Below the pieces are notes generated by a model. It saw only the letters and a program-made list of their open reading frames with translations. It was not told the DNA's origin and did not search any database. A stretch of DNA of 64,000 nt from Rubrivivax gelatinosus (GTDB lineage: Bacteria > Pseudomonadota > Gammaproteobacteria > Burkholderiales > Burkholderiaceae_C): positions 124,001-188,000 of the forward strand of contig NZ_SLXD01000007.1 of the NCBI RefSeq assembly GCF_004340905.1. Reading direction: 5' to 3'. The position numbers and the translations under genes are program-made. This document shows, piece by piece, positions 1-64,000 of this stretch (position 1 is its first letter; every line of letters starts with the position of its first letter).

Positions 1-17
1 TGCACGGGCGCATTTTT
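1..17 (+). terminator. Possible 3' end of an upstream terminator
   Basis: The window opens with a GC-rich stretch (CGGGCGC at 5-11) followed by six T residues at 12-17. This looks like the 3' arm and U-tract of an intrinsic terminator whose 5' arm lies outside the window. It would end a plus-strand transcript from the left and separate it from gmhA. Only half of the structure is visible, so this is a guess. Bases 18-172 hold no gene that I can support; TATAGT at 125-130 could be a -10 box for gmhA, but no good -35 precedes it. Confidence 0.3.
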
Positions 18-172
18 TCGGCGCCGGCGGGCCTGGCGCATCCCTCCGCCGGGCGCCTCCGAGCGGTGCCCCGCGCGGGGCGAGTGCTTGCGCCGCGGCA
101 CCCCGCCGGGTGGGGGGCGCCGGCTATAGTCGCCGTCGCCGCCGCCCCGCGGCGAGATGGTGATTTCTCTCG

Positions 173-742
173 ATGACTTCCGTTTTTGCCCACAACCTGG
201 CCGAGCACCGCGCGCTGTTCGTGCAGCTCGACGCGCTCGAGGCCGAGGTGGAGCGTGCCGGCGAGACGATCGCGCGCGCACTGGCCGCCGGCGGCAAGCT
301 GCTGATCTGCGGCAACGGCGGCTCGGCCGCCGACAGCCAGCACATCGCCGCCGAGCTGACGGGCCGCTTCATCCGCGACCGCCGCCCGCTGGCGGCGATC
401 GCCCTGACCACCGACACCTCGGCGCTGACCAGCATCGCCAACGACTACGCCTTCGACGAGGTGTTCTCGCGTCCGGTGCGCGCGCTGGGGCGCGCCGGCG
501 ACGTGCTGCTGGGCCTCTCGACCTCGGGCAACTCGGCCAACGTGCTGCGCGCGGTGGACGCCGCGCGTGAACTGGGCCTCACGACGATCGGCCTGCTGGG
601 CCGCGACGGCGGTGCGCTGCGCACGCGCTGCGACCAGGCGATCGTCGTGCCGAGCACGACGACCGCGCGCATCCAGGAAGCGCACATCCTGATCGGCCAC
701 ACGCTGTGCGGGCTGGTCGAACAGAAGCTGGGGCTGGCATGA
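173..742 (+). CDS. gmhA: Sedoheptulose 7-phosphate isomerase GmhA
   Basis: This enzyme isomerises D-sedoheptulose 7-phosphate to D-glycero-D-manno-heptose 7-phosphate, the first step of ADP-heptose synthesis for the LPS inner core. The 189-residue protein is a single SIS domain of normal family length. Visible signatures are GNGGSAADSQH near residues 46-56, then AAELTGR, the phosphate-binding LSTSGNSANVL, and EAHILIGHTLC near the C-terminus. The ATG at 173 starts the conserved MTSVFAHNL region; no clear ribosome binding site precedes it. The stop overlaps the start of hldA (ATGA), so the two are probably translationally coupled. Some family members are annotated as DiaA or phosphoheptose isomerase paralogues, but the neighbouring heptose genes settle the role. 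Confidence 0.95.
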   Translation: MTSVFAHNLAEHRALFVQLDALEAEVERAGETIARALAAGGKLLICGNGGSAADSQHIAAELTGRFIRDRRPLAAIALTTDTSALTSIANDYAFDEVFSRPVRALGRAGDVLLGLSTSGNSANVLRAVDAARELGLTTIGLLGRDGGALRTRCDQAIVVPSTTTARIQEAHILIGHTLCGLVEQKLGLA

Positions 743-1689
743 GCGGGACCCCTGGCTGGCCGCGCCCGACGCGCGAGGCGCTGGCCGCACGCCGCGTGCT
801 CGTCGTCGGCGACGTCATGCTCGACCGCTACTGGCACGGCGCCGTGGACCGCATCTCGCCCGAGGCGCCGGTGCCGGTGGTGCGTGTCAACCGCGAGGAG
901 GAGCGCCTGGGCGGGGCGGCCAACGTCGCGCTGAACGTGCGTGCGCTCGGCGCGCAGGCGACGCTGCTGACCGTCGTCGGCGACGACGAGCCGGCGCGCA
1001 AGCTGCGCACGCTGCTCGAGGCCCAGGACGTGCGCGCCGTGCTCGGCGCCGACGCCCAGCTGCGCACCATCGTCAAGCTGCGGGTCATCGGCCGCCAGCA
1101 GCAGCTGGTGCGCATCGACTTCGAGAACCAGCCGACGCACGAGGTGCTGGCGCAGCTGCTCGACGACTTCGAGCGCGAGCTGCCCGGCCACGACGCGGTG
1201 CTGTTCTCCGACTACGGCAAGGGCGGTCTGGCCCACGTCGGTCGCATGATCACGATGGCGCGCGAGGCCGGCAAGCCGGTGCTCGTCGACCCCAAGGGCA
1301 GCGACTTCTCGCGTTATGCCGGTGCCGACCTGATCACGCCCAACCGCGCCGAGCTGGCGCAGGTCGTCGGCCAGTGGGCCAGCGAGGACGAGCTGCGCGA
1401 ACGCGCCCGCGCGCTGCGCGAGCGCCTGGGTCTGGCGGCGCTGCTGCTGACGCGTTCGGAAGAGGGCATGACGCTGTACGACGCCCAGGGCGAGCGCCAC
1501 GTCGACGCCGACGCGCGCGAGGTCTTCGACGTTACCGGCGCCGGCGACACCGTCATCGCGACGATGGCCGCGCTGATCGCCGCCGGCCTGCCGGCGAGCG
1601 ACGCGATGCCCTGGGCCAACCGCGCCGGCGGCATCGTCGTCGGCCGCTTCGGCACCGCGAGCGTCGGCTACGACGAGCTGTTTGCATGA
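739..1689 (+). CDS. hldA: Heptose 7-phosphate kinase (HldA type)
   Basis: This cytoplasmic kinase phosphorylates D-glycero-beta-D-manno-heptose 7-phosphate at C1. The 316-residue protein is a PfkB/ribokinase-family sugar kinase. It shows VLVVGDVMLDRYWHG near the N-terminus, the substrate-loop motif GGAANVALN, and the C-terminal FDVTGAGDTVIA with the catalytic aspartate and anion hole. In E. coli it is the N-terminal half of bifunctional HldE; here the protein stops after the kinase domain and the adenylyltransferase is the next gene. I chose the ATG at 739 because it gives the ATGA overlap with gmhA and removes a non-conserved upstream extension. Its own stop overlaps the hldC start in the same way. 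Confidence 0.93.
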   Translation: MSGTPGWPRPTREALAARRVLVVGDVMLDRYWHGAVDRISPEAPVPVVRVNREEERLGGAANVALNVRALGAQATLLTVVGDDEPARKLRTLLEAQDVRAVLGADAQLRTIVKLRVIGRQQQLVRIDFENQPTHEVLAQLLDDFERELPGHDAVLFSDYGKGGLAHVGRMITMAREAGKPVLVDPKGSDFSRYAGADLITPNRAELAQVVGQWASEDELRERARALRERLGLAALLLTRSEEGMTLYDAQGERHVDADAREVFDVTGAGDTVIATMAALIAAGLPASDAMPWANRAGGIVVGRFGTASVGYDELFA

Positions 1690-2162
1690 GCTTCATTGAC
1701 AAGCTCTGCGCCCGCGCCGACGCTCCGGCGCGCCTGGCGGCGTTGCCGCGGCCCTGGGTGTTCACCAACGGCGTCTTCGACGTGCTGCACCGCGGTCACG
1801 TCAGCTATCTGGAGCGGGCGCGGGCGCTCGGCGGCTCGCTGATCGTCGCGGTCAACAGCGACGTCTCGGCACGAAGCCTGGGCAAGGGTCCCGACCGGCC
1901 GCTGAACCGCGAGGAAGACCGCGCGCTGGTGCTCGCCGCACTGGAGTCGGTGTCGCTCGTCACCTGGTTCGACGAACGCACGCCGGTGGCGCTGCTGGCC
2001 GAGCTGCGGCCCGACGTCTACGTCAAGGGCGGCGACTACGACATCGAGACGCTGGAAGAGACGCGCCTCGTGCGCGGCTGGGGCGGCAGGTCGCTGGCGC
2101 TGCCTTTCGTCGACGGCTACTCGACGACACGGCTCGTCGAGCGCATCCGCGCCGGAACGTGA
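1686..2162 (+). CDS. hldC: Heptose 1-phosphate adenylyltransferase (HldC type)
   Basis: This enzyme transfers AMP from ATP to D-glycero-beta-D-manno-heptose 1-phosphate to give ADP-D-glycero-beta-D-manno-heptose. The 158-residue protein is a compact nucleotidyltransferase of the cytidylyltransferase superfamily. The TNGVFDVLHRGHVSYL segment carries the HxGH ATP-binding motif, and the C-terminal part has GYSTTRLVERI in place of the usual ISTT(R/K)-like motif. It corresponds to the C-terminal half of E. coli HldE. The gene overlaps hldA by four bases and the GTG start of gmhB lies inside its stop codon region, so all four genes are one translational unit. Confidence 0.93.
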   Translation: MSFIDKLCARADAPARLAALPRPWVFTNGVFDVLHRGHVSYLERARALGGSLIVAVNSDVSARSLGKGPDRPLNREEDRALVLAALESVSLVTWFDERTPVALLAELRPDVYVKGGDYDIETLEETRLVRGWGGRSLALPFVDGYSTTRLVERIRAGT

Positions 2163-2740
2163 GCGCACGCGCCGTCTTCCTCGACCGTGACGGCGTGGTC
2201 AACGTCGACCACGGCTACGTCGGGCGCTGGCAGGACTTCGAGTTCGTGCCCGGCGCGGTCGACGCGATGCGCCGCCTGCACGAAGCCGGCTGGCGGCTGG
2301 TGGTCGTCACCAACCAGTCGGGCATCGCGCGTGGCTACTACAGCGAGGCCGACTACGAGGCGCTGACGGCGCGCATGAAGGCCGAGCTCGCCGCCGCCGG
2401 CGCGCCGCTGGCCGGCGTCTACCACTGCCCGCACCATCCCAAGGGCACGGTCGCGGCCTACACGCGCGACTGCGGCTGCCGCAAGCCGGCGCCGGGTTTG
2501 ATCCTGCGCGCCGCGCAGGAGCTCGGGCTGTCGCTGGCCGACTCGGTGCTGGTCGGCGACAAACCCAGCGACGCCGAGGCCGCACGCGCGGCCGGTGTCG
2601 GCCGGGTCGTTCTCGTCGCCGATGGCGCGGCCGACGCCGCGCTGGCTGACGCGACCGCGCCCTCGCTGGCCGCGGCGCTGGCTGCCGGCCTGATTCAGCC
2701 CAGCCGGTCGATCCCCGCGGCGCGCAGCGCCTCGACGTAG
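2159..2740 (+). CDS. gmhB: Heptose 1,7-bisphosphate phosphatase GmhB
   Basis: This HAD-family phosphatase removes the C7 phosphate from D-glycero-beta-D-manno-heptose 1,7-bisphosphate, between the HldA and HldC steps. The 193-residue protein has the nucleophile motif FLDRDGVVNVDHG at the N-terminus, TNQSGIARGYY, the zinc-binding loop CPHHPKG...CGCRKPAPG typical of GmhB, and VGDKPSDAEAARAAGV with the late acidic residues. The start is GTG at 2159, overlapping the hldC stop. The last 46 bases overlap the 3' end of the convergent pyruvyltransferase-like gene, so the tail after about residue 178 is probably not conserved. Confidence 0.93.
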   Translation: MSARAVFLDRDGVVNVDHGYVGRWQDFEFVPGAVDAMRRLHEAGWRLVVVTNQSGIARGYYSEADYEALTARMKAELAAAGAPLAGVYHCPHHPKGTVAAYTRDCGCRKPAPGLILRAAQELGLSLADSVLVGDKPSDAEAARAAGVGRVVLVADGAADAALADATAPSLAAALAAGLIQPSRSIPAARSAST

Positions 2741-3759
2741 TCGGCGCGCAGCCGCGCCTTGCGCTCCAGCAGCGCGGCGCTGCGCTCGCCGACCTCGGCG
2801 ATCGCCTGCTCGACGCGCGCGACGACGCCGTCGACCGGCTCGCCGACCTCGATCATCCCGGCGCCGAAGCCGCGTGCCGTCTCGCCGCGGCGGTCGTGGC
2901 CGACGCACAGGCCCGGCACGCCCAGCGAAGCCGACAGGCCGACGCCGTGCACGCGGTGGCCGACGACGAGGTCGTAGCGGTCGTAGAGCTCGACGTAGTC
3001 GCGTGCGTCGTAGGAGTAGCGGATCGTCGCGCCGGCGAAGTCGCGTTCGAACAGCGGCAGCTCGTCGACGTAGTGGGCGACGAACTCGAACTCGTGGCGC
3101 GTGCCCAGGCGCTCGATCAGCGCGCGGTACAGCGCGACGAGAAAGGCGTGCGTGCCCTCGGCGACGTTGTTGTGGCGCGCGGCCAGCGGGTGGCCGTAGA
3201 TCAGCGCGATGCGCTGCACGGCGTCGCGGCGGCGCTCGTGCGGCGCGGCCAGCAGGGCCGGGCAGATCATCTGGCGCACCGGCAGCGGCGCCAGCGAGGC
3301 CGTCGTGAGCGTGTCGCGGCAGGCGATCAGGCGCGCGGCCTTCAGCACCGTGGTCTCGGCCTCGCTGAAGTGCTCGCGGTCGAAGCGGAAGGGCTTGACG
3401 GTGCCCAGGCCGAGAAAGGCCGTCGGCGTGCCGCTGCGCGCCAGCGCCTCGTACAGCGGCTCCAGCCGGCGCCCGTGCCACTCGGGCGAGCCGGCGAAGA
3501 CGACGAGGTCCACCCAGTCCAGCGACATCGAGTCCTTGAACGAGTTGTCGAGGAAGGCCTGGCGCCGGCCTTCGCCGAAGCGGCGCTGCAGCAGCGACAC
3601 CGGGTCGAAACGTTTGGCGCGCCGGATCTGCGGGTTGCGGTTGAAGATGACGGGGTTGAAGTCCAGGCCGGCGGCGCGCAGCGCGTTCAGGCAACCCATC
3701 AGGATGAACTCGTCGCCGGGGTTCCACTGGCGCGTGGTCGAGAAGAGGACGTTGGGCAT
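2695..3759 (-). CDS. Polysaccharide pyruvyltransferase-like protein
   Basis: The 354-residue protein resembles the polysaccharide pyruvyl transferase family, whose members usually move pyruvate from phosphoenolpyruvate onto a sugar as a ketal; some homologues have other roles. Seen in the sequence: the N-terminal WNPGDEFILMGCLNAL (the NxGD-type motif), a two-domain Rossmann-like layout, and the C-terminal VVGHRVHGVGLSASLGVPGLC, which matches the family's RxHG signature. No signal peptide is present, so it should be cytoplasmic. I used ATG at 3759; a GTG at 3768 is an alternative. It is the last gene of a leftward operon with a GT9 enzyme and a sialyltransferase-like enzyme. The acceptor sugar is unknown. 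Confidence 0.72.
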   Translation of the reverse strand: MPNVLFSTTRQWNPGDEFILMGCLNALRAAGLDFNPVIFNRNPQIRRAKRFDPVSLLQRRFGEGRRQAFLDNSFKDSMSLDWVDLVVFAGSPEWHGRRLEPLYEALARSGTPTAFLGLGTVKPFRFDREHFSEAETTVLKAARLIACRDTLTTASLAPLPVRQMICPALLAAPHERRRDAVQRIALIYGHPLAARHNNVAEGTHAFLVALYRALIERLGTRHEFEFVAHYVDELPLFERDFAGATIRYSYDARDYVELYDRYDLVVGHRVHGVGLSASLGVPGLCVGHDRRGETARGFGAGMIEVGEPVDGVVARVEQAIAEVGERSAALLERKARLRADYVEALRAAGIDRLG

Positions 3760-3790
3760 CGGCAGCACCCCGGGCGGGGCGGGTGGTGAA

Positions 3791-4813
3791 TCAGGAGGCG
3801 GCGGCCTGCGCAGTGTCGAGCATCGAGCGCACGCGGGCGGTGACGGCGTGGACCTCGATCGCCTCCATGCCCTGGCCTTCGAGCGCCTGCAGCAGCGGGT
3901 CGTGGCGCAGTGGCGGCGTGGCGCCGAACAGCCCGAGTGCCGGGGTCTCGACGGCGGCGGCGATGTTGAGCACCCCGGTGTCGTTGCCGACGCACAGGCG
4001 GGCCTGGCGCAGCACCGCCGCGCTGAGCTGCACCGAGGGCTGGGTGAGCGCGCGCACGCGCGCGCGCAGCGCCGCCGGCACGCCGTCGACGATGCGCGCC
4101 CCGCTGTCAGCCTCGGCCGGGCCGCCGACCAGCACGACGCCGTGGCCGTCGGCGGCCAGCGCCGCGGCCAGCGCCGCGTAGCGCGCGTCGCCCCAGTGCT
4201 TGCGCGGCTCGGACGAGCCGATCGACATCGCCACCGGCGCCGGCAGCCCGGCCAGCCAGCGCGAAGCCGCTTGCAGCGCGTCCGGGCGCACGGCCAGCCG
4301 CGGCAGCCGCGGCCCGTCGACGAAACCCTGAGCGACGGCGAAGGCGGTCGCTTCCGGGTAGACCCAGTTGCCGGCGCCGCTGTGCGGCCGGATGTACGGC
4401 GGCTCGTTCAGCCACAGCCGCTCGGTGGCCGAGAAGCCGAAGCCGGCACGGCGCGGGATGCCGGCCAGCCAGGCGAGCACGCCGTAGCGCGGGCGCGAGG
4501 CGAAGATCAGCACGCGGTCGAAGCGCTGCCGGCGCAGTTCGCCGACCAGCGCCCATTGCGCGGCGAGCGAGTCGTGGCGGCCGCGGCGGCGCTCCGAAGC
4601 GCGCGGCCGGTGGTCGAATTCGATGACTTCGGCGATGCAGGTCTCGCCGGCCAGCAGGTCGGCGGCGCGCGACGAGGGCCGGGCCATCAGCACGATGCGG
4701 CCGTCGCGGCTGGTCGCGGCAATGGCGCGCAGGTAGGGCAGGTGCCAGACCAGGTCGCCGATGCCGCTGCGGTGGTGGACGACGAGGGTGTGCGGCGCGT
4801 TCGGAGGCGTCAT
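3791..4813 (-). CDS. GT9 family glycosyltransferase (heptosyltransferase-like)
   Basis: The 340-residue protein belongs to glycosyltransferase family 9, which contains the ADP-heptose:LPS heptosyltransferases. It starts with the typical VVHHRSGIGDLVWHLPYLRAI and has the C-terminal donor-site motifs SIGSSEPRKHW and CVGNDTGVLNIAAAVETPALGLFG. A plain WaaC or WaaF assignment is not secure: the sequence differs clearly from the second GT9 protein at 9851-10957, and this gene sits in a separate operon with a sialyltransferase-like and a pyruvyltransferase-like gene. The start codon overlaps the stop of the upstream gene (ATGA). It probably adds a heptose or similar sugar to the LPS core or an outer glycan. 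Confidence 0.82.
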   Translation of the reverse strand: MTPPNAPHTLVVHHRSGIGDLVWHLPYLRAIAATSRDGRIVLMARPSSRAADLLAGETCIAEVIEFDHRPRASERRRGRHDSLAAQWALVGELRRQRFDRVLIFASRPRYGVLAWLAGIPRRAGFGFSATERLWLNEPPYIRPHSGAGNWVYPEATAFAVAQGFVDGPRLPRLAVRPDALQAASRWLAGLPAPVAMSIGSSEPRKHWGDARYAALAAALAADGHGVVLVGGPAEADSGARIVDGVPAALRARVRALTQPSVQLSAAVLRQARLCVGNDTGVLNIAAAVETPALGLFGATPPLRHDPLLQALEGQGMEAIEVHAVTARVRSMLDTAQAAAS

Positions 4814-5835
4814 GCCGGCAGCAGCGTCACGCCCAGTTCGCCGAAGGCGCGCGACATGTCCTCGCGCTCGCCCCTGGACTTGAAGCGCAGCCGCTCCCAG
4901 CCGAAGGCCAGCACCGGCACCGCCGGGCCGTAGATCTGGCGCGCGAACAGCAGCGCCGACGAGCGCACGCCGAGCACGGCGGCGTAGGGCTCGTGCTGCA
5001 TGTAGGTCTCCAGCGGCTGGTCGAGCTCGAGCACGTGCCAGTCGGGCTGCAGCAGCTCGCGCGCCGGGTCCTTGGGGTGGCCCTTGTAGTCGACCTCGTG
5101 GATGCCGGCGTCCTGCAGCCAGTGCTGCATCGCCGCGGCGATGCGGTCGCGCTCGCCGGCGTCGGCCAGGCCGGCGCCCTGCAGCGGCTGGCCGACGACG
5201 AGCGCGCGGCGCACCGCGCAGCCGGCGTCGCCCACCGGCGCGACCAGCGGCGCCAGCGTCACCACCTTGTGCGCCGGATACTCGTGCGGCAGGCCGGGCA
5301 GCACGTAGACGCGGTCGCAGAACGGCGCGTCCGAGCCGATGCGGTCGCCGCCGAAGGTCCAGTAGCGCAGCTCGGGCGCGGCCAGGCGGCGCAGGTGACG
5401 CAGTTGCTGCAGCGCGCGTTTGCCCGCGGTCAGCGGGTAGCGGCGGATGCTGATGACGCCGTCGGGCAGGATGCGCGCGTGCATCGTGCTGGCGCCGCAA
5501 CGCGCCGGCAGCGCACGCAGGAAGTAGTTGACGGCCTCGGTGTCGAAGACCGCGCTGTGCAGGTGCAGCGTGTCGCAGCGGCCGACCAGCGCCGCCACCG
5601 CGTCCAGGTTGGCCAGCAGCCGGCGGTGCGCGCCGAAGGCGCCGGGCAGCGGCTCCCAGCGTGGCCAGGGCATGTAGGCCGCGCCGTCCCAGTCGTCGGC
5701 CTCGACCAGCGGGCCGACGCCGCGCTTGTACCAGACCAGCACCTGGCGCGCGCCACGCTCGTGCGTGGCCGCGATCTGGCGCGCGGCGAGCAGCTGCAGC
5801 GGCGAGGCGACGAAGTAGACGGCGGTGGTGGTCAT
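4810..5835 (-). CDS. Sialyl/polysialyltransferase-like glycosyltransferase
   Basis: I recognise only the general architecture of this 341-residue protein. It begins YFVASPLQLLAARQIA, like the openings of GT52 sialyltransferase-type and polysialyltransferase-type enzymes (typically I-x-x-TPLQ-x-L). It also has IHEVDYKGHPKDP near residue 250, comparable to the K-x-HP-x-(D/E) donor-site motif of those families, and VLGVRSSALLFARQIYG, comparable to their conserved SSAL segment. No membrane segment or signal peptide is present. I took ATG at 5835, since the longer reading frame upstream is arginine- and alanine-rich and not family-like. It is first in the leftward three-gene operon. No sialic-acid or CMP-sugar gene is visible nearby, so the donor may be something else. 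Confidence 0.5.
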   Translation of the reverse strand: MTTTAVYFVASPLQLLAARQIAATHERGARQVLVWYKRGVGPLVEADDWDGAAYMPWPRWEPLPGAFGAHRRLLANLDAVAALVGRCDTLHLHSAVFDTEAVNYFLRALPARCGASTMHARILPDGVISIRRYPLTAGKRALQQLRHLRRLAAPELRYWTFGGDRIGSDAPFCDRVYVLPGLPHEYPAHKVVTLAPLVAPVGDAGCAVRRALVVGQPLQGAGLADAGERDRIAAAMQHWLQDAGIHEVDYKGHPKDPARELLQPDWHVLELDQPLETYMQHEPYAAVLGVRSSALLFARQIYGPAVPVLAFGWERLRFKSRGEREDMSRAFGELGVTLLPA

Positions 5836-6000
5836 GGGCAGCCCCGCGCGGCGCGGGTGCGCCAAAGGGCTCGCGAGGGCAATCGACGTACCCAAGGGGG
5901 CGGCAGCGGCATGCTCGCGGCGGGACAAGACCGTTGCGTGACACCCGCACACCGCATTCGGGCGTCACAACGACGTCACCTTCGACTGCTAGCCGGCTTC

Positions 6001-6006
6001 TATAAT
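6001..6006 (+). promoter_or_regulatory. Candidate -10 box ahead of the LicD-like gene
   Basis: TATAAT, a perfect -10 consensus, lies 24 bases before the ATG of the LicD-like gene, in a locally AT-richer spot. The -35 region is weak: TTCGAC at 5981-5986 would leave a short 14-base spacer. The 195-base gap 5836-6030 between the two divergent transcription units holds nothing else that I can support. Confidence 0.4.
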
Positions 6007-6030
6007 GCGCGACCCGGAGCAGGAGCGCGA

Positions 6031-6627
6031 ATGGCCAAAGAGCCACCCCTCGATATTGCGGCAGGCCGTCGCCTGCTCTTCGACGTCGTCGACCTGCTCG
6101 AACGTCACGATATTCCATACCACCTCGAAGGCGGCACCCTGCTGGGTTTGGTGCGTGACGGCGATCTGCTCCCCTGGGATCACGATCTCGACATCTCGAT
6201 ACCCGCCTCGGACATTGCCCGGGTGGATTTCGCGCGGCGCCTCGAGCTGCGCCTCAAGTTCTGGCGCCTGTCCCTCCGCCGTTTCGCCGCCGACGCCCCC
6301 GAGCACGGCTGGCGTGCCGGCCAGACGCGCATCCTGAAGATCGCCAAGCGACATCTCGTGTTCGGCCGCGGCTGGCCGCGGCTCGACATCTTTGCCAAGT
6401 ACTCCGCCGCCGGGCGCGTGAGCTGGGTGGCCAAGGACCGCATCATGTCGGTCGACGAACGGCATTACGCGGGTTTCGACACGGTGGCCTATCAGGGGCG
6501 CCGCCTGAGAATACCGCTGGGCGTCGAGGATTATCTCGCGGCGAAATACGGCGAATGGCGCACGCCGGTTCGCGAATGGGATTGCGGCAAGGACGAGGGC
6601 ACGATCGTCGCGGATTTCAAAGGCTGA
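6031..6627 (+). CDS. LicD-family phosphotransferase-like protein
   Basis: The 198-residue protein belongs to the LicD branch of the nucleotidyltransferase fold. LicD proteins transfer phosphocholine or similar phosphodiester groups from a CDP-linked donor onto a surface glycan. The signature is seen near residues 30-55: HLEGGTLLGLVRDGDLLPWD followed by HDLDI, with the GGTLLG loop and the DxD metal site. It also has the late LGVEDYLAAKYGEWRTPV segment found in this family. At about 200 residues it is a short version. Base composition is a little less GC-rich than that of the neighbours. It is followed after 28 bases by a Stealth-type phosphotransferase, which suggests joint action on one glycan. 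The transferred group cannot be told from sequence. Confidence 0.8.
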   Translation: MAKEPPLDIAAGRRLLFDVVDLLERHDIPYHLEGGTLLGLVRDGDLLPWDHDLDISIPASDIARVDFARRLELRLKFWRLSLRRFAADAPEHGWRAGQTRILKIAKRHLVFGRGWPRLDIFAKYSAAGRVSWVAKDRIMSVDERHYAGFDTVAYQGRRLRIPLGVEDYLAAKYGEWRTPVREWDCGKDEGTIVADFKG

Positions 6628-6655
6628 CCCGCGGTCAGCGAAGAATCAAAACAAC

Positions 6656-7711
6656 ATGGTCTTTCGTGCTTCCCTCGCCCGGGATTTCCCGGTGGATTTT
6701 CTTTACACCTGGGTCGACGGCGCCGACCCCGTCTGGCGCGAACGCAAGGCGGCGCGCATGGCGCAGTTCGGCCGCAGCCTGCCGCCGGCCTCGGCCGTGG
6801 CCTCGGTACGTTTTGCCGACCACGACGAGCTGAAGTACTCGCTGCGCAGCGTCGCCGCTTTCGCGCCCTGGGTGCGCCGGATCTACATCGTCACCGACGC
6901 CCAGGCGCCGGCCTGGCTGGACCGCGAGCACCCGAAGATCCGCGTCGTCGACCACCGCGAGATCTTCCCCGACCCCGACGCCTGCCTGCCGACCTACAAC
7001 GCCGCGGCCATCGAGTCGCAGCTGCACCGCGCGCCGGGCATCGCCGAGCACTTCGTCTTCTTCAACGACGACATGTTCCTCGGCCGCCCGGTCCAGCCGG
7101 GCGAGTTCTTCGGCCCCGACGGCGAGCCGGTGCTGTTCACCAAGTACTCGCGGCCGCGCCGGCGCGACTGGCACTTCGACACGGCGCGCATCCCCGCCGG
7201 GCGCGACGAGCTGCACTTCGTGCGCATGACCAACGCCCGCATCGCGGTGCGTGACCGCACCGGCGTCGAGGTGCACCACGACCTGCGCCACGTCTCCTAC
7301 CCGCTGCGCCGCAGCTACATGGAGGAGCTGACGCGCGAGACCTACGCCGAGGCGCTGGCGCGCACCGCGCCGTCGCCGTTCCGTGCGCCGACCGACGTGC
7401 TGCCCGCCTATCTGCACAGCTTCCACGCGCTGGCCACCGGCAAGGCGCGTGTGCAGCACCTGGTGCCGCCGTCGGCCAAACCCCGCTTCAAGGACCTGCT
7501 GCACGCGCTGCGCGGCACGCCGCGGGGCGACTACGTGCGCATCTCCAGCCCGGGCTACGAGACCCGGCTGCAGGCCATCGAACGTTGCCGGCCGATGCAG
7601 TTCTGCCTGAATGACACGCTGGAGTCGCGTCCCGAGGGCAAGGCGCGCATGGTCGAATTCCTGCAGCGCTACTTCCCGCAGCCCGGCCCGTTCGAGAAGG
7701 CCGCCGGGTGA
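6656..7711 (+). CDS. Stealth-family capsule phosphotransferase
   Basis: The 351-residue protein shows the conserved regions of the Stealth family. Stealth proteins transfer hexose 1-phosphate from UDP-sugars to build phosphodiester-linked capsules in Neisseria and related polymers. CR1 is VDFLYTWVDGADPVWRER at residues 13-30. CR2 is FADHDELKYSLRSVAAFAPW followed by VRRIYIVTDAQAPAWL at about 56-92. The third region includes EHFVFFNDDMFLGRP. The C-terminal half holds the histidine- and arginine-rich parts expected for CR3 and CR4, including PAYLHSFHALATG. No signal peptide or membrane span is seen. Its last codon overlaps the GTG start of the CDP-glycerol-type transferase. The product may be a phosphosugar polymer or a single phosphosugar decoration. 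Confidence 0.88.
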   Translation: MVFRASLARDFPVDFLYTWVDGADPVWRERKAARMAQFGRSLPPASAVASVRFADHDELKYSLRSVAAFAPWVRRIYIVTDAQAPAWLDREHPKIRVVDHREIFPDPDACLPTYNAAAIESQLHRAPGIAEHFVFFNDDMFLGRPVQPGEFFGPDGEPVLFTKYSRPRRRDWHFDTARIPAGRDELHFVRMTNARIAVRDRTGVEVHHDLRHVSYPLRRSYMEELTRETYAEALARTAPSPFRAPTDVLPAYLHSFHALATGKARVQHLVPPSAKPRFKDLLHALRGTPRGDYVRISSPGYETRLQAIERCRPMQFCLNDTLESRPEGKARMVEFLQRYFPQPGPFEKAAG

Positions 7712-8793
7712 AGCTCGTCTTCGACGTCGCCAGCTTCTATTACCTGCCGCAGTACCTGCCGGTGGCCGAGGAGCTGCGCCGGCGCGGCGTGGCCAGCCGC
7801 TTCCTGCTGCACGCCGACGCTGCCGACCCGCTGCTGCCGGCGGCCCGTGCGCAGCTGTCCGCCGCCGGCCACGGCTCCGAGGTCGTCGGCCACGGCGACG
7901 CGGCGCTGGCCTGGTACCGCGAGCAGGCGCCCGACTGGATCGTCTTCGGCAACGACTGCCGCTATCTCGACCGCCTGCCGCCGGCCACGCGCAGCGCGCT
8001 GCTGTACCACGGCATCGGCGTGAAGGCCTGCTACTACGACGCGCCGCTGGCGCGTTTCACGGTGCGCTTCAGCGAAGGCGCGTTCCGCACCGCCGAGCTG
8101 CAGCGCCTGTACCCCGAGGGCCGCTTCGTCGACGTCGGCTTCGCCAAACTGGACCCGCTGCTCGACGGCCGGCCCTATGCCGAGGCCTTCGACCTGCGCG
8201 CCGCCGGGCTGGACCCGGCGCGGCCGACGGTGCTCTACGCGCCGACCTTCTACCCCAGCTCGATCGAGTGCCTGTCGCGCCACTGGCCGGCCGAGCTCGC
8301 TGACGTCAACGTGCTGGTCAAGCCGCATCTGCTGACCTGGACGAGCCAGAAGTACGCCGCCCAGCGCCAGCGCCTGGACGCCTGGCGGCGCCTGCCCAAC
8401 GTGCACGTCGCCGAGCCGGCGGCGTTCTCGCTGCTGCCCTTCATGGCGGTCGCCGACGTGCTGGTCAGCGAGGCCTCCTCGGCGATCTTCGAGTTCGCGG
8501 CGCTGGACCGGCCGGTCGTCTGGTGCGACTTCTACCGCCTGCGCTGGAGCTACCGCGGCCCGCTGCGCTACCGCCACGAGCGCCGCATGGACCAGACGAT
8601 CCACGGCTTTCGCGACGTCGGCGCGCACGCGGCGCGCGCGCGCGACCTGCCGGCCGTCGTGCGCCGCGAGCTGCAGGACCCGCAGGGTCACGCCGCGGGG
8701 CGCGCGCGCTGCACCGCCGAGCTGATCGGCTGCACCGACGGCCACGCCTCGGTGCGTGTCGCCGACTACCTGCTGGGCACGAGCTCGCGGTAG
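7708..8793 (+). CDS. CDP-glycerol glycerophosphotransferase family protein
   Basis: The 361-residue protein resembles the TagB/TagF-type CDP-glycerol glycerophosphotransferase family, which adds glycerol phosphate or ribitol phosphate to a glycan. Family features are the mid-protein TVLYAPTFYPSSIE, VLVKPHLLTWTSQKYA, and the C-terminal ADVLVSEASSAIFEFAALDRPVVWCDF with the conserved serine and acidic residues. It lacks an obvious membrane anchor. The start is GTG at 7708, overlapping the Stealth gene's stop by four bases, so the two are surely co-translated. The 3' end overlaps the convergent GT4 gene by 28 bases. Family membership is fairly sure; donor and acceptor are not known. Confidence 0.78.
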   Translation: MKLVFDVASFYYLPQYLPVAEELRRRGVASRFLLHADAADPLLPAARAQLSAAGHGSEVVGHGDAALAWYREQAPDWIVFGNDCRYLDRLPPATRSALLYHGIGVKACYYDAPLARFTVRFSEGAFRTAELQRLYPEGRFVDVGFAKLDPLLDGRPYAEAFDLRAAGLDPARPTVLYAPTFYPSSIECLSRHWPAELADVNVLVKPHLLTWTSQKYAAQRQRLDAWRRLPNVHVAEPAAFSLLPFMAVADVLVSEASSAIFEFAALDRPVVWCDFYRLRWSYRGPLRYRHERRMDQTIHGFRDVGAHAARARDLPAVVRRELQDPQGHAAGRARCTAELIGCTDGHASVRVADYLLGTSSR

Positions 8794-9854
8794 ACGGCGA
8801 GGTTGCCGCGCACCATCGCGGCCACGGAGAAACGCGCGACGACGTGCTCGCGGCCGGCGGCGCCGTAGCGCGTACGCAGCGCAGCGTCGCCCAGCAGCGT
8901 GTTCAGGTGGCGCGCCAGCGCCGCCGTGTCGCCCGGCTCGATCAGCTCGCCGTTGACGCCCGGCAGCACGATCTCCGGGATGCCGCCGGCGCGGCCGGCG
9001 ACGATCGGCAGCCCGCAGGCGGCGGCCTGCAGCAGCGCCACGCCCAGGCCTTCCATCTCGGCCGGGTGGACCATCAGGTCCAGGCTGGGCAGCACGCGCG
9101 GCAGGTCCTGGCGAAAGCCCGGGAACAGCACCCGGTCGACTAAGCCGGCGGCACGCGCTTCGTTCTCGATCGCCTCGCGCAGCGGCCCCTGGCCGAAGAG
9201 CAGGAAACGCGTGCGCGGATGCGCCGCCAGCACCGCCGGCAGCGCCGCCAGCAGCGTGCGGTGGCCCTTGCGCGCGATGAATTGCGCCGCCATGCCCACC
9301 GCCAGCTCGTCGGGCGCGAGGCCGAACTCGGCGTCCAGCCAGGCGCGGTCCTCGCGGCCCGGGCGGTACTGCGCGACGTCGACCGAGCTGGGCACGCAGC
9401 GCAGCTTGGCGCGCGGCACGCCTTCGGCCTCGAGCACGCGGAAGATGCCCTCGGAGATCGTGACGATGCGCTCGTGCAGCCGGTACTTCAGCGCCACCCA
9501 GGCGCGCGGTTCGGGGTTGTCGACGCGCCGGCTCAGCACCACCGGCACGCCTTCGAGCCGCGCGGCCAGCGCGCCCCAGAGGTCGCTGCCGCGGCGGCTG
9601 TGCAGGTGCACGACGTCGGGGCGCTCGGCGCGGATCAGGCGGCGCAGCCGGCCGACCATGCCCAGGTCGGCGTCGCCGCCCATGGCCATCGCGGCGACGC
9701 GCGCGTGCGCCGCCCCGGCCTCGGCGATGGCGCTGCCGGTCGGCGCGGCGAGCACGTTGTCGACGCCCTCGGCAGCCAGCCCGCGCATCAGGAACACGAC
9801 CTGCAGCGCACCGCCGTACAGGTGCATGCCGGCCTCGACGTGCAGGACTTTCAT
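8766..9854 (-). CDS. GT4 family glycosyltransferase
   Basis: The 362-residue protein is a GT-B fold retaining glycosyltransferase of family 4. It has MKVLHVEAGMHLYGGALQVV at the N-terminus with the acceptor-side glycine loop, the donor-site segment AAQFIARKGHRTLLAAL, and the C-terminal E-x7-E region MEGLGVALLQAAACGLPIVA. No signal peptide is present, as expected for a cytoplasmic-face LPS glycosyltransferase. The start overlaps the stop of the adjacent GT9 gene by four bases, and with msbA they form one unit. It most likely adds a hexose or a Kdo-proximal sugar to the LPS core; the exact sugar cannot be read from sequence. Confidence 0.85.
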   Translation of the reverse strand: MKVLHVEAGMHLYGGALQVVFLMRGLAAEGVDNVLAAPTGSAIAEAGAAHARVAAMAMGGDADLGMVGRLRRLIRAERPDVVHLHSRRGSDLWGALAARLEGVPVVLSRRVDNPEPRAWVALKYRLHERIVTISEGIFRVLEAEGVPRAKLRCVPSSVDVAQYRPGREDRAWLDAEFGLAPDELAVGMAAQFIARKGHRTLLAALPAVLAAHPRTRFLLFGQGPLREAIENEARAAGLVDRVLFPGFRQDLPRVLPSLDLMVHPAEMEGLGVALLQAAACGLPIVAGRAGGIPEIVLPGVNGELIEPGDTAALARHLNTLLGDAALRTRYGAAGREHVVARFSVAAMVRGNLAVYRELVPSR

Positions 9855-10957
9855 GGCGCGGGGACGAGAGGGATCATGGGGCGGCCGCCGAGCAGGCCGA
9901 CGGCGGTGTCGAACACACGCTGGACCTGCAGCGAACGCATGCAGTCGAAGCGGCCGGCGCAGCTCGGGCGGCGGCGGCAGGGCGAGCAGGGCAGGGCGTC
10001 GTAGAGCACGACGCTGCGCGGCGTGGCGGTGTCCAGGTAGGGTCGCGTCGAGCCGAACAGCGCCACCGTCGGCACGTCCAGCGCGGTGCCCATGTGGGTC
10101 AGGCCGGTGTCGACGCCGACCAGCAGCGCGGCCTCGGCCAGCGCGGCGACGGTCTCGTCGAGGCGGAGCCGGCCGGCCAGGTCGACGGCCGCCGGCGCCA
10201 GCGCGGCGATGCGCCGGGCGGCCTCGACGTCGCCGGGCCCGCCGACGATGACCGGCTGCAGCCCCTGGGCGGCGAAGGCGCCCGCCAGCTCGGCCCAGCG
10301 GTCCTCGAACCAGTGCTTCTGCGGCCGCGTCGTGAACGGGCACAGCGCGACCCAGCGTCCGGCGACTCCGGCCTCGGCGAGCACGGCGCGTGCTCGTTCG
10401 CGCTGCGCCGCACCGACGGCCAGGTCGAGCTTGAAGTCGGCGTCGGCGGCGCCCAGCGCGATGCCCAGCGCGCGGTACTCGCTGCCGATGCGGCGGTCGG
10501 CGCCGCGCGGCGGCATCACGCGGTGGTGCACCAGGAACTGGCTGCCTTCGTGCGAGCGCAGGCCTACGCGCTGGGGCGCGCCGGTCATCCAGGCGCACAG
10601 CCCGCTCTTGAGCAGGCCTTGCGCGTCGAGCACGAGGTCGTAGCGCTCGGCGCGCAGGCTGCGGCGAAAGGCCAGCACCTCGGCGGCCAGCGCGCCCAGG
10701 CGGCGTTCGCGCCACAGCTTCTGCCAGGCCGCACGCGGCATCGGCTTGACGCCGTCCAGGCGCGGGTTGTGCGCCAGCAGCGGCGCGGCCACCGGCTCGA
10801 CCAGCCAGTGGATCGTCGCGTCGGGCCAGCGCGCGCGCAGCGAGCGGATCAGGCCCGAGGCCATGACGACGTCGCCGATCGCGCTCAGGCGCACGATCAG
10901 GATGCGCGGCGGGCGGCCCGCCGGCAGCTCCAGCGGCAGCACGGCGGCGGTGTTCAT
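9851..10957 (-). CDS. LPS heptosyltransferase (GT9)
   Basis: The 368-residue GT9 enzyme transfers L-glycero-D-manno-heptose from ADP-heptose to the growing LPS inner core on the cytoplasmic face. Features are RILIVRLSAIGDVVMASGLI at residues 18-37, CPFTTRPQKHW before the donor site, and VGVDTGLTHMGTALDVPTVALFGSTRPY near the C-terminus. A small cluster CSPCRRRPSC follows, as in many family members. It looks like WaaC (heptosyltransferase I), but I have not assigned a symbol because WaaC, WaaF and other GT9 enzymes are close. Its position next to msbA and upstream of a GT4 gene supports an inner-core role. Confidence 0.85.
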   Translation of the reverse strand: MNTAAVLPLELPAGRPPRILIVRLSAIGDVVMASGLIRSLRARWPDATIHWLVEPVAAPLLAHNPRLDGVKPMPRAAWQKLWRERRLGALAAEVLAFRRSLRAERYDLVLDAQGLLKSGLCAWMTGAPQRVGLRSHEGSQFLVHHRVMPPRGADRRIGSEYRALGIALGAADADFKLDLAVGAAQRERARAVLAEAGVAGRWVALCPFTTRPQKHWFEDRWAELAGAFAAQGLQPVIVGGPGDVEAARRIAALAPAAVDLAGRLRLDETVAALAEAALLVGVDTGLTHMGTALDVPTVALFGSTRPYLDTATPRSVVLYDALPCSPCRRRPSCAGRFDCMRSLQVQRVFDTAVGLLGGRPMIPLVPAP

Positions 10958-12723
10958 GGCGCGGCGGTCGCGCCCGGCGCGCTGCCGTCGCGGAACTGGA
11001 GCTGGTGCAGCTTGTGGTACAGCCCGGCGCGCGCCAGCAGCTCCTCGTGCGTGCCGACCTCGGCCACGCGGCCCTGGTCCATCACGACGACGCGGTCGGC
11101 GTTGGCGATCGTCGACAGCCGGTGGGCGATCGTCACCGTGGTGCGGCCGCGCTTCAGGTTGTCGATCGCCTGCTGGACGATGCGCTCGCTCTCGGTGTCC
11201 AGCGCCGAGGTCGCTTCGTCGAGCAGCAGGATCGGCGCGTCCTTGAGCAGCGCGCGCGCGATCGACAGGCGCTGGCGCTGGCCGCCGGACAGGCGCGCGC
11301 CGTTCTCGCCGATCGGCGTGTCCAGGCCCTGCGGCAGCTCGCGGATGAACTCCATCGCGTGGGCGGCCTCGGCGGCGCGTTCGATCTGCTCGCGGCTGAC
11401 CTCGCCCGGCGCGCCGTAGGCGATGTTGGCGGCCACGGTGTCGTTGAACAGCACGACGTGCTGGGTGACGAGCGCGATGTTGGCGCGCAGGTCGGCCAGG
11501 CGCAGCTCGTGCGTGTCGAGCTCGTCGAGCAGGATGCGGCCGCGGTCGGGCGAGTAGAAGCGCGGGATCAGCGACATCAGCGTGGACTTGCCGCTGCCCG
11601 AGGCGCCGACGAGCGCGACCGACTCACCCGGGCGGATGTCCAGCGTGACGCCGTCCAGTGCGTCGCTCTCGGCGCCCGGGTAGCGAAAGCCCACGTCCTC
11701 GAAGCGCAGGTGGCCGCTGGAGCGCGACAGCTCGCGGGTTCCGGTGTCGCGCTCGGGTTCGGCGTCGATCAGCTCGAACACCGAAGCCGCCGCGGCCAGG
11801 CCGCGCTGCAGCGCCTCGTTGACGTTGGACAGGCGCTTGAGCGGCGCCAGCAGCAGCGCCATCGCGCCGAAGAACGAGACGAAGCCGCCGACGGTGAGCT
11901 GGTCCGAGCGCGTGGCCAGCGTCGCGTAGTAGATGATCGCCGCCAGCGCGAGCACGGCGATGAACTGCACGATCGGGCCGTTGGCCGTCGAGGTGCGCGT
12001 CGTCTTCATCATGTAGCGGCGCACCGACGCGGCGACGTCGTGGAAGCGCTTGGCCTCGTAGGCGGCGCCGCCGAAGATGCGGATCTCGCGCGGCGCGCCC
12101 AGCACCTCGTGCGCGACGTGGGTCAGCGAGCCCATCGAGTTCTGCTGAGCGCGGCTGAACTGGCGCAGCCGGCGGCTCACCGAACGGATCACCCAGGCGA
12201 TGACCGGCAGCACGGTGAAGAACAGCAGCGAGAGCTTCCAGTTCAGCCACAGCATGTAGCCGAGCAGGCCGACGACGGTCAGCGAGTCCTTGACGATCGT
12301 GATCAGCGACGAGGTGATGATCGGGCTGATCTGCTGCGCGTTGTAGGTCAGCTTGGACATCAGCGCGGCGCTGGGCTGGCGGTCGAAGTAGGCCAGCGGC
12401 AGCGTCAGGATGCGCTGGAACATCGTGGTGCGCAGGTCCAGCACGACGTGGGTCGCGACGCTGGCCAGCGCCACCGAGTGCACGTAGTCCGACAACCCGC
12501 GCACGATGAACAGCACGATCAGCGCCAGCGGCATCAGGTGCGCGAACTCGGGGTCCTTCTTGACGAAGCTGCCGTCGATCAGCTGCTGCAGCAGCGCCGG
12601 CACCGAGGCTTCGGCGGCGGCGTTGATGATCATCGCCAGGACCCCGAGCGCGAACACCTTGGAGTACGGGCGCACGTAGCCGAGCAGTCGCCGGTACAGC
12701 GCGAAGGAGTCGTTGCGGGTCAT
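10954..12723 (-). CDS. msbA: Lipid A export ATP-binding/permease protein MsbA
   Basis: This inner-membrane ABC exporter flips lipid A-core from the inner to the outer leaflet. The 589-residue half-transporter has an N-terminal membrane domain with six predicted helices (about residues 15-310) and a C-terminal nucleotide-binding domain. The latter shows Walker A GASGSGKST, signature LSGGQRQRLSIARAL, Walker B ILLLDEATSALD and the switch histidine in TIAHRLS. Length matches MsbA (about 580). It sits between lapB and two LPS glycosyltransferase genes, and its stop overlaps the next start, so export and core assembly are expressed together. Other type I exporters look alike, but the context favours MsbA. 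Confidence 0.93.
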   Translation of the reverse strand: MTRNDSFALYRRLLGYVRPYSKVFALGVLAMIINAAAEASVPALLQQLIDGSFVKKDPEFAHLMPLALIVLFIVRGLSDYVHSVALASVATHVVLDLRTTMFQRILTLPLAYFDRQPSAALMSKLTYNAQQISPIITSSLITIVKDSLTVVGLLGYMLWLNWKLSLLFFTVLPVIAWVIRSVSRRLRQFSRAQQNSMGSLTHVAHEVLGAPREIRIFGGAAYEAKRFHDVAASVRRYMMKTTRTSTANGPIVQFIAVLALAAIIYYATLATRSDQLTVGGFVSFFGAMALLLAPLKRLSNVNEALQRGLAAAASVFELIDAEPERDTGTRELSRSSGHLRFEDVGFRYPGAESDALDGVTLDIRPGESVALVGASGSGKSTLMSLIPRFYSPDRGRILLDELDTHELRLADLRANIALVTQHVVLFNDTVAANIAYGAPGEVSREQIERAAEAAHAMEFIRELPQGLDTPIGENGARLSGGQRQRLSIARALLKDAPILLLDEATSALDTESERIVQQAIDNLKRGRTTVTIAHRLSTIANADRVVVMDQGRVAEVGTHEELLARAGLYHKLHQLQFRDGSAPGATAAP

Positions 12724-12726
12724 CTC

Positions 12727-13875
12727 TCAGCTTTCGTCGACGCGCCGCGGCGGGTAGCTGTCCCAGCTGAGGCAGCCCGGGCATTGCCAGAAGTACTGGT
12801 GCGCCTCGAAGCCGCAGGCCGCGCAGCGGTAGCGGTGCAGCGGGCGTGCGGCGCGTGCCAGCGCCTGCTCGACGAGGTCCAGCGCCGCCGGGTCGCCGGC
12901 CGCCGGCCTGGGCGGCGTGGCCAGCAGGGCGTGCGCGGCGGTCAGGCTGGGCTGCTGGCGCAGGTTGTCGGCTAGGCGCTGCGGCTGGCCCGCCGGGTCG
13001 AGCCGGCCCAGGGCCTGCAGGACGTCCAGGCTGGGGCTGCGTTCGAGCGAGCGCTGCAGCTGCGTGCGCACGTGCTCGTGCCGGCCGCAGGCCTCGCCGC
13101 TGGCGGCGTAGTCGGCGGCCACGAGCGCGAAGGCGCCGGGCTGCATCGTGGCCAGTTCATCCCAGAGTTCGACCGCTTCCTCGTGGCGGCCGCCGGCGCG
13201 TGCGCGCCGGCCGGCGATGACACGCGGCCGGGCGCCATGCGGCGCGGCCTCGAGCGCGCGCCGCAGCGCGGTGTCGGCGTCGGCCGCCTGGCCCGCGGCG
13301 TCGGCCTCCTCGGCCAGCTCGCACCAGTAGTGCGCGATGCGCGGCGCGTACGAGCCGGTGCCGCTCTTGTCCAGGCGCGTCGCGATGTCGATCGCGGCGC
13401 GCCAGCTGCGCGAGCGCTCCTGCAGCGCCAGCAGCGCCAGCCAGGCTTCGGTCTCGAAGGCCGTGCCCTCGAGCGCGCGATAGGCGTCCTCGGCGCGGTC
13501 GAAGAGACCGGCGCGCATGTAGTCCTGGGCCAGCTCGTGCTGGGCGCGGTCGCGCTCACCGGCCTTCAGGTCGGCGCGCGAGAGCAGGTGTTCGTGCACG
13601 CGCACCGCGCGCTCGAACTCGCCGCGGCGGCGGAACAGGTTGCCGAGCGCGAAGTGCAGCTCGGTGGTGTCGGGGTCGTTCTGGACGGCCTCGATGAAGG
13701 CGTCGATGGCCTTGTCCTGCTGCTCGTTGAGCAGCAGGTTCAGGCCCTTGAAGTAGGCGCGCGGCGCGTCGCGGTTGTCGCGGCGCAGCTGGCGCAGGTC
13801 AAAGCGCGACGCGAGCCAGCCGAGCGCGAAGGCCACCGGCAGGCCGATCAGCAGCCACTGGAAGTCGAAGTCCAT
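12727..13875 (-). CDS. lapB: LPS assembly regulator LapB (YciM)
   Basis: LapB is an inner-membrane-anchored TPR protein that in E. coli controls LpxC proteolysis by FtsH and so the balance of LPS and phospholipid. This 382-residue protein has an N-terminal anchor (WLLIGLPVAFALGWLASRF, residues 6-24), a chain of TPR-like helix pairs through about residue 340, and a C-terminal rubredoxin-like metal site CAACGFEAHQYFWQCPGC. This layout and length match LapB. It is preceded by lapA and followed four bases later by msbA. I chose ATG at 13875, which places the membrane helix right at the N-terminus as in homologues. Confidence 0.93.
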   Translation of the reverse strand: MDFDFQWLLIGLPVAFALGWLASRFDLRQLRRDNRDAPRAYFKGLNLLLNEQQDKAIDAFIEAVQNDPDTTELHFALGNLFRRRGEFERAVRVHEHLLSRADLKAGERDRAQHELAQDYMRAGLFDRAEDAYRALEGTAFETEAWLALLALQERSRSWRAAIDIATRLDKSGTGSYAPRIAHYWCELAEEADAAGQAADADTALRRALEAAPHGARPRVIAGRRARAGGRHEEAVELWDELATMQPGAFALVAADYAASGEACGRHEHVRTQLQRSLERSPSLDVLQALGRLDPAGQPQRLADNLRQQPSLTAAHALLATPPRPAAGDPAALDLVEQALARAARPLHRYRCAACGFEAHQYFWQCPGCLSWDSYPPRRVDES

Positions 13876-13921
13876 CGGGCGTCGGTTGGGTCGGGAAGAG
13901 GGCCGGCTCGGGGGGCGCCGG

Positions 13922-14233
13922 TCAGAGGCCTTCGCGCGGCGGGTGCTCCAGCGGCAGCTCGGATACCGGGGCCGGCGCGGGCCCCGGGGCGGGGACGGCG
14001 GGCGGCGGCGCCTGCAGCCGCGACTTGCGGCGTTCGCGCCACCAGCTCGGCAGCATCGCCAGCACGCCGACGGCCGCACCGCCGGCGAAAGCGGCCAGCA
14101 CGACGATCACCATCGGTGCCTGCCACTCGGCGCCGAAGAACCAGCGCACGGTGGCGTTCTGCTGGTTGTTCAGCGCGAACGCGAACAGCGTGAAGAAGAC
14201 GAAGGCCCGGAAGAGCCAGACGAGAAGGCGCAC
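13922..14233 (-). CDS. lapA: LapA domain membrane protein (DUF1049)
   Basis: The 103-residue protein has two hydrophobic segments, about residues 3-22 (LLVWLFRAFVFFTLFAFAL) and 40-62, with the conserved NNQQNATVRWFF between them. This is the lipopolysaccharide assembly protein A domain. The cytoplasmic tail is proline-rich (PAPGPAPAP). LapA partners LapB at the inner membrane in LPS control. It lies 46 bases upstream of lapB and 28 bases after ihfB, in the order usual for this group. Confidence 0.9.
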   Translation of the reverse strand: MRLLVWLFRAFVFFTLFAFALNNQQNATVRWFFGAEWQAPMVIVVLAAFAGGAAVGVLAMLPSWWRERRKSRLQAPPPAVPAPGPAPAPVSELPLEHPPREGL

Positions 14234-14261
14234 GGCGCCGATTCTAGGATCCGGCGCGCCT

Positions 14262-14573
14262 TCAGGCGGCGTCGGAATCTTGCGCGGCGGGCTGGCGCGC
14301 GTCGACCGCTTCGCGCAGGGCCTTGCCGGGCTTGAAATGGGGGACCAGCTTCTCCGGGATCACGACCTGTTCGCCGCTGCGCGGGTTGCGGCCCATGCGC
14401 GGGGGGCGACGGTTGATCGAGAAGCTGCCGAACCCGCGGATCTCGATGCGGTGGCCACGGGCCAGCGCGTCGGTCATCGCGTCGAGGATGGTCTTGACGG
14501 CGAACTCGGTGTCGCGTTGCGTCAGCTGCGAGAAGCGCTCGGCAAGACGGGCGACGAGGTCGGATCGGGTCAT
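14262..14573 (-). CDS. ihfB: Integration host factor subunit beta
   Basis: IHF beta pairs with IHF alpha to bend DNA at specific sites in transcription, recombination and replication. The 103-residue protein is a single HU/IHF domain: [20 protein letters not shown], then [14 protein letters not shown] and the DNA-intercalating arm [15 protein letters not shown], ending in [11 protein letters not shown]. The tail is rich in alanine, glutamine and aspartate. ATG at 14573 gives the usual MTRSDL start. A TTG further upstream is not needed. It lies just downstream of the rpsA terminator hairpin, so its expression relies on read-through or its own promoter, as in other proteobacteria. Confidence 0.95.
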
Positions 14574-14603
14574 GGCAGGGACGGGTCGCAAGCGGCTAGA
14601 AAC

Positions 14604-14641
14604 ACGAAAAGGCCCGCGCGCCTGGAACGGTCGCGCGGGCC
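14604..14641 (-). terminator. Intrinsic terminator after rpsA
   Basis: A perfect 10-bp inverted repeat (GGCCCGCGCG at 14611-14620 and CGCGCGGGCC at 14632-14641, 11-base loop) lies just after the rpsA stop. On the minus strand the stem is followed by TTTTCGTG. This is a good Rho-independent terminator for rpsA; leakage would feed ihfB. Confidence 0.8.
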
Positions 14642-14654
14642 GTGCAACAGCGGT

Positions 14655-16370
14655 TTACTCGCGGTTGTCGAGCTTGGCGCGCAGCAGGGCGCCCAGGCTG
14701 GTCGTGCCGGCGTTCTCGCGCTCGTTGGTCTGGCGCAGGGCCTGCATCGACTGCTGATCCTCGGCGTTGTCCTTGGCCTTGATCGACAGCTGGATCGAAC
14801 GCAGCTTGCGGTCGACGTTGATGATCATGACCGAGACGTCTTCGCCTTCCTTCAGCACGTTGCGCGCGTCTTCGACGCGGTCGCGGCTGATCTCGGACGC
14901 ACGCAGGTAGCCGGTGACGTCGTCGTTGAGCTGGATCTCCGCGCCGCGCGGGTCGACCGTCTTCACCTTGCCGGTGACGATGGCGCCGCGGTCGTTGAGC
15001 GTCGTGAAGCCGGTGAACGGGTCCACGTCCAGCTGCTTGATGCCCAGGCTGATGCGCTCGCGCTCGACGTCGATCGCCAGCACGATGGCCTCGACTTCCT
15101 GGCCCTTCTTGTAGTTGCGCACCGCGCTTTCGCCCGGCTCGTTCCACGACAGGTCGGACAGGTGCACCAGGCCGTCGATGCCCGCGGACAGGCCGACGAA
15201 GACGCCGAAGTCGGTGATCGACTTGACCGGGCCCTTGACCTTGTCACCACGCTTGACGTTGGCCGCGAACTCTTCCCACGGGTTCGGCTTGCACTGCTTC
15301 ATGCCCAGCGAGATGCGACGCTTGTCTTCGTCGATCTCGAGGACCATGACTTCGACTTCCTCGCCCAGCGAGACCACCTTGGACGGGGCGACGTTCTTGT
15401 TCGTCCAGTCCATTTCGGAGACGTGCACCAGGCCTTCGATGCCCGGCTCGATCTCGACGAACGCGCCGTAGTCGGCGATGTTGGTGATCTTGCCGAACAG
15501 GCGCGTGCCGTTCGGGTAGCGGCGCGAGACGCCCAGCCACGGGTCGTCGCCCAGCTGCTTGATGCCCAGGCTGACGCGGTTCTTCTCGGCGTCGAACTTG
15601 AGGACCTTGGCCGACAGTTCCTGACCGACCTGAACGACTTCGCTCGGGTGGCGGACACGGCGCCAGGCCATGTCGGTGATGTGCAGCAGGCCGTCGATGC
15701 CGCCGAGGTCGACGAACGCACCGTATTCGGTGATGTTCTTGACCACGCCGTGCACGATGGCGCCTTCGGTCAGCGTCTCGAGCAGCTTGGCGCGTTCTTC
15801 GCCCATCGAAGCCTCGACGACGGCGCGGCGCGACAACACGACGTTGTTGCGCTTGCGGTCGAGCTTGATGACCTTGAACTCCATGGTCTTGCCCTCGAAC
15901 GGGCTCATGTCCTTGACCGGACGCGTGTCGAGCAGCGAACCCGGCAGGAAGGCGCGGATGCCGTTGACCAGCACCGTCAGGCCGCCCTTGACCTTGCCGC
16001 TGACCGTGCCGGTGACGAAGTCGCCCGACTCCAGCGCGTTCTCCAGCGCCATCCACGACGCCAGGCGCTTGGCCTTGTCGCGGCTGAGGATGGTGTCGCC
16101 GTAGCCGTTCTCGACGGCGTCGATCGCCACCGCGACGAAGTCGCCGACCTGGACTTCGAGTTCGCCCTGGTCGTTCTTGAACTCGTCGATGGGCACGTAG
16201 GACTCGCTCTTGAGCCCGGCGTTGACGACGACGTGGTTGAACTCGATGCGAACGACCTCGGCGGAGATCACTTCGCCGACGCGCATGTCGTTGCTCTTCA
16301 GCGACTCTTCGAACAGCGCGGCGAAAGCATCAGCGCCGCTCTTGGCGATGACGGTAGTGGAAACGGACAT
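14655..16370 (-). CDS. rpsA: 30S ribosomal protein S1
   Basis: S1 binds mRNA leader regions and brings them to the 30S subunit. The 571-residue protein has six S1/OB-fold repeats, visible as recurring G-x-(V/I)-x-(K/N)-(I/S)-x-(D/E)-YGAFV-type motifs: [53 protein letters not shown] and others. Length is typical. The ATG at 16370 has AGGAAC as a ribosome binding site. It is preceded by a 140-base gap with strong secondary structure and followed by a good terminator. The base composition at this gene is less extreme than around it, as expected for a highly expressed gene. Confidence 0.97.
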
Positions 16371-16510
16371 GTGGTTCCTGTGCCCGGAGGAGTTGAAGGC
16401 AGAGCCGGGCGGTGCTTGCAGCGGGGGCTGCAGGGTTCGTTGGACACACCCGCCGCGCCCGATGGCCTGACGGCCGGAAGGGGAGCGCGGCGGAACCTGG
16501 AAAACGCGCG
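16371..16510 (-). promoter_or_regulatory. Structured leader of rpsA
   Basis: This 140-base gap between aroA-cmk and rpsA carries a perfect 9-bp long-range stem (CCGCCGCGC at 16450-16458 with GCGCGGCGG at 16485-16493) enclosing a small GGCC-TGAC-GGCC-like hairpin, plus further short repeats near the rpsA start. In E. coli the rpsA leader folds into hairpins through which S1 represses its own translation; the position here is the same. Whether this one works that way is inference. Confidence 0.4.
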
Positions 16511-18547
16511 TCAGGCCGTGCGGCCGAACGGGCGGCGCTGTTGCCACCAAGCCAGCACCTGGGCCACCGAGTCCTCGATGGAAAGTGCCGAGTTGTCGAG
16601 TTCCAGCGCGTCTTCGGCCGGCTTCAACGGCGAGACGCTGCGTGATCGGTCACGCAAGTCCCGCGCCTCGAGGTCCGCGCGAAGGTCGGAGATATTAGCA
16701 GAAATTCCCTTGGAAATCAGTTGCTTATAGCGCCGCTCGGCACGCTGGGCGGCGCTCGCCGTGAGGAAGACCTTGAGCGGCGCGTCGGGGAAGATCACGG
16801 TGCCCATGTCGCGGCCGTCGGCCACCAGCCCCGGCGCGCGGCGGAAGGACAGCTGCAGCTCGTGCAGCGCGGCGCGCACCTCGGGCCAGACCGAGACCTG
16901 CGAGGCCATCAGCCCGCTGGTCTCCAGGCGCAGCTCGTCGGTGATGTCGCGTCCGCGCAGCCAGGTGCGGCCGGCGTCGGCGCCGTCGCCGAAACGCAGG
17001 TCCAGGCCCGCGGCCAGCGTCGCCAGCGCGGCCTCGTCGTCGGGCGAGACGCCGTCCCAGAGCGCCGCAATGCCGGTGGCGCGGTACAGCGCACCCGAAT
17101 CCAGCAGCGCGTAGCCCAGCGCTGCGGCGACCTCGGCCGCCAGCGTGCCCTTGCCCGACGCGGTCGGGCCGTCGATCGTGATCACCGGCACCTCGGCCGG
17201 CTCGGCGCGCGCCAGGCCGAACAAGGCCTCGAAGTAGTCGGGGAAGGTCTTGGCGACGCAGTGCGGCTCGAGGATGCGAACGGGCACCCGTGCGCCGACT
17301 GTCGGGTTGAACGCCGCCAGCGACAGGCACATCGCCATGCGGTGGTCGTCGTAGGTCCGGATCTCCGCCGGCAGCCAGGCCTGCGGCGCGCGCACCTCGA
17401 TGAAGTCGGCCCCCTCGACGACCGTCGCGCCGACGCGGCGCAGTTCGGCGGCCATCGCGGCGATGCGGTCGGTCTCCTTGACGCGCCAGCTGGCGATGCC
17501 CTCGATGCGTGTCGGGCCTTCGGCGTACAGCGCCATCGCCGCCAGCGTCATCGCGGCGTCGGGGATGTGCTTGGCGTCCAGCGTGATGCCGGCCAGCGGC
17601 CAGCGCCCGCGGCGCACCTCCAGCCAGCCGGGGCCGGTGCGCACGTCGGCGCCCATCGCCTGGGCCGCTTCGACGAAGCGGATGTCGCCCTGGATCGAGT
17701 CGCTGCCGACACCTTCGATGCGCACCGCGTCGCCGCCGGTCGCGGCGATCGCCCCGAGCGCGACGAAGTACGAGGCCGACGAGGCGTCGCCTTCGACGTG
17801 GATGTCGCCCGGCGAGCGGTAGTGGCTGCCCTGCGGGATCGTGAAACGCTGCCAGCCCTCGCGCTGCACGGCGATGCCGAAACGCGCCAGCAGGTTGACG
17901 GTGATCTCGACGTAGGGCTTGGAGATCAGCTCGCCGTCGACCTCGACGACGAGGTCGTGGGCGTCGGCGGCCAGCGGCAGCGCCAGCAGCAGCGCCGTCA
18001 GGAACTGGCTGGAGACGTCGCCGCGCACGCGGATCGGCCGCTCCAGCGCCAGGCGGCCGCCGGCGCAGCCGCGCAGGCGCAGCGGCGGGTAGCCCGGCGT
18101 GCCCAGGTCCTCGATCGTGCAGCCCAGCGGGCGCAGCGCGTCGACGAGGTCGCCGATCGGGCGCTCGTGCATGCGCGGCACGCCGCAGAGCTCGAAGTCG
18201 CCGCCCTGCAGCGTCGCCAGCACCGCCAGCGCGGCGGCCAGCGGCCGCATCGCGGTGCCGGCGTTGCCGAGGAACAGCCTGGTCTCGTGCACCGACAGCC
18301 GGCCGCCCAGGCCGGTGACGGCCAGTGTGCCGTCGGCGTCGTGGGCGATGCCGCAGCCCAGCGCGCGCAGGGCGTCGAGCATGACGCGCGTGTCGTCGCT
18401 GGCCAGCAGGTCGTGCACGCGCGTCGTGCCGTCGGCCAGGCCGGCGAGCAGCAGCACGCGGTTGGAGATGCTCTTGGAGCCGGGCAGCCGGACGGTGCCG
18501 GCCGCGCCTGCCATCGGCGGCAGGTCGAGGAAGGGAGTGCGGAACAT
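16511..18547 (-). CDS. aroA-cmk: Fused EPSP synthase / cytidylate kinase
   Basis: This 678-residue protein joins two enzymes that are separate in most bacteria. Residues 1 to about 450 are 3-phosphoshikimate 1-carboxyvinyltransferase: [32 protein letters not shown] and [18 protein letters not shown] are its phosphoenolpyruvate and shikimate-phosphate site motifs. From about 453 on it is CMP kinase, with the P-loop [15 protein letters not shown] and later [20 protein letters not shown]. There is no stop or frameshift between them. EPSPS makes the last but one chorismate precursor; CMP kinase recycles CMP for nucleotide synthesis. The ATG at 18547 gives the normal MFRTPFLDL start. It lies 16 bases after tyrA. 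Adjacent aroA and cmk genes are common in Burkholderiales, and I recall some lineages with this fusion. Confidence 0.95.
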
Positions 18548-18563
18548 CGGGTTGGAGAAGGCG

Positions 18564-19445
18564 TCAGCGCTGGGCCGATCGCGGCGCGCCCATCTGCCAG
18601 CCGGCACGGCCTTCGGCGGCGGCGCGGATCATTGCTTCCAGCGCGTCGGTGTTGCCGCTCAGCATCAGCTGTTCGAAGGCGTCGAGCGACTGGCGGAAGC
18701 GCTGCGACTGCTTGAGGATCTCTTCGCGGTTGGCGCTCAGCACGTCGCGCCACATCTCGGGGTTGCTGGCGGCGATGCGCGTGAAGTCGCGAAAGCCCGG
18801 GCCGGCCAGCGACAGGAAGTCGCGCCCGGCGGGCTGGCCGACCACCGCCGAGAAGTAGGCGAAGGCCAGCAGGTGCGGCAGGTGGCTGACGGCGGCGAAG
18901 GCGGCGTCGTGGTTCTCCGGCGTCATCTTCAGCACCTGCGCGCCGATCGCCGACCAGACGTCGGTGGCCTTCTGCACCAGCTCGGGCGAGGTCTGCGGCA
19001 GCGGCGTCAGGATGACCTGGCGGCCGGCGTAGAGCGCCGCGTCGGCGTGGCCGATGCCGGCCAGTTCCTTGCCGGCGATCGGGTGCGCCGGCACGAACGA
19101 GCCCAGGCGTTCGCGCAGCACGCGGCGCGCGGCGTCGACGACGTCGCGTTTGGTGCTGCCGACGTCCATGAACAGCACGCCCGGCTCGACGAGATGGCGG
19201 ATGGCCTTGAAGGTCGATTCGGTGGCCGCCACCGGCACCGACAGCAGCACGACGTCCGAACCGGCGACGGCCAGCAACGCCGACTCCGCCACGACGTCGA
19301 TGACGCCGAGCTTCTTCGCGCGTTCGGTCGTCGACGGGCTCTTGCTGTAGCCGATGACGCGCTTGACCAGGCCCGCGCGCTTGAGCGCCAGCGCGAAGGA
19401 GCCGCCCATCAGGCCGCAGCCGATGACGCCGAGTTGCTGGAACAT
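18564..19445 (-). CDS. tyrA: Prephenate dehydrogenase TyrA
   Basis: TyrA oxidatively decarboxylates prephenate (or arogenate) to make the tyrosine precursor. The 293-residue protein starts with the NAD(P)-binding Rossmann motif [20 protein letters not shown], has [14 protein letters not shown], the catalytic-region segment [14 protein letters not shown], and DHAAF-like [17 protein letters not shown]. No ACT domain follows, so it is the short type. Its start and the pheA stop share one base. The pair feeds phenylalanine and tyrosine from chorismate made via the next gene's EPSP synthase. Confidence 0.95.
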
Positions 19446-20551
19446 CAGTGCACGTCCACCGGGTAGGCCCCGAGGATCTTGAAGAAGGCGCAGGCGTCGT
19501 GCAGCTCACGCAGTGCGGCACCGACCTTGGGCTCGTCGGGATGGCCCTGGACGTCGATGTAGAAGTAGTACTCCCACTGGCCCGAACGCGCCGGGCGCGA
19601 CTCGAAGCGCGACATCGAGACGTCGTGGCGCTTGAGCGGCACCAGCATGTCGTGCACCGCGCCCGGCCGGTTCTTCACCGACAGCACGAGGCTCGTGCAG
19701 TCGTGGCCCGAGGGTTTGGGCACCGGGTGGCGGTCGGGGTGGGTGACGATCGCGAAGCGCGTGCGGTTGTGGGCGTCGTCCTGGATCGCAGGCGCCAGCA
19801 CGTGCAGGCCGAACTCGCTGGCCGCGCGCACGCTGGCGATCGCCGCGACGCCGCTGTCCAGCGAGGCCAGGCGCGCGCCTTCGGCGTTGCTCGAGGCCGG
19901 GCGGCGCTCGGCGTCGGGCAGGTGGTGGCTGAGCCAGCCGTGGCACTGCGCCAGCGCCTGCGGGTGGGCGCAGACGGCGCGGATGCCTTCCAGCGAGTTC
20001 TCGCGCCGCAGCAGGTTCTGGCGGATGAACAGGCTGGTCTCGCCGATGATGAACAGCGGCGTGTGCAGGAACAGGTCCAGCGAACGCGCGACGACGCCTT
20101 CGGTCGAGTTCTCGACCGGCACGACGCCGAAGTCGGCCGCGCCCGAGGCCACGGCGTGGAAGACCTCGTCGATGCTCGCGCACTGCACACGCAGCAGCGA
20201 GCTGCCGAAGTAGCCGATCGCCGCTTCCTCGCTGAAGGTGCCGGCCGGGCCCAGGTAGGCCACTCGCGTCGGCGTCTCCAGCGCGCGGCAGGCCGACATG
20301 ATCTCGCGCCAGATCGGCGCGATGCTCGCGGTCTGCAGCGGCCCCGGGTTCACGGCCTTCATGCCGTCGATGACCTGGGCCTCGCGTTCGGGGCGGAAGA
20401 CGACCGAGCCCTCGCGCTTCTTCAGCTCGCCCACCGCCAGCGCCAGGCCGGCGCGGCGGTTGAGCAGTTCGAGCAGTTCGCGGTCGACCGCGTCGATCTG
20501 CTGGCGCAGGCCGACGAGGGCGTCCGAGGACTCGACCTGGGGAGTCTTCAC
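19445..20551 (-). CDS. pheA: Bifunctional chorismate mutase / prephenate dehydratase
   Basis: The 368-residue P-protein converts chorismate to prephenate and then phenylpyruvate. Residues 10-95 form an AroQ-type chorismate mutase (LRQQIDAVDRELLELLNRR). Residues 100-275 form prephenate dehydratase (VAYLGPAGTFSEEAAIGYFG, GVVPVENSTEGVVARSLDL, and TRFAIVTH with the catalytic threonine). The last 80 residues are an ACT domain (LVLSVKNRPGAVHDMLVPL, SRFESRP) for phenylalanine feedback. GTG at 20551 is the start, overlapping the stop of the DUF2059 gene; no ATG occurs before the mutase domain in frame. The usual neighbours serC and hisC are absent. Confidence 0.95.
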   Translation of the reverse strand: MKTPQVESSDALVGLRQQIDAVDRELLELLNRRAGLALAVGELKKREGSVVFRPEREAQVIDGMKAVNPGPLQTASIAPIWREIMSACRALETPTRVAYLGPAGTFSEEAAIGYFGSSLLRVQCASIDEVFHAVASGAADFGVVPVENSTEGVVARSLDLFLHTPLFIIGETSLFIRQNLLRRENSLEGIRAVCAHPQALAQCHGWLSHHLPDAERRPASSNAEGARLASLDSGVAAIASVRAASEFGLHVLAPAIQDDAHNRTRFAIVTHPDRHPVPKPSGHDCTSLVLSVKNRPGAVHDMLVPLKRHDVSMSRFESRPARSGQWEYYFYIDVQGHPDEPKVGAALRELHDACAFFKILGAYPVDVH

Positions 20552-21161
20552 TGCTTGGGCGCGCTCGCCGCGGCGGCCGGCGCCGCAGCCTCGAAGCGCT
20601 TGCGCACCGACTGTTCCATCGCCTGCACCTTGGGCGCGACCAGCGGCTTGGTCTCCGCGACGAGCTTCTCGCCGATGGCGCGCTGCATGTCGCCGTTCAG
20701 CGACTGGAACTTGCGGTTGACCGGCGACTCGAGGATGCCGACGAGCTGCTTGAGTTCGGCTTCGGTGAAGCGCTGCTCCAGCAGCACCCCGATGGTGCTC
20801 GGCGCGAGCTTGACGGCGCGGTCGCGCACGATCGGCGTGGCCTCGTCGGCGTACTTCTTGGCGTCGGCCTGCATGCCCTTGACGACGGCTTCGCGCTTGT
20901 CGGCGGGCAGGCGCTGGACCGCCATCGCGCCCTGCTGCATCAGCATGACGGCGGGCTGCTCGGCAAGCTGGCGCGCCATGTTCTCGACGGCCGGCTGCTG
21001 GATCTGCAGGATCTTGGCAACCAGTGCCTTCTTCGCCGGGCTCGACGGCGCGGCGGAGGCGGCGGCCGACGCGGCCGGCGCAGCAGCGGGTGCCGAGGCT
21101 TTCTGGGCCATGGCGGGGACGGCCGCGGCGAGAGCCAGGGCCAGCACGAATCGTTGGGTCA

Positions 21162-21162
<1 letters not shown>
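20548..21162 (-). CDS. DUF2059 domain secreted protein
   Basis: The 204-residue protein has a signal peptide (MTQRFVLALALAAAVPAMAQ, cleavage probably after AMA), an alanine- and serine-rich linker, then a helical region matching the DUF2059 family: VAKILQIQQPAVENMARQL, LEQRFTEAELKQLVGILESP and KFQSLNGDM. Its function is unknown. The C-terminus is alanine-rich. The gene overlaps gyrA upstream by one base and pheA downstream by four, so it is squeezed into the gyrA-pheA junction where serC usually sits in Burkholderiales. The protein is likely periplasmic. Confidence 0.82.
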
Positions 21163-23825
<2,663 letters not shown>

Positions 23826-24093
23826 GCGGGATCGCGTGGCGCGCGAGCAGGAGCGGCCCGGCCGGAGCGGCCTGGCATCGGACGTGGAATTCTACGGTGC
23901 GCAGCCTGTCGTGGCGGAGCAACACGCAGTCGAGCACGCCGAGGCTCAGGGGTCAGAATGCAGGCGTACCGATGCCCTATGGCACAATCCTTCGCAGGTG
24001 GTAAGTACCCGCCATGTCGGGATTTGCCCGGAGTTCAGGCTTTCGGTTTGGACGTTTCGCAGTACTGCTGCGGCTTTCCTCGAGAGGAGAAAC
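23826..24093. promoter_or_regulatory. Divergent promoter region of gyrA and ompA
   Basis: This 268-base gap separates the two divergent starts. On the minus strand TAGAAT (plus-strand ATTCTA at 23889-23894) could be a -10 for gyrA. On the plus strand CACAAT at 23983-23988, preceded by TGG, could be a -10 for ompA, with about 100 bases of leader. Neither has a convincing -35, so these are candidates only. GAGAGGAGA at 24082-24090 is the ompA ribosome binding site. I see no gene in the gap. Confidence 0.35.
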
Positions 24094-24738
24094 ATGAAGA
24101 AACTGAACAGGGTGGCGGTGCTCTTCGCATCCGCTGCGCTCGCCGCCCCGATCGCGGTTCTGGCACAGGGCCAGACGATCGACAACTGGCGTGCCACGGA
24201 CGGCACCGTCTGGAAGAACGGCACGAACGAACTGTGCTGGCGTGATGCCAACTGGACGCCGGCAACCGCTGCCGCGGAATGCGATGGCGCGATCAAGCCG
24301 CCGCCGCCGCCGGCTCCGGCTCCGAAGGTCGCCCCGCCGCCCCCGCCGCCGCCCCCGCCGCCGCCGCCGGCTCCGGTCAGCGAGAAGGTCACCTTCGCCG
24401 CTGACGCGTTCTTCGACTTCGACAAGGCTGTCCTGAAGCCGGAAGCGAAGGCGAAGCTCGACGACCTGGCCTCCAAGGCCAAGGCCGTCAACCTGGAAGT
24501 CGTCATCGCCGTGGGTCACACCGACGCCACGGGTCCGGATGGCTACAACCAGAAGCTGTCGGTCAAGCGCGCCGATGCCGTGAAGGCCTACCTGGTCGAC
24601 AAGGGCATCGAAAAGAACCGCGTCTACACCGAAGGCAAGGGCGAGAAGCAGCCGGTCGCCGACAACAAGACCCGCGAAGGCCGCGCGAAGAACCGTCGCG
24701 TGGAAATCGAAGTGGTCGGTACGCGTACCAAGAAGTAA
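24094..24738 (+). CDS. ompA: OmpA-family outer membrane protein
   Basis: The 214-residue protein has a signal peptide (MKKLNRVAVLFASAALAAPIAVLAQG), a short domain of about 50 residues with two cysteines (LCWRDANW...AAECDG), a proline-rich linker of about 30 residues, and a C-terminal OmpA domain that binds peptidoglycan (FDFDKAVLKPEAKAKLDDLA, GHTDATGPDGYNQKLSVKRA, GRAKNRRVEI). It lacks the eight-stranded barrel of enteric OmpA; this short form is common in Burkholderiales. Strong ribosome binding site GAGAGGAGA, codon usage and a good terminator suggest high expression. It likely tethers the outer membrane to the wall. Confidence 0.92.
   Translation: MKKLNRVAVLFASAALAAPIAVLAQGQTIDNWRATDGTVWKNGTNELCWRDANWTPATAAAECDGAIKPPPPPAPAPKVAPPPPPPPPPPPPAPVSEKVTFAADAFFDFDKAVLKPEAKAKLDDLASKAKAVNLEVVIAVGHTDATGPDGYNQKLSVKRADAVKAYLVDKGIEKNRVYTEGKGEKQPVADNKTREGRAKNRRVEIEVVGTRTKK
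24298..24372 (+). repeat. CCG-rich repeat encoding the OmpA proline linker
   Basis: Near-tandem CCG/CCC codons encode runs of five and twelve prolines separated by alanine, lysine and valine. Such tracts are prone to length change between strains. The run lies in frame inside ompA. Confidence 0.7.
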
Positions 24739-24767
24739 TCGCCTGGAACCCACGGGTTCCCAGAACG

Positions 24768-24796
24768 AAACCCCGCTTCGGCGGGGTTTCTCGTTT
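24768..24796 (+). terminator. Intrinsic terminator after ompA
   Basis: A perfect 9-bp stem (AAACCCCGC at 24768-24776, GCGGGGTTT at 24781-24789) with the stable loop TTCG is followed by CTCGTTTG. It lies 30 bases after the ompA stop and is a textbook Rho-independent terminator. Confidence 0.88.
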
Positions 24797-24816
24797 GTCG
24801 CGCTTAGGATTCGACC

Positions 24817-25521
24817 ATGACCGTCAACGCCGACGCCCAGGAACTGGCCAAGTTCAGCGATCTGGCCCACCGCTGGTGGGATCCGGAGAGCGAGTTCCGT
24901 CCGCTGCACGAGATCAACCCCCTGCGCCTTGACTGGATCGACAGCCTGGCGGGCCTGCGCGGCAAGACCGTGCTCGACGTCGGTTGCGGTGGCGGGGTGC
25001 TGTCGGAGTCGATGGCGCGCCGTGCCGCGCACGTCACCGGCATCGACCTGTCGACCAAGGCGCTCGGTGTCGCACGCCTGCATGCGCTCGAGTCCGAGGT
25101 GATGAATCTCGAGTACCGTGAGATCGCGACCGAGGCGCTGGCCGCCGAGTGCCCGGGGAGCTTCGACGTCGTCACCTGCATGGAGATGCTCGAGCACGTT
25201 CCCGATCCGGCGTCGGTCATCGAGGCCTGTTCCCGGCTCGCCAAGCCTGGCGGCTGGGTGTTCTTCTCGACGCTCAACCGCAACCCCAAGGCCTTCCTGT
25301 TCGCGATCGTCGGCGCCGAGTACGTGCTGAAGATGCTGCCGCGCGGCACGCACGAGTACGAACGTTTCATCCGCCCGAGCGAGCTCGCGCGCTGGTGCCG
25401 CGACGCCGGCCTGTCGCCGGCCGGCAGCCGCGGCCTGCAGTACAACCCGCTGACCAGGCGCTACTGGCTGTCCGCCGACACCAGCGTCAACTACCTCGTC
25501 GCGACGCGAAAGCCCGGCTGA
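24817..25521 (+). CDS. ubiG: Ubiquinone biosynthesis O-methyltransferase UbiG
   Basis: UbiG makes both O-methylations in ubiquinone synthesis, using S-adenosylmethionine. The 234-residue class I methyltransferase has motif [17 protein letters not shown], the acidic post-I loop [20 protein letters not shown] as motif II, and [12 protein letters not shown] as motif III. The opening [21 protein letters not shown] is diagnostic for UbiG. Its stop shares a base with the gph start. The ompA-ubiG-gph order is typical for Burkholderiales. Confidence 0.96.
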
Positions 25522-26183
25522 TGGCGCGCGCCGAGGCGGTGCTGTTCGACCTGGACGGCACCCTGGTCGACAGTGCGCCCGATCTGGCCGGGGCGGCCAA
25601 CGACCTGCGTGGGGTGCACGGGCTGGCCCCGCTGCCCTACGAGCAGCTGCGGCCGATGGTCGGCACCGGCGCGCGCGGCATGGTCGGCGCGGCCTTCGGC
25701 CTGGCGCCCGGCGACGACGGCTTCGAGCCGCTGCGCGACGCCTTTCTCGCGCGTTATGCCGAGCGTCTGCTGCAGGCCACGCGCGTCTTCGACACCGTCG
25801 AGCCGATGCTCGCCGCGCTGGAAGCCGCCGGCCTGCGTTGGGGCATCGTGACGAACAAGGCGATGCGCTATGCCGAGCCGGTGGTGCGCGGTCTGGCGCT
25901 GGACGCTCGCGCGGCGGCATTGATCGCCGGCGATACGACGCCATTTTCCAAGCCGCACCCGGAGCCGCTGTTCGAGGCCGCGCGCCGCCTGGGTGTCGCG
26001 CCGGCGGGCTGCGTCTACGTCGGCGACGACCACCGCGACATCGTCGCCGGGCGCGCCGCGGGCATGCGAACGCTGGCCGCCGGCTGGGGTTACCTGGGCT
26101 GTGGCGAGCCGATTCACGCCTGGGGCGCCGACGCGGTACTCGAAGAGCCCTTTGCGCTCTTGAACTGGCTGGATCTGGCCTAA
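25521..26183 (+). CDS. gph: Phosphoglycolate phosphatase-like HAD hydrolase
   Basis: The 220-residue HAD phosphatase has the nucleophile motif LFDLDGTLVDSAPDL, motif II in GIVTNKA, the lysine region TPFSKPHPEPL, and VYVGDDHRDIVAGRAAGM as motif IV. This fits Gph, which dephosphorylates 2-phosphoglycolate from DNA repair or oxygenase activity of RuBisCO. MupP-type N-acetylmuramic acid 6-phosphate phosphatases are close relatives and are also found next to ubiG in some proteobacteria, so that role is possible. The start overlaps the ubiG stop. The final TAA coincides with the -10 box proposed for tmRNA. Confidence 0.88.
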   Translation: MARAEAVLFDLDGTLVDSAPDLAGAANDLRGVHGLAPLPYEQLRPMVGTGARGMVGAAFGLAPGDDGFEPLRDAFLARYAERLLQATRVFDTVEPMLAALEAAGLRWGIVTNKAMRYAEPVVRGLALDARAAALIAGDTTPFSKPHPEPLFEAARRLGVAPAGCVYVGDDHRDIVAGRAAGMRTLAAGWGYLGCGEPIHAWGADAVLEEPFALLNWLDLA

Positions 26184-26186
26184 ACT
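26160..26186 (+). promoter_or_regulatory. Probable tmRNA promoter
   Basis: TTGAAC at 26160-26165 and TAAACT at 26181-26186 form a -35/-10 pair with a short 15-base spacer. The 5' end of mature tmRNA lies 11 bases after the -10 box. The promoter is inside the end of gph, and the gph stop codon is the first half of the -10. Confidence 0.5.
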
Positions 26187-26196
26187 AGGCAACTCA

Positions 26197-26570
26197 GGGA
26201 CCGACCTGGCTTCGACGTGGGTGCGGAGTCGGCGCGGGGCATGCCGAGCACCAGTTCGCTCGTAAATCCACTGGAAACAAAGTAACTGCGAACGACGAAC
26301 GTTTCGCCCTCGCCGCTTAACACCGGTGAGCCTCGCAACAGTTGGCCGATGGGCTGGGTCTGAGGCGGCAACGCCGAAGACTGCGAGGTCATTCACATTG
26401 GCTCGTCCCGCGCCGGGTCACTCGGTGCGGGCCTAAAACCAAGTGACTCGGGGAACGGATAGCGTGCTGCTGCGCGATCCGGGCCCTCAAACTCAAATCA
26501 GCCAGCTACGCATGTAGAACCGTCCGGCGATGGCTTGCGGACGGGGGTTCGATTCCCCCCGGTTCCACCA
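26197..26570 (+). ncRNA. ssrA: tmRNA (one-piece)
   Basis: tmRNA rescues stalled ribosomes and tags the unfinished protein. The tRNA-like ends pair: GGGACCG at 26197-26203 with CGGTTCC before the encoded ACCA at 26567-26570. A T-arm with GGTTCGATTCC precedes it. The tag reading frame begins with resume codon GCG at 26288 and encodes ANDERFALAA, ending in TAA at 26318-26320. The ALAA end is the ClpXP degradation signal. It is a one-piece form of 374 bases, as usual for betaproteobacteria, and is followed by a good terminator. Confidence 0.97.
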
Positions 26571-26581
26571 TCCAAACCGAA

Positions 26582-26614
26582 GGCCCCGGCCGCGCGAGCG
26601 ACCGGGGCCTTTTC
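26582..26614 (+). terminator. Intrinsic terminator after tmRNA
   Basis: An 8-bp stem GGCCCCGG (26582-26589) with CCGGGGCC (26602-26609) and a 12-base loop is followed by TTTTCTTT. It begins 12 bases after the CCA end of tmRNA and would stop plus-strand transcripts before the convergent EamA gene. Confidence 0.88.
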
Positions 26615-26631
26615 TTTGCCTTGCCGCGCCT

Positions 26632-27546
26632 TCAGCGCCGGTTCGACGCGACGATGCCGCCGACGATCAGCGCGAAGGCCAGCGCGTGGTACAGGTGCGG
26701 AGGCTCGCCCAGCAGCGCCGCCGACAGCAGTGCAGTGAACAGCGGCGTCAGGTTGGCAAAGAAGCCCGCGATCGCCGGGCCGACCGCGGCGACGCCGCGG
26801 CCCCAGAGCCGGAAGGCCAGCACCGATGGCCCGACGGCGATGAAGACCAGCGCCACCAGGACCGTCGGTGACCACAGCACCGGCTGCGGCATCCAGATCG
26901 CCTCGCCGACGGCCGACAGCGTCGCCCAGCCGACGCCGAAGATCACCTGCACCAGCAGGAACTCGGCCCAGTTCCAGTCGGGCCGCTGCTCGCCTCGCAT
27001 CGACGCCGCGGGCCGCGCCAGCTGCCAGCTGTAGCCGGCCCAGGCCAGCGCCGCGACCAGGATCCACAGGTCGCCGGCGACGAGGCGGATCGCGCCCAGG
27101 CTGGACAGGTCGCCGCGCAGCAGCACGACCATCACGCCGGCCAGCGACAGCGCTGCACCGGCGAGCTGGCCCGCCCGCGGGCGCTCGCGGTAGAAGAGGG
27201 CGCCGACCAGCATCATCCACAGCGGGATGCTGGAGGCGATCAGCGTCACGTTGATCGGTGTCGAGGTGTGCAGCGCCAGGTACTGCAGCGCGTTGTAGGC
27301 GCCCACGCCCAGCAGCCCCAGGCCGGCCAGCGGCCGCCAGCGGGCGCGGATCTCGGCGCGGCGCTCGGGGGTGCCGATGGCGCGCCAGCCCAGCGGCAGC
27401 AGGATGGCCAGCGCCAGCCACCAGCGCAGGCAGTTCAGGAGCAGCGGCGGCATCGCCGGCGCCAGCAGGCGGCCGAGCATCGCGTTGCCCGCCCACAGCA
27501 TGGGCGGCACCGTCATCAGTGCCGCGATCCGGGGTGTGAGCGTCAT
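26632..27546 (-). CDS. EamA/DMT-superfamily exporter
   Basis: The 304-residue inner-membrane protein has ten predicted helices in two EamA repeats. The first half includes AGNAMLGRLLAPAMPPLLLNCLRWW and the second FFANLTPLFTALLSAALLGEPP, the typical conserved end of the last repeat. Members export amino acids or other metabolites. The substrate cannot be told from sequence. Its start overlaps the stop of the DUF2007 gene by four bases. Confidence 0.87.
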   Translation of the reverse strand: MTLTPRIAALMTVPPMLWAGNAMLGRLLAPAMPPLLLNCLRWWLALAILLPLGWRAIGTPERRAEIRARWRPLAGLGLLGVGAYNALQYLALHTSTPINVTLIASSIPLWMMLVGALFYRERPRAGQLAGAALSLAGVMVVLLRGDLSSLGAIRLVAGDLWILVAALAWAGYSWQLARPAASMRGEQRPDWNWAEFLLVQVIFGVGWATLSAVGEAIWMPQPVLWSPTVLVALVFIAVGPSVLAFRLWGRGVAAVGPAIAGFFANLTPLFTALLSAALLGEPPHLYHALAFALIVGGIVASNRR

Positions 27547-27848
27547 GCCGCGGGCCTCTCGGCGCCACAGCTCCAGCACTGTTCGAACGGCCCTTCGACG
27601 ATCTCGTGGCAGCGCGGGCAGGCCCAGGTGTGCTCGGGTGGGTGGCGCCACTCGGCAAGCAGCGCCTGGGCACGCGCGTGGTCGTCGTCGTCGACCCAGA
27701 CCTCGGGCAGGCTCTGGTCGGGCGGGATCTCGCCGGCGATGCCGCTGGCGTAGGCGCGCTGCACGCTGCTGGTGATGCCGGCGGCGCCGAGCTGGTCGGC
27801 CCAGAGGGTGGCCAGGACGAGGTTGGGTGCTTGGATCAGTCTCTTCAT
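27543..27848 (-). CDS. DUF2007 domain protein with zinc ribbon
   Basis: The 101-residue protein opens with MKRLIQAPNLVLATLWADQL, matching the DUF2007 (putative signal-transducing) domain. It continues LPEVWVDDDDHARAQALL, the usual end of that domain. A C-terminal zinc ribbon follows: CPRCHEIVEGPFEQCWSCG, two CxxC knuckles. I prefer ATG at 27848, which matches the family N-terminus; ATG at 27863 is possible. Function unknown; the zinc site suggests protein or nucleic-acid binding. Confidence 0.78.
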   Translation of the reverse strand: MKRLIQAPNLVLATLWADQLGAAGITSSVQRAYASGIAGEIPPDQSLPEVWVDDDDHARAQALLAEWRHPPEHTWACPRCHEIVEGPFEQCWSCGAERPAA

Positions 27849-27927
27849 CGGGCGGCGGATCATGCCACCGTCGGTGTGGCGGTTCGGCATCGCGTAACCT
27901 GCGCTCGTCGTCCACGAGGAGAACACC

Positions 27928-28911
27928 ATGGCGCGCGCGATCCAGATCTCGGCCTTCGGCGGCCCCGAGGTGCTGCAGGGCGTCGACCTGCCGGTCGGCG
28001 AACCCGGCCCCGGCCAGGTGCGCATCCGTCACCACGCCTGCGGACTGAACTACATCGACGTCTACCAGCGCACGGGTCTGTACCAGAACCCGCTGCCACT
28101 CGTGCTGGGCATGGAGGGCGCCGGTATCGTGGAGGCCGTCGGCGAAGGCGTGGCGCATCTGCAGCCGGGTGACCGCGCGGCCTACGCTGCGGCCACGCCG
28201 GGCGCCTACAGCGAGGCGCGCGTGATGCCGGCCGCCCAGGTCGTGCAGCTGCCCGACGGCATCGACTTCGAGACCGGCGCGGCGATGATGCTCAAGGGCC
28301 TGACGGCGCAGTACCTGCTCAAGCGAACGCTGCCCGTCGAGGGCCTGCAGCCCGGCGACTGGGTGCTGTGGCACGCCGCGGCCGGCGGCGTCGGCCTGAT
28401 CGCCTGCCAGTGGGCGCGTGCGCTCGGCCTGCGCCTGATCGGCACCGCCGGAGGCGAGGCCAAATGCAGGCTCGCGCTGGAGCACGGTGCGGCGGCGATG
28501 ATCGACTACACGCGCGAGGACTTCGTCGCCCGTGTCAGGGACATCACCGGCGGCCGCGGTGTCAAGGTGGTCTACGACTCGGTCGGCCGCGACACCTTCG
28601 AAGGCAGCCTGGCCTGCCTGCGTCCGTTCGGGCTGCTGGCGAGCTTCGGCAACTCCTCCGGCCCGGTGCCGCCGTTCGCCATCGGCTCGCTCGGTCCCAA
28701 GGGCTCGCTGTACGTCACGCGCGCGACGCTCTTCACCCACATCGCGACGCGCGAGCGCACGCAGGAGATGGCCGACGAACTCTTCGACGTCGTCGCCAGC
28801 GGCGAGGTCAAGATCTTCATCGGCCAGCACTGGCCACTGCAGGACGTGGCCCAGGCGCATCGTGCGCTGGAGGCCCGGCGCACGACCGGCTCGACGGTGC
28901 TGCTGCCCTGA
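27928..28911 (+). CDS. NADPH:quinone oxidoreductase (QorA-like)
   Basis: The 327-residue medium-chain reductase lacks the zinc ligands of alcohol dehydrogenases and fits the quinone oxidoreductase branch. Features are the N-terminal GroES-like domain with CGLNYIDVYQRTGLY and LGMEGAGIVEAVGEGV, and the Rossmann fold with HAAAGGVGLIACQWARALG. Family members reduce quinones by one electron with NADPH or act on related unsaturated carbonyls. A strong ribosome binding site (CGAGGAG) lies nine bases before the ATG. It diverges from the DUF2007 gene by 79 bases and converges with the DUF2189 gene. Confidence 0.9.
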   Translation: MARAIQISAFGGPEVLQGVDLPVGEPGPGQVRIRHHACGLNYIDVYQRTGLYQNPLPLVLGMEGAGIVEAVGEGVAHLQPGDRAAYAAATPGAYSEARVMPAAQVVQLPDGIDFETGAAMMLKGLTAQYLLKRTLPVEGLQPGDWVLWHAAAGGVGLIACQWARALGLRLIGTAGGEAKCRLALEHGAAAMIDYTREDFVARVRDITGGRGVKVVYDSVGRDTFEGSLACLRPFGLLASFGNSSGPVPPFAIGSLGPKGSLYVTRATLFTHIATRERTQEMADELFDVVASGEVKIFIGQHWPLQDVAQAHRALEARRTTGSTVLLP

Positions 28912-28915
28912 GGCT

Positions 28916-29689
28916 TCAATCGGCCACCGCCTCGCGGTACGCATGCCACGAGGCGTGGCCGACCACCGGCCCGGCCAGCAGCAGCCCGGCAAAACCGGGC
29001 AGCAGCGCCAGCCCGACCAGCAACACGATCGCCACCGCCCACAGCGCCATCACGCCCGGCTGGCTGCTCACCAGGCGCAGGCTCGTCAGGCCGGCGGTCA
29101 CCGCGTCGCAGCGGCGGTGCAGGATCATCGGGATCGAGACCACCGAGATCGCGTAGATCAGCGTCGCGAAGACGCCGCCGACGGCCGTCCAGGCGACGAT
29201 GAAGCCGAGGTTGGCCGGGTCCAGCAGCGCCAGCAGCGAACCGCGGAAGTCCGGCATGCCGTCGAAGGACACGGCGAAGACGACCAGCGCGGCGCGCCCC
29301 CAGACGAGTTCCAGCACCAGCAGCACGAGGCCGAAGATCGCCATCGCGCCGCCGCGTTCGCGCCAGGCGAGCACCGCGTCGGCCAGTGTCGGGCGTTCGC
29401 CGCGCTCGAGCCGCTGGCTGACGCGGTACAGCCCCAGGCACAGGAAGGGGCCGGTCAGCAGGAAGCCGGCCGACAGCGCCAGCGTGTAGGCGGGTGCGTG
29501 TTCGAAGACCGCCAGCAGCAGCCAGCCCATCGCGACGAAGCAGGCGCCGAAGAAGAGCCCGATCAACGGAGCGCGGCGGAAGTCGCGCCCGCCGGCGGCC
29601 AGCCAGCGCAGCGGCGCGTTCGCGCTCAGCCGGCGCAGCGCGGGCATCCCCGGCTCCGCCGTTGCGTCGGGAAGCTTGGCCGGGTCCAC
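28916..29689 (-). CDS. DUF2189 integral membrane protein
   Basis: The 257-residue protein has about six hydrophobic helices, for example GLFFGACFVAMGWLLLAVF, AYTLALSAGFLLTGPFLCLGLY and VMALWAVAIVLLVGLALLPG. The conserved LYRVSQRLERGERP after the second helix and the layout match DUF2189, a family of membrane proteins often found with cytochrome c oxidase genes. No function can be given. A short soluble N-terminal part of about 35 residues precedes the helices. Confidence 0.8.
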   Translation of the reverse strand: MDPAKLPDATAEPGMPALRRLSANAPLRWLAAGGRDFRRAPLIGLFFGACFVAMGWLLLAVFEHAPAYTLALSAGFLLTGPFLCLGLYRVSQRLERGERPTLADAVLAWRERGGAMAIFGLVLLVLELVWGRAALVVFAVSFDGMPDFRGSLLALLDPANLGFIVAWTAVGGVFATLIYAISVVSIPMILHRRCDAVTAGLTSLRLVSSQPGVMALWAVAIVLLVGLALLPGFAGLLLAGPVVGHASWHAYREAVAD

Positions 29690-29735
29690 CCGACCAGCCT
29701 AGGCGGGTGTTTCCGGCGCGGCTACGGGACAAGCT

Positions 29736-29753
29736 CGGGCCTGCGCAGGCCCG
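29736..29753 (-). terminator. Palindrome after lspA, possible terminator
   Basis: CGGGCCTGC and GCAGGCCCG form a perfect 18-base palindrome directly after the lspA stop codon. It can fold into a tight hairpin but has no U-tract, so it may slow polymerase or protect the mRNA end rather than terminate by itself. Confidence 0.35.
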
Positions 29754-30272
29754 TCACTTGCCCCCGCGGCGCACGCGCAGGATCTCGTCGAGCACGAGGC
29801 AGAGCGCGCCCAGCGTGATCGCCGCATCGGCGACGTTGAAACTCGGGAAGTAGCCGCCGCGGAACATCGGCTCCAGAACGCCGAAGCGGAACTGCAGGAA
29901 GTCGATGACGTGACCGTGCAGCAGCCGGTCGATGACGTTGCCGACCGCGCCGCCGAGGATCATCGTCACCGCGAAGCTGAACAGCCGCTGCGCCGAGTGG
30001 TTCGCCAGCATCCAGACGATGACCGCCGAGGCGACGACGCCGACGCCGACGAAGAACCAGCGCTGCCAGCCGGCCGCATCGGCCAGGAAGGAGAAGGCCG
30101 CGCCGCTGTTGTGCACGCGCACGATGTTGAAGAAGCCGGTGACGACGCGGGATTCGCCGTCCTGGAAGTACCCGAGGATCAGCGTCTTCGTGAACTGGTC
30201 CAGGACGACGACGATGAAGGCGATGCCGAGCCAGAACGGCAGGCGGTTGGACGAGCGCGAAGACGTGGCCAT
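29754..30272 (-). CDS. lspA: Lipoprotein signal peptidase
   Basis: LspA cleaves the signal peptide of lipid-modified prolipoproteins in the inner membrane. The 172-residue protein has four membrane helices and both catalytic aspartates: [19 protein letters not shown] and [13 protein letters not shown]. Other conserved segments are [12 protein letters not shown] and [13 protein letters not shown]. It normally follows ileS; here a long hybrid kinase gene lies between. A TACAGT (minus strand, at 30321-30326) in the gap upstream could be its own -10 box. Confidence 0.96.
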
Positions 30273-30327
30273 GGAGTCGTGAGGCGTGGGACCACCGCCG
30301 GGGCCGGCGGGCGGGCCGCTACTGTAT

Positions 30328-30349
30328 CGCGGGCCGCACGCGGCCCGCG
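30328..30349 (-). terminator. GC hairpin after the large hybrid kinase gene
   Basis: A perfect 9-bp stem (CGCGGGCCG at 30328-30336, CGGCCCGCG at 30341-30349) with a four-base loop lies 11 bases after the kinase stop. No U-tract follows. It separates the kinase gene from lspA, so it may end or stabilise the kinase transcript. Confidence 0.4.
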
Positions 30350-30360
30350 TGCCGGACGCT

Positions 30361-33300
30361 TCAGGCGTCGAGCAGCTCGTTGAGGCGTGCCGACAGCGCG
30401 ACGACGCGCTCGTGCAGTGCGCGTGCCTGCTCGGCCAGCCGGGGAGCGTCCTCGGCGTCGCGGGCGGCATGCTCGAGCTCGCGTGCCTGGCGCTGCAGCG
30501 CATGCGCGCCGATCGCCCCGCAGGCCCCTTGCAGCGAATGCGCGGCACTGCTCCAGGCGGCAAGCCGTTCGTCGCCCCCGGGGGCCACCAGCGCGGGCAT
30601 GCCCGCGGCGTAGACCTCGGCGAAGCGCCGCGTCAGGCGCTGCAGCACCCCGGGCCGCCCGCTGACCAGCCGCATCGCGGCGTCGATGTCGATCTCGCCC
30701 AGCGCCGCCAGGCGTTCGACGAACCCCCCGGCCGGGGCGGCCGAGGCCGTGGCTGCAGCGCGGGCTGCGGCGCCTGCGGCTGGCAGCCACCGCAGCAGCG
30801 CCGTGTACAGCGTCTCCGGGTCGACCGGCTTGGCGACGTGGTCGTTCATGCCCGCGGCCAGGCAGGCGGCGCGGTCTTCGCCGAAGGCGTTGGCGGTCAT
30901 CGCCAGGATCGGTGCCGAGAAGCCGGCACGGCGCAGTTCGCGCGTGGCTTCGAGACCATCCATCTCCGGCATTTGCATGTCCATCAGCACCGCGGCGTAG
31001 TCGCGGGCCAGGCCCAGGCGCACCGCTTCGCGGCCGTTGGCGGCGAGGTCGACCTCCAGCCCGACGGTGCGCAGCAGCTCCAGCGCCACCTCCTGGTTGA
31101 TCGGGTTGTCCTCGGCCAGCAGCAGCGGGCGCGCGCTGCCGCGGGCGCGCAGCTGGCTCTCGGCCTGCCCTGCGGCATGCGGCAGGGCGGCGGGTTCGAC
31201 GCCGGCCGAGCGCAGCACGTGCTGAAGGGTGTCGTGCAGCGTCGACGCCGCGATCGGCTTGAGCAGCACGGCCGAGAAGCTCGCGGCCTGGGCTTCGCGG
31301 CGCATCGTCTCGTCGTCGAAGGCCGTCACCAGCACGGCGGGGGCTTGCGCGGCGGCGGGGCACCCGCGCAGCTGCTGCAGCGTGCGTATGCCGTCCAGTT
31401 CACCCATGCGCCAGTCCAGCAGCAGCAGGTCGTAGCGCCGGTCGTCCTCGCCGGCGGCGCGCGCCAGTTCGAGCGCCGACTCTCCCGAGTCGGCCAGGTC
31501 CACGGCCATGCCCAGCTGCCGCAGGCGGTCGGCGAGCGCCTCGCGCGCTTCGGGCAGATCGTCGGCCAGCAGCGCCCGCATGCCGGCCAGGCGCGGTGCG
31601 GGCTGCGCCTGCAGCCCGCCGTCCAGCGCCAGCCAGGCGCTGAACCAGAAGCGGCTGCCGACGCCGGGGGTGCTGTCGGCTCCCACCTCGCCGCCCATCA
31701 TCGACGCCATGTGCCGCGTCAGGGCGAGGCCCAGGCCGGTGCCGCCGTGGCGCCGGCTGGTGGAGCTGTCGACCTGCTCGAACGCCTGGAACAGCGCCCC
31801 CAGGCGCTCCGGCGCGATGCCGATGCCGGTGTCGGCGACCGTGAAGCGCACCAGCACGCGGCCGTCGCTGCGTTCGGTACGCCGGGCCTGCAGCCGCACC
31901 CAGCCGTGTTCGGTGAACTTCACCGCGTTGGACAGCAGGTTCAGCAGCGACTGCAGCAGCCGCGTCGGGTCGCCGACGAGGCGGTCGGGCACGTCGTCGG
32001 TGTCCAGCACCAGCTCCAGCCCCTTGCGCTGCGCGTCGGTGGCGACGGTCTGGAAGGCCCGCGCCAGCAATGCGTCCAGCGAAAAGGGGATCGCCTCGAG
32101 CTCCAGCCGCCCGGCCTCGATCTTCGACAGGTCCAGCACGTCGTTGAGGATCTGCAGCAGGTGCTGGGCCTGGCTGCGGATCTTCCCCAGGCGCTCGCGC
32201 GCGGTGTCCTCGTGCGCGTCGCGCAGCATCAGGTGCGCCAGGCCGATGATCGCGTTCATCGGCGTGCGGATCTCGTGGCTGATGTTGGCCAGGAAGGCGC
32301 TCTTGGAGCGGCTCGCCGCCTCGGCGCGGTCGCGCGACAAGACGAGTTCCTCGTTGAGCTGCTGCAGTGCCGCCTCGGCGCGCTTTTGGGCCGAGATGTC
32401 GATGGCCATCACGTAGAAGCCGTTGACCACGTCGCCGCGCCGGTCAGGAACGTAGTGCACCAGCAGGTCCTTCGGGTCGCCGCGGCGCGACATGCTGCGT
32501 TCGTAACGCTGCATCTCGCCTTCGAGCGCGGCGGCGATGAGCGCCGACTGCTCGCGCACGAACTCAGGCCCGAGCAGCTCGGCCATCGGCCTGCCCAGGA
32601 TCTGTTCCTGCGTCAGCCCGAACCATTCGCAGTAACCGCGGTTGGCGAACTGACAGCACATGTCGCGGTCCCAGTAGGCGACCAGGCCCGGCAGGCTGTC
32701 GGCGATCATGCGCGCCGAACGTTCGGCCTCGGCCAGCCCGGCAATCGCGTGCTTGAGCTCCCGGGTGCGCTCCTCGACCAGTTGCTGCAGGTGCAGGCGG
32801 TGGCGCCTCAGTTCCTCGGTCGTCTCGCGCCGCTCCGTGACGTCGTCCCAGGACGCGACGATGGCCAGCAGCCGGCCGTCGTGCGGGTCGCGCACCGGCT
32901 CGGCGTTGACGCGGAACCAGCGCAAGCGTCCCTCGTGGCTGCGCAGGTGGACTTCGGCGTCGCGGCTTTCGCTGCGCGCCATCACCACGTCGGTGAGCTG
33001 CTCCAGGATCTCGGGCGAGTCCTCGCCGTTCTCGTCGACCGGCATCCAGCCGGTGTCCAGCAGCCGACGGCCGCGCAGCCAGTCGACGGGGCGCTGCAGC
33101 AGCCGTTCGGCGGCCGGGTTGGCGTCGACGATGGTGCCGTCGGGGGTGCGCACGATGATGCCCTCGTTGAGCACCTCGAACACCGAACGGAAGCGGGCTT
33201 CGCTCTCGCGCAGGGCCTGTTCGCCCTGGCGCGCCTCGGTGATGTCGCTGGCCACGCCGACCAGGCCGACGATGCGTCCGTCGCCGTCACGCAGCGGCGC

Positions 33301-34641
33301 CTTCGTCACCGCGAGGTGGCGCGTGCCGGCCGGCGTCGGCAGGGTCTGTTCGAAGTTGGTCGGCAGGCCTCGTTCGATCGTTCGGCGGTCGTTGGCGACC
33401 AAGGCCTCGGCCACGGCGGGCGGAAAGATCTCCGCGTCGAACCGGCCGACCAACGCGTCGCGCGACAGGCCGGTGCGCTCGCAGGCCACGCGGTTGGCGA
33501 AGAGATAGCGGCCCTCGAGATCCTTCGCGAAGATCGTCTCGCCGGCGTTGTCGGCCACCGCGTCGAGCATCTGCAGCGCGCGCAAGCGCTCGCGTTCCTC
33601 GGCGCGCTCGCGTTCGGCGCGCGCCAGCGCGTCGCGGTTGGACAGGCTGCGCGTGGTGGCGTAGAGCGCCAGCAGCGCCAGGGCCAGCAGCACCACCGAG
33701 CCGCCCGCGCTGCGCCAGGCTGCGGCATCGACCTCGCGCTGGTCCAGTTCGAGCAGCAGCCACCAGTCCGGCACCGACAACGGGCTCGCCAGCGCGGTGA
33801 CCGGCACGCCCAGTTCGTCCAGGCCACGCAGCGGCTCCCCATCGCGGGCCGCGCCGCCGACCACGCGGGCAAGCACGAAGTCGCCCTGGCCGAGCGTGCG
33901 CGTCACCCGCAGCGCGGCATCGTGCTCCCGCGTCAGGTCGCTCATCGCCACCAGGCGGTCTGCGTCGCGGCGCCACAGCGAGGATCGTGCACCCGAGCGC
34001 GGCGTCGGCCACTCGTGCAGCAGCGGGAACAGATCCTGGCGGGGGTCCAGCCGCAGCACCACGAGTGCACGGGCCGGGATGCCGGTGGCCGTCAGCGGCA
34101 GCACGATGTCCAGCGCGATGGCCTGGCTCTCCTCCTCGGCCCGGTAGAAAGTCGTCGGCTGCGGCTGGCCGCTGGCCAGCGCTCGCCCGATCGCATCGCC
34201 CGTTTCGGGCCCGACGCCGCCGGCCATCGGCGTGTCGTCGGCGCGGGCGATCAGCTCGCCGGAGGCCGACAGCAGCAGCGCGTCCTCGGCGTTGGCGACC
34301 TCGCGCAGCTGGTCCAGGCGGCGGCGCAGCATGTCCCGCGCCGCCTGGCCGCCGGCATCGACGGCGCTGGCGTGCAGTTCGGCCAGCATCGGGCTGGAGG
34401 CCAGGAAACGCGCGAGGCCGCGGCGCTCGCGCAGCCAGTCCTCCACCTGGGTCGCCCGCAAGCCGGCCACGGCACGCAACTCGGCGGCGGCGTTGCGGCG
34501 CTCGCGGTCGAACTCGCGCACCGTGACGGCGGCCGTCAGCAGTGCCAGCACGACGGCAATCAGCGCGAACGGCCAGCCGATCACGAACCGTCCCGGGTGC
34601 TGCAAGGCGCCGGTGCTCCGGCTGTTGGTGCTCACGGCCAT
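30361..34641 (-). CDS. Hybrid sensor histidine kinase with three PAS domains
   Basis: This 1426-residue membrane sensor has one helix at 19-41, an extracytoplasmic region of about 270 residues, a second helix at 311-330, then three PAS domains (about 355-475, 480-605, 640-755). The kinase core follows: phospho-accepting His789 in [15 protein letters not shown] box [10 protein letters not shown] boxes ADTGIGI and GGTGLGL. Two receiver domains come next, with Asp1076 in LLLLDWRMG and Asp1221 in [10 protein letters not shown], and a final HPt domain with His1368 in [10 protein letters not shown]. The family relays phosphate His-Asp-His to a separate regulator. No response regulator with DNA-binding output is adjacent, so the output partner is elsewhere. 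It lies between ileS and lspA. Confidence 0.93.
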
Positions 34642-34721
34642 GCGTCGCCGCCCCCCCTTTGCCCAGCGGCATCGAGCGGCGATGCATTTCTAGCACATGG
34701 CCGGCGAACCGGCACGGGAGC

Positions 34722-34744
34722 CCCCGGGGCAGGGCGCCCCGGGG
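34722..34744 (-). terminator. GC hairpin after ileS
   Basis: A perfect 9-bp stem (CCCCGGGGC at 34722-34730, GCCCCGGGG at 34736-34744, loop AGGGC) lies eight bases after the ileS stop on the minus strand. No U-tract follows, so a terminator is only a possibility. Confidence 0.4.
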
Positions 34745-34752
34745 ACGAGGGT

Positions 34753-37596
34753 TCAGGCGACGGTCCGGGTCTCGCCTTCGCCGTACAGATTGCTCGTGCA
34801 GCGGCGGCACAGTCCCGGGTGCGCCGGGTCGTGGCCGACGTCGTCGCGCCAGTGCCAGCAGCGTTCGCACTTGGTATCGGACGACGGTGTCACCGTCACC
34901 TGCAGCTCGTCGGCGGCGGCCAGCACGGCCTTGGAGGTGATCAGCACGAAGCGTAGGTCGTCGCCTAGCGATTTCAGCAATTCCAGCTGGTCGGCGGGCG
35001 CGGCGATCGTCACGTTGGCCTGCAGCGAGGAACCCACCGCGCCGGTCGTGCGCACGGCCTCGATCTCCTTGTTGACGCGTTCGCGCACGGCGCGGATGCG
35101 CGCCCACTTCGCCAGCAACTCGGCGTCGGGCGTGGGGAAATCGAGGTAGGTCTCGGTGAAGATCGACGGCGTCGTGCCGACCAGCTTCCAGGCCTCCTCG
35201 GCGGTGAAGCTGAGGAACGGCGCCATCCAGCGCAGCATCGCCTGGGTGATGGTCGCCAGCGCGGTCTGGGCGCTGCGGCGGGCCAGCGACTTGGGCGCCG
35301 TCGTGTACAGCCGGTCCTTCAGCGCGTCGAGGTAGAAGGCGCCCAGGTCCTCGCTGCAGAAGACCTGCAGCTTGGCGACCACCGGGTGGAACTCGTAGAC
35401 CTCGTAGTGCGCGAGGATCTCCGCCTGCAGCTCGGCGGTGCGCGCCAGCGCCCAGCGGTCGATCTCGAGCAGTTCCTCGGGCGCGATCGCGTCGGTCCTG
35501 GCGTCGAAGTCCGAGGTGTTGGCGAGCAGGAAACGCAGCGTGTTGCGGATGCGGCGGTAGGCGTCGACGACACGCGCCAGGATCTTGTCGTCGCCGGCGA
35601 TGTCGCCCGAGTAGTCGCTGGCGGCGACCCACAGGCGGATGATTTCGGCGCCCAGGGTCGACGAGACCTTCTGCGGCTCGATGCCGTTGCCCAGGCTCTT
35701 GCTCATCTTGCGGCCCTGGCTGTCGACGGTGAAACCGTGCGTCAGCAGGCCGCGATACGGCGCGCGGCCGTACAGCGCGTTGGCCAGCAGCAGCGAGCTG
35801 TGGAACCAGCCGCGGTGCTGGTCGTGGCCTTCGAGGTAGAGGTCGGCCTCCGGGCCTTCCTTGTGATAACCCTCGGGGTGCTGGCCGCGCAGCACGTGCC
35901 AGAAGGTCGAGCCGGAATCGAACCAGACCTCCAGGATGTCGCTGCTCTTGGTGTAGAGCGCGGCGTCTTCGGCGCCCAGGATCTGCTCGGCCGTCGTGCG
36001 GCTCCAGGCCTCGATGCCGCCGGCTTCGACGATGTCGGCGGCCTGGTCGAGGATCTCCATCGTGCGCGGGTGCAGGTCGCCGGTTTCCTTGTGCAGGAAG
36101 AAAGGCAGCGGCACGCCCCAGCTGCGCTGGCGGCTGATGCACCAGTCGGGGCGGTTGGCGATCATGTCGCGCAGCCGCGCCTGGCCGTTCTCGGGGTAGA
36201 AGCTCGTCGCCTCGATCGCGTCCAGCGCCATGCGGCGCAGCGACTGCGGCGCCTTGTCCTTCGTGAAGACGCCCTCGCCTTCGTCCATGCGGATGAACCA
36301 CTGCGCCGCGGCGCGGTAGATCACCGGGCTCTTGTGGCGCCAGCAGTGCGGGTAGCTGTGGGTGATGGTCTCGGTGGCGAGCAGCCGGCCGGCGGCCTTG
36401 AGCGTGTCGAGGATGACCGGCACCGCCTTCCAGATGTTCTGGCCGCCGAAGAGCGGGAAGTCGGCGGCGTAGCAGCCGTTGCCCTGCACCGGGTTCAGGA
36501 TCTCGTCGGTCTTCATCCCGTGCGAGACGCAGGAGTTGAAGTCGTCCAGGCCGTAGGCCGGCGCGCTGTGCACGATGCCGGTGCCGTCGTCGGCGGTGGC
36601 GTAGTCGGCGAGATACACCGGGCTCAGGCGCTCGTAGCCCGGGTCGGTGTCGGCCAGCGGGTGGCGGAAGTTCAGGCCGCCGAGCTTCTCGCCCTTCGTC
36701 GTCGCCAGCACCGTGCCTTGCAGGCCGTAGCGCGCCAGGCACTTCTCGACCAGCGACTCGGCCAGCACCAGCAGGCCGCGTTCGGTGTCGACGAGTGCGT
36801 AGTCCAGCGCCGGGTTCAGGTTCAGCGCCTGGTTGGCCGGGATGGTCCAGGCGGTCGTCGTCCAGATGACGATGAAGGCCGGCTTGGCGAGCGACGGCAG
36901 GCCGAACGCGGCGGCCAGCTTGTCGGGTTCGGCCGCCGGGAAGGCGACGTCCAGCGTCTGGCTCTTCTTGTCGGCGTACTCGATCTCGAACTCGGCCAGC
37001 GAGCTGCCGCAGTCGAAGCACCAGTAGACGGGCTTCAGGCCGCGGTAGACGAAGCCGCGTTCGATGACCCGCTTGAAGGCGCGGATCTCGCCGGCCTCGT
37101 TGGCCGGGTCCATCGTCGCGTAGCGGTGCTCCCAGTCGCCGAGCACGCCCAGGCGCTTGAAGTCGGCCATCTGCTGCGCGATCTGCTCGGTGGCGTAGGC
37201 GCGGCTTTTGGCCTGCATGTCGTCGCGGCTCAGGTGGCGGCCGTGTTTCTTCTCGATCGCGTTCTCGATCGGCAGGCCGTGGCAGTCCCAGCCGGGCACG
37301 TACTGGGCGTCGAAGCCCTTGAGCTGGCGCGCCTTGACGATCATGTCCTTCAGGACCTTGTTGACCGCGTGGCCCATGTGGATGGCGCCGTTGGCGTACG
37401 GCGGGCCGTCGTGCAGCACGAACAGCGGCTTGCCGCAGCGTGCGTCGCGCAGGCGCTTGTAGAGGCCTTCGTCCTGCCAGCTCTTGATCCACGCCGGCTC
37501 GCGCTTGGCGAGGTCGCCGCGCATCGGGAACGGGGTGTCGGGCAGGTTCAGCGTCGCGCGGTAGTCGGGCGCGGCGGCTTTCGTGGAGTCGGTCAT
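34753..37596 (-). CDS. ileS: Isoleucyl-tRNA synthetase
   Basis: IleS charges tRNA-Ile. The 947-residue class Ia synthetase has the HIGH-type motif in [17 protein letters not shown], the editing (CP1) domain with [17 protein letters not shown] and [18 protein letters not shown], the KMSKS motif in [11 protein letters not shown], and a C-terminal zinc finger CERCWHW...CRRC. This is the bacterial type that is generally sensitive to mupirocin. I chose ATG at 37596; another ATG lies four codons upstream. In most betaproteobacteria it sits between ribF and lspA, but here it is cut off from both by other genes. Confidence 0.97.
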
Positions 37597-37772
37597 GTCG
37601 GTCGGCACCGGGCGGTGCGGGGGCGGTGCATAAGCGTTCGTCGGGGCGCGCGTGCGGGCACGGCGCGGGACGGCGGGGCGGTCAGGCGCGAAGGCGCCGT
37701 GTGCGCGTAATTCGGTCGCGCGTCGTCTGCCGCCGCGTGGAGGTGTTCCGCCACGACGGGTCGAGCCGAACG

Positions 37773-38666
37773 ATGGACAATCGCATCAGCCGATTCTACC
37801 GAGGCGCTGCTTTGAAGCTCCGCTCCCGTCCGCCGGCGCTGGCCCTGACGCTGCTCGTCGCGGCCGCGGCATGGGGCGAGGAGGCGCCGCCCCCGGTCGC
37901 ACCCGATGCGGCGGCGGAGGAACCGGACGACGACGACGCCCCGCCGCGGCGTTTCGAAGGCGCCATCGGCCTGCTCGCCTCCTGGGGCAGTTCACACCAC
38001 GGCCGCGGCGGCCCCGACACCACGCTCGAACCCGGCTTCTACCTGCGCTGGGGGCGGCTCACCGCCAGCAACGCCAGCGCCTTCGCGATCCGCCGTGCCG
38101 ACGACGTGACGCGCGGCCTGGGGCTGGACCTGAGCAGCGGCAGCCGGCTGCGCACCAATCTCTCGCTGCGCTACGACCGCGGCCGCGACGACGACGAGCC
38201 GGCGCTCGAAGGCCTGGGCGACGTGCGGGCGACCGTGCGTGCGCGGCTGGGCGCGAGCTGGCGGCTCGACGAAGGCTGGCGCCTGTCCGGCGGCTGGAGC
38301 CCCGACCTGCTGGGCCGCGGCGGCGGCTCCTTCGTCGACCTGGGCCTGTCGCGCGAGCGCCCGCTGGCACCGCGCACACGCTGGAACGCGTCGCTGCGGC
38401 TGACGGCCGCCGACCGCCGCTACATGCAGAGCTACTACGGCATCGACGCCGGGCAGGCCGCCGCCACCGGCTACCCCGTCTACACGCCCGGCGCCGGGCT
38501 GCGCGACCTGCAGACGGTGCTCGGGCTGCGCCACCAGCTGTCGGAGGACTGGGTGGCGCTGGCCGGTGTGTCGCTGCGGCGCCTGCTCGGGCCGGCGGCC
38601 GACGGGCCTTCGGTCACCGACAAGACCGGCTGGAGCCTGGGATTCGGCCTCGGGCGGCGCTTCTGA
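37773..38666 (+). CDS. MipA/OmpV-like outer membrane protein
   Basis: The 297-residue protein has a signal-peptide-like segment [13 protein letters not shown] at about residues 23-35, an acidic and proline-rich stretch ([13 protein letters not shown]), then a beta-strand-rich region ending in [12 protein letters not shown] with the C-terminal phenylalanine of outer membrane barrels. Segments such as [12 protein letters not shown] and [24 protein letters not shown] match the MipA/OmpV family, linked to MltA-interacting or general porin-like roles. Start is uncertain: ATG at 37773 leaves a long n-region; TTG at 37812 would suit the signal peptide better. It is transcribed against ribF and ileS and lies between them. 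Confidence 0.75.
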
Positions 38667-38667
38667 G

Positions 38668-39630
38668 TCAGCGCGGCTGCGCGTCGAACCAGGCGCGCGC
38701 GTCGGCCTCGTCCTGGGCGATGCCCTCGCGCAGCGCGTCCAGCGACGGGTAGCGGCGCTCGTCGTGCAGCTTGTGCAGCAGCTCGACCCGCAGCACGCGG
38801 CCGTAGCCGGCCTCGGGGCCCAGCGGCCACTCGAGGCAGTGGGTCTCCAGCAGCACGCGCCCGGCGTTCTCGACCGTCGGCCGCGTGCCCAGGCTGGCGA
38901 CGCCGGGCAGCGCGCGTTCGGCCAGGCCGTAGACGCGCACGACGAAGATGCCGGCGGCCGCCGGCCGCGGGTGCGGGAAACGCAGGTTCAGCGTGCGGAA
39001 ACCCAGTTCGCGGCCGAGCTTGCGGCCGTGGATCGCGTGGCCGCTGATCGAATACGGCCGGCCCAGCAGCACCGCGGCGCGCTTCATGTCGCCGCGCGCC
39101 AGCGCCTCGCGCACCGCCGAGCTCGACACACGCAGCCCGTGCACCTCGTAGCTCAGCATGCGCGCGACGTCGAAACCCAGCCGGGTGCCGGCATCGTCGA
39201 GCATCGCGTACGTGCCTTCGCGGCGTGCGCCGAAGCGGAAGTCGTCGCCGACGAGCACGTAGCGCGCGTTCAGCCCGCGCAGCAGCACCTGCTCGACGAA
39301 GGCCTCGGGCGACTGCGACGCCAGGCGCTCGTCGAAACGCGCGACGACGACGTGGTCGACGCCGCAGCGCTCCAGTTCGGCCAGCTTGTCGCGCAGCGTC
39401 GCGATGCGCGCCGGCGCACGTGCCGGGTCGCCGGCGCGGCGCGCGAAGAAGTCGCGCGGGTGCGGCTCGAAGGTCATCACGCACGAGGCCAGGCCGCGAT
39501 GGCGGGCTTCGTTGACGAGCATCGCCAGCATCGCCTGGTGGCCGCGGTGCACGCCGTCGAAGTTGCCGATCGTCAGCGCGCAGCCGGCCTCGCGCAGGCC
39601 GGGGTGGTCGAATCCTCTGAAAACGCGCAT
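38668..39630 (-). CDS. ribF: Bifunctional riboflavin kinase / FAD synthetase
   Basis: RibF phosphorylates riboflavin to FMN and adenylylates FMN to FAD. The 320-residue protein has an N-terminal adenylyltransferase domain (LTIGNFDGVHRGHQAML, with the HxGH-type site; VSSSAVREAL) and a C-terminal flavokinase domain (HGRKLGRELGFRTLNL, LGTRPTVENAGRVLLETH). Normal length. It ends two bases from the 3' end of the convergent MipA-like gene. The expected downstream gene ileS comes only after that gene. Confidence 0.95.
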   Translation of the reverse strand: MRVFRGFDHPGLREAGCALTIGNFDGVHRGHQAMLAMLVNEARHRGLASCVMTFEPHPRDFFARRAGDPARAPARIATLRDKLAELERCGVDHVVVARFDERLASQSPEAFVEQVLLRGLNARYVLVGDDFRFGARREGTYAMLDDAGTRLGFDVARMLSYEVHGLRVSSSAVREALARGDMKRAAVLLGRPYSISGHAIHGRKLGRELGFRTLNLRFPHPRPAAAGIFVVRVYGLAERALPGVASLGTRPTVENAGRVLLETHCLEWPLGPEAGYGRVLRVELLHKLHDERRYPSLDALREGIAQDEADARAWFDAQPR

Positions 39631-39646
39631 GGCCGCGGATTCTCGT

Positions 39647-40345
39647 TCAAGCGCCGGCGAAGATCGCCTCGGGCTCGACCCAGCACCAGCGCCCCGGCGC
39701 CAGGTCGGCCGGCAGCGTCAGCGCACCGAAGGCGCTGCGGTGCAGGGCCTCGACGCGGTTGCCGGCGGCGGCGACCATGCGCTTGACCTGGTGGTACTTG
39801 CCTTCGGCGAGCACCAGGCGCAGCGCGTTCGGGCCGGTGCATCCGGCCTGCAGCGCGCGCACCGGCTGCGGGTCGTCGTCGAGCACGACGCCGGCCAGCA
39901 GGCGCTGCACGGTGGCCTCGTCGACGGGGTGCTTGGTCGTCGCCTCGTAGACCTTGGGCACGTGGTGCTTGGGGCTGGTGAGGCGGTGGATCAGCTTGCC
40001 GTCGTCGGTGAACAGCAGCAGCCCGGTCGTGTCTTCGTCGAGCCGGCCCACCGGCTGCACGCCGCGCGTGCGCAGCGGCGGCGGCAGCAGGCTCATCACG
40101 CTGGGGTGGTGGCGGGGTTTCTGCGAGCACTCGTAGCCGGCGGGCTTGTGCAGCATCACCAGCGCCGGCTGGCGGAAGGGCCACTCGCGGCCGTCGACCT
40201 CGAAGACGAGGCCGGCGGTGTCGAAGTCGGCCGACGGATCGTCGACGACCTGGCCGCCGACACGCACCGCGCCGCAGTCGACCAGCCCGGCGCAGACGCG
40301 GCGTGTGCCGAAGCCCTGGGTGAAGAGGATTTGTTCGAGTTTCAT
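39647..40345 (-). CDS. rsuA: 16S rRNA pseudouridine synthase RsuA-type
   Basis: The 232-residue enzyme makes a pseudouridine in rRNA, most likely position 516 of 16S rRNA. It has an N-terminal S4 RNA-binding domain (LEQILFTQGFGTRRVCAGLV) and the RsuA/RluB/E/F-type catalytic domain with VGRLDEDTTGLLLFTDDG, where the first aspartate is the nucleophile, and EGKYHQVKRMVAAAGNRV. RsuA, rather than RluE or RluB, fits the size and single S4 domain. Its start overlaps the stop of the S58 peptidase by one base. Confidence 0.87.
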   Translation of the reverse strand: MKLEQILFTQGFGTRRVCAGLVDCGAVRVGGQVVDDPSADFDTAGLVFEVDGREWPFRQPALVMLHKPAGYECSQKPRHHPSVMSLLPPPLRTRGVQPVGRLDEDTTGLLLFTDDGKLIHRLTSPKHHVPKVYEATTKHPVDEATVQRLLAGVVLDDDPQPVRALQAGCTGPNALRLVLAEGKYHQVKRMVAAAGNRVEALHRSAFGALTLPADLAPGRWCWVEPEAIFAGA

Positions 40346-41322
40346 CAGGGGGCGAATTCTCGCGCCGACGGCAGGCCGGGCAGGCCGGTGGCCGAACGCA
40401 GCGCGTCGAGCACCGCGGCGGCCACCGCTTCGGCGGCCAGCACGTGCAGCAGCGTGGCCGGCGCCGCCGGGCCGCGGCCGGTGGACAGGCCGAACAAGGT
40501 GTCGCCGTCGCTGGCGGTGTGCACCGGGCGGATCGTGCGCGCCAGGCCGTCGTGGCCGGCGGTGGCCAGGCGCTGCGCCTGGGCCTTGGTCAGCGGCGCG
40601 TCGGTGGCGACGACGCCGATCGTCGTCGCCCCGGCCAGCGGCGCGGCGGCGTGTTCGCCGGCCAGGTAGCAGGCGACGGTGTCGCGCAGGCTGCGGCCGT
40701 CGGCGCTGCGTGCGCCGGCGACGAGGCGGCCGCTGGCCGGGTCGACGACGTCACCGACGGCGTTGACCGCCACCAGCGCCGCCACCGTCACGCCGCCGGC
40801 GCGGCGCGAGGCCGTGCCGATGCCGCCCTTCATCGCGTGCTGCGGCCCGAAGAGCTTGCCGACGCTGGCGCCGGCTCCGGCGCCGACGCTGCCACGCTCG
40901 AAGGCGCCGGCCAGCGCCGCCTCGCAGGCGGCGTAACCCGCCGCGGCGTCGGGGCGCGCGGCCGGGCGCAGCCAGAGGTCGAACAGCACCGCCGCCGGCA
41001 CGATGGGCACGATGGCCGGGCCGACGGCGACGCCGCGGCCGCGTTCTTCCAGCCAGCGCATCACGCCGCCGGCGGCGTCCAGCCCGTAGGCGCTGCCGCC
41101 GGCCAGCAGCAGCGCGTGCACGGCCTCGACGGTGTTCTCCGGGCGCAGCAGATCGGTCTCGCGTGTGCCCGGCGCGGCGCCGCGCACGTCGGCGCCGGCC
41201 ACCGAGCCTTCGGGGCAGAGCACGACGCTGCAGCCGCTCAGGCCGTCGGCCAGCGTGTGGTGGCCGACGGCGAGGCCGGCGACGTCGGTCAGGGCGTCGA
41301 GCGTGGCGTGGGGGGCAGGCAT
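40345..41322 (-). CDS. P1/S58 family peptidase (DmpA/NylC-like)
   Basis: The 325-residue protein fits the S58 family of self-cleaving hydrolases (DmpA aminopeptidase, NylC oligomer hydrolase). Conserved regions are LTDVAGLAVGHHTLADG, RPENTVEAVHALLLAGGSAY followed by GLDAAGGVMRWLEE, and SVGAGAGASVGKLFG. The stretch GGVTVAALVAVNAVGD suggests autocleavage before Thr179, which would become the N-terminal nucleophile, by analogy with family members. No signal peptide. The natural substrate (a beta- or D-amino peptide or an amide) is unknown. Confidence 0.83.
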   Translation of the reverse strand: MPAPHATLDALTDVAGLAVGHHTLADGLSGCSVVLCPEGSVAGADVRGAAPGTRETDLLRPENTVEAVHALLLAGGSAYGLDAAGGVMRWLEERGRGVAVGPAIVPIVPAAVLFDLWLRPAARPDAAAGYAACEAALAGAFERGSVGAGAGASVGKLFGPQHAMKGGIGTASRRAGGVTVAALVAVNAVGDVVDPASGRLVAGARSADGRSLRDTVACYLAGEHAAAPLAGATTIGVVATDAPLTKAQAQRLATAGHDGLARTIRPVHTASDGDTLFGLSTGRGPAAPATLLHVLAAEAVAAAVLDALRSATGLPGLPSAREFAP

Positions 41323-41362
41323 GCCGCGACTGTAGCGGCGGGCCCGCCTTCGCCGCGCTGCG

Positions 41363-42490
41363 TCAGACGAAGACGCCGGCGCTGTCTTCCATGCGTGCGG
41401 AGACTTCGCCGAGGTGGTGCAGCGTGTCGCCGAAGGCCAGCTCCAGCACCGTCAGGCGCTTGAAGTAGTGGCTGCCGGCGTACTCGTCGGTGACGCCGAT
41501 GCCGCCGTGCATCTGGATGCACTGCTGGCCGACGAAACGCATCGCCTGGCCGAGCTGCACACGCGCCTGGGCGACGGCGCGGCGGCGTTCGGCGGCCGGC
41601 GCGCAGAGCTTGAGCGTCGCGTAATAGCTCATCGAACGTGCGAGTTCGAGCTGCATCTTGGCGTCGGCGACGCGGTGGCGCAGTGCCTGGAAGCTGGCGA
41701 TCGGCACGCCGAACTGGCGGCGCGTGTTCAGGTACTCGACGGTCATCGCCAGCAGCCGGTCCATCAGGCCGACACCTTCGGCGGCGACGCCGGCGAGCCC
41801 GATGTCGACCGCGTGTTCCAGGCGCTCGAGGCCGTCTTCGGCGATCAGCGCGGCCGGTGCGGCGTCGAAGCGCAAGTCGGCAGCACGCGCGCCGTCCTGC
41901 GTCGGGTAGGGCGTGATCGTGGCCGCGCCCGCTTCGACGACGAACAGGCCGATGCCGGTTCGGTCGCCGTCGCTGCCCGCGATGCGCGCCGGCACGACGA
42001 AGGCGTCGGCCTCGTCGCCGGCCGGCACGACGATCTTGCTGCCGCTCAGCACCCAGCCGTCGCCGCGGCGTTCGGCGCGGGTCGCCGGCCGCTCCAGCCG
42101 CCAGCGTGCGGCGCGCTCCTGCTGCGCCAGCACCACCAGTGCCGAGCCGTCGGCGATGCGCGGCAGCCACTCGCCCTGCAGCGCCTCGGGCGCGGCGGCC
42201 AGCAGCGCCGGCACGGCGAGCGCGGCGTTGGTCCACGGCGCGTGCACCAGGCCGCGGCCGAGTTCCTCGTTGACGAGCATGGCCTCGACCGGGCCGAAGC
42301 CCAGCCCGCCCTGCGACTCGGGCACCGCCAGGCCGGCGAGCCCGAGTTCGGCCAGTTCGCCCCAGACGGCGCGCGAATGCCCGCCGGCCTTGGCCAGCGC
42401 GTGGCGGCGCTCGAAGCCGAAGCCCTTGTCCACCCAGCGCCGCACGGCTTCGCGCAGCGCCTGCTGGTCGTCGGTGAAATCGAAGTCCAT
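41363..42490 (-). CDS. Acyl-CoA dehydrogenase, small subunit (PimD-like)
   Basis: The 375-residue flavoprotein has the acyl-CoA dehydrogenase fold: N-terminal helical domain MDFDFTDDQQALREAVRRWV, a middle beta domain, and a C-terminal helical domain with RRQFGVPIASFQALRHRVAD and QCIQMHGGIGVTDEYAGSHY. It resembles PimD, the small subunit of the pimeloyl-CoA dehydrogenase pair of Rhodopseudomonas, and is paired with a PimC-like gene four bases upstream. It likely acts in breakdown of a dicarboxylic or ring-derived acyl-CoA. The substrate is not proven; similar pairs act on other acyl groups. Confidence 0.82.
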   Translation of the reverse strand: MDFDFTDDQQALREAVRRWVDKGFGFERRHALAKAGGHSRAVWGELAELGLAGLAVPESQGGLGFGPVEAMLVNEELGRGLVHAPWTNAALAVPALLAAAPEALQGEWLPRIADGSALVVLAQQERAARWRLERPATRAERRGDGWVLSGSKIVVPAGDEADAFVVPARIAGSDGDRTGIGLFVVEAGAATITPYPTQDGARAADLRFDAAPAALIAEDGLERLEHAVDIGLAGVAAEGVGLMDRLLAMTVEYLNTRRQFGVPIASFQALRHRVADAKMQLELARSMSYYATLKLCAPAAERRRAVAQARVQLGQAMRFVGQQCIQMHGGIGVTDEYAGSHYFKRLTVLELAFGDTLHHLGEVSARMEDSAGVFV

Positions 42491-42494
42491 CGCG

Positions 42495-43670
42495 TCAGCT
42501 CCCGAGCACGGTCTGGGCGACGATGTTGCGCTGCACCTCGTTGGAGCCGCCGTAGATCGTCGTCTTGCGCAGGTTGAAGTAGCTGCCCATCAGCGGCGCC
42601 AGCGCGTCGTGCTGCCAGCCGGCGGCCGAGGCGTCGGCGGCCTCGTCGCGGCGCGCCACGGTGCCGGGGCCGCCGGCGAGCATCAGCAGCTCGGCCGAGC
42701 GCTGCTGGATCTCGCTGCCGCGGATCTTCAGGAGGCCCGCGATGTCCAGGCTCTGCTTGCCGCTCTTCTCGGCCGACAGCACGCGCAGCACCAGCATCTC
42801 CAGCGCGACGATGTCGACTTCCAGCAGCGCGATCTGGTCGCGCAGCCGGGCGTCGTCCCAGACGCCTTCGGCCTGGGCCAGCGCCTTCAGCCGTTCGAGC
42901 TCGCGCTTGGAGCGGTTGACCTCGGCGATGTTGGTGCGTTCGTGCGCCAGCAGCAGCTTGGCGTAGGACCAGCCCTTGTTCTCCTCGCCGATCAGGTTGG
43001 CCGCCGGCACCTCGACCTTGTCGAAGAAGACCTCGTTGACCTCGGGCTCGCCGTCGAGCATGACGATCGGGCGCACGCTGACGCCGGGGCTCTTCATGTC
43101 GATCAGCAGGAAGCTGATGCCGGCCTGCGGCTTGCCGTCGCTGGCGGTGCGCACCAGGCAGAAGATCCAGTCGCCGTGCTGGGCCAGCGTCGTCCAGGTC
43201 TTCTGGCCGTTGACGACGTAGGTGTCGCCGCGGCGCTCGGCGCGTGTCTTCAGCGACGCCAGGTCCGAGCCGGCGCCGGGTTCGCTGTAGCCCTGGCTCC
43301 ACCAGACCTCGCCGCTGGCGATGGCCGGCAGGAAACGCCGCTGCTGCTCGGGCGAGCCGAAGGCCATGATGACCGGCGCCACCATCACCGGGCCGAAGGG
43401 GATGATGCGCGGCGCTCCGGCGAGCGCACATTCCTCCTCGAACAGGTGCTTCTGCACCGCGTTCCAGCCCGGCCCGCCGAAGGCACGGGGCCAGCCGGCG
43501 GCCAGCCAGCCCTTGTGGCCCAGGATCTTGGCCCAGCGCTGGTGTTCCTCGCGTGACAGCGGCCGCGCGGCGCGCACCTTGTCGCGGATGTCGGGTGGCA
43601 GGTTCGCGCCGATCCAGGCGCGAACCTCCTGGCGGAACGCCTGTTCTTCCTCGGTGAACTCGAGGTCCAT
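42495..43670 (-). CDS. Acyl-CoA dehydrogenase, large subunit (PimC-like)
   Basis: The 391-residue acyl-CoA dehydrogenase opens MDLEFTEEEQAFRQEVRAWI, carries the FAD-site motif WWSQGYSEPGAGSDLASLKT and VNGQKTWTTLAQHGDWIFCLVRT, and ends TTIYGGSNEVQRNIVAQTVLG. It strongly recalls PimC. At the spot where medium-chain enzymes have catalytic Glu (IYEGT), it has Gly, so the base must lie elsewhere, perhaps in its partner or on another helix, as in known heteromeric dehydrogenases. ATG at 43670 has a strong GAGGAGAC ribosome binding site; the longer frame upstream is not conserved. It is first in the two-gene operon. Confidence 0.84.
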   Translation of the reverse strand: MDLEFTEEEQAFRQEVRAWIGANLPPDIRDKVRAARPLSREEHQRWAKILGHKGWLAAGWPRAFGGPGWNAVQKHLFEEECALAGAPRIIPFGPVMVAPVIMAFGSPEQQRRFLPAIASGEVWWSQGYSEPGAGSDLASLKTRAERRGDTYVVNGQKTWTTLAQHGDWIFCLVRTASDGKPQAGISFLLIDMKSPGVSVRPIVMLDGEPEVNEVFFDKVEVPAANLIGEENKGWSYAKLLLAHERTNIAEVNRSKRELERLKALAQAEGVWDDARLRDQIALLEVDIVALEMLVLRVLSAEKSGKQSLDIAGLLKIRGSEIQQRSAELLMLAGGPGTVARRDEAADASAAGWQHDALAPLMGSYFNLRKTTIYGGSNEVQRNIVAQTVLGS

Positions 43671-43767
43671 CGTCGTCTCCTCGCGGCCGTGGGCGGCCGG
43701 CTCTCGGTGGCCGGCTCGTTGTAGCACGCGGGTTTGGAGCCGCCTTGTCCCTGCCGGGACAGCGGCT

Positions 43768-44427
43768 TCAGCGGGCTTCGAGGCGCAGGACGTCGCTGTC
43801 GCGCTGCATCCTGAAACGCGACAGGAAGCTGTTGCCCAGCAGGATCATCGGCATCGCCTGGGGCAGCACGACGGCCTGCACGTGGGTGATCTCGACCTCC
43901 CCGACACGCACGCGCGACAGCGTCACGCGGTAGGCGGTCGCGCTGCCGTTGGCGGTGTGCACCACGCCCGGTTCGCCGCTGCGCCATGGGATGCCCAGGC
44001 GTTCGGCCTCCGCCTGGCCGAGCGCGATCAGCGTCGCGCCGGTGTCGACCATGAAGTTCACCGGGCGGCCGTTGATCGCACCCTGGGTGACGAAGTGGCC
44101 GCCGGGGCCGACCGGGATGACGATCTCGCGCGCGCCGGAGACGACGCCGCCGCTGCCGGCCACCCGCGCCGTGCCGCCGCCGGGGCGCAGCACCAGGCGC
44201 TGGCCGCCGGCTTCGACGACCGCGCCGTCGGCGTCCAGCTGCAGCAGCCTGACGCCGCGTGCGCTCTCGCCGACCGCCAGCGTCACCGGCTGGCCGCCGA
44301 TGACGAGCAGCGCCTTGCGCCCCATCTGGCCGGCCAGCGAGACGTCCTGCGCGGCGGCCGGCAGCACGGCCGCGGCCAGGAGCGTTGCCGCGATGCGCAG
44401 CGCCTGGCGACGGCCGGCGGCGTTCAT
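43768..44427 (-). CDS. Retropepsin-like aspartic protease, TIGR02281 type
   Basis: The 219-residue protein has a signal peptide (about [21 protein letters not shown] then LPAAAQ), a beta-rich region and a retropepsin-like domain: INGRPVNFMVDTGATLIALG with the catalytic aspartate in DTGA, and PMILLGNSFLSRFRMQRDSD at the end. Such clan AA single-domain proteases form dimers in the periplasm. Function in bacteria is mostly unknown. It overlaps the yajQ stop by one base. Confidence 0.85.
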   Translation of the reverse strand: MNAAGRRQALRIAATLLAAAVLPAAAQDVSLAGQMGRKALLVIGGQPVTLAVGESARGVRLLQLDADGAVVEAGGQRLVLRPGGGTARVAGSGGVVSGAREIVIPVGPGGHFVTQGAINGRPVNFMVDTGATLIALGQAEAERLGIPWRSGEPGVVHTANGSATAYRVTLSRVRVGEVEITHVQAVVLPQAMPMILLGNSFLSRFRMQRDSDVLRLEAR

Positions 44428-44930
44428 CAGTCGCGGAAGTTGTTGAACGTGAGCGGCAGGTCGGCGATCTCCTTGCGCAGCAGCGCCATCGCCGCCTGGA
44501 GGTCGTCCTTCTTCGCGCCCGAGACGCGCACCGCGTCGCCCTGGATCGCGCCCTGCACCTTCAGCTTGCTGGCTTTGAGTGCCTGCTGGATCTTCTTGCC
44601 GTGTTCGGCGTCGATGCCGGCCTTGACCTTGACGACGAGCTTGAGCTTGTCGCCGCCGAGCTTCTGCGGCTTGGCGGACAGATCGAGGAAACGCACGTCG
44701 ACATCGCGCTTGGCCAGGCGGGCGAGCAGCACGTCGCGCACCTGGTCGACCTGGAAGTCGCTGTCGGCGTAGAGCACGAGTTCGCGCTCCTTGGCCGACT
44801 TCTCGGTGAGTTCGACCTTCGCGCTCGACCCCTTGAAGTCGAAGCGGTTGCCGATTTCCTTGTTCGCCTGGTCGACCGCGTTGCGCAGTTCCACCAGGTT
44901 GGGCTCGAGGACGGTATCAAAGCTGGGCAT
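44427..44930 (-). CDS. yajQ: YajQ family nucleotide-binding protein
   Basis: The 167-residue protein matches the YajQ family along its length: [49 protein letters not shown] and [19 protein letters not shown]. YajQ has two ferredoxin-like domains; homologues bind nucleotides, tRNA or, in Xanthomonas, cyclic di-GMP. No catalytic site. The start lies only 14 bases from the murB start on the other strand, so its promoter must lie inside murB. Confidence 0.95.
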
Positions 44931-44944
44931 GGGAAAATTCTGCC

Positions 44945-45982
44945 ATGTCCCCCGTCGCCTCCCCGCTGCAGATCGAATCCCGCGTGTCGCTGCGCGAACA
45001 CAACAGCTTCGGTCTGCCCGCCGTCGCCCGCACGCTGGTGCGTGTGCGCAGCGAGGCCGACGTGCGCCGCGTCGTCGACCACCCCGAGTTCGGCCTCGCG
45101 CCCAAGCTGATCCTCGGCGGCGGCAGCAACCTCGTGCTGACGCGCGACGTCGACGCCGTCGTGCTGAAGATCGAGATCGAGGGCCGGCGCCTGGTGGCCG
45201 AGACCGGGGACGCGTGGATCGTCGAGGCCGGCGCCGGCGAGCGCTGGCACGACCTGGTGGCCTGGACGCTGGAGCAGGGCCTGCCCGGGCTGGAGAACCT
45301 GGCGCTGATCCCCGGCACCGTCGGCGCCGCGCCGGTGCAGAACATCGGCGCCTACGGCGTCGAGCTGAAGGACCGCTTCCATTCGCTGGACGCGGTCGAC
45401 CTCGTCACCGGCCGCAGCGTGACGCTGGACGCGGCGATGTGCCGCTTCGGCTACCGCGACAGCGTCTTCAAGCAGGCCCTGGCCGGCAAGAGCGTCGTCA
45501 CGCGCGTGCGCCTGCGCCTGCCCAAACCCTGGGTGCCGGCGCTCGGTTACCTGGACCTGGAACGCAAGATGGCCGAGACCGGGAACACCCATCCCGACGC
45601 ACGCACGATCTTCGACTGGGTCTGCGCGATCCGCCGCGCCAAGCTGCCCGATCCGGCGGTGATCGGCAACGCCGGCAGCTTCTTCAAGAACCCGGTGGTC
45701 AGCGCCGAGCAGTGCCGCGACATCATCGACCGTGACCCCGAGATCGTGCGCTACCCGCTGCCCGACGGCAGCGTGAAGCTCGCCGCCGGCTGGCTGATCG
45801 ACGCCTGCGGCTGGAAGGGCAAGTCGGTGGGCCGCGCCGGCGTCTACGAACGCCAGGCGCTGGTGCTGGTCAACCGCGGCGGCGCCAGCGGCGCCGAGGT
45901 CGTGACGCTGGCGCGTGCGATCCAGGAAAGCGTCTACGGCCGCTTCGGCATCCGGCTGGAGCCCGAGCCGGTCATCGTCTGA
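44945..45982 (+). CDS. murB: UDP-N-acetylenolpyruvoylglucosamine reductase
   Basis: MurB reduces UDP-GlcNAc enolpyruvate to UDP-MurNAc with NADPH and FAD, in peptidoglycan synthesis. The 345-residue type I enzyme has [17 protein letters not shown], the FAD-binding [34 protein letters not shown] followed by GAYGVEL, the catalytic serine in [12 protein letters not shown], and [13 protein letters not shown] with the final catalytic region. The ATG at 44945 is only 14 bases from the divergent yajQ start; TTG-type or internal starts seem less likely. It converges with the ZIP gene. Confidence 0.96.
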
Positions 45983-45994
45983 AGGCCCGGCGCT

Positions 45995-46882
45995 CTACGC
46001 GAGCGCCGTGTCCAGCACCATCATCAGCACGAAGCCGAGCATCAGCCCGGCCGTGGCCCAGCGCTCGTGGCCCTGGCGGTGCGACTCGGGGATGACTTCG
46101 TGGCTGACGACGAAGAGCATCGCCCCGGCAGCGAAGGCCAGCGCCCAGGGCAGCAGCGCGGCCGCTCCGGCCACCGCCGCAGCGCCGGCCACGGCGGCCA
46201 GCGGCTCGACCAGCCCCGAGGCCGCACCCAGCAGCGCCGCCCGCGTGCGCTTCATGCCCGCGGCGTGCAGCGCCAGCGCGACGACCAGGCCTTCGGGCAC
46301 GTCCTGGATCGCGATGCCTCCGGCGAGCGCCGTGGCGCGCGCCGCCTCGGCGCCGACCGCGGCGACGCCGATCGCCAGGCCTTCGGGGATGTTGTGCAAC
46401 ACGATCGCGAGCACGAACAGCAGCACCCGGCGCGGCCGGTCGCCGCCGTGCTCGCCCAGCGCGTGGGCGTGGGGCAGCAGGTGTTCCAGCAGCATCAGGC
46501 CGCCGGCGCCCACCAGCAGCGCCGCGCCGATGCCGGTGGCCCGAGCCCAGGGCGCGAGGCCCGCGGCGCGCGCCGCCTCCAGCGCCGGGTTGAGCAGCGA
46601 GAAGCAGGTGGCGGCCAGCATCACGCCGGCGCCGAAACCCAGCAGCGTGTCCTGGGTTCGCTGCGCCGGCGCGCGCGCCAGCAGCAGCGGCAGCACCCCG
46701 AGCGCGGTGGCCAGCGCCGCGGCGGCGCCCAGCGCGCCGGCTTCGACGATCGCCGGCGTCACCGCGACGGCACGCCAGGCGTCGCTCAGCACGATCACGG
46801 CCCCGCCGCCGCACAGGGCCACCCCCAGCCACTGCAGCGGCCGCAGCCCGGCCGACGGGCGCGGGGCGCCGAGGCCGTTCAC
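45995..46882 (-). CDS. ZIP family metal transporter
   Basis: The 295-residue protein has about eight helices and the ZIP metal-site motifs HNIPEGLAIGVAAVG in helix 4 and FVVSHEVIPESHRQGHERW in helix 5. A histidine-rich stretch LEHLLPHAHALGEHGG precedes them. ZIP proteins take up Zn, Fe or Mn. GTG at 46882 overlaps the stop of the FagA-like gene by four bases and removes an arginine- and proline-rich upstream extension that looks like a shadow frame. Placed behind a Fur-type promoter, iron or manganese import is a fair guess. I recall a ZIP gene in the fagA-fumC-sodA cluster of Pseudomonas aeruginosa, which supports the pairing. Confidence 0.87.
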   Translation of the reverse strand: MNGLGAPRPSAGLRPLQWLGVALCGGGAVIVLSDAWRAVAVTPAIVEAGALGAAAALATALGVLPLLLARAPAQRTQDTLLGFGAGVMLAATCFSLLNPALEAARAAGLAPWARATGIGAALLVGAGGLMLLEHLLPHAHALGEHGGDRPRRVLLFVLAIVLHNIPEGLAIGVAAVGAEAARATALAGGIAIQDVPEGLVVALALHAAGMKRTRAALLGAASGLVEPLAAVAGAAAVAGAAALLPWALAFAAGAMLFVVSHEVIPESHRQGHERWATAGLMLGFVLMMVLDTALA

Positions 46883-47247
46883 GGTTCGGCGCGGTCGACC
46901 GGCCGCAGCGTGAAGCGCGCCAGCCGCGCCGCCAGCGCCTGCAGGCGCTCGGCCTGCCCGTCGTCGGCCACCAGCGGCCCCAGGCGCGCCAGCGGCCGGC
47001 TGGCGGCGTCCAGGCAGGTCATGCGCCAGCACACCGGCAGCAGCGCGTCTTCGGCGGTGTCCAGCAGCAGGCGCAGCATGCGTTCGTGCACCGTCCAGGC
47101 GCGCTGGCGGTAGGCGGCGACGAGGCGCTCGCCCTGGTGGTGGTAGGCGCACAGCAGGCGTGGCTCGTCGGGCTCGAGCCCGAGACGGATGTGCATCGCG
47201 ATGCGCTGCCAGTGGCGCACTGCGGCCTGGGTCTCGGCGGGGCCCAT
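46879..47247 (-). CDS. FagA-like Fur-associated protein
   Basis: The 122-residue protein has no signal peptide or membrane span. Its pattern MHIRLGLEPDEPRLLCAYHH...WTVHERMLRLLLDTAEDALLPVCWRM...CLDAASRPLARL resembles, from memory, FagA of Pseudomonas, a Fur-regulated protein of unknown role encoded before fumC and sodA. I cannot confirm this by search. It has GTG-coupled overlap with the ZIP gene and is preceded one base after the stop of a 14-codon micro-ORF. Its promoter region carries a Fur-type palindrome, so it should be switched on when iron is short. Confidence 0.6.
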   Translation of the reverse strand: MGPAETQAAVRHWQRIAMHIRLGLEPDEPRLLCAYHHQGERLVAAYRQRAWTVHERMLRLLLDTAEDALLPVCWRMTCLDAASRPLARLGPLVADDGQAERLQALAARLARFTLRPVDRAEP

Positions 47248-47248
47248 C

Positions 47249-47293
47249 TCAGCGCTCCGGCAGACGGGCGGTGGCGGGCGGAAGGACGGTCAT
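47249..47293 (-). CDS. Micro-ORF coupled to the FagA-like gene
   Basis: A 14-codon frame (MTVLPPATARLPER) starts at an ATG preceded by GAGGAG at good spacing. Its TGA is one base from the ATG of the FagA-like gene (TGAGATG), so translation of the micro-ORF may load ribosomes for the next gene. It could be part of a 41-codon frame beginning at ATG 47374, very close to the predicted transcript start. No homologue recognised; the peptide itself may have no function. Confidence 0.35.
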   Translation of the reverse strand: MTVLPPATARLPER

Positions 47294-47379
47294 GGCGGGC
47301 TCCTCGGCGGGGCATGCACCGGGGCACCTGGACGCGGGCTGCATGCTGGGGTTCTGCGGCTTCGGCGAAGCCATGAACC

Positions 47380-47409
47380 ATCTTACATGCGAATAATTCG
47401 CATTTGCAA
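47380..47409 (-). promoter_or_regulatory. Fur-type operator within a sigma70-like promoter
   Basis: On the minus strand, TTGCAA (47404-47409) and TAAGAT (47380-47385) form a -35/-10 pair with an 18-base spacer. A perfect 17-base palindrome, ATGCGAAT-A-ATTCGCAT (47387-47403), fills the spacer. Its core TGCGAAT-A-ATTCGCA has the 7-1-7 layout of Fur sites (TGATAATnATTATCA). Binding there would block RNA polymerase, so the FagA-like/ZIP operon should be repressed when iron is plentiful. Confidence 0.75.
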
Positions 47410-47456
47410 CGAAGTCGAGCCCGAGACCCGGTCGGCCCGGCTCAGAAGCTGCAAAC

Positions 47457-47490
47457 GAACCCGCAGGGGCGAGCCGGGCAGGGCGGGTTC
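47457..47490 (-). terminator. Possible terminator of the second hybrid kinase gene
   Basis: An 8-bp inverted repeat GAACCCGC (47457-47464) / GCGGGTTC (47483-47490) with an 18-base loop lies ten bases after the kinase stop; the minus-strand sequence after it is GTTTGCAGCTTCT. The tract is only partly U-rich, so this is a modest candidate. The rest of the 47294-47500 gap holds the Fur-type promoter and no other feature that I see. Confidence 0.4.
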
Positions 47491-47500
47491 CGTCACCGTC

Positions 47501-49795
<2,295 letters not shown>

Positions 49796-50366
49796 GCCGA
49801 TCTGCTGTAGTAGACGGGGGTGCGGAGTTCCTCGTTCGAGTCGAACGGGTAGATGACGAACAAGGGGCCTTTGTCGCGCACGGCCATCGGGCGCCCGTCG
49901 AGCAGCCGCGCGACGATGACGTCGTGGCGCGCGGTGTCGTCGAACGGGATGTCGACCCAGTAGTCGTTGAGCGCGATCGCGCGCAGCTGGCTGCCGCGCG
50001 CCGACGCCATCGCCAGCACGTCGCGCAGCAGCGGGCCGGTGAACCTGCGTGCCGTCGAGTACCAGGGCGTGCGCGTCGTGAAGCTCGTCTGCGGCAGGCG
50101 CTCGAGCATCGTCATGTCGAAGTCGGCGCGGGCGCCGAAGTTCGGCGACAGCACGCGGCCGATCAGCGTCAGCACCACCGGGCCGGCCGGGGCTTCCATC
50201 GCGTTGGCGGCACCGCCCCAGGGGGCGAGCGCGGCGCCGGCGGCGGCCGCGATCAGGCGGCGGCGCCCTCGGTCGTGCGAGGTCGCGTTGGGCGCGGCGA
50301 CGGCGGATCGGGCAGGCACCCGCCCATTCTAGGGGGAGAGTCCGCCCTCATCCCCCTGGCGGCGGA

Positions 50367-51608
50367 TCAGGGCCGCGGCGGGGGCGTCTCGTCGGCCCGG
50401 GGCTCCAGCCCGTAGGGCCGGACCAGTTGCCAGACGTGCGGCGGCACCATGTTCTTCATCTTCGCCGGCTGCTCGCGGCGCAGATGCAGCACGGTCTCGA
50501 CGGCCTTCATCTCCAGCCGCGCGCGCGCGAACTCCAGCCCGCGCGGGCCCACGCGGGGCATCAGCCAGCCGACGATGGGCCGCAGCCAGGCCGGCATGCG
50601 GCGCAGCGGCAGGCCGCCGGCGGCGCGTTCGGTGTTCGCGAGGAAGCCCTTGACCGGGCCTTCGCGCTTGCCGGCGCTGCCGGGCTCGGACAGCCGCACC
50701 TCGTCGCCGAGCAGCCCGAGGATCTTCTCGCCGCGTTCGTTGCGCACCAGCAGCCACTGCTCGCCTTCGCCGCCCATGTAGCCGACGGTGATGTCGGCCA
50801 GCACGTTGCTGTAGTCGACGCAGCTGCGGCAGGTCAGCGGGAAGAAGTCGCTCGGCAGCTGCGACAGCGGCAGCTGCAGGAAGGGCACGCGGCGCTGGCG
50901 GCCGTCGTCGAAGCGGATCTCGACGTGGTAGTCGGCGCGGAACTCGAGGTAGGTGATCGACTCGGGCTTGGGCGTCAGCAGGCCGAGGAAGCGGTGGAAG
51001 TTCTCGGTCGTCGTGTTGTCCGAACACGGCGTGCCGATGACGTAGAGCTGCTCCAGCCCCAGCTCCTGCTCCAGCGCCCGCAAGGCGTAGACCTGGCACG
51101 GGATGCCGATCACCGCCAGGCGCTTGTGGCCGGCGGCCACCGCCGGCTCCAGCAGCGACAGCAGCGGCGCGTAGCCCATGCGCATGCCGCGACAGCGCGC
51201 CAGGTCGCCGGGATTCGTCACCAGCGTGGGCACCGGGCGCCAGCGGTCCTCGGGGTCGGGGGCCATCGTCAGCACGGCGTCGACGGCGCCCGTCTCGAGC
51301 AGGCGCTCGGCCAGCCGCGTCGTGATGCCGGTCCATTGCGCGCCCTCGGACGGGCGTTTCAGCGCCGCGCGCCACATGCGGCGGAAGGGGCCGAAGTGAA
51401 GCTCGTCGGGCCGCTGCGGGTCGCGTGGCCGCCCCTGCACGCGGGTCTCCATCGCAGCGTAGTCGGGCTGGATGAACTGGCAGGCGCGGCCGCAGCGGCG
51501 CGGGTCGCTGCTGCGCGAGACGCCGCAGTCGGTGCACAGCGTGCGGGCGGGGGCGTGGGGCGTGGGGGACTTCAAGGTTCGGGCGCGGTTCGCGGGACGC
51601 CCGATCAT
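50367..51608 (-). CDS. bciB: 8-vinyl reductase BciB (F420-hydrogenase beta family)
   Basis: The protein of up to 413 residues closely follows the BciB/HCAR branch of the FrhB family, flavin and iron-sulfur enzymes that reduce the 8-vinyl group of divinyl (proto)chlorophyllide. Shared landmarks are EGAQWTGI, LAVIGIPCQVYALRALEQEL, LYVIGTPCSDNTTTENFHRF and LTCRSCVDYSNVLADITVGY. The N-terminal cluster CTDCGVSRSSDPRRCGRAC spans the same 19 positions as in the cyanobacterial protein as I recall it, with the third cysteine shifted. ATG at 51608 is uncertain; TTG at 51575 is plausible. No other pigment gene is nearby. It implies a phototrophic host or past. Confidence 0.82.
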   Translation of the reverse strand: MIGRPANRARTLKSPTPHAPARTLCTDCGVSRSSDPRRCGRACQFIQPDYAAMETRVQGRPRDPQRPDELHFGPFRRMWRAALKRPSEGAQWTGITTRLAERLLETGAVDAVLTMAPDPEDRWRPVPTLVTNPGDLARCRGMRMGYAPLLSLLEPAVAAGHKRLAVIGIPCQVYALRALEQELGLEQLYVIGTPCSDNTTTENFHRFLGLLTPKPESITYLEFRADYHVEIRFDDGRQRRVPFLQLPLSQLPSDFFPLTCRSCVDYSNVLADITVGYMGGEGEQWLLVRNERGEKILGLLGDEVRLSEPGSAGKREGPVKGFLANTERAAGGLPLRRMPAWLRPIVGWLMPRVGPRGLEFARARLEMKAVETVLHLRREQPAKMKNMVPPHVWQLVRPYGLEPRADETPPPRP

Positions 51609-51651
51609 CGCCCAAGCCGCATGCCGCCGCCCCGATCTGGCGCAGACGGGC

Positions 51652-52803
51652 TCACTGCAGCGAACGTTCGGCCCGCAGGTGCTCGAGCTTGGCGGCGTAA
51701 AGCGACTGCACCTGCGGCGTCGGGCCGGTCTGGCGCGCCAGTTCCAGGTGGCGCAAGGCCTGGGTCCTGCGGCCCAGCAGCAGTTCGGTGCGCGCGAGCC
51801 AGTAATGGAACTCGTGGTAGCCGGCGTCGCGGTCGACCTCGCGCGCGAAGAGCTCCCGGGCGCGGCGCAGGTCGCCGGTGCGCAGGGCCTCGAGTCCGGC
51901 ATCGAACCAGTGGAAGGGCGGCGCCGTCTCCAGCGACCGCAGGCGTGCGCTCAGCTCCCGGGCCTGACCGGTCCGGCCCTCCTGGTCCAGCATCAACGCC
52001 AGGTTGGCGAGCGCACTCCGGTTGGCCGGCTCGCGTTCGAGCAAGCTGCGCCAGACGGCCTCGGCGGCATCGGCGAGGCCGCGCCGGCGGTAGACGATGG
52101 CCAGCGTGTTGTGGCCGGCAGAAAAGTGCGGGTCCTGGCGCAGCGCCTCGCGCGCATGCCAGTAGGCGTCGTCCAGCCGGCCGTCGGCCAGTGCCTCGGC
52201 GGCGCGGTTGTTCATGAACATCGCCAGCACGGTGGATTCGGAGATCGCGCGCCAGCGCAGGCCGTCGATCTGCTCGCCGGGGATGAAGTCCACCACCAGC
52301 GAGGTCTCGTTGTTGCGCAGCACGTGCGTGTGGCCGACCGGCCAGCCGAGCGAGACGTTGACGTGGCCGCTGAGGGCGAGCAGGTCGCCGCTGCGGCTCC
52401 AGCTCTCGTCGACCGCGACGGCGCGAAAACGCACCGGCAGCCCCGCCTCGCGCGCGAACGCCGCCGTCATCGCGACCAGTGACAGGCAGTTGCCCGCGCG
52501 CGCGGCAAAGGTCTCGGCCGCGGTGCGCGTGGCGCCTTCATAGTCCAGCGCGAGCGACTGACGGCGGTAGAGCCGTTCGACCAGCGTGCGGCGGGGGTCG
52601 TCGCTGCGGCGCAGCGAGGCGAGGTCGAGGTCGCGGCGCATCGCCTCGTCAGCGGCGAACACGGCGCCCGCATCGGGCATGCGTGCGGGCGCGGCGAAGG
52701 CGCCGTCGAGCAGCAGGGGCGGTTCGCTGGAGGCGGTGTCGGGAGCCGTGGCGCAGCCGCAGAGCACGGCGGCGGCCACGAGCAGGGCGGTGGTGCGGCG
52801 CAT
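51652..52803 (-). CDS. TPR lipoprotein with transglutaminase-like domain
   Basis: The 383-residue protein has a lipoprotein signal (MRRTTALLVAAAVLCGC, lipidated Cys17). A transglutaminase-like region follows with candidate Cys in ARAGNCLSLVAMTAAFARE and possible His in SGHVNVSLGW. From about residue 200 it has TPR units (ADGRLDDAYWHAREALRQDP, SAGHNTLAIVYRRRGLADAA, EFHYWLARTELLLGRRTQAL). It should sit in the outer membrane facing the periplasm. Its activity is unknown. It lies 43 bases upstream of bciB on the same strand. Confidence 0.75.
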   Translation of the reverse strand: MRRTTALLVAAAVLCGCATAPDTASSEPPLLLDGAFAAPARMPDAGAVFAADEAMRRDLDLASLRRSDDPRRTLVERLYRRQSLALDYEGATRTAAETFAARAGNCLSLVAMTAAFAREAGLPVRFRAVAVDESWSRSGDLLALSGHVNVSLGWPVGHTHVLRNNETSLVVDFIPGEQIDGLRWRAISESTVLAMFMNNRAAEALADGRLDDAYWHAREALRQDPHFSAGHNTLAIVYRRRGLADAAEAVWRSLLEREPANRSALANLALMLDQEGRTGQARELSARLRSLETAPPFHWFDAGLEALRTGDLRRARELFAREVDRDAGYHEFHYWLARTELLLGRRTQALRHLELARQTGPTPQVQSLYAAKLEHLRAERSLQ

Positions 52804-52862
52804 CGGAGGCTCCTGCCGCGGCAGCGCGGGCGCTGCCATCCTACGCCGGCGTCCAGGGCGCG

Positions 52863-53093
52863 TCAGGCGGCGGTTTGCCCGGCGGCGATCTGTCCGTTCA
52901 GGCGCGCCGCGGCGGCGCGCAACTCGGCATTGCCGGAGGCAGCGGCGCGCGACAGCAGCTCGCGGGCATAGTCGGCATCGTGCTGCAGGCGCTCGACGTG
53001 CAGGAAGACCCCTTCGTTGGCGAACAGCCACTTCAGGTCGATGACGTCGACGAGCTCCAGCACGCTTCTCGAACCTTGGGTTTCGGCATTCAT
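52863..53093 (-). CDS. Small hypothetical protein
   Basis: This 76-residue frame starts MNAETQGSRSVLELVDVIDL and is mostly helical with an alanine-rich C-terminus (AAARLNGQIAAGQTAA). It has normal codon bias for the region, and GGCGGAG lies 6-7 bases before the ATG. I recognise no family. It is upstream of the TPR lipoprotein on the same strand with a 59-base gap and diverges from the dioxygenase gene. Confidence 0.6.
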   Translation of the reverse strand: MNAETQGSRSVLELVDVIDLKWLFANEGVFLHVERLQHDADYARELLSRAAASGNAELRAAAARLNGQIAAGQTAA

Positions 53094-53221
53094 CGCACAC
53101 TCCGCCTTTTGGGCCGTCCGGTTCCACGATGACGCCGGGTAGGCGCCTGCCAGACCACGATAGCGCTGTCTCGCACCGCCCGGGCCGGCGATTCCTGGAG
53201 TCACCACTCCAATTGCGCAGC

Positions 53222-53971
53222 ATGAATTTCTCGCCTTCCCCGCCGCTGACAGCGTTGCCGGATCTCCACACCACACTCGCGGGGGCGGGATGGGCGGTGC
53301 TGGACACGTCGTCGCTCACCGAACTGGTGCATCAGCCGCTGCCCGCCCTGCAGGCGCTGCAGCCGGCCTGGGACACGTTGCCGCCGGATCCGCACCTGCG
53401 TGACGGCGGCCGCTACCGCCGGCGCCGCCACGGCTGCTTCGTCGTCGACGACGGCCGTGTCGAGGCCGTGCCGGCGCGGGCGCACTGGCAGCCGCTGGCC
53501 TACAACGCGCTGCACGGCGGTTTCGAGCGCTGGTTCGAGCCGCTGCCGCCGGACTGGGCGGCGCGGCCGGCCTGGCCGGCATTGCTGGCGGCACTGGCCG
53601 GCGTGGCGACGCGGCTGCGCGGCGAGCGCCGCTGGTATGTCGAGGCGCACCCGTTTCGCATCGACACCGCCGACGGCATCGGCCGTCCGACACCCGAAGG
53701 CGCACACCGTGACGGCGTCGACCTGGTCGCGGTGATCCTCGTCGCGCGCCACGGCGTGCTCGGCGGCGAGACCCGCGTCTTCGACGCTGCCGGCGCCCAG
53801 GGCGTTCGTTTCACGCTCGTGCAGCCCTGGAGCGCGCTGCTGCTCGACGACGAACGCGTGATCCACGAGAGCACGCCGATCCGTCCGCTTCAAGCCGGTG
53901 CACCGGCCTGGCGCGACACGCTGGTCGTGACCTTGCGCCGCGGCGGTTTCCAGGGGCCCGACGGGGGCTGA
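53222..53971 (+). CDS. 2OG-Fe(II) dioxygenase family protein
   Basis: The 249-residue protein fits the 2OG-Fe dioxygenase family that includes bacterial amino-acid hydroxylases. It has GGRYRRRRHGCFVVDD, the iron ligands His and Asp in EGAHRDGVDLVAVILV, a third histidine in DERVIHESTPI, and a late arginine (AWRDTLVVTLRR) for 2-oxoglutarate. A free amino acid such as isoleucine or leucine is a possible substrate in this family, but nothing here shows which. No signal peptide. Confidence 0.8.
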   Translation: MNFSPSPPLTALPDLHTTLAGAGWAVLDTSSLTELVHQPLPALQALQPAWDTLPPDPHLRDGGRYRRRRHGCFVVDDGRVEAVPARAHWQPLAYNALHGGFERWFEPLPPDWAARPAWPALLAALAGVATRLRGERRWYVEAHPFRIDTADGIGRPTPEGAHRDGVDLVAVILVARHGVLGGETRVFDAAGAQGVRFTLVQPWSALLLDDERVIHESTPIRPLQAGAPAWRDTLVVTLRRGGFQGPDGG

Positions 53972-54026
53972 TCGGCATGGCCGTGGGGAGTTAAGCTGCG
54001 CCCGCCGAAGAACGAACCCGGACACC

Positions 54027-55514
54027 ATGGCCGAGCCCGACAAGACCCCCGACCCCGACAAGACCCCCGACCGCCGCCACCGCGAGCGCGTCGAACAACT
54101 GGTCGCGCGCCCGCCGGTGCGCGCCAGCGGCACGCTGGCGCTGGCCGAGCGGCGCCTGGACTACGCCGTCAGCGCCGAGTTCATCCCGGTGGCCGGTGAA
54201 GGTTTCGACGGCGCGCTGGCCGAGCCGCAGGCCGCGGTGATGACCACCGCCTACCAGCTGCAGGGCGCTGCCGCCGGCGCGCGCCCGGTGTGTTTCGCCT
54301 TCAACGGCGGGCCGGGTTCGGCCTCGATCTGGCTGCACCTGGGTGCGCTGGGCCCCAAGCGCCTGGTCGTGCCGTCGGACGGCAGCATGCCGGCCGCGCC
54401 GTACACGGTCAGCGACAACCCGCTGAGCTGGTTCGAGCACTTCGACCTCGTCTTCGTCGATCCGCCGCACACCGGCTGGTCGACGACCGCCGGCGAGGAG
54501 GCGCGCAAGAAGATGCTGTCGGTCGACGGCGACGTGAAGGCGCTGGCCGAGGTCGTGCGCACCTGGCTCACGCGGCACCGCCGCTGGGGCTCGCCGGTGT
54601 ACCTGGCGGGCGAGAGCTACGGCACGACACGTGGCGCGGCGCTCGCCGACAAGCTGCTGGACGGCGGTGTCGCGCTCGCCGGCCTGGTGCTGGTGTCCTG
54701 CGCGATGGACCTGCAGAGCCTGTCCTTCGACCCGGGCAACGACCTGCCGTATGCGCTGTTCCTGCCGGCCTATGCCGTCGTCTCGCAGTACCACGGGCTG
54801 CTGAAGGGGCCGCTGGGCGCCTCGCGCGAAGCGGCGCAGGCCGCGGCCGAGGCCTTCGTCGACGAGGACTACGCCGCCGCGCTGCTGGCCGGCGCGCGGC
54901 TGTCGGACAAGCGCCGCGCCGCCGTCGCGCGCCGCGTCGCCGAGCTCACCGGCCTGTCGCGCGAACTGGTCGAGCAGAAGAACCTGCGCATCGCCGACCA
55001 GGACTACTTCTTCGAGGCGATGTGGCCGCAGGGGCGCCAGGTCGGCCGGCTCGACGCGCGCGTGACGGTGCCGATGGCCGCACGCCGCAGCCGCGACTGG
55101 GAGTTCGACCCCGGCATCGAGGCCATCGCCGCGCCGTACACGATGGCCGCGATGGCCTACTTCGCAGAACTCGGCGTGGCCACCGAACAGCGTTACGAGA
55201 CCCTGTCGCACGAGGCGCACCGGGCCTGGAACTGGAACCGCGGCGAGGCCCAGGGCAACGCCTACGCCAGCACCAGCCGCGATCTCGCACGCGCGCTGCG
55301 CCGCAACCCCAGGCTGAAGGTCTTCGTCGCCAGCGGCCGCTACGACCTGGGCACGCCGTACAGCGCCAGCGACTGGTCGCTGGCCCAGCTCGACGCGCCG
55401 GCCGAGGTGCTGGCACGCATCCAGCATCACTACTACGATGCCGGGCACATGATGTACACCCGGGAAGAGGACTTGATAAAGCTCAAGTCTGATATCGCCC
55501 ACTGGCTTGGATGA
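54027..55514 (+). CDS. S10 family serine carboxypeptidase
   Basis: The 495-residue protein resembles serine carboxypeptidases. It has the oxyanion motif FNGGPGSASIWLHLG, nucleophile serine in LAGESYGTTRGAALA, aspartate in VASGRYDLGTPYS and histidine in YYDAGHMMYTRE. S10 peptidases remove C-terminal residues at acid pH; bacterial roles are little known. No signal peptide is visible, so it may be cytosolic. The N-terminus carries a duplicated PDKTPD unit. It ends eight bases before the phosphofructokinase start. Confidence 0.87.
   Translation: MAEPDKTPDPDKTPDRRHRERVEQLVARPPVRASGTLALAERRLDYAVSAEFIPVAGEGFDGALAEPQAAVMTTAYQLQGAAAGARPVCFAFNGGPGSASIWLHLGALGPKRLVVPSDGSMPAAPYTVSDNPLSWFEHFDLVFVDPPHTGWSTTAGEEARKKMLSVDGDVKALAEVVRTWLTRHRRWGSPVYLAGESYGTTRGAALADKLLDGGVALAGLVLVSCAMDLQSLSFDPGNDLPYALFLPAYAVVSQYHGLLKGPLGASREAAQAAAEAFVDEDYAAALLAGARLSDKRRAAVARRVAELTGLSRELVEQKNLRIADQDYFFEAMWPQGRQVGRLDARVTVPMAARRSRDWEFDPGIEAIAAPYTMAAMAYFAELGVATEQRYETLSHEAHRAWNWNRGEAQGNAYASTSRDLARALRRNPRLKVFVASGRYDLGTPYSASDWSLAQLDAPAEVLARIQHHYYDAGHMMYTREEDLIKLKSDIAHWLG
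54036..54071 (+). repeat. 18-bp perfect tandem repeat in the S10 gene
   Basis: CCCGACAAGACCCCCGAC occurs twice head to tail (54036-54053 and 54054-54071). The unit is a multiple of three and encodes PDKTPD twice in the disordered N-terminus of the carboxypeptidase, so copy-number change would keep the frame. Confidence 0.9.
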
Positions 55515-55521
55515 TCGACTC

Positions 55522-56586
55522 ATGCACATCGGAATCCTGACCGGCGGGGGCGACTGCCCCGGCCTGAACGCCGTCATCCGCGCGGTGACGCTGTCGCTGA
55601 TCAACGAATGCGGGGCCAAGGTCACCGGCATCGAACGTGGTTTCCTCGGCCTGCTGACACGTTCGTCGCGGCCGCTGGACACAGCCGCCGTCGCCGGCAT
55701 CCTGGCCGAAGGCGGCACGATCCTCGGCACGCACAACAAGTGCGACCCGTTCCACTACTTCGGTGCCGGCGGCGCCGACAGTTCCGCCGCGGCGATGGAC
55801 TACGTGCGCGAGCTGGGCCTGGACGCGCTGGTGGCGATCGGCGGCGACGGCACGATGGCCATCGCGCACAAGTTCGAGGCGCTGGGGCTGCCGGTCGTCG
55901 GCGTGCCCAAGACCATCGACAACGACCTGTTCTGCACCGAACGCACCTTCGGTTTCGACAGTGCGGTGGCCGTCGTCGCCGACGCGCTGGACCGCCTGGC
56001 GACCACCGGCCGCAGCCACGGCCGGGTGATGATCGCCGAGACCATGGGCCGCTACGCCGGCTGGATCGCGCTCGAAGGCGGCATGGCCGGCGGCGCCGAG
56101 GTCATCCTGATTCCCGAGATCCCGTTCAGCGTCGAGGCCGTGGCCGGGCGCTGCCGCGAGCGTGCCGCGCACGGGCTGTCGACGATCATCTCGATCGCCG
56201 AAGGCGCCGCGCCGGAGGGCGGCGGGCTGACCGTGCAGCGCACGATCGCCGACAGCCCCGACCCGCTGCGCCTGGGCGGGGTCGGCAACTGGCTGCAGCA
56301 GCAGCTCGAGCCGCTGGTCGACTGCGAGGTGCGCACGACGCTGCTGGGCCACATCCAGCGCGGCGGCTCGCCGACGCCGTTCGACCGCGTGCTGGCCACG
56401 CGTTTCGGCTACCACGCGGCGCAGCTCGTCGAGGCCGGCCAGTACGGCCGCATGGTCGCGCTGCAGGGCGACGCCGTCGTCAGCGTGCCGATCTCCGAGG
56501 TGGCGGGCAAGAACCGCCTCGTGCCGCGCGACCACGAGCTGGTGCGCGCCGCACGCGGCATCGGCGTCTCGCTGGGCGAGAAGTAA
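55522..56586 (+). CDS. 6-phosphofructokinase, group III
   Basis: The 354-residue enzyme phosphorylates fructose 6-phosphate. Motifs are IGILTGGGDCPGLNAVIRAV, the phosphoryl-donor loop VAIGGDGTMAIAHKF, PKTIDNDLFCTERTFGFDSA with the catalytic TIDND, ETMGRYAGWIALEGG and LGHIQRGGSPTPFDR. The donor rule (E. coli residues 104/124) reads Gly in GGDGT and Lys in PKTID. Asp/Lys marks PPi-dependent enzymes; Gly/Lys is seen in ATP-dependent group III members, so ATP is the likely donor. ATG at 55522 gives the normal N-terminus. Many betaproteobacteria lack phosphofructokinase, which makes this gene notable. Confidence 0.92.
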   Translation: MHIGILTGGGDCPGLNAVIRAVTLSLINECGAKVTGIERGFLGLLTRSSRPLDTAAVAGILAEGGTILGTHNKCDPFHYFGAGGADSSAAAMDYVRELGLDALVAIGGDGTMAIAHKFEALGLPVVGVPKTIDNDLFCTERTFGFDSAVAVVADALDRLATTGRSHGRVMIAETMGRYAGWIALEGGMAGGAEVILIPEIPFSVEAVAGRCRERAAHGLSTIISIAEGAAPEGGGLTVQRTIADSPDPLRLGGVGNWLQQQLEPLVDCEVRTTLLGHIQRGGSPTPFDRVLATRFGYHAAQLVEAGQYGRMVALQGDAVVSVPISEVAGKNRLVPRDHELVRAARGIGVSLGEK

Positions 56587-57063
56587 CTACAGCAGCCGGT
56601 GCAGATCGGGCGCCAGGCGCCCGATCGCCGAGCGCAGCGCCGGCTCGTCGCGGCCGAAGTCGAAGTCCTCGAACTCGAAGCCCGGGCCGACCGTCGCGCC
56701 GCAGTAGGCGTAGCCGCCGACCGGCTCGGCGGCCTGCCACCAGTCGGCCGGCACGACGTGGCGCCGACAGTCGGCGTCGAGCCGCACGTGCTCCACCGTC
56801 TGCAGGTCCGGCGACAGCAGCCACAGCGTCAGCGGCCCGCCTTCCAGCAGATGCCAGACCTCGCAGGAGCGCACGCGGTGCCAGGCCGAGCGTTCGCCTG
56901 GCATGAGCAGGAAGTCGATCGTCGTGAGGCCGCGGCGTTCCCCGCGTGCCGTGCCGACGGCCTGCGACGAGCGGTAGAGCTCGGCGTAGTGGCCGCCTTC
57001 AGGGTGCGGCCGCAGCTTCAGCCGTTCGATCAGCGTCTGGGCGCGTTCCGGCAGATCGCTCAT
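56587..57063 (-). CDS. Cupin DUF985 protein
   Basis: The 158-residue single-domain cupin has LRPHPEGGHYAELYRS, TTIDFLLMPGERSAWHRVRS with metal-ligand-type histidine, CEVWHLLEGGPLTLWLL, and GYAYCGATVGPGFEFEDFDF. This matches DUF985, whose members bind small molecules; some are epimerase-like. It starts four bases inside the SDR stop region and converges with the phosphofructokinase gene, their stop codons being adjacent. Function unknown. Confidence 0.85.
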   Translation of the reverse strand: MSDLPERAQTLIERLKLRPHPEGGHYAELYRSSQAVGTARGERRGLTTIDFLLMPGERSAWHRVRSCEVWHLLEGGPLTLWLLSPDLQTVEHVRLDADCRRHVVPADWWQAAEPVGGYAYCGATVGPGFEFEDFDFGRDEPALRSAIGRLAPDLHRLL

Positions 57064-57797
57064 GCGTCCCTCACGTCGGCCACCGGCTGCTGGCCGAAAT
57101 CGGGGCGTTCGAGGTAGCGCAGCAGCTTGGCGGCGGCGGTCTCGGGGCTGTCGAGCATGCCGCCTTCGTGCAGGCCGACGAAACGCCCGCGGTCGGTGAA
57201 GCGCACCGGGTCGGCGCTGCGCAGCTGGACCTGCATGTCGGTGTCGATGACGCCCGGCGCCAGCGAGACGACGCGTGCGCCATTGGGACGCGCCGCTTCC
57301 TCCAGCGCGATCGCGCGCGCCAGGTGGTCCATGCCGGCCTTGGCGGCGCAGTACGAGGCGCTGCCGGCCATCGCGCGCCGGCCCAGGCCGGAGGACACGA
57401 ACATCAGCTTGCGCGGCAGCTGCCATGACGCCGTCGCGCGCAGGAAGGCCGAGGCCAGCAGCATCGGCGCTTCCAGCCCGACGCGCAGCGCGTGCGACAG
57501 GTCGGCCGCGCCAACCTCGCCCAGCGGCGCGAGTTCGGAGATCACGCCGGCGTTGTTGACCAGCGAGACCGAGGCCAGCATGCCCGGGTCCTGGGCGCCC
57601 AGCCAGGCGGCCAGGCGGCTGGCCGCCGGCGCCGGGTCGGCGAGGTCGACGGTCCAGGCGATCAGCGCCGGGTGTTCGATCGGTGGCGCGCGTCGCGCCA
57701 GCGTCAGCACGCGGTCGCCACGGTCGAGCAGCTGGCGCACCAGCGCGAGGCCCAGCCCGCGCGAGCCGCCGGTGACGAGGGTGAGGGAGGTCTTCAT
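57060..57797 (-). CDS. Short-chain dehydrogenase/reductase
   Basis: The 245-residue SDR has the NAD(P) glycine motif LVTGGSRGLGLALV, SLVNNAGVISEL, a catalytic serine in KLMFVSSGLG, the YxxxK pair in ASYCAAKAGMDHLAR, and VVSLAPGVIDTDMQ. The arginine after the glycine motif favours NADPH. This resembles sepiapterin-reductase-like or YueD-type SDRs, but the substrate is unknown. Its stop overlaps the cupin start by four bases. Confidence 0.88.
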   Translation of the reverse strand: MKTSLTLVTGGSRGLGLALVRQLLDRGDRVLTLARRAPPIEHPALIAWTVDLADPAPAASRLAAWLGAQDPGMLASVSLVNNAGVISELAPLGEVGAADLSHALRVGLEAPMLLASAFLRATASWQLPRKLMFVSSGLGRRAMAGSASYCAAKAGMDHLARAIALEEAARPNGARVVSLAPGVIDTDMQVQLRSADPVRFTDRGRFVGLHEGGMLDSPETAAAKLLRYLERPDFGQQPVADVRDA

Positions 57798-57822
57798 CGC
57801 TTCGAGCATACTGGCGCCGCCC

Positions 57823-58551
57823 ATGAATCGTGTCCTGAAAAGCCCGTTCCTCCTCGCGCTGCTGGCCGGCGTCGTCGTCCTCCTCGTCGCTTTTGCGCCC
57901 GCGCTCTGGCAGGTGCTGCGCGGCACCGCCCCGGCGCCCGTGTCCTCGCCCGAGGCCCCCTGGAGCATCGCCGCGCGCGGCGACGGCGTCGCCGCCTTCG
58001 GCCTGCAGCTGCCCGGCAGCACGCTGGCCGACGCCGACCAACGCTGGGGCGAAGGCCTGCAGCTCGCGGTGATGGCCGAGACCGGCCAGCCCGGGGCGCT
58101 GGAAGGTTATGTCGAACGTTTCGACGGCGGCGGCGTCGGTGGCCGGCTGCTGCTGACCACCTCGCTGGGCGACGCCGAGCTGCTGCGGCTGCAGCAAACG
58201 GCCGCCGAACGCGAACCGGCCGGCGGCACGCTGTGGCGCTACCCGCTGCGCGCCAGCGAGCGCCCGGCGCTGGGCGCCACGCCGCTGGTCGGCCTGAGTT
58301 TCATCCCGGCGACCAACCTCGACGCGCAGACGCTGCGCCAGCGTTTCGGCGAGCCCGACGAGGTCATCGCGCCGGGCGGCCGGCTCGAACACTGGCTGTA
58401 CCCGGCGCGTGGCCTGGCGATCGCCGTCGACGCCGAGGGCCGCGAGCTGCTGCAGGTCGTCGCGCCGGCCGACTTCGAGCGCCGGCTGCGTGCGCCGCTC
58501 AAGACAGCGGCTTCGGCAGCGGCTTCGCCTGCAGCATCGGCCCTACGCTGA
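57823..58551 (+). CDS. Hypothetical membrane-anchored protein
   Basis: The 242-residue protein has one N-terminal helix (FLLALLAGVVVLLVAFAPALW) and a soluble region of about 200 residues with no motif I recognise. The later part, LDAQTLRQRFGEPDEVIAPG then LEHWLYPARGLAIAVD, resembles the outlet of proteins that compare a slope-like value, but I cannot name a family. It probably faces the periplasm. The 3' end overlaps the convergent flavin reductase gene by 53 bases. Confidence 0.7.
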   Translation: MNRVLKSPFLLALLAGVVVLLVAFAPALWQVLRGTAPAPVSSPEAPWSIAARGDGVAAFGLQLPGSTLADADQRWGEGLQLAVMAETGQPGALEGYVERFDGGGVGGRLLLTTSLGDAELLRLQQTAAEREPAGGTLWRYPLRASERPALGATPLVGLSFIPATNLDAQTLRQRFGEPDEVIAPGGRLEHWLYPARGLAIAVDAEGRELLQVVAPADFERRLRAPLKTAASAAASPAASALR

Positions 58552-59083
58552 AGAACGCGCCGCCGGCGACGTGGTGGATCGTGCGCAGGGCCTCGTGCCC
58601 GGGCGCGAAGCTCCAGCGCCCGCCCTGGAACACCCGCGCGTCGGCCTGCGCCGCGACGACCTCGGCGAGGAACAGGTCGTAGGTCTGCTCGACGTGCGGC
58701 TCGCGCAGCAGCCGGCATTCGAGCCAGCCGACGCAGCCTTCGACCAGCGGCGCGCCGGTCGCGCGGCCGGCGAAGGCGCCGAGGCCATAACGCTCGAACT
58801 TGTCGACGCCGTCGTGGCCGCTGGTGTTGCCCACCGTCACCGTGGCGTCGGCCAGCGCGACGCAGGGGATGTTGAGCGCGAACTCGCCGGCGGCCTCCAG
58901 CAGCGTGCGCGTGAAGCTGCTCTTGTCGAGCACGACGGCGACCTTGGGCGGGTCGAAGTCCAGCGGCATCGCCCAGGCCGCGGCCATCACGTTGCGGCGG
59001 CCGCCGTGGGCGGCGCTGACCAGCACCGTCGGGCCGTGGTTCAGCAAGCGGTAGGCGTGTTGGAGGTCGACGTCCTGTTTCAT
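58499..59083 (-). CDS. Flavin reductase family protein
   Basis: The 194-residue protein has the FMN-binding split-barrel fold of flavin reductases and related flavoproteins: GPTVLVSAAHGGRRNVMAAA, WAMPLDFDPPKVAVVLDKSS, FALNIPCVALADATVTVGNT and GWLECRLLREPHVEQTYDLF. Members supply reduced flavin to a monooxygenase or reduce small molecules. No oxygenase partner is adjacent. It is 11 bases upstream of the pseudouridine synthase stop in the same direction. Confidence 0.84.
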   Translation of the reverse strand: MKQDVDLQHAYRLLNHGPTVLVSAAHGGRRNVMAAAWAMPLDFDPPKVAVVLDKSSFTRTLLEAAGEFALNIPCVALADATVTVGNTSGHDGVDKFERYGLGAFAGRATGAPLVEGCVGWLECRLLREPHVEQTYDLFLAEVVAAQADARVFQGGRWSFAPGHEALRTIHHVAGGAFFSVGPMLQAKPLPKPLS

Positions 59084-59094
59084 CGTCTCGGGCT

Positions 59095-59727
59095 TCAGAA
59101 GTCGGCCGCGCGCTCGAATTCGAGGCGCTCGCCGGTGACGGGATGCGGGAAGGCCAGGCGCTCGGCGTGCAGCAGCAGCCGCGGCGCCGCGGCCACGATG
59201 TCGGGCGGCGCGTAGAGGTCGTCGCCGAGCATCGGGTGGCCGATCGTCGCCAGGTGCAGGCGCAGCTGGTGCGAGCGCCCGGTGACCGGCTCGAGTTCGA
59301 CGCGCGTGCGGGCGGCGGCCGCGTCGCGTGCCAGCACCCGCCAGCGGGTCAGCGAAGGTTTGCCGTGCTCGTGGCAGACCTTCTGCCGCGGCCGGTTGGG
59401 CCAGTCGCAGACCAGCGGCGCGTCGACCTCGCCGGCGTCGGCGGCCATCAGCCCGGCGACGATGGCGACGTAGCGCTTGTCGACGCGGCGTTCGGCGAAG
59501 GCGACCGACAGCGTGCGCTGCGCCGCCGCACCGCGGCCGTAGACCATCAGCCCCGAAGTCGCCATGTCCAGCCGGTGCACGGTCAGCGCATCGGGCCAGC
59601 GCGCCTGGGCGCGTGCGGCCAGGCAGTCCTGCTTGTCGGGGCCGCGCCCGGGCACGGCCAGCAGCCCGGCGGGCTTGGCCAGCACCAGGCAGTTCTCGTC
59701 GGCGTACAGGCAGTCGGGCGGCAACAT
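59095..59727 (-). CDS. RluA-type pseudouridine synthase
   Basis: The 210-residue enzyme has the RluA-family catalytic motif LTVHRLDMATSGLMVYGRG, where the aspartate attacks the target uridine, then LEPVTGRSHQLRLHLATIGH and MLGDDLYAP. No S4 domain precedes it, as in RluA, which modifies 23S rRNA position 746 and tRNA position 32. I chose ATG at 59727, which gives a compact N-terminus (MLPPDCLYADENCLVLAKPA). Specificity is inferred from size only. Confidence 0.86.
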   Translation of the reverse strand: MLPPDCLYADENCLVLAKPAGLLAVPGRGPDKQDCLAARAQARWPDALTVHRLDMATSGLMVYGRGAAAQRTLSVAFAERRVDKRYVAIVAGLMAADAGEVDAPLVCDWPNRPRQKVCHEHGKPSLTRWRVLARDAAAARTRVELEPVTGRSHQLRLHLATIGHPMLGDDLYAPPDIVAAAPRLLLHAERLAFPHPVTGERLEFERAADF

Positions 59728-59783
59728 CGGCCGCGAGCATAACGAGCGCCGTGGCGTGCACGCCGCAGCCGGGTGCGCCTGGG

Positions 59784-59813
59784 TTGACGCATCCAGAGCG
59801 CTCGGCGCACAGT
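59784..59813 (+). promoter_or_regulatory. Candidate promoter of the rsgA leader
   Basis: TTGACG (59784-59789) and CACAGT (59808-59813) are separated by 18 bases. A start near 59820 would give a leader of about 250 bases. The same -35/-10 style occurs before the next gene at 61155. Confidence 0.45.
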
Positions 59814-59850
59814 GCGCGGCTGCTATCCACTCGCCACACAGGAGGCCGCC

Positions 59851-59901
59851 ATGGAACATCGGGACCTTGCCGTTCACGGCCTCCGCCGCGCCGCGCGCTG
59901 A
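59851..59901 (+). CDS. Leader micro-ORF upstream of rsgA
   Basis: A 16-codon frame, MEHRDLAVHGLRRAAR, starts at an ATG eight bases after a perfect AGGAGG, stronger than the site of rsgA itself. Its TGA lies in the loop of a CGCGCG/CGCGCG hairpin. Four of the last seven codons encode arginine or start its cluster. It may be a leader peptide that couples translation to folding of the downstream hairpins. No homologue is known to me. Confidence 0.4.
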   Translation: MEHRDLAVHGLRRAAR

Positions 59902-60069
59902 CGCGCGAGTTCCGGATCTCCCGCCCGGCCACGCCGGGCCGCTGAAGTCCTCCGCCCGCCGGCCCCCGGCGCGCCGACAGGCCCCTCCCCATCGAGCCCC
60001 GCCCGGCCTCACGCGCCGGCGGACCGATCACGCGCGGCCGTCGGCCGCGCCACGGGACTTCAGTTCATC

Positions 60070-61149
60070 ATGTCTTTTGTTTCCCCGTACGAGCGGCTGC
60101 AGGCCATCGGCCTGACGCCGCAACTGCTTTCTTCCCTGCCGTTTCCCTTGCCCGGAGGCGATGCCGCGCTGATGCGCGTCGCCGAGGTGCAGCGCGACGG
60201 CCTCGTGCTGCACGACGGCGAATCCACCTGGTCGGCACGCGCCCGCCCGGCGCTGATCCAGGCGCTGGCCTCGCAAGCCGACGCCCTGGCCGTCGGCGAC
60301 TGGGTGCGCGCCGAGCGCAATACCTTCGGTGAGTGGTGGGTCGACGCGCGTGTGCCGCCGCGCACGCAGCTCGCGCGCCGCCTGCACGACGGCCGCGAGA
60401 AGGTCGAGCGTGTGGTGCTCGCGAGCAACGTCGACACCGCGCTGCTGGTCATGGGCCTGGACCACGACTTCAACCTGCGCCGGCTGGAGCGTTACCTCGC
60501 GCTGGTGCGCCTGGCCGGTGTCGGCGCCGTGGTCGTGCTGAGCAAGGCCGACCTCTGCGTCGACCTGGGCCGGCGGCTGCGCGACGCGCAGACGCTGGCG
60601 CCGGCCGGCGTCGAGGTGCTGGCGCTGGACTCGCTGCACGACGACGTGGCCGCGCAGCTCGCGCCCTGGCTCGCGCCGGGGCAGACGCTGGTGCTGCTGG
60701 GCTCCAGCGGCGCCGGCAAGAGCACGCTGGCCAACGCCTTGTGCGGCGAGGCCGTGGCCGCCACCGGCGGCACGCGCCGCGGCGACGGCCGTGGGCGCCA
60801 CACGACGACGGCGCGCACGCTGCACCCGCTGCCCGGCGGCGCCTGCATCGTCGACACGCCGGGGCTGCGTTCGCTGCGCCTGGACGGCGACGCGGGCGAC
60901 GTCGCCGGCGCCTTCGACGACATCGCGGCGCTGGCCGCGCAATGCCGCTTTCGCGACTGCCGCCACGAAGGCGAACCCGGCTGCGCGGTGCGCGGCACGG
61001 TCGCGCCCGAGCGGCTGAAGAGCTTCGGCAAGCTGGTGCGCGAGGCGCAGCGCGACTCGATGAGCGCGCTGCAGCGCCGCGAGCAGGTCGCGCAGTGGAA
61101 GGCGCGCAGCCGCATCGGGCGGGCGAACATCCGTGCCAAGCGCGGTTGA
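60070..61149 (+). CDS. rsgA: Ribosome biogenesis GTPase RsgA
   Basis: RsgA checks late assembly of the 30S subunit. The 359-residue protein has an OB-fold-like N-terminal domain, then a circularly permuted GTPase: G4-type LSKADLC comes before the P-loop LLGSSGAGKSTLANAL, and G3 is in IVDTPGLRSL. The C-terminal zinc site is CRFRDCRHEGEPGC. The N-terminus (YERLQAIGLTPQLLSSL) is like the RsgA2 subtype found in proteobacteria in addition to the standard copy, so it may be a second paralogue. ATG at 60070 has only a weak ribosome binding site, GGGAC. Confidence 0.9.
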   Translation: MSFVSPYERLQAIGLTPQLLSSLPFPLPGGDAALMRVAEVQRDGLVLHDGESTWSARARPALIQALASQADALAVGDWVRAERNTFGEWWVDARVPPRTQLARRLHDGREKVERVVLASNVDTALLVMGLDHDFNLRRLERYLALVRLAGVGAVVVLSKADLCVDLGRRLRDAQTLAPAGVEVLALDSLHDDVAAQLAPWLAPGQTLVLLGSSGAGKSTLANALCGEAVAATGGTRRGDGRGRHTTTARTLHPLPGGACIVDTPGLRSLRLDGDAGDVAGAFDDIAALAAQCRFRDCRHEGEPGCAVRGTVAPERLKSFGKLVREAQRDSMSALQRREQVAQWKARSRIGRANIRAKRG

Positions 61150-61154
61150 TCGGC

Positions 61155-61183
61155 TTGCACCCGGCCGGTGGCGGGCGCACAGT
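61155..61183 (+). promoter_or_regulatory. Candidate promoter of the alpha/beta hydrolase gene
   Basis: TTGCAC (61155-61160) and CACAGT (61178-61183) lie 17 bases apart in the gap after rsgA. The -10 is the same hexamer as in the rsgA leader. A hairpin CGGTGGCG (61166-61173) / CGCCACCG (61191-61198) spans this promoter. Confidence 0.4.
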
Positions 61184-61214
61184 GGGCTGTCGCCACCGCC
61201 CGGGAGCCCGGCCC

Positions 61215-62453
61215 ATGTCCGATGTCACCGCGCTCGCGGTCCTGCCCGCACCGGCCCGCCCGGCGTTCACGCTGGCCGACCTGCGCGGGCTGGTGCAGCT
61301 GGGCATCGACGCCGGCGTCGGTGTCACCGGCATCGCCGAGCAGCTGCACGGCACGATCCTGGCGCGGCGTGCGCCGCTGGGCGCGCCGCACGAAGGCGGC
61401 ACGCGCGGGCTGACCGGCTTCGTCTACGGGCGCGTGCGCGGCGGCATGCGCCTCGCCGGCCGCGGCGTCGACGGCCTGCTCAAGCGGCTGGAGGCCGAGC
61501 CGCCGGCGGCCACCGCGGCCTCGCGCGAGGCGGTGCTGGCAGCGGTCAACGGCCTCTGGGGCGACCACCTGGCGGCCTCGGGCAACCCGCTGGCGATCCC
61601 GATGAGCCTGCGCCACGCCGGCCACCGCCTGGCGCCGGGCCGCGAGGCGCTGGCCGCCGCCTTCCCCGACGCCGGCGACCGGGTCGTCGTGCTGGTCCAC
61701 GGGCTGTGCATGAACGACCTGCAGTGGCAGCGCCAGGGCCATCACCACGGCTGGGCGCTGGCCCGGGCGCTGGGCTGCCCGGTGCTGTCCCTGCACTACA
61801 ACACCGGGCTGCACGTCTCGCACAACGGCGCGCGCTTCGCGGCCCTGCTGCAGCGCCTGCAGCGCGACTGGCCGGTGCCGCTGTCGCGGCTGGCCATCGT
61901 CGGCCACAGCATGGGCGGGCTGGTCGCGCGCAGCGCGATCGCCCACGCCGAGCGCCAAGGCCAGGCCTGGCGCTCGCGGCTGCAGGCGCTGGTCTGCCTG
62001 GGCACGCCGCACCATGGCGCGCTGCTCGAGCGTGCCGGGCATCTGGTCGACGGGGTGCTCGGCGTCAGCCCCTACCTGGCGCCGTTCGCGCGCGTGCTGG
62101 GCGTGCGCAGCGCCGGCATCAACGACCTGCGCTGGGGCCATGTGCGCGACGAGGACTGGTGTGGCCACGGCCCCGACGGCCCGGCCCGCGACCACCGCGT
62201 GCCCACGCCGCTGCCCGCCGGCGTGCCGGTCTACCTGGTCGCGGCGACGACGGTCGCCGAGCCGCGTGGCCTGCGCCACGCGCTCGTCGGCGACGGGCTG
62301 GTGACGGTGGCCAGCGCCTGGGGCGAGCACCGCGACCCGGCGCGTGCGCTGGCCGTGCCGGCGAGCCGCAAGCGCCTGGTCACCCAGGCCGGCCACTGGG
62401 ACCTGCTGAACCGCGCCGAGGTCACCGAGGCGCTGTGCGGCTGGCTGGCCTGA
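61215..62453 (+). CDS. Alpha/beta hydrolase (lipase-like)
   Basis: The 412-residue protein has an alpha-helical N-terminal region of about 150 residues and then an alpha/beta hydrolase: oxyanion segment VVVLVHGLCMNDLQW, nucleophile in LAIVGHSMGGLVARSA, aspartate in LVGDGLVTVAS and histidine in QAGHWDLLNRAE. The layout resembles triacylglycerol lipase or PGAP1-like esterases. No signal peptide, so it is probably intracellular; a role in lipid or polyhydroxyalkanoate turnover is conceivable but not shown. It converges with the MFS gene, six bases apart. Confidence 0.83.
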   Translation: MSDVTALAVLPAPARPAFTLADLRGLVQLGIDAGVGVTGIAEQLHGTILARRAPLGAPHEGGTRGLTGFVYGRVRGGMRLAGRGVDGLLKRLEAEPPAATAASREAVLAAVNGLWGDHLAASGNPLAIPMSLRHAGHRLAPGREALAAAFPDAGDRVVVLVHGLCMNDLQWQRQGHHHGWALARALGCPVLSLHYNTGLHVSHNGARFAALLQRLQRDWPVPLSRLAIVGHSMGGLVARSAIAHAERQGQAWRSRLQALVCLGTPHHGALLERAGHLVDGVLGVSPYLAPFARVLGVRSAGINDLRWGHVRDEDWCGHGPDGPARDHRVPTPLPAGVPVYLVAATTVAEPRGLRHALVGDGLVTVASAWGEHRDPARALAVPASRKRLVTQAGHWDLLNRAEVTEALCGWLA

Positions 62454-62459
62454 GCGGCC

Positions 62460-63728
62460 TCAGCGCGCGGCGCGTGCCGGCGCGGCGACGAGTTCGTCGC
62501 GTTCGGCCAGCGCCGGGAACAGCCTGAACCAGGCCGCGGCGACGAGCAGCGTGCCGACGCCGCCCAGCACCACCGAGCCCACCGGCCCGAGCAGCGCCGC
62601 CGTCGCGCCCGACTCGAACTCGCCGAGCTGGTTGGACGCGCCGATGAAGATCGAGTTGACGGCGCTGACGCGCCCGCGCATCTCGTCGGGCGTCTCCAGC
62701 TGCACCAGGGTCTGGCGGATGACGACGCTGATCATGTCGGCGGCGCCGCTGATGCCGAGCGCGCCCAGCGACAGCCAGAACGAGGTCGACAGCCCGAACA
62801 CGAGCTGCGCGACGCCGTAGACCGCGACCGCGCCGAGCAGCACGCGCCCGGTGCGCCGGCGCACCGGCCAGCGTGTCAGCAGGATGGACATCAACAGCGC
62901 GCCGACTGCCGGCGCGCTGCGCAGCAGCCCCAGGCCCCAGGGGCCGACGTGCAGGATGTCCTTGGCGAACATGGGCAGCAGCGCCGTCGCGCCGCCCAGC
63001 AGCACCGCGAACAGGTCCAGCGAGATCGCGCCCAGCACCGGTTTCTTCTGCCAGACGAAACGCACGCCGGCGAGCAGCGTCTCGCGCGTCACCGGCGTGG
63101 CCGGCGGCGGTGCGTGTTCGTAGCGCACCGCCAGCGCCAGCGCCGTGCCCAGGCCGAACAGCGCCGCGCAGGCGGCGTAGACCGCCGCCGCGCCGGCGAC
63201 GTAGACCACGCCGCCGATGGCCGGGCCGGCGATGATCGCCGCCTGCATGCCGGCCGACGAGAAGGCCAGCGCGCGCGGCAGCAGCACCGGCGGCACCAGC
63301 GAGGGCACCAGCGCCTGCTGCGCCGGCATCTGGAAGGCCCGCACCACGCCTAGCGCGATCGACACGCCCAGCAGCAGTTCGCGGCTGGCCCAGTCGCCGG
63401 CGCTGGCCAGCCACAGCAGCGCCGAGACCGCCGCCGTCGCGCCCAGGCTGGCCGCGAGGATGCGGCCGCGGTGCACGCGGTCGATCAGCTGCCCGGCCGG
63501 CAGCGCCAGCAGCATCGCCGGCGCGAACTGCAGCAGGCCCACGAGCCCCAGGTCCCAGGCCGATCCGGTGAGGTCGTACATCTGCCAGCCCACCGCGACC
63601 ATGGCCATCTGGCCGGCGGCGGTGCCGGCGAGGCGGGCGAACCAGAACAGGACGAAGCCGCGATGGGCGAACAGGGAGTCGGGGGCGGGCGGCAACGGAC
63701 TGCGGGAATTCGGTGAAAACGTGACCAT
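62460..63728 (-). CDS. MFS exporter (EntS-like)
   Basis: The 422-residue protein has 12 predicted helices and MFS motifs near helix 2-3 (LALPAGQLIDRVHRGRIL). Family features LFWFARLAGTAAGQMAMVAV followed by GWQMYDLTGSAWDLGLVG, and TPDEMRGRVSAVNSIFIG, match the MFS_3 group that includes enterobactin exporter EntS. No siderophore synthesis gene is nearby, so the substrate is open. The N-terminal 20 residues are proline-rich and soluble. Confidence 0.87.
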   Translation of the reverse strand: MVTFSPNSRSPLPPAPDSLFAHRGFVLFWFARLAGTAAGQMAMVAVGWQMYDLTGSAWDLGLVGLLQFAPAMLLALPAGQLIDRVHRGRILAASLGATAAVSALLWLASAGDWASRELLLGVSIALGVVRAFQMPAQQALVPSLVPPVLLPRALAFSSAGMQAAIIAGPAIGGVVYVAGAAAVYAACAALFGLGTALALAVRYEHAPPPATPVTRETLLAGVRFVWQKKPVLGAISLDLFAVLLGGATALLPMFAKDILHVGPWGLGLLRSAPAVGALLMSILLTRWPVRRRTGRVLLGAVAVYGVAQLVFGLSTSFWLSLGALGISGAADMISVVIRQTLVQLETPDEMRGRVSAVNSIFIGASNQLGEFESGATAALLGPVGSVVLGGVGTLLVAAAWFRLFPALAERDELVAAPARAAR

Positions 63729-63755
63729 AGCACCCGGGTCGCGGCCCGGGCCCGA

Positions 63756-64000
63756 TCAGCTGGAGCCCTGGCGCGATGCACGCAGCCGGCCCAGCGCGAT
63801 CTGCAGCGCCCGGGCGTCGCTGCTGGCGCGGTGCCGCGCCAGGCCCAGCTCGCCGATGACGCCGCGACGCGCGTCGCCCAGCCGCGCCAGCGTGTCCTCG
63901 TCGAGCAGCCGTGCCACGGTCTCCAGACGGAACGACGGATGCACGCCCGCTTCCTCGAACAGCGCGCCGAGCCAGGCGTAGTCGTGCGCCCAGCCGTCGC
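63756..64000 (-). CDS. DnaQ-like 3'-5' exonuclease, C-terminal part
   Basis: The frame continues to the window edge; only the last 80 residues are visible. The segment DGWAHDYAWLGALFEEAGVH resembles motif Exo II of DEDDh exonucleases (AHNAxFDxxFL), and RHRASSDARALQIALGRL carries the Exo III histidine and aspartate. This fits a DNA polymerase III epsilon-like or RNase T-like exonuclease. A GTG at 63944 could start a shorter frame, but the conserved residues upstream argue for a longer gene running off the window. Confidence 0.6.
   Translation of the reverse strand, partial: DGWAHDYAWLGALFEEAGVHPSFRLETVARLLDEDTLARLGDARRGVIGELGLARHRASSDARALQIALGRLRASRQGSS

Follow-up and report, generated by a model that had tools for sequence, protein, structure and literature searches.

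The window, i.e., the whole stretch of 64,000 nucleotides of the genome of the purple bacterium Rubrivivax gelatinosus that was analyzed (contig NZ_SLXD01000007.1, positions 124,001 to 188,000), carries a short operon of two genes, the first encoding a protein of the FagA family and the second a ZIP-family transporter, which overlap in the sequence GTGA (Table 1). The genes follow a sigma-70-like promoter whose 18-bp spacer is filled by a palindrome, and a leader of ~130 nt separates this promoter from the 122-codon gene. An overlapping pair of a FagA-like and a ZIP gene downstream of the promoter had been proposed from the sequence, and the two products are now assigned by profile (FagA) and by Pfam family PF02535 (ZIP). 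A gene for a hybrid histidine kinase precedes the promoter on this strand, its stop codon lying ~90 bp away, while murB follows downstream in convergent orientation; with these two genes as flanks, neither fumC nor sodA is found in or beside the operon, as had been claimed. Read-through from the histidine kinase gene may reach the operon, a point counted against the reading favored below. The closest named record with the gene is that of R. benzoatilyticus JA2 at 90% identity, in a comparison from which nearer records are possibly missing.

Table 1. Features of the fagA-ZIP operon (positions in the window).
Feature	Position	Strand	Basis
-35-like hexamer TTGCAA	47404-47409	minus	direct reading
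Fur-type operator (candidate), perfect 17-bp palindrome ATGCGAATTATTCGCAT	47387-47403	minus	sequence, genome search, conservation
-10-like hexamer TAAGAT	47380-47385	minus	direct reading; 18-bp spacer to TTGCAA
14-codon upstream reading frame	47249-47293	minus	behind GAGGAG; stop 1 base before fagA ATG
fagA-family gene, 122 aa	46879-47247	minus	profile searches (A1-A3); adjacency to fumC in relatives
ZIP-family divalent metal transporter, 295 aa, GTG start	45995-46882	minus	PF02535; BbZIP similarity

The leader contains a short inverted repeat, GGCTTCGGCGAAGCC, at positions 47358-47372, which is without a T run and could possibly form an RNA hairpin. The 14-codon frame that precedes fagA hints weakly at a leader peptide. 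It has the same length in three of the four Rubrivivax genomes that share the gene pair (G000, which is the genome of the window, G437, and G049) and is missing in G438, where its ribosome-binding site starts FagA directly and the protein begins with MSCHSHSH.

Direct reading bears out the placement of the palindrome between TTGCAA and TAAGAT at a spacing of 18 bases, and the perfect 17-base palindrome originally described as 7-1-7 is real, its symmetry being even slightly larger (8-1-8). Perfect 8-1-8 palindromes as such are commoner in the window than expected, as 15 of them occur in this DNA of 72% GC content compared with a mean of 4.9 in 60 dinucleotide shuffles, and on this count the element might be a functionless inverted repeat that arose by chance. 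Against this, the other 14 palindromes consist mostly of G and C, whereas ATGCGAATTATTCGCAT has 11 A/T among its 17 positions, and none of the 60 shuffles contained an 8-1-8 palindrome with at least nine A/T. Its location between two promoter hexamers, its match to a motif of iron genes and its retention in four species make a chance origin scarcely credible.

When the complete genome was searched with TGMGAATNATTCKCA, allowing no more than two mismatches, 27 places were returned, compared with a single one for a reversed-pattern control; TGCGAATNATTCGCA, with no more than three mismatches allowed, returned 57 places versus 26 for its reversed-pattern control. The site in the window is the sole exact genomic match to either pattern, a top rank that is partly built in, since the patterns were picked with knowledge of this site. 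Twenty-five of the 26 other sites were inspected, and ten iron-gene-like neighbors, picked by eye, were submitted to Pfam, which identified FeoB, four ECF sigma factors, three TonB-dependent receptors, TonB and FTR1; given this selection, ten out of ten is not an unbiased figure. Some sites of the set fall within predicted reading frames, which was counted against a Fur-controlled operon. Six Fur-type sites are crowded into 29 kb of contig C5 of the same genome (114-143 kb), some of them adjoined by TonB receptors and an ECF sigma factor, and this segment is probably a large iron-uptake region.

Four Fur-family proteins are encoded in this genome (L046 on contig C11, L047 on C9, L048 on C1, and L049 on C14), of which, by reading, L046 and L047 are Fur-like, L048 is Zur-like and L049 is Irr-like. 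Their presence was counted in favor of Fur control and their multiplicity, with two Fur-like members, against it: the palindrome might be the site of another metalloregulator, namely L047 (the second Fur-like protein), L048 or L049, in which case the signal would be zinc, heme or peroxide rather than iron. ZIP proteins often carry zinc, which suits this alternative. In an excerpt on Pseudomonas, PA4467 is likewise proposed to be a ZupT-like, low-affinity zinc importer, and this proposal also weighs against the iron-based reading (PMC8456098). However, the motif is also located beside feoB, tonB, FTR1 and genes for ECF sigma factors and TonB receptors, the Zur site of P. aeruginosa, quoted as GCGTTATAGTATATCAT in the same excerpt (PMC8456098), looks unlike the palindrome, and the counterpart operon of Pseudomonas is described as iron-responsive in the portions of two studies cited here (PMC3377617, PMC5145850). 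Control by one of these other regulators is regarded as quite improbable.

Conservation was assessed within the genus and at ZIP loci. At a cut-off of E ≤1e-10, a ZIP match was obtained in nine of 81 Rubrivivax genomes, the window's own included, and fagA lies directly before the ZIP gene in four of them (G000, G437, G049, and G438). When 41 ZIP loci were scanned, with flanks of ~1.5 kb that were shorter where a contig ended, these same four were the only ones to carry fagA and the only ones with a Fur-type site at up to one mismatch. Ungapped comparison of the four genomes revealed 23 invariant columns out of 31 in the promoter-operator segment, compared with one of 50 columns on the upstream side and 13 of 50 on the downstream side. 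Two genomes have TGCGAATTATTCGCA as their operator core and the other two have TGCGACTTATTCTCA and TGCGAACGATTCTCA, and the half-site changes, such as TGCGAAT to TGAGAAT, remain Fur-like. The -35-like hexamer is TTGCAA in three genomes and TCACAA in the fourth, while the -10-like hexamer is evenly divided between TAAGAT and TAGCAT. A Fur-type operator that overlaps the promoter and is kept in relatives suggests that the operon belongs to the Fur regulon. The original claim of a Fur-type site gains accordingly from the genome-wide set to which the palindrome appears to belong, several members of which lie near iron genes, and from its position being kept in four species. In 20 loci from Pseudomonadaceae, the best upstream match to the short consensus has one to three mismatches (one mismatch in four loci), which does not establish conservation of the operator in that family.

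The name FagA was coined long ago in Pseudomonas. The 122-aa protein, scanned singly against Pfam and NCBIfam, gave no match, nor did two fagA genes from Pseudomonadaceae reach the cut-off in these collections; a model for this family thus apparently does not exist. A single-sequence search of 60 genomes of the genus detected the gene in six, the window's own included, and the alignment of these six sequences served as profile A1. Among 377 genomes of the class, A1 detected the gene in four further genomes, in two of which it lies directly before fumC. Extension with these further class finds (A2) added two strong matches, both before fumC, bringing FagA-profile genes directly upstream of fumC to four genomes of other families. 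Weak A2 matches in G068, G394 and G370 (E 0.003-0.009) were dropped as chance; the region in G068, the one inspected, contains a frame that remained weak in a local scan (E 1e-4).

A third profile, A3, built from the window protein and its relatives, matched in 32 of 119 genomes at E ≤0.01 (30 of them at 4.1e-13 or better); the 119 genomes were taken as Pseudomonadaceae, a name that rests on PrrF RNA matches above the gathering score in G190 and G401, both of which are without a FagA match to A3. Loci were fetched for 20 of the 32 matches, and fumC is next to fagA in 19 of them, with a SOD gene in 15 and a ZIP gene in 14. Since a profile built from relatives of the 122-aa protein recovers the gene that precedes fumC in 19 of the 20 Pseudomonadaceae loci inspected, this protein is, on sequence grounds, a FagA. 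The guess of a FagA-like protein thereby withstood the blank single-protein scans, and the profile search yielded the similarity on which it depended. Asp67, Trp74, Arg75 and Cys78 (D67, W74, R75, and C78) are invariant in all 36 aligned FagA rows. The structure is confidently predicted to be a five-helix bundle (pLDDT 89.4, pTM 0.82) for which Foldseek returned no match at E ≤0.001. Alignments by VIA-align with TPR-like proteins, Fis1 and designed helical proteins (Z up to 9.4) were set aside as lying within the chance range for helical bundles, and the one weak match in a PDB sequence search with A2 (E 0.4) was rejected.

Genes of the same family also occur in other surroundings. In different Rubrivivax genomes, FagA-family genes adjoin ChaN and DUF2325 (L018), DUF2325 and a TonB receptor (L019), or DUF2325, TonB and an ABC ATPase (L021), which has the appearance of an iron/heme uptake cluster. 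Further members are located beside a TonB receptor (L043) or PepSY_TM (L044) and, according to the annotation, on a plasmid of Sphaerotilus, where the gene immediately follows the receptor, heme-binding and ABC genes of a heme-uptake row (L125); one lies near a TctC gene, which is not an iron gene (L020). While the proteins of L018, L019, L021, L043, L044 and L125 share their family with the FagA of the window, the first five of these loci differ from the window operon in having neither a fumC nor a SOD motif and, at the cut-offs used, no ZIP match in their genomes. From its gene neighborhoods, the FagA family appears to track iron and heme uptake more than fumarase, and its presence in heme and siderophore-type loci argues for a link with metal uptake more than with fumarase or defense against superoxide.

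The known operon of Pseudomonas (PA4471-PA4467, PFL_0906-0910) resembles that of the window in having fagA first, ZIP last and predicted Fur control, and its ZIP proteins group with the window ZIP in a tree. In the excerpts cited here, fagA-fumC-orfX-sodA corresponds to PFL_0906-09 and the ZIP gene to PFL_0910 (PMC3377617), and PA4467-4471 are given as an operon that has a Fur box (PMC5145850). The cluster of fagA, fumC, sodA and ZIP that had been ascribed to Pseudomonas is found in print, and ZIP is part of it in the 14 of 20 loci mentioned above. Expression of PFL_0910 rose by 2.44 (log2) in iron-deprived compared with FeCl2 medium and was not significantly changed relative to FeCl3; its authors suggest uptake of free iron and cite work from 1997 on Fur control of fumC-sodA (PMC3377617). 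Parts of other reports describe a shift of the fagA promoter by Fur in vitro (PMC9561280), the placement of PA4467-4471 in one correlated gene set (PMC10473638) and a rise of sodM and fumC1 on metal or iron depletion (PMC12455946). No function is given for FagA in these excerpts of the Pseudomonas literature. The window operon differs from that of Pseudomonas in the absence of fumC, orfX and sodA, and its fagA abuts the ZIP gene through the GTGA overlap. One Pseudomonadaceae locus (L165 in G469) combines fagA, SOD and ZIP with no fumC found, and is possibly an intermediate form of the operon.

The product of the second gene matches PF02535 with an E-value of 4.5e-27, and its closest solved structures are the entries of BbZIP from Bordetella bronchiseptica (E 1.4e-58), with 146 of 286 aligned residues identical (51%, PDB 5tsa). 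Using residue numbers and M1/M2 ligands that we take to be those of BbZIP, positions M99, H177, N178, E181, Q207, D208, E211 and E240 are all kept, while D144 is replaced by Glu. Both the Pfam match and the metal-ligand residues indicate a ZIP protein of the BbZIP type. BbZIP is better known for Zn and Cd, which was counted against an iron-based function, and in the tree it belongs to a neighboring group instead of the fagA-linked one. A second BbZIP-like ZIP is encoded in the genome of the window (L103, contig C2 at ~451 kb); it is 59% identical to the operon ZIP and has no Fur-type site or fagA within ~1.5 kb.

A 48-row tree, which omits eight long or odd rows (L080, L090, L091, L092, L093, L099, L100, and L101) and to which six of the 20 Pseudomonadaceae loci contribute no row as they gave no ZIP, joins the Rubrivivax operon ZIPs with those of Pseudomonadaceae fagA operons (97/93), apart from the paralogue of the same genome and from BbZIP. 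This grouping was also recovered in an earlier tree of all 56 rows, with an SH-aLRT support of 93 (unstarred). By this tree, the ZIP adjoining fagA falls into the clade of Pseudomonas-type operons, with the caveat that a topology constrained to unite the paralogue and the operon ZIPs could not be rejected (p-AU 0.08). That result leaves room for an independent origin in Rubrivivax, where a ZIP copy from local duplication and a FagA from a heme-uptake cluster would have converged on the Pseudomonas arrangement, and both the 59% identical paralogue and the FagA tree, in which Rubrivivax FagA groups with the Sphaerotilus FagA of the heme-uptake row (85/93), speak for it. The FagA tree is, however, weaker than the ZIP tree, and given the 97/93 grouping of the latter an independent origin is rather unlikely. 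Shared descent of the Rubrivivax and Pseudomonadaceae fagA-ZIP pairs is the better reading of the trees, short of proof.

Built on the candidate operator and its conservation, the operon layout, the homology of FagA and the ligands of the ZIP, the preferred reading, which we hold with a probability of roughly 80%, is that fagA-ZIP is a Fur-repressed, two-gene operon for metal import during iron starvation. Its organization is best read as a reduced variant of the fagA-fumC-orfX-sodA-ZIP operon of Pseudomonas, so that the minimal metal-uptake module for iron-poor conditions envisaged in the original prediction fits as the reduction of a known operon and not as a new kind. In this model, iron-loaded Fur would bind the palindrome in the promoter spacer when iron is sufficient and block RNA polymerase; upon iron starvation, Fur would leave and fagA-ZIP would be transcribed, with the two genes presumably coupled in translation via GTGA. 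The BbZIP/GufA-like transporter would then admit a divalent metal (Fe2+, Mn2+ or Zn2+) to the cytosol, either scavenging residual ferrous iron or bringing in a substitute, and FagA, a small five-helix protein, might act as an accessory of the iron-starvation response.

A variant of the same reading holds that the ZIP mainly imports Mn or Zn as an iron substitute, making this an iron-sparing operon. The SOD encoded in 15 of the 20 Pseudomonadaceae loci carries the motif NQDSPL, which we take to mark the Mn-type, in agreement with this variant. In contrast, the genome of the window contains a single Fe/Mn-family SOD, on another contig than the operon, which includes the sequence NNAAQIWNH, is without NQDSPL and carries Gln where iron-type enzymes do, a diagnostic by which we assume it to be iron-type. 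On this sequence evidence, it is unlikely that the window ZIP serves a Mn-SOD of its own operon; a known Mn-SOD client is lacking here, and the residues of the ZIP do not fix its specificity. Iron sparing is accordingly a realistic option to which we give somewhat less than even odds.

A further-reaching, speculative idea, which we consider unlikely, sees fagA-ZIP as the functional core of Fur-controlled fagA operons. FagA would then be a soluble partner of metal importers, i.e., a chaperone or gate regulator acting through its invariant Asp, Trp-Arg and Cys, that was recruited beside ZIP, heme and siderophore uptake; fumC and sodA would be optional passengers, and Rubrivivax would keep the core only.

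In the open-licence papers searched, none was found on a fagA-ZIP operon in Rubrivivax, and nothing relevant on Rubrivivax with Fur and ZIP or on BbZIP with Fur. As far as this search extends, the two-gene form and its conservation in four Rubrivivax genomes are new, as is the evidence that FagA represents a broader, unmodelled family associated with the uptake of iron and heme. That FagA and ZIP form a two-gene operon in nature narrows the question of what FagA does: whatever its role, FagA acts here from an operon that encodes neither FumC nor SodA.
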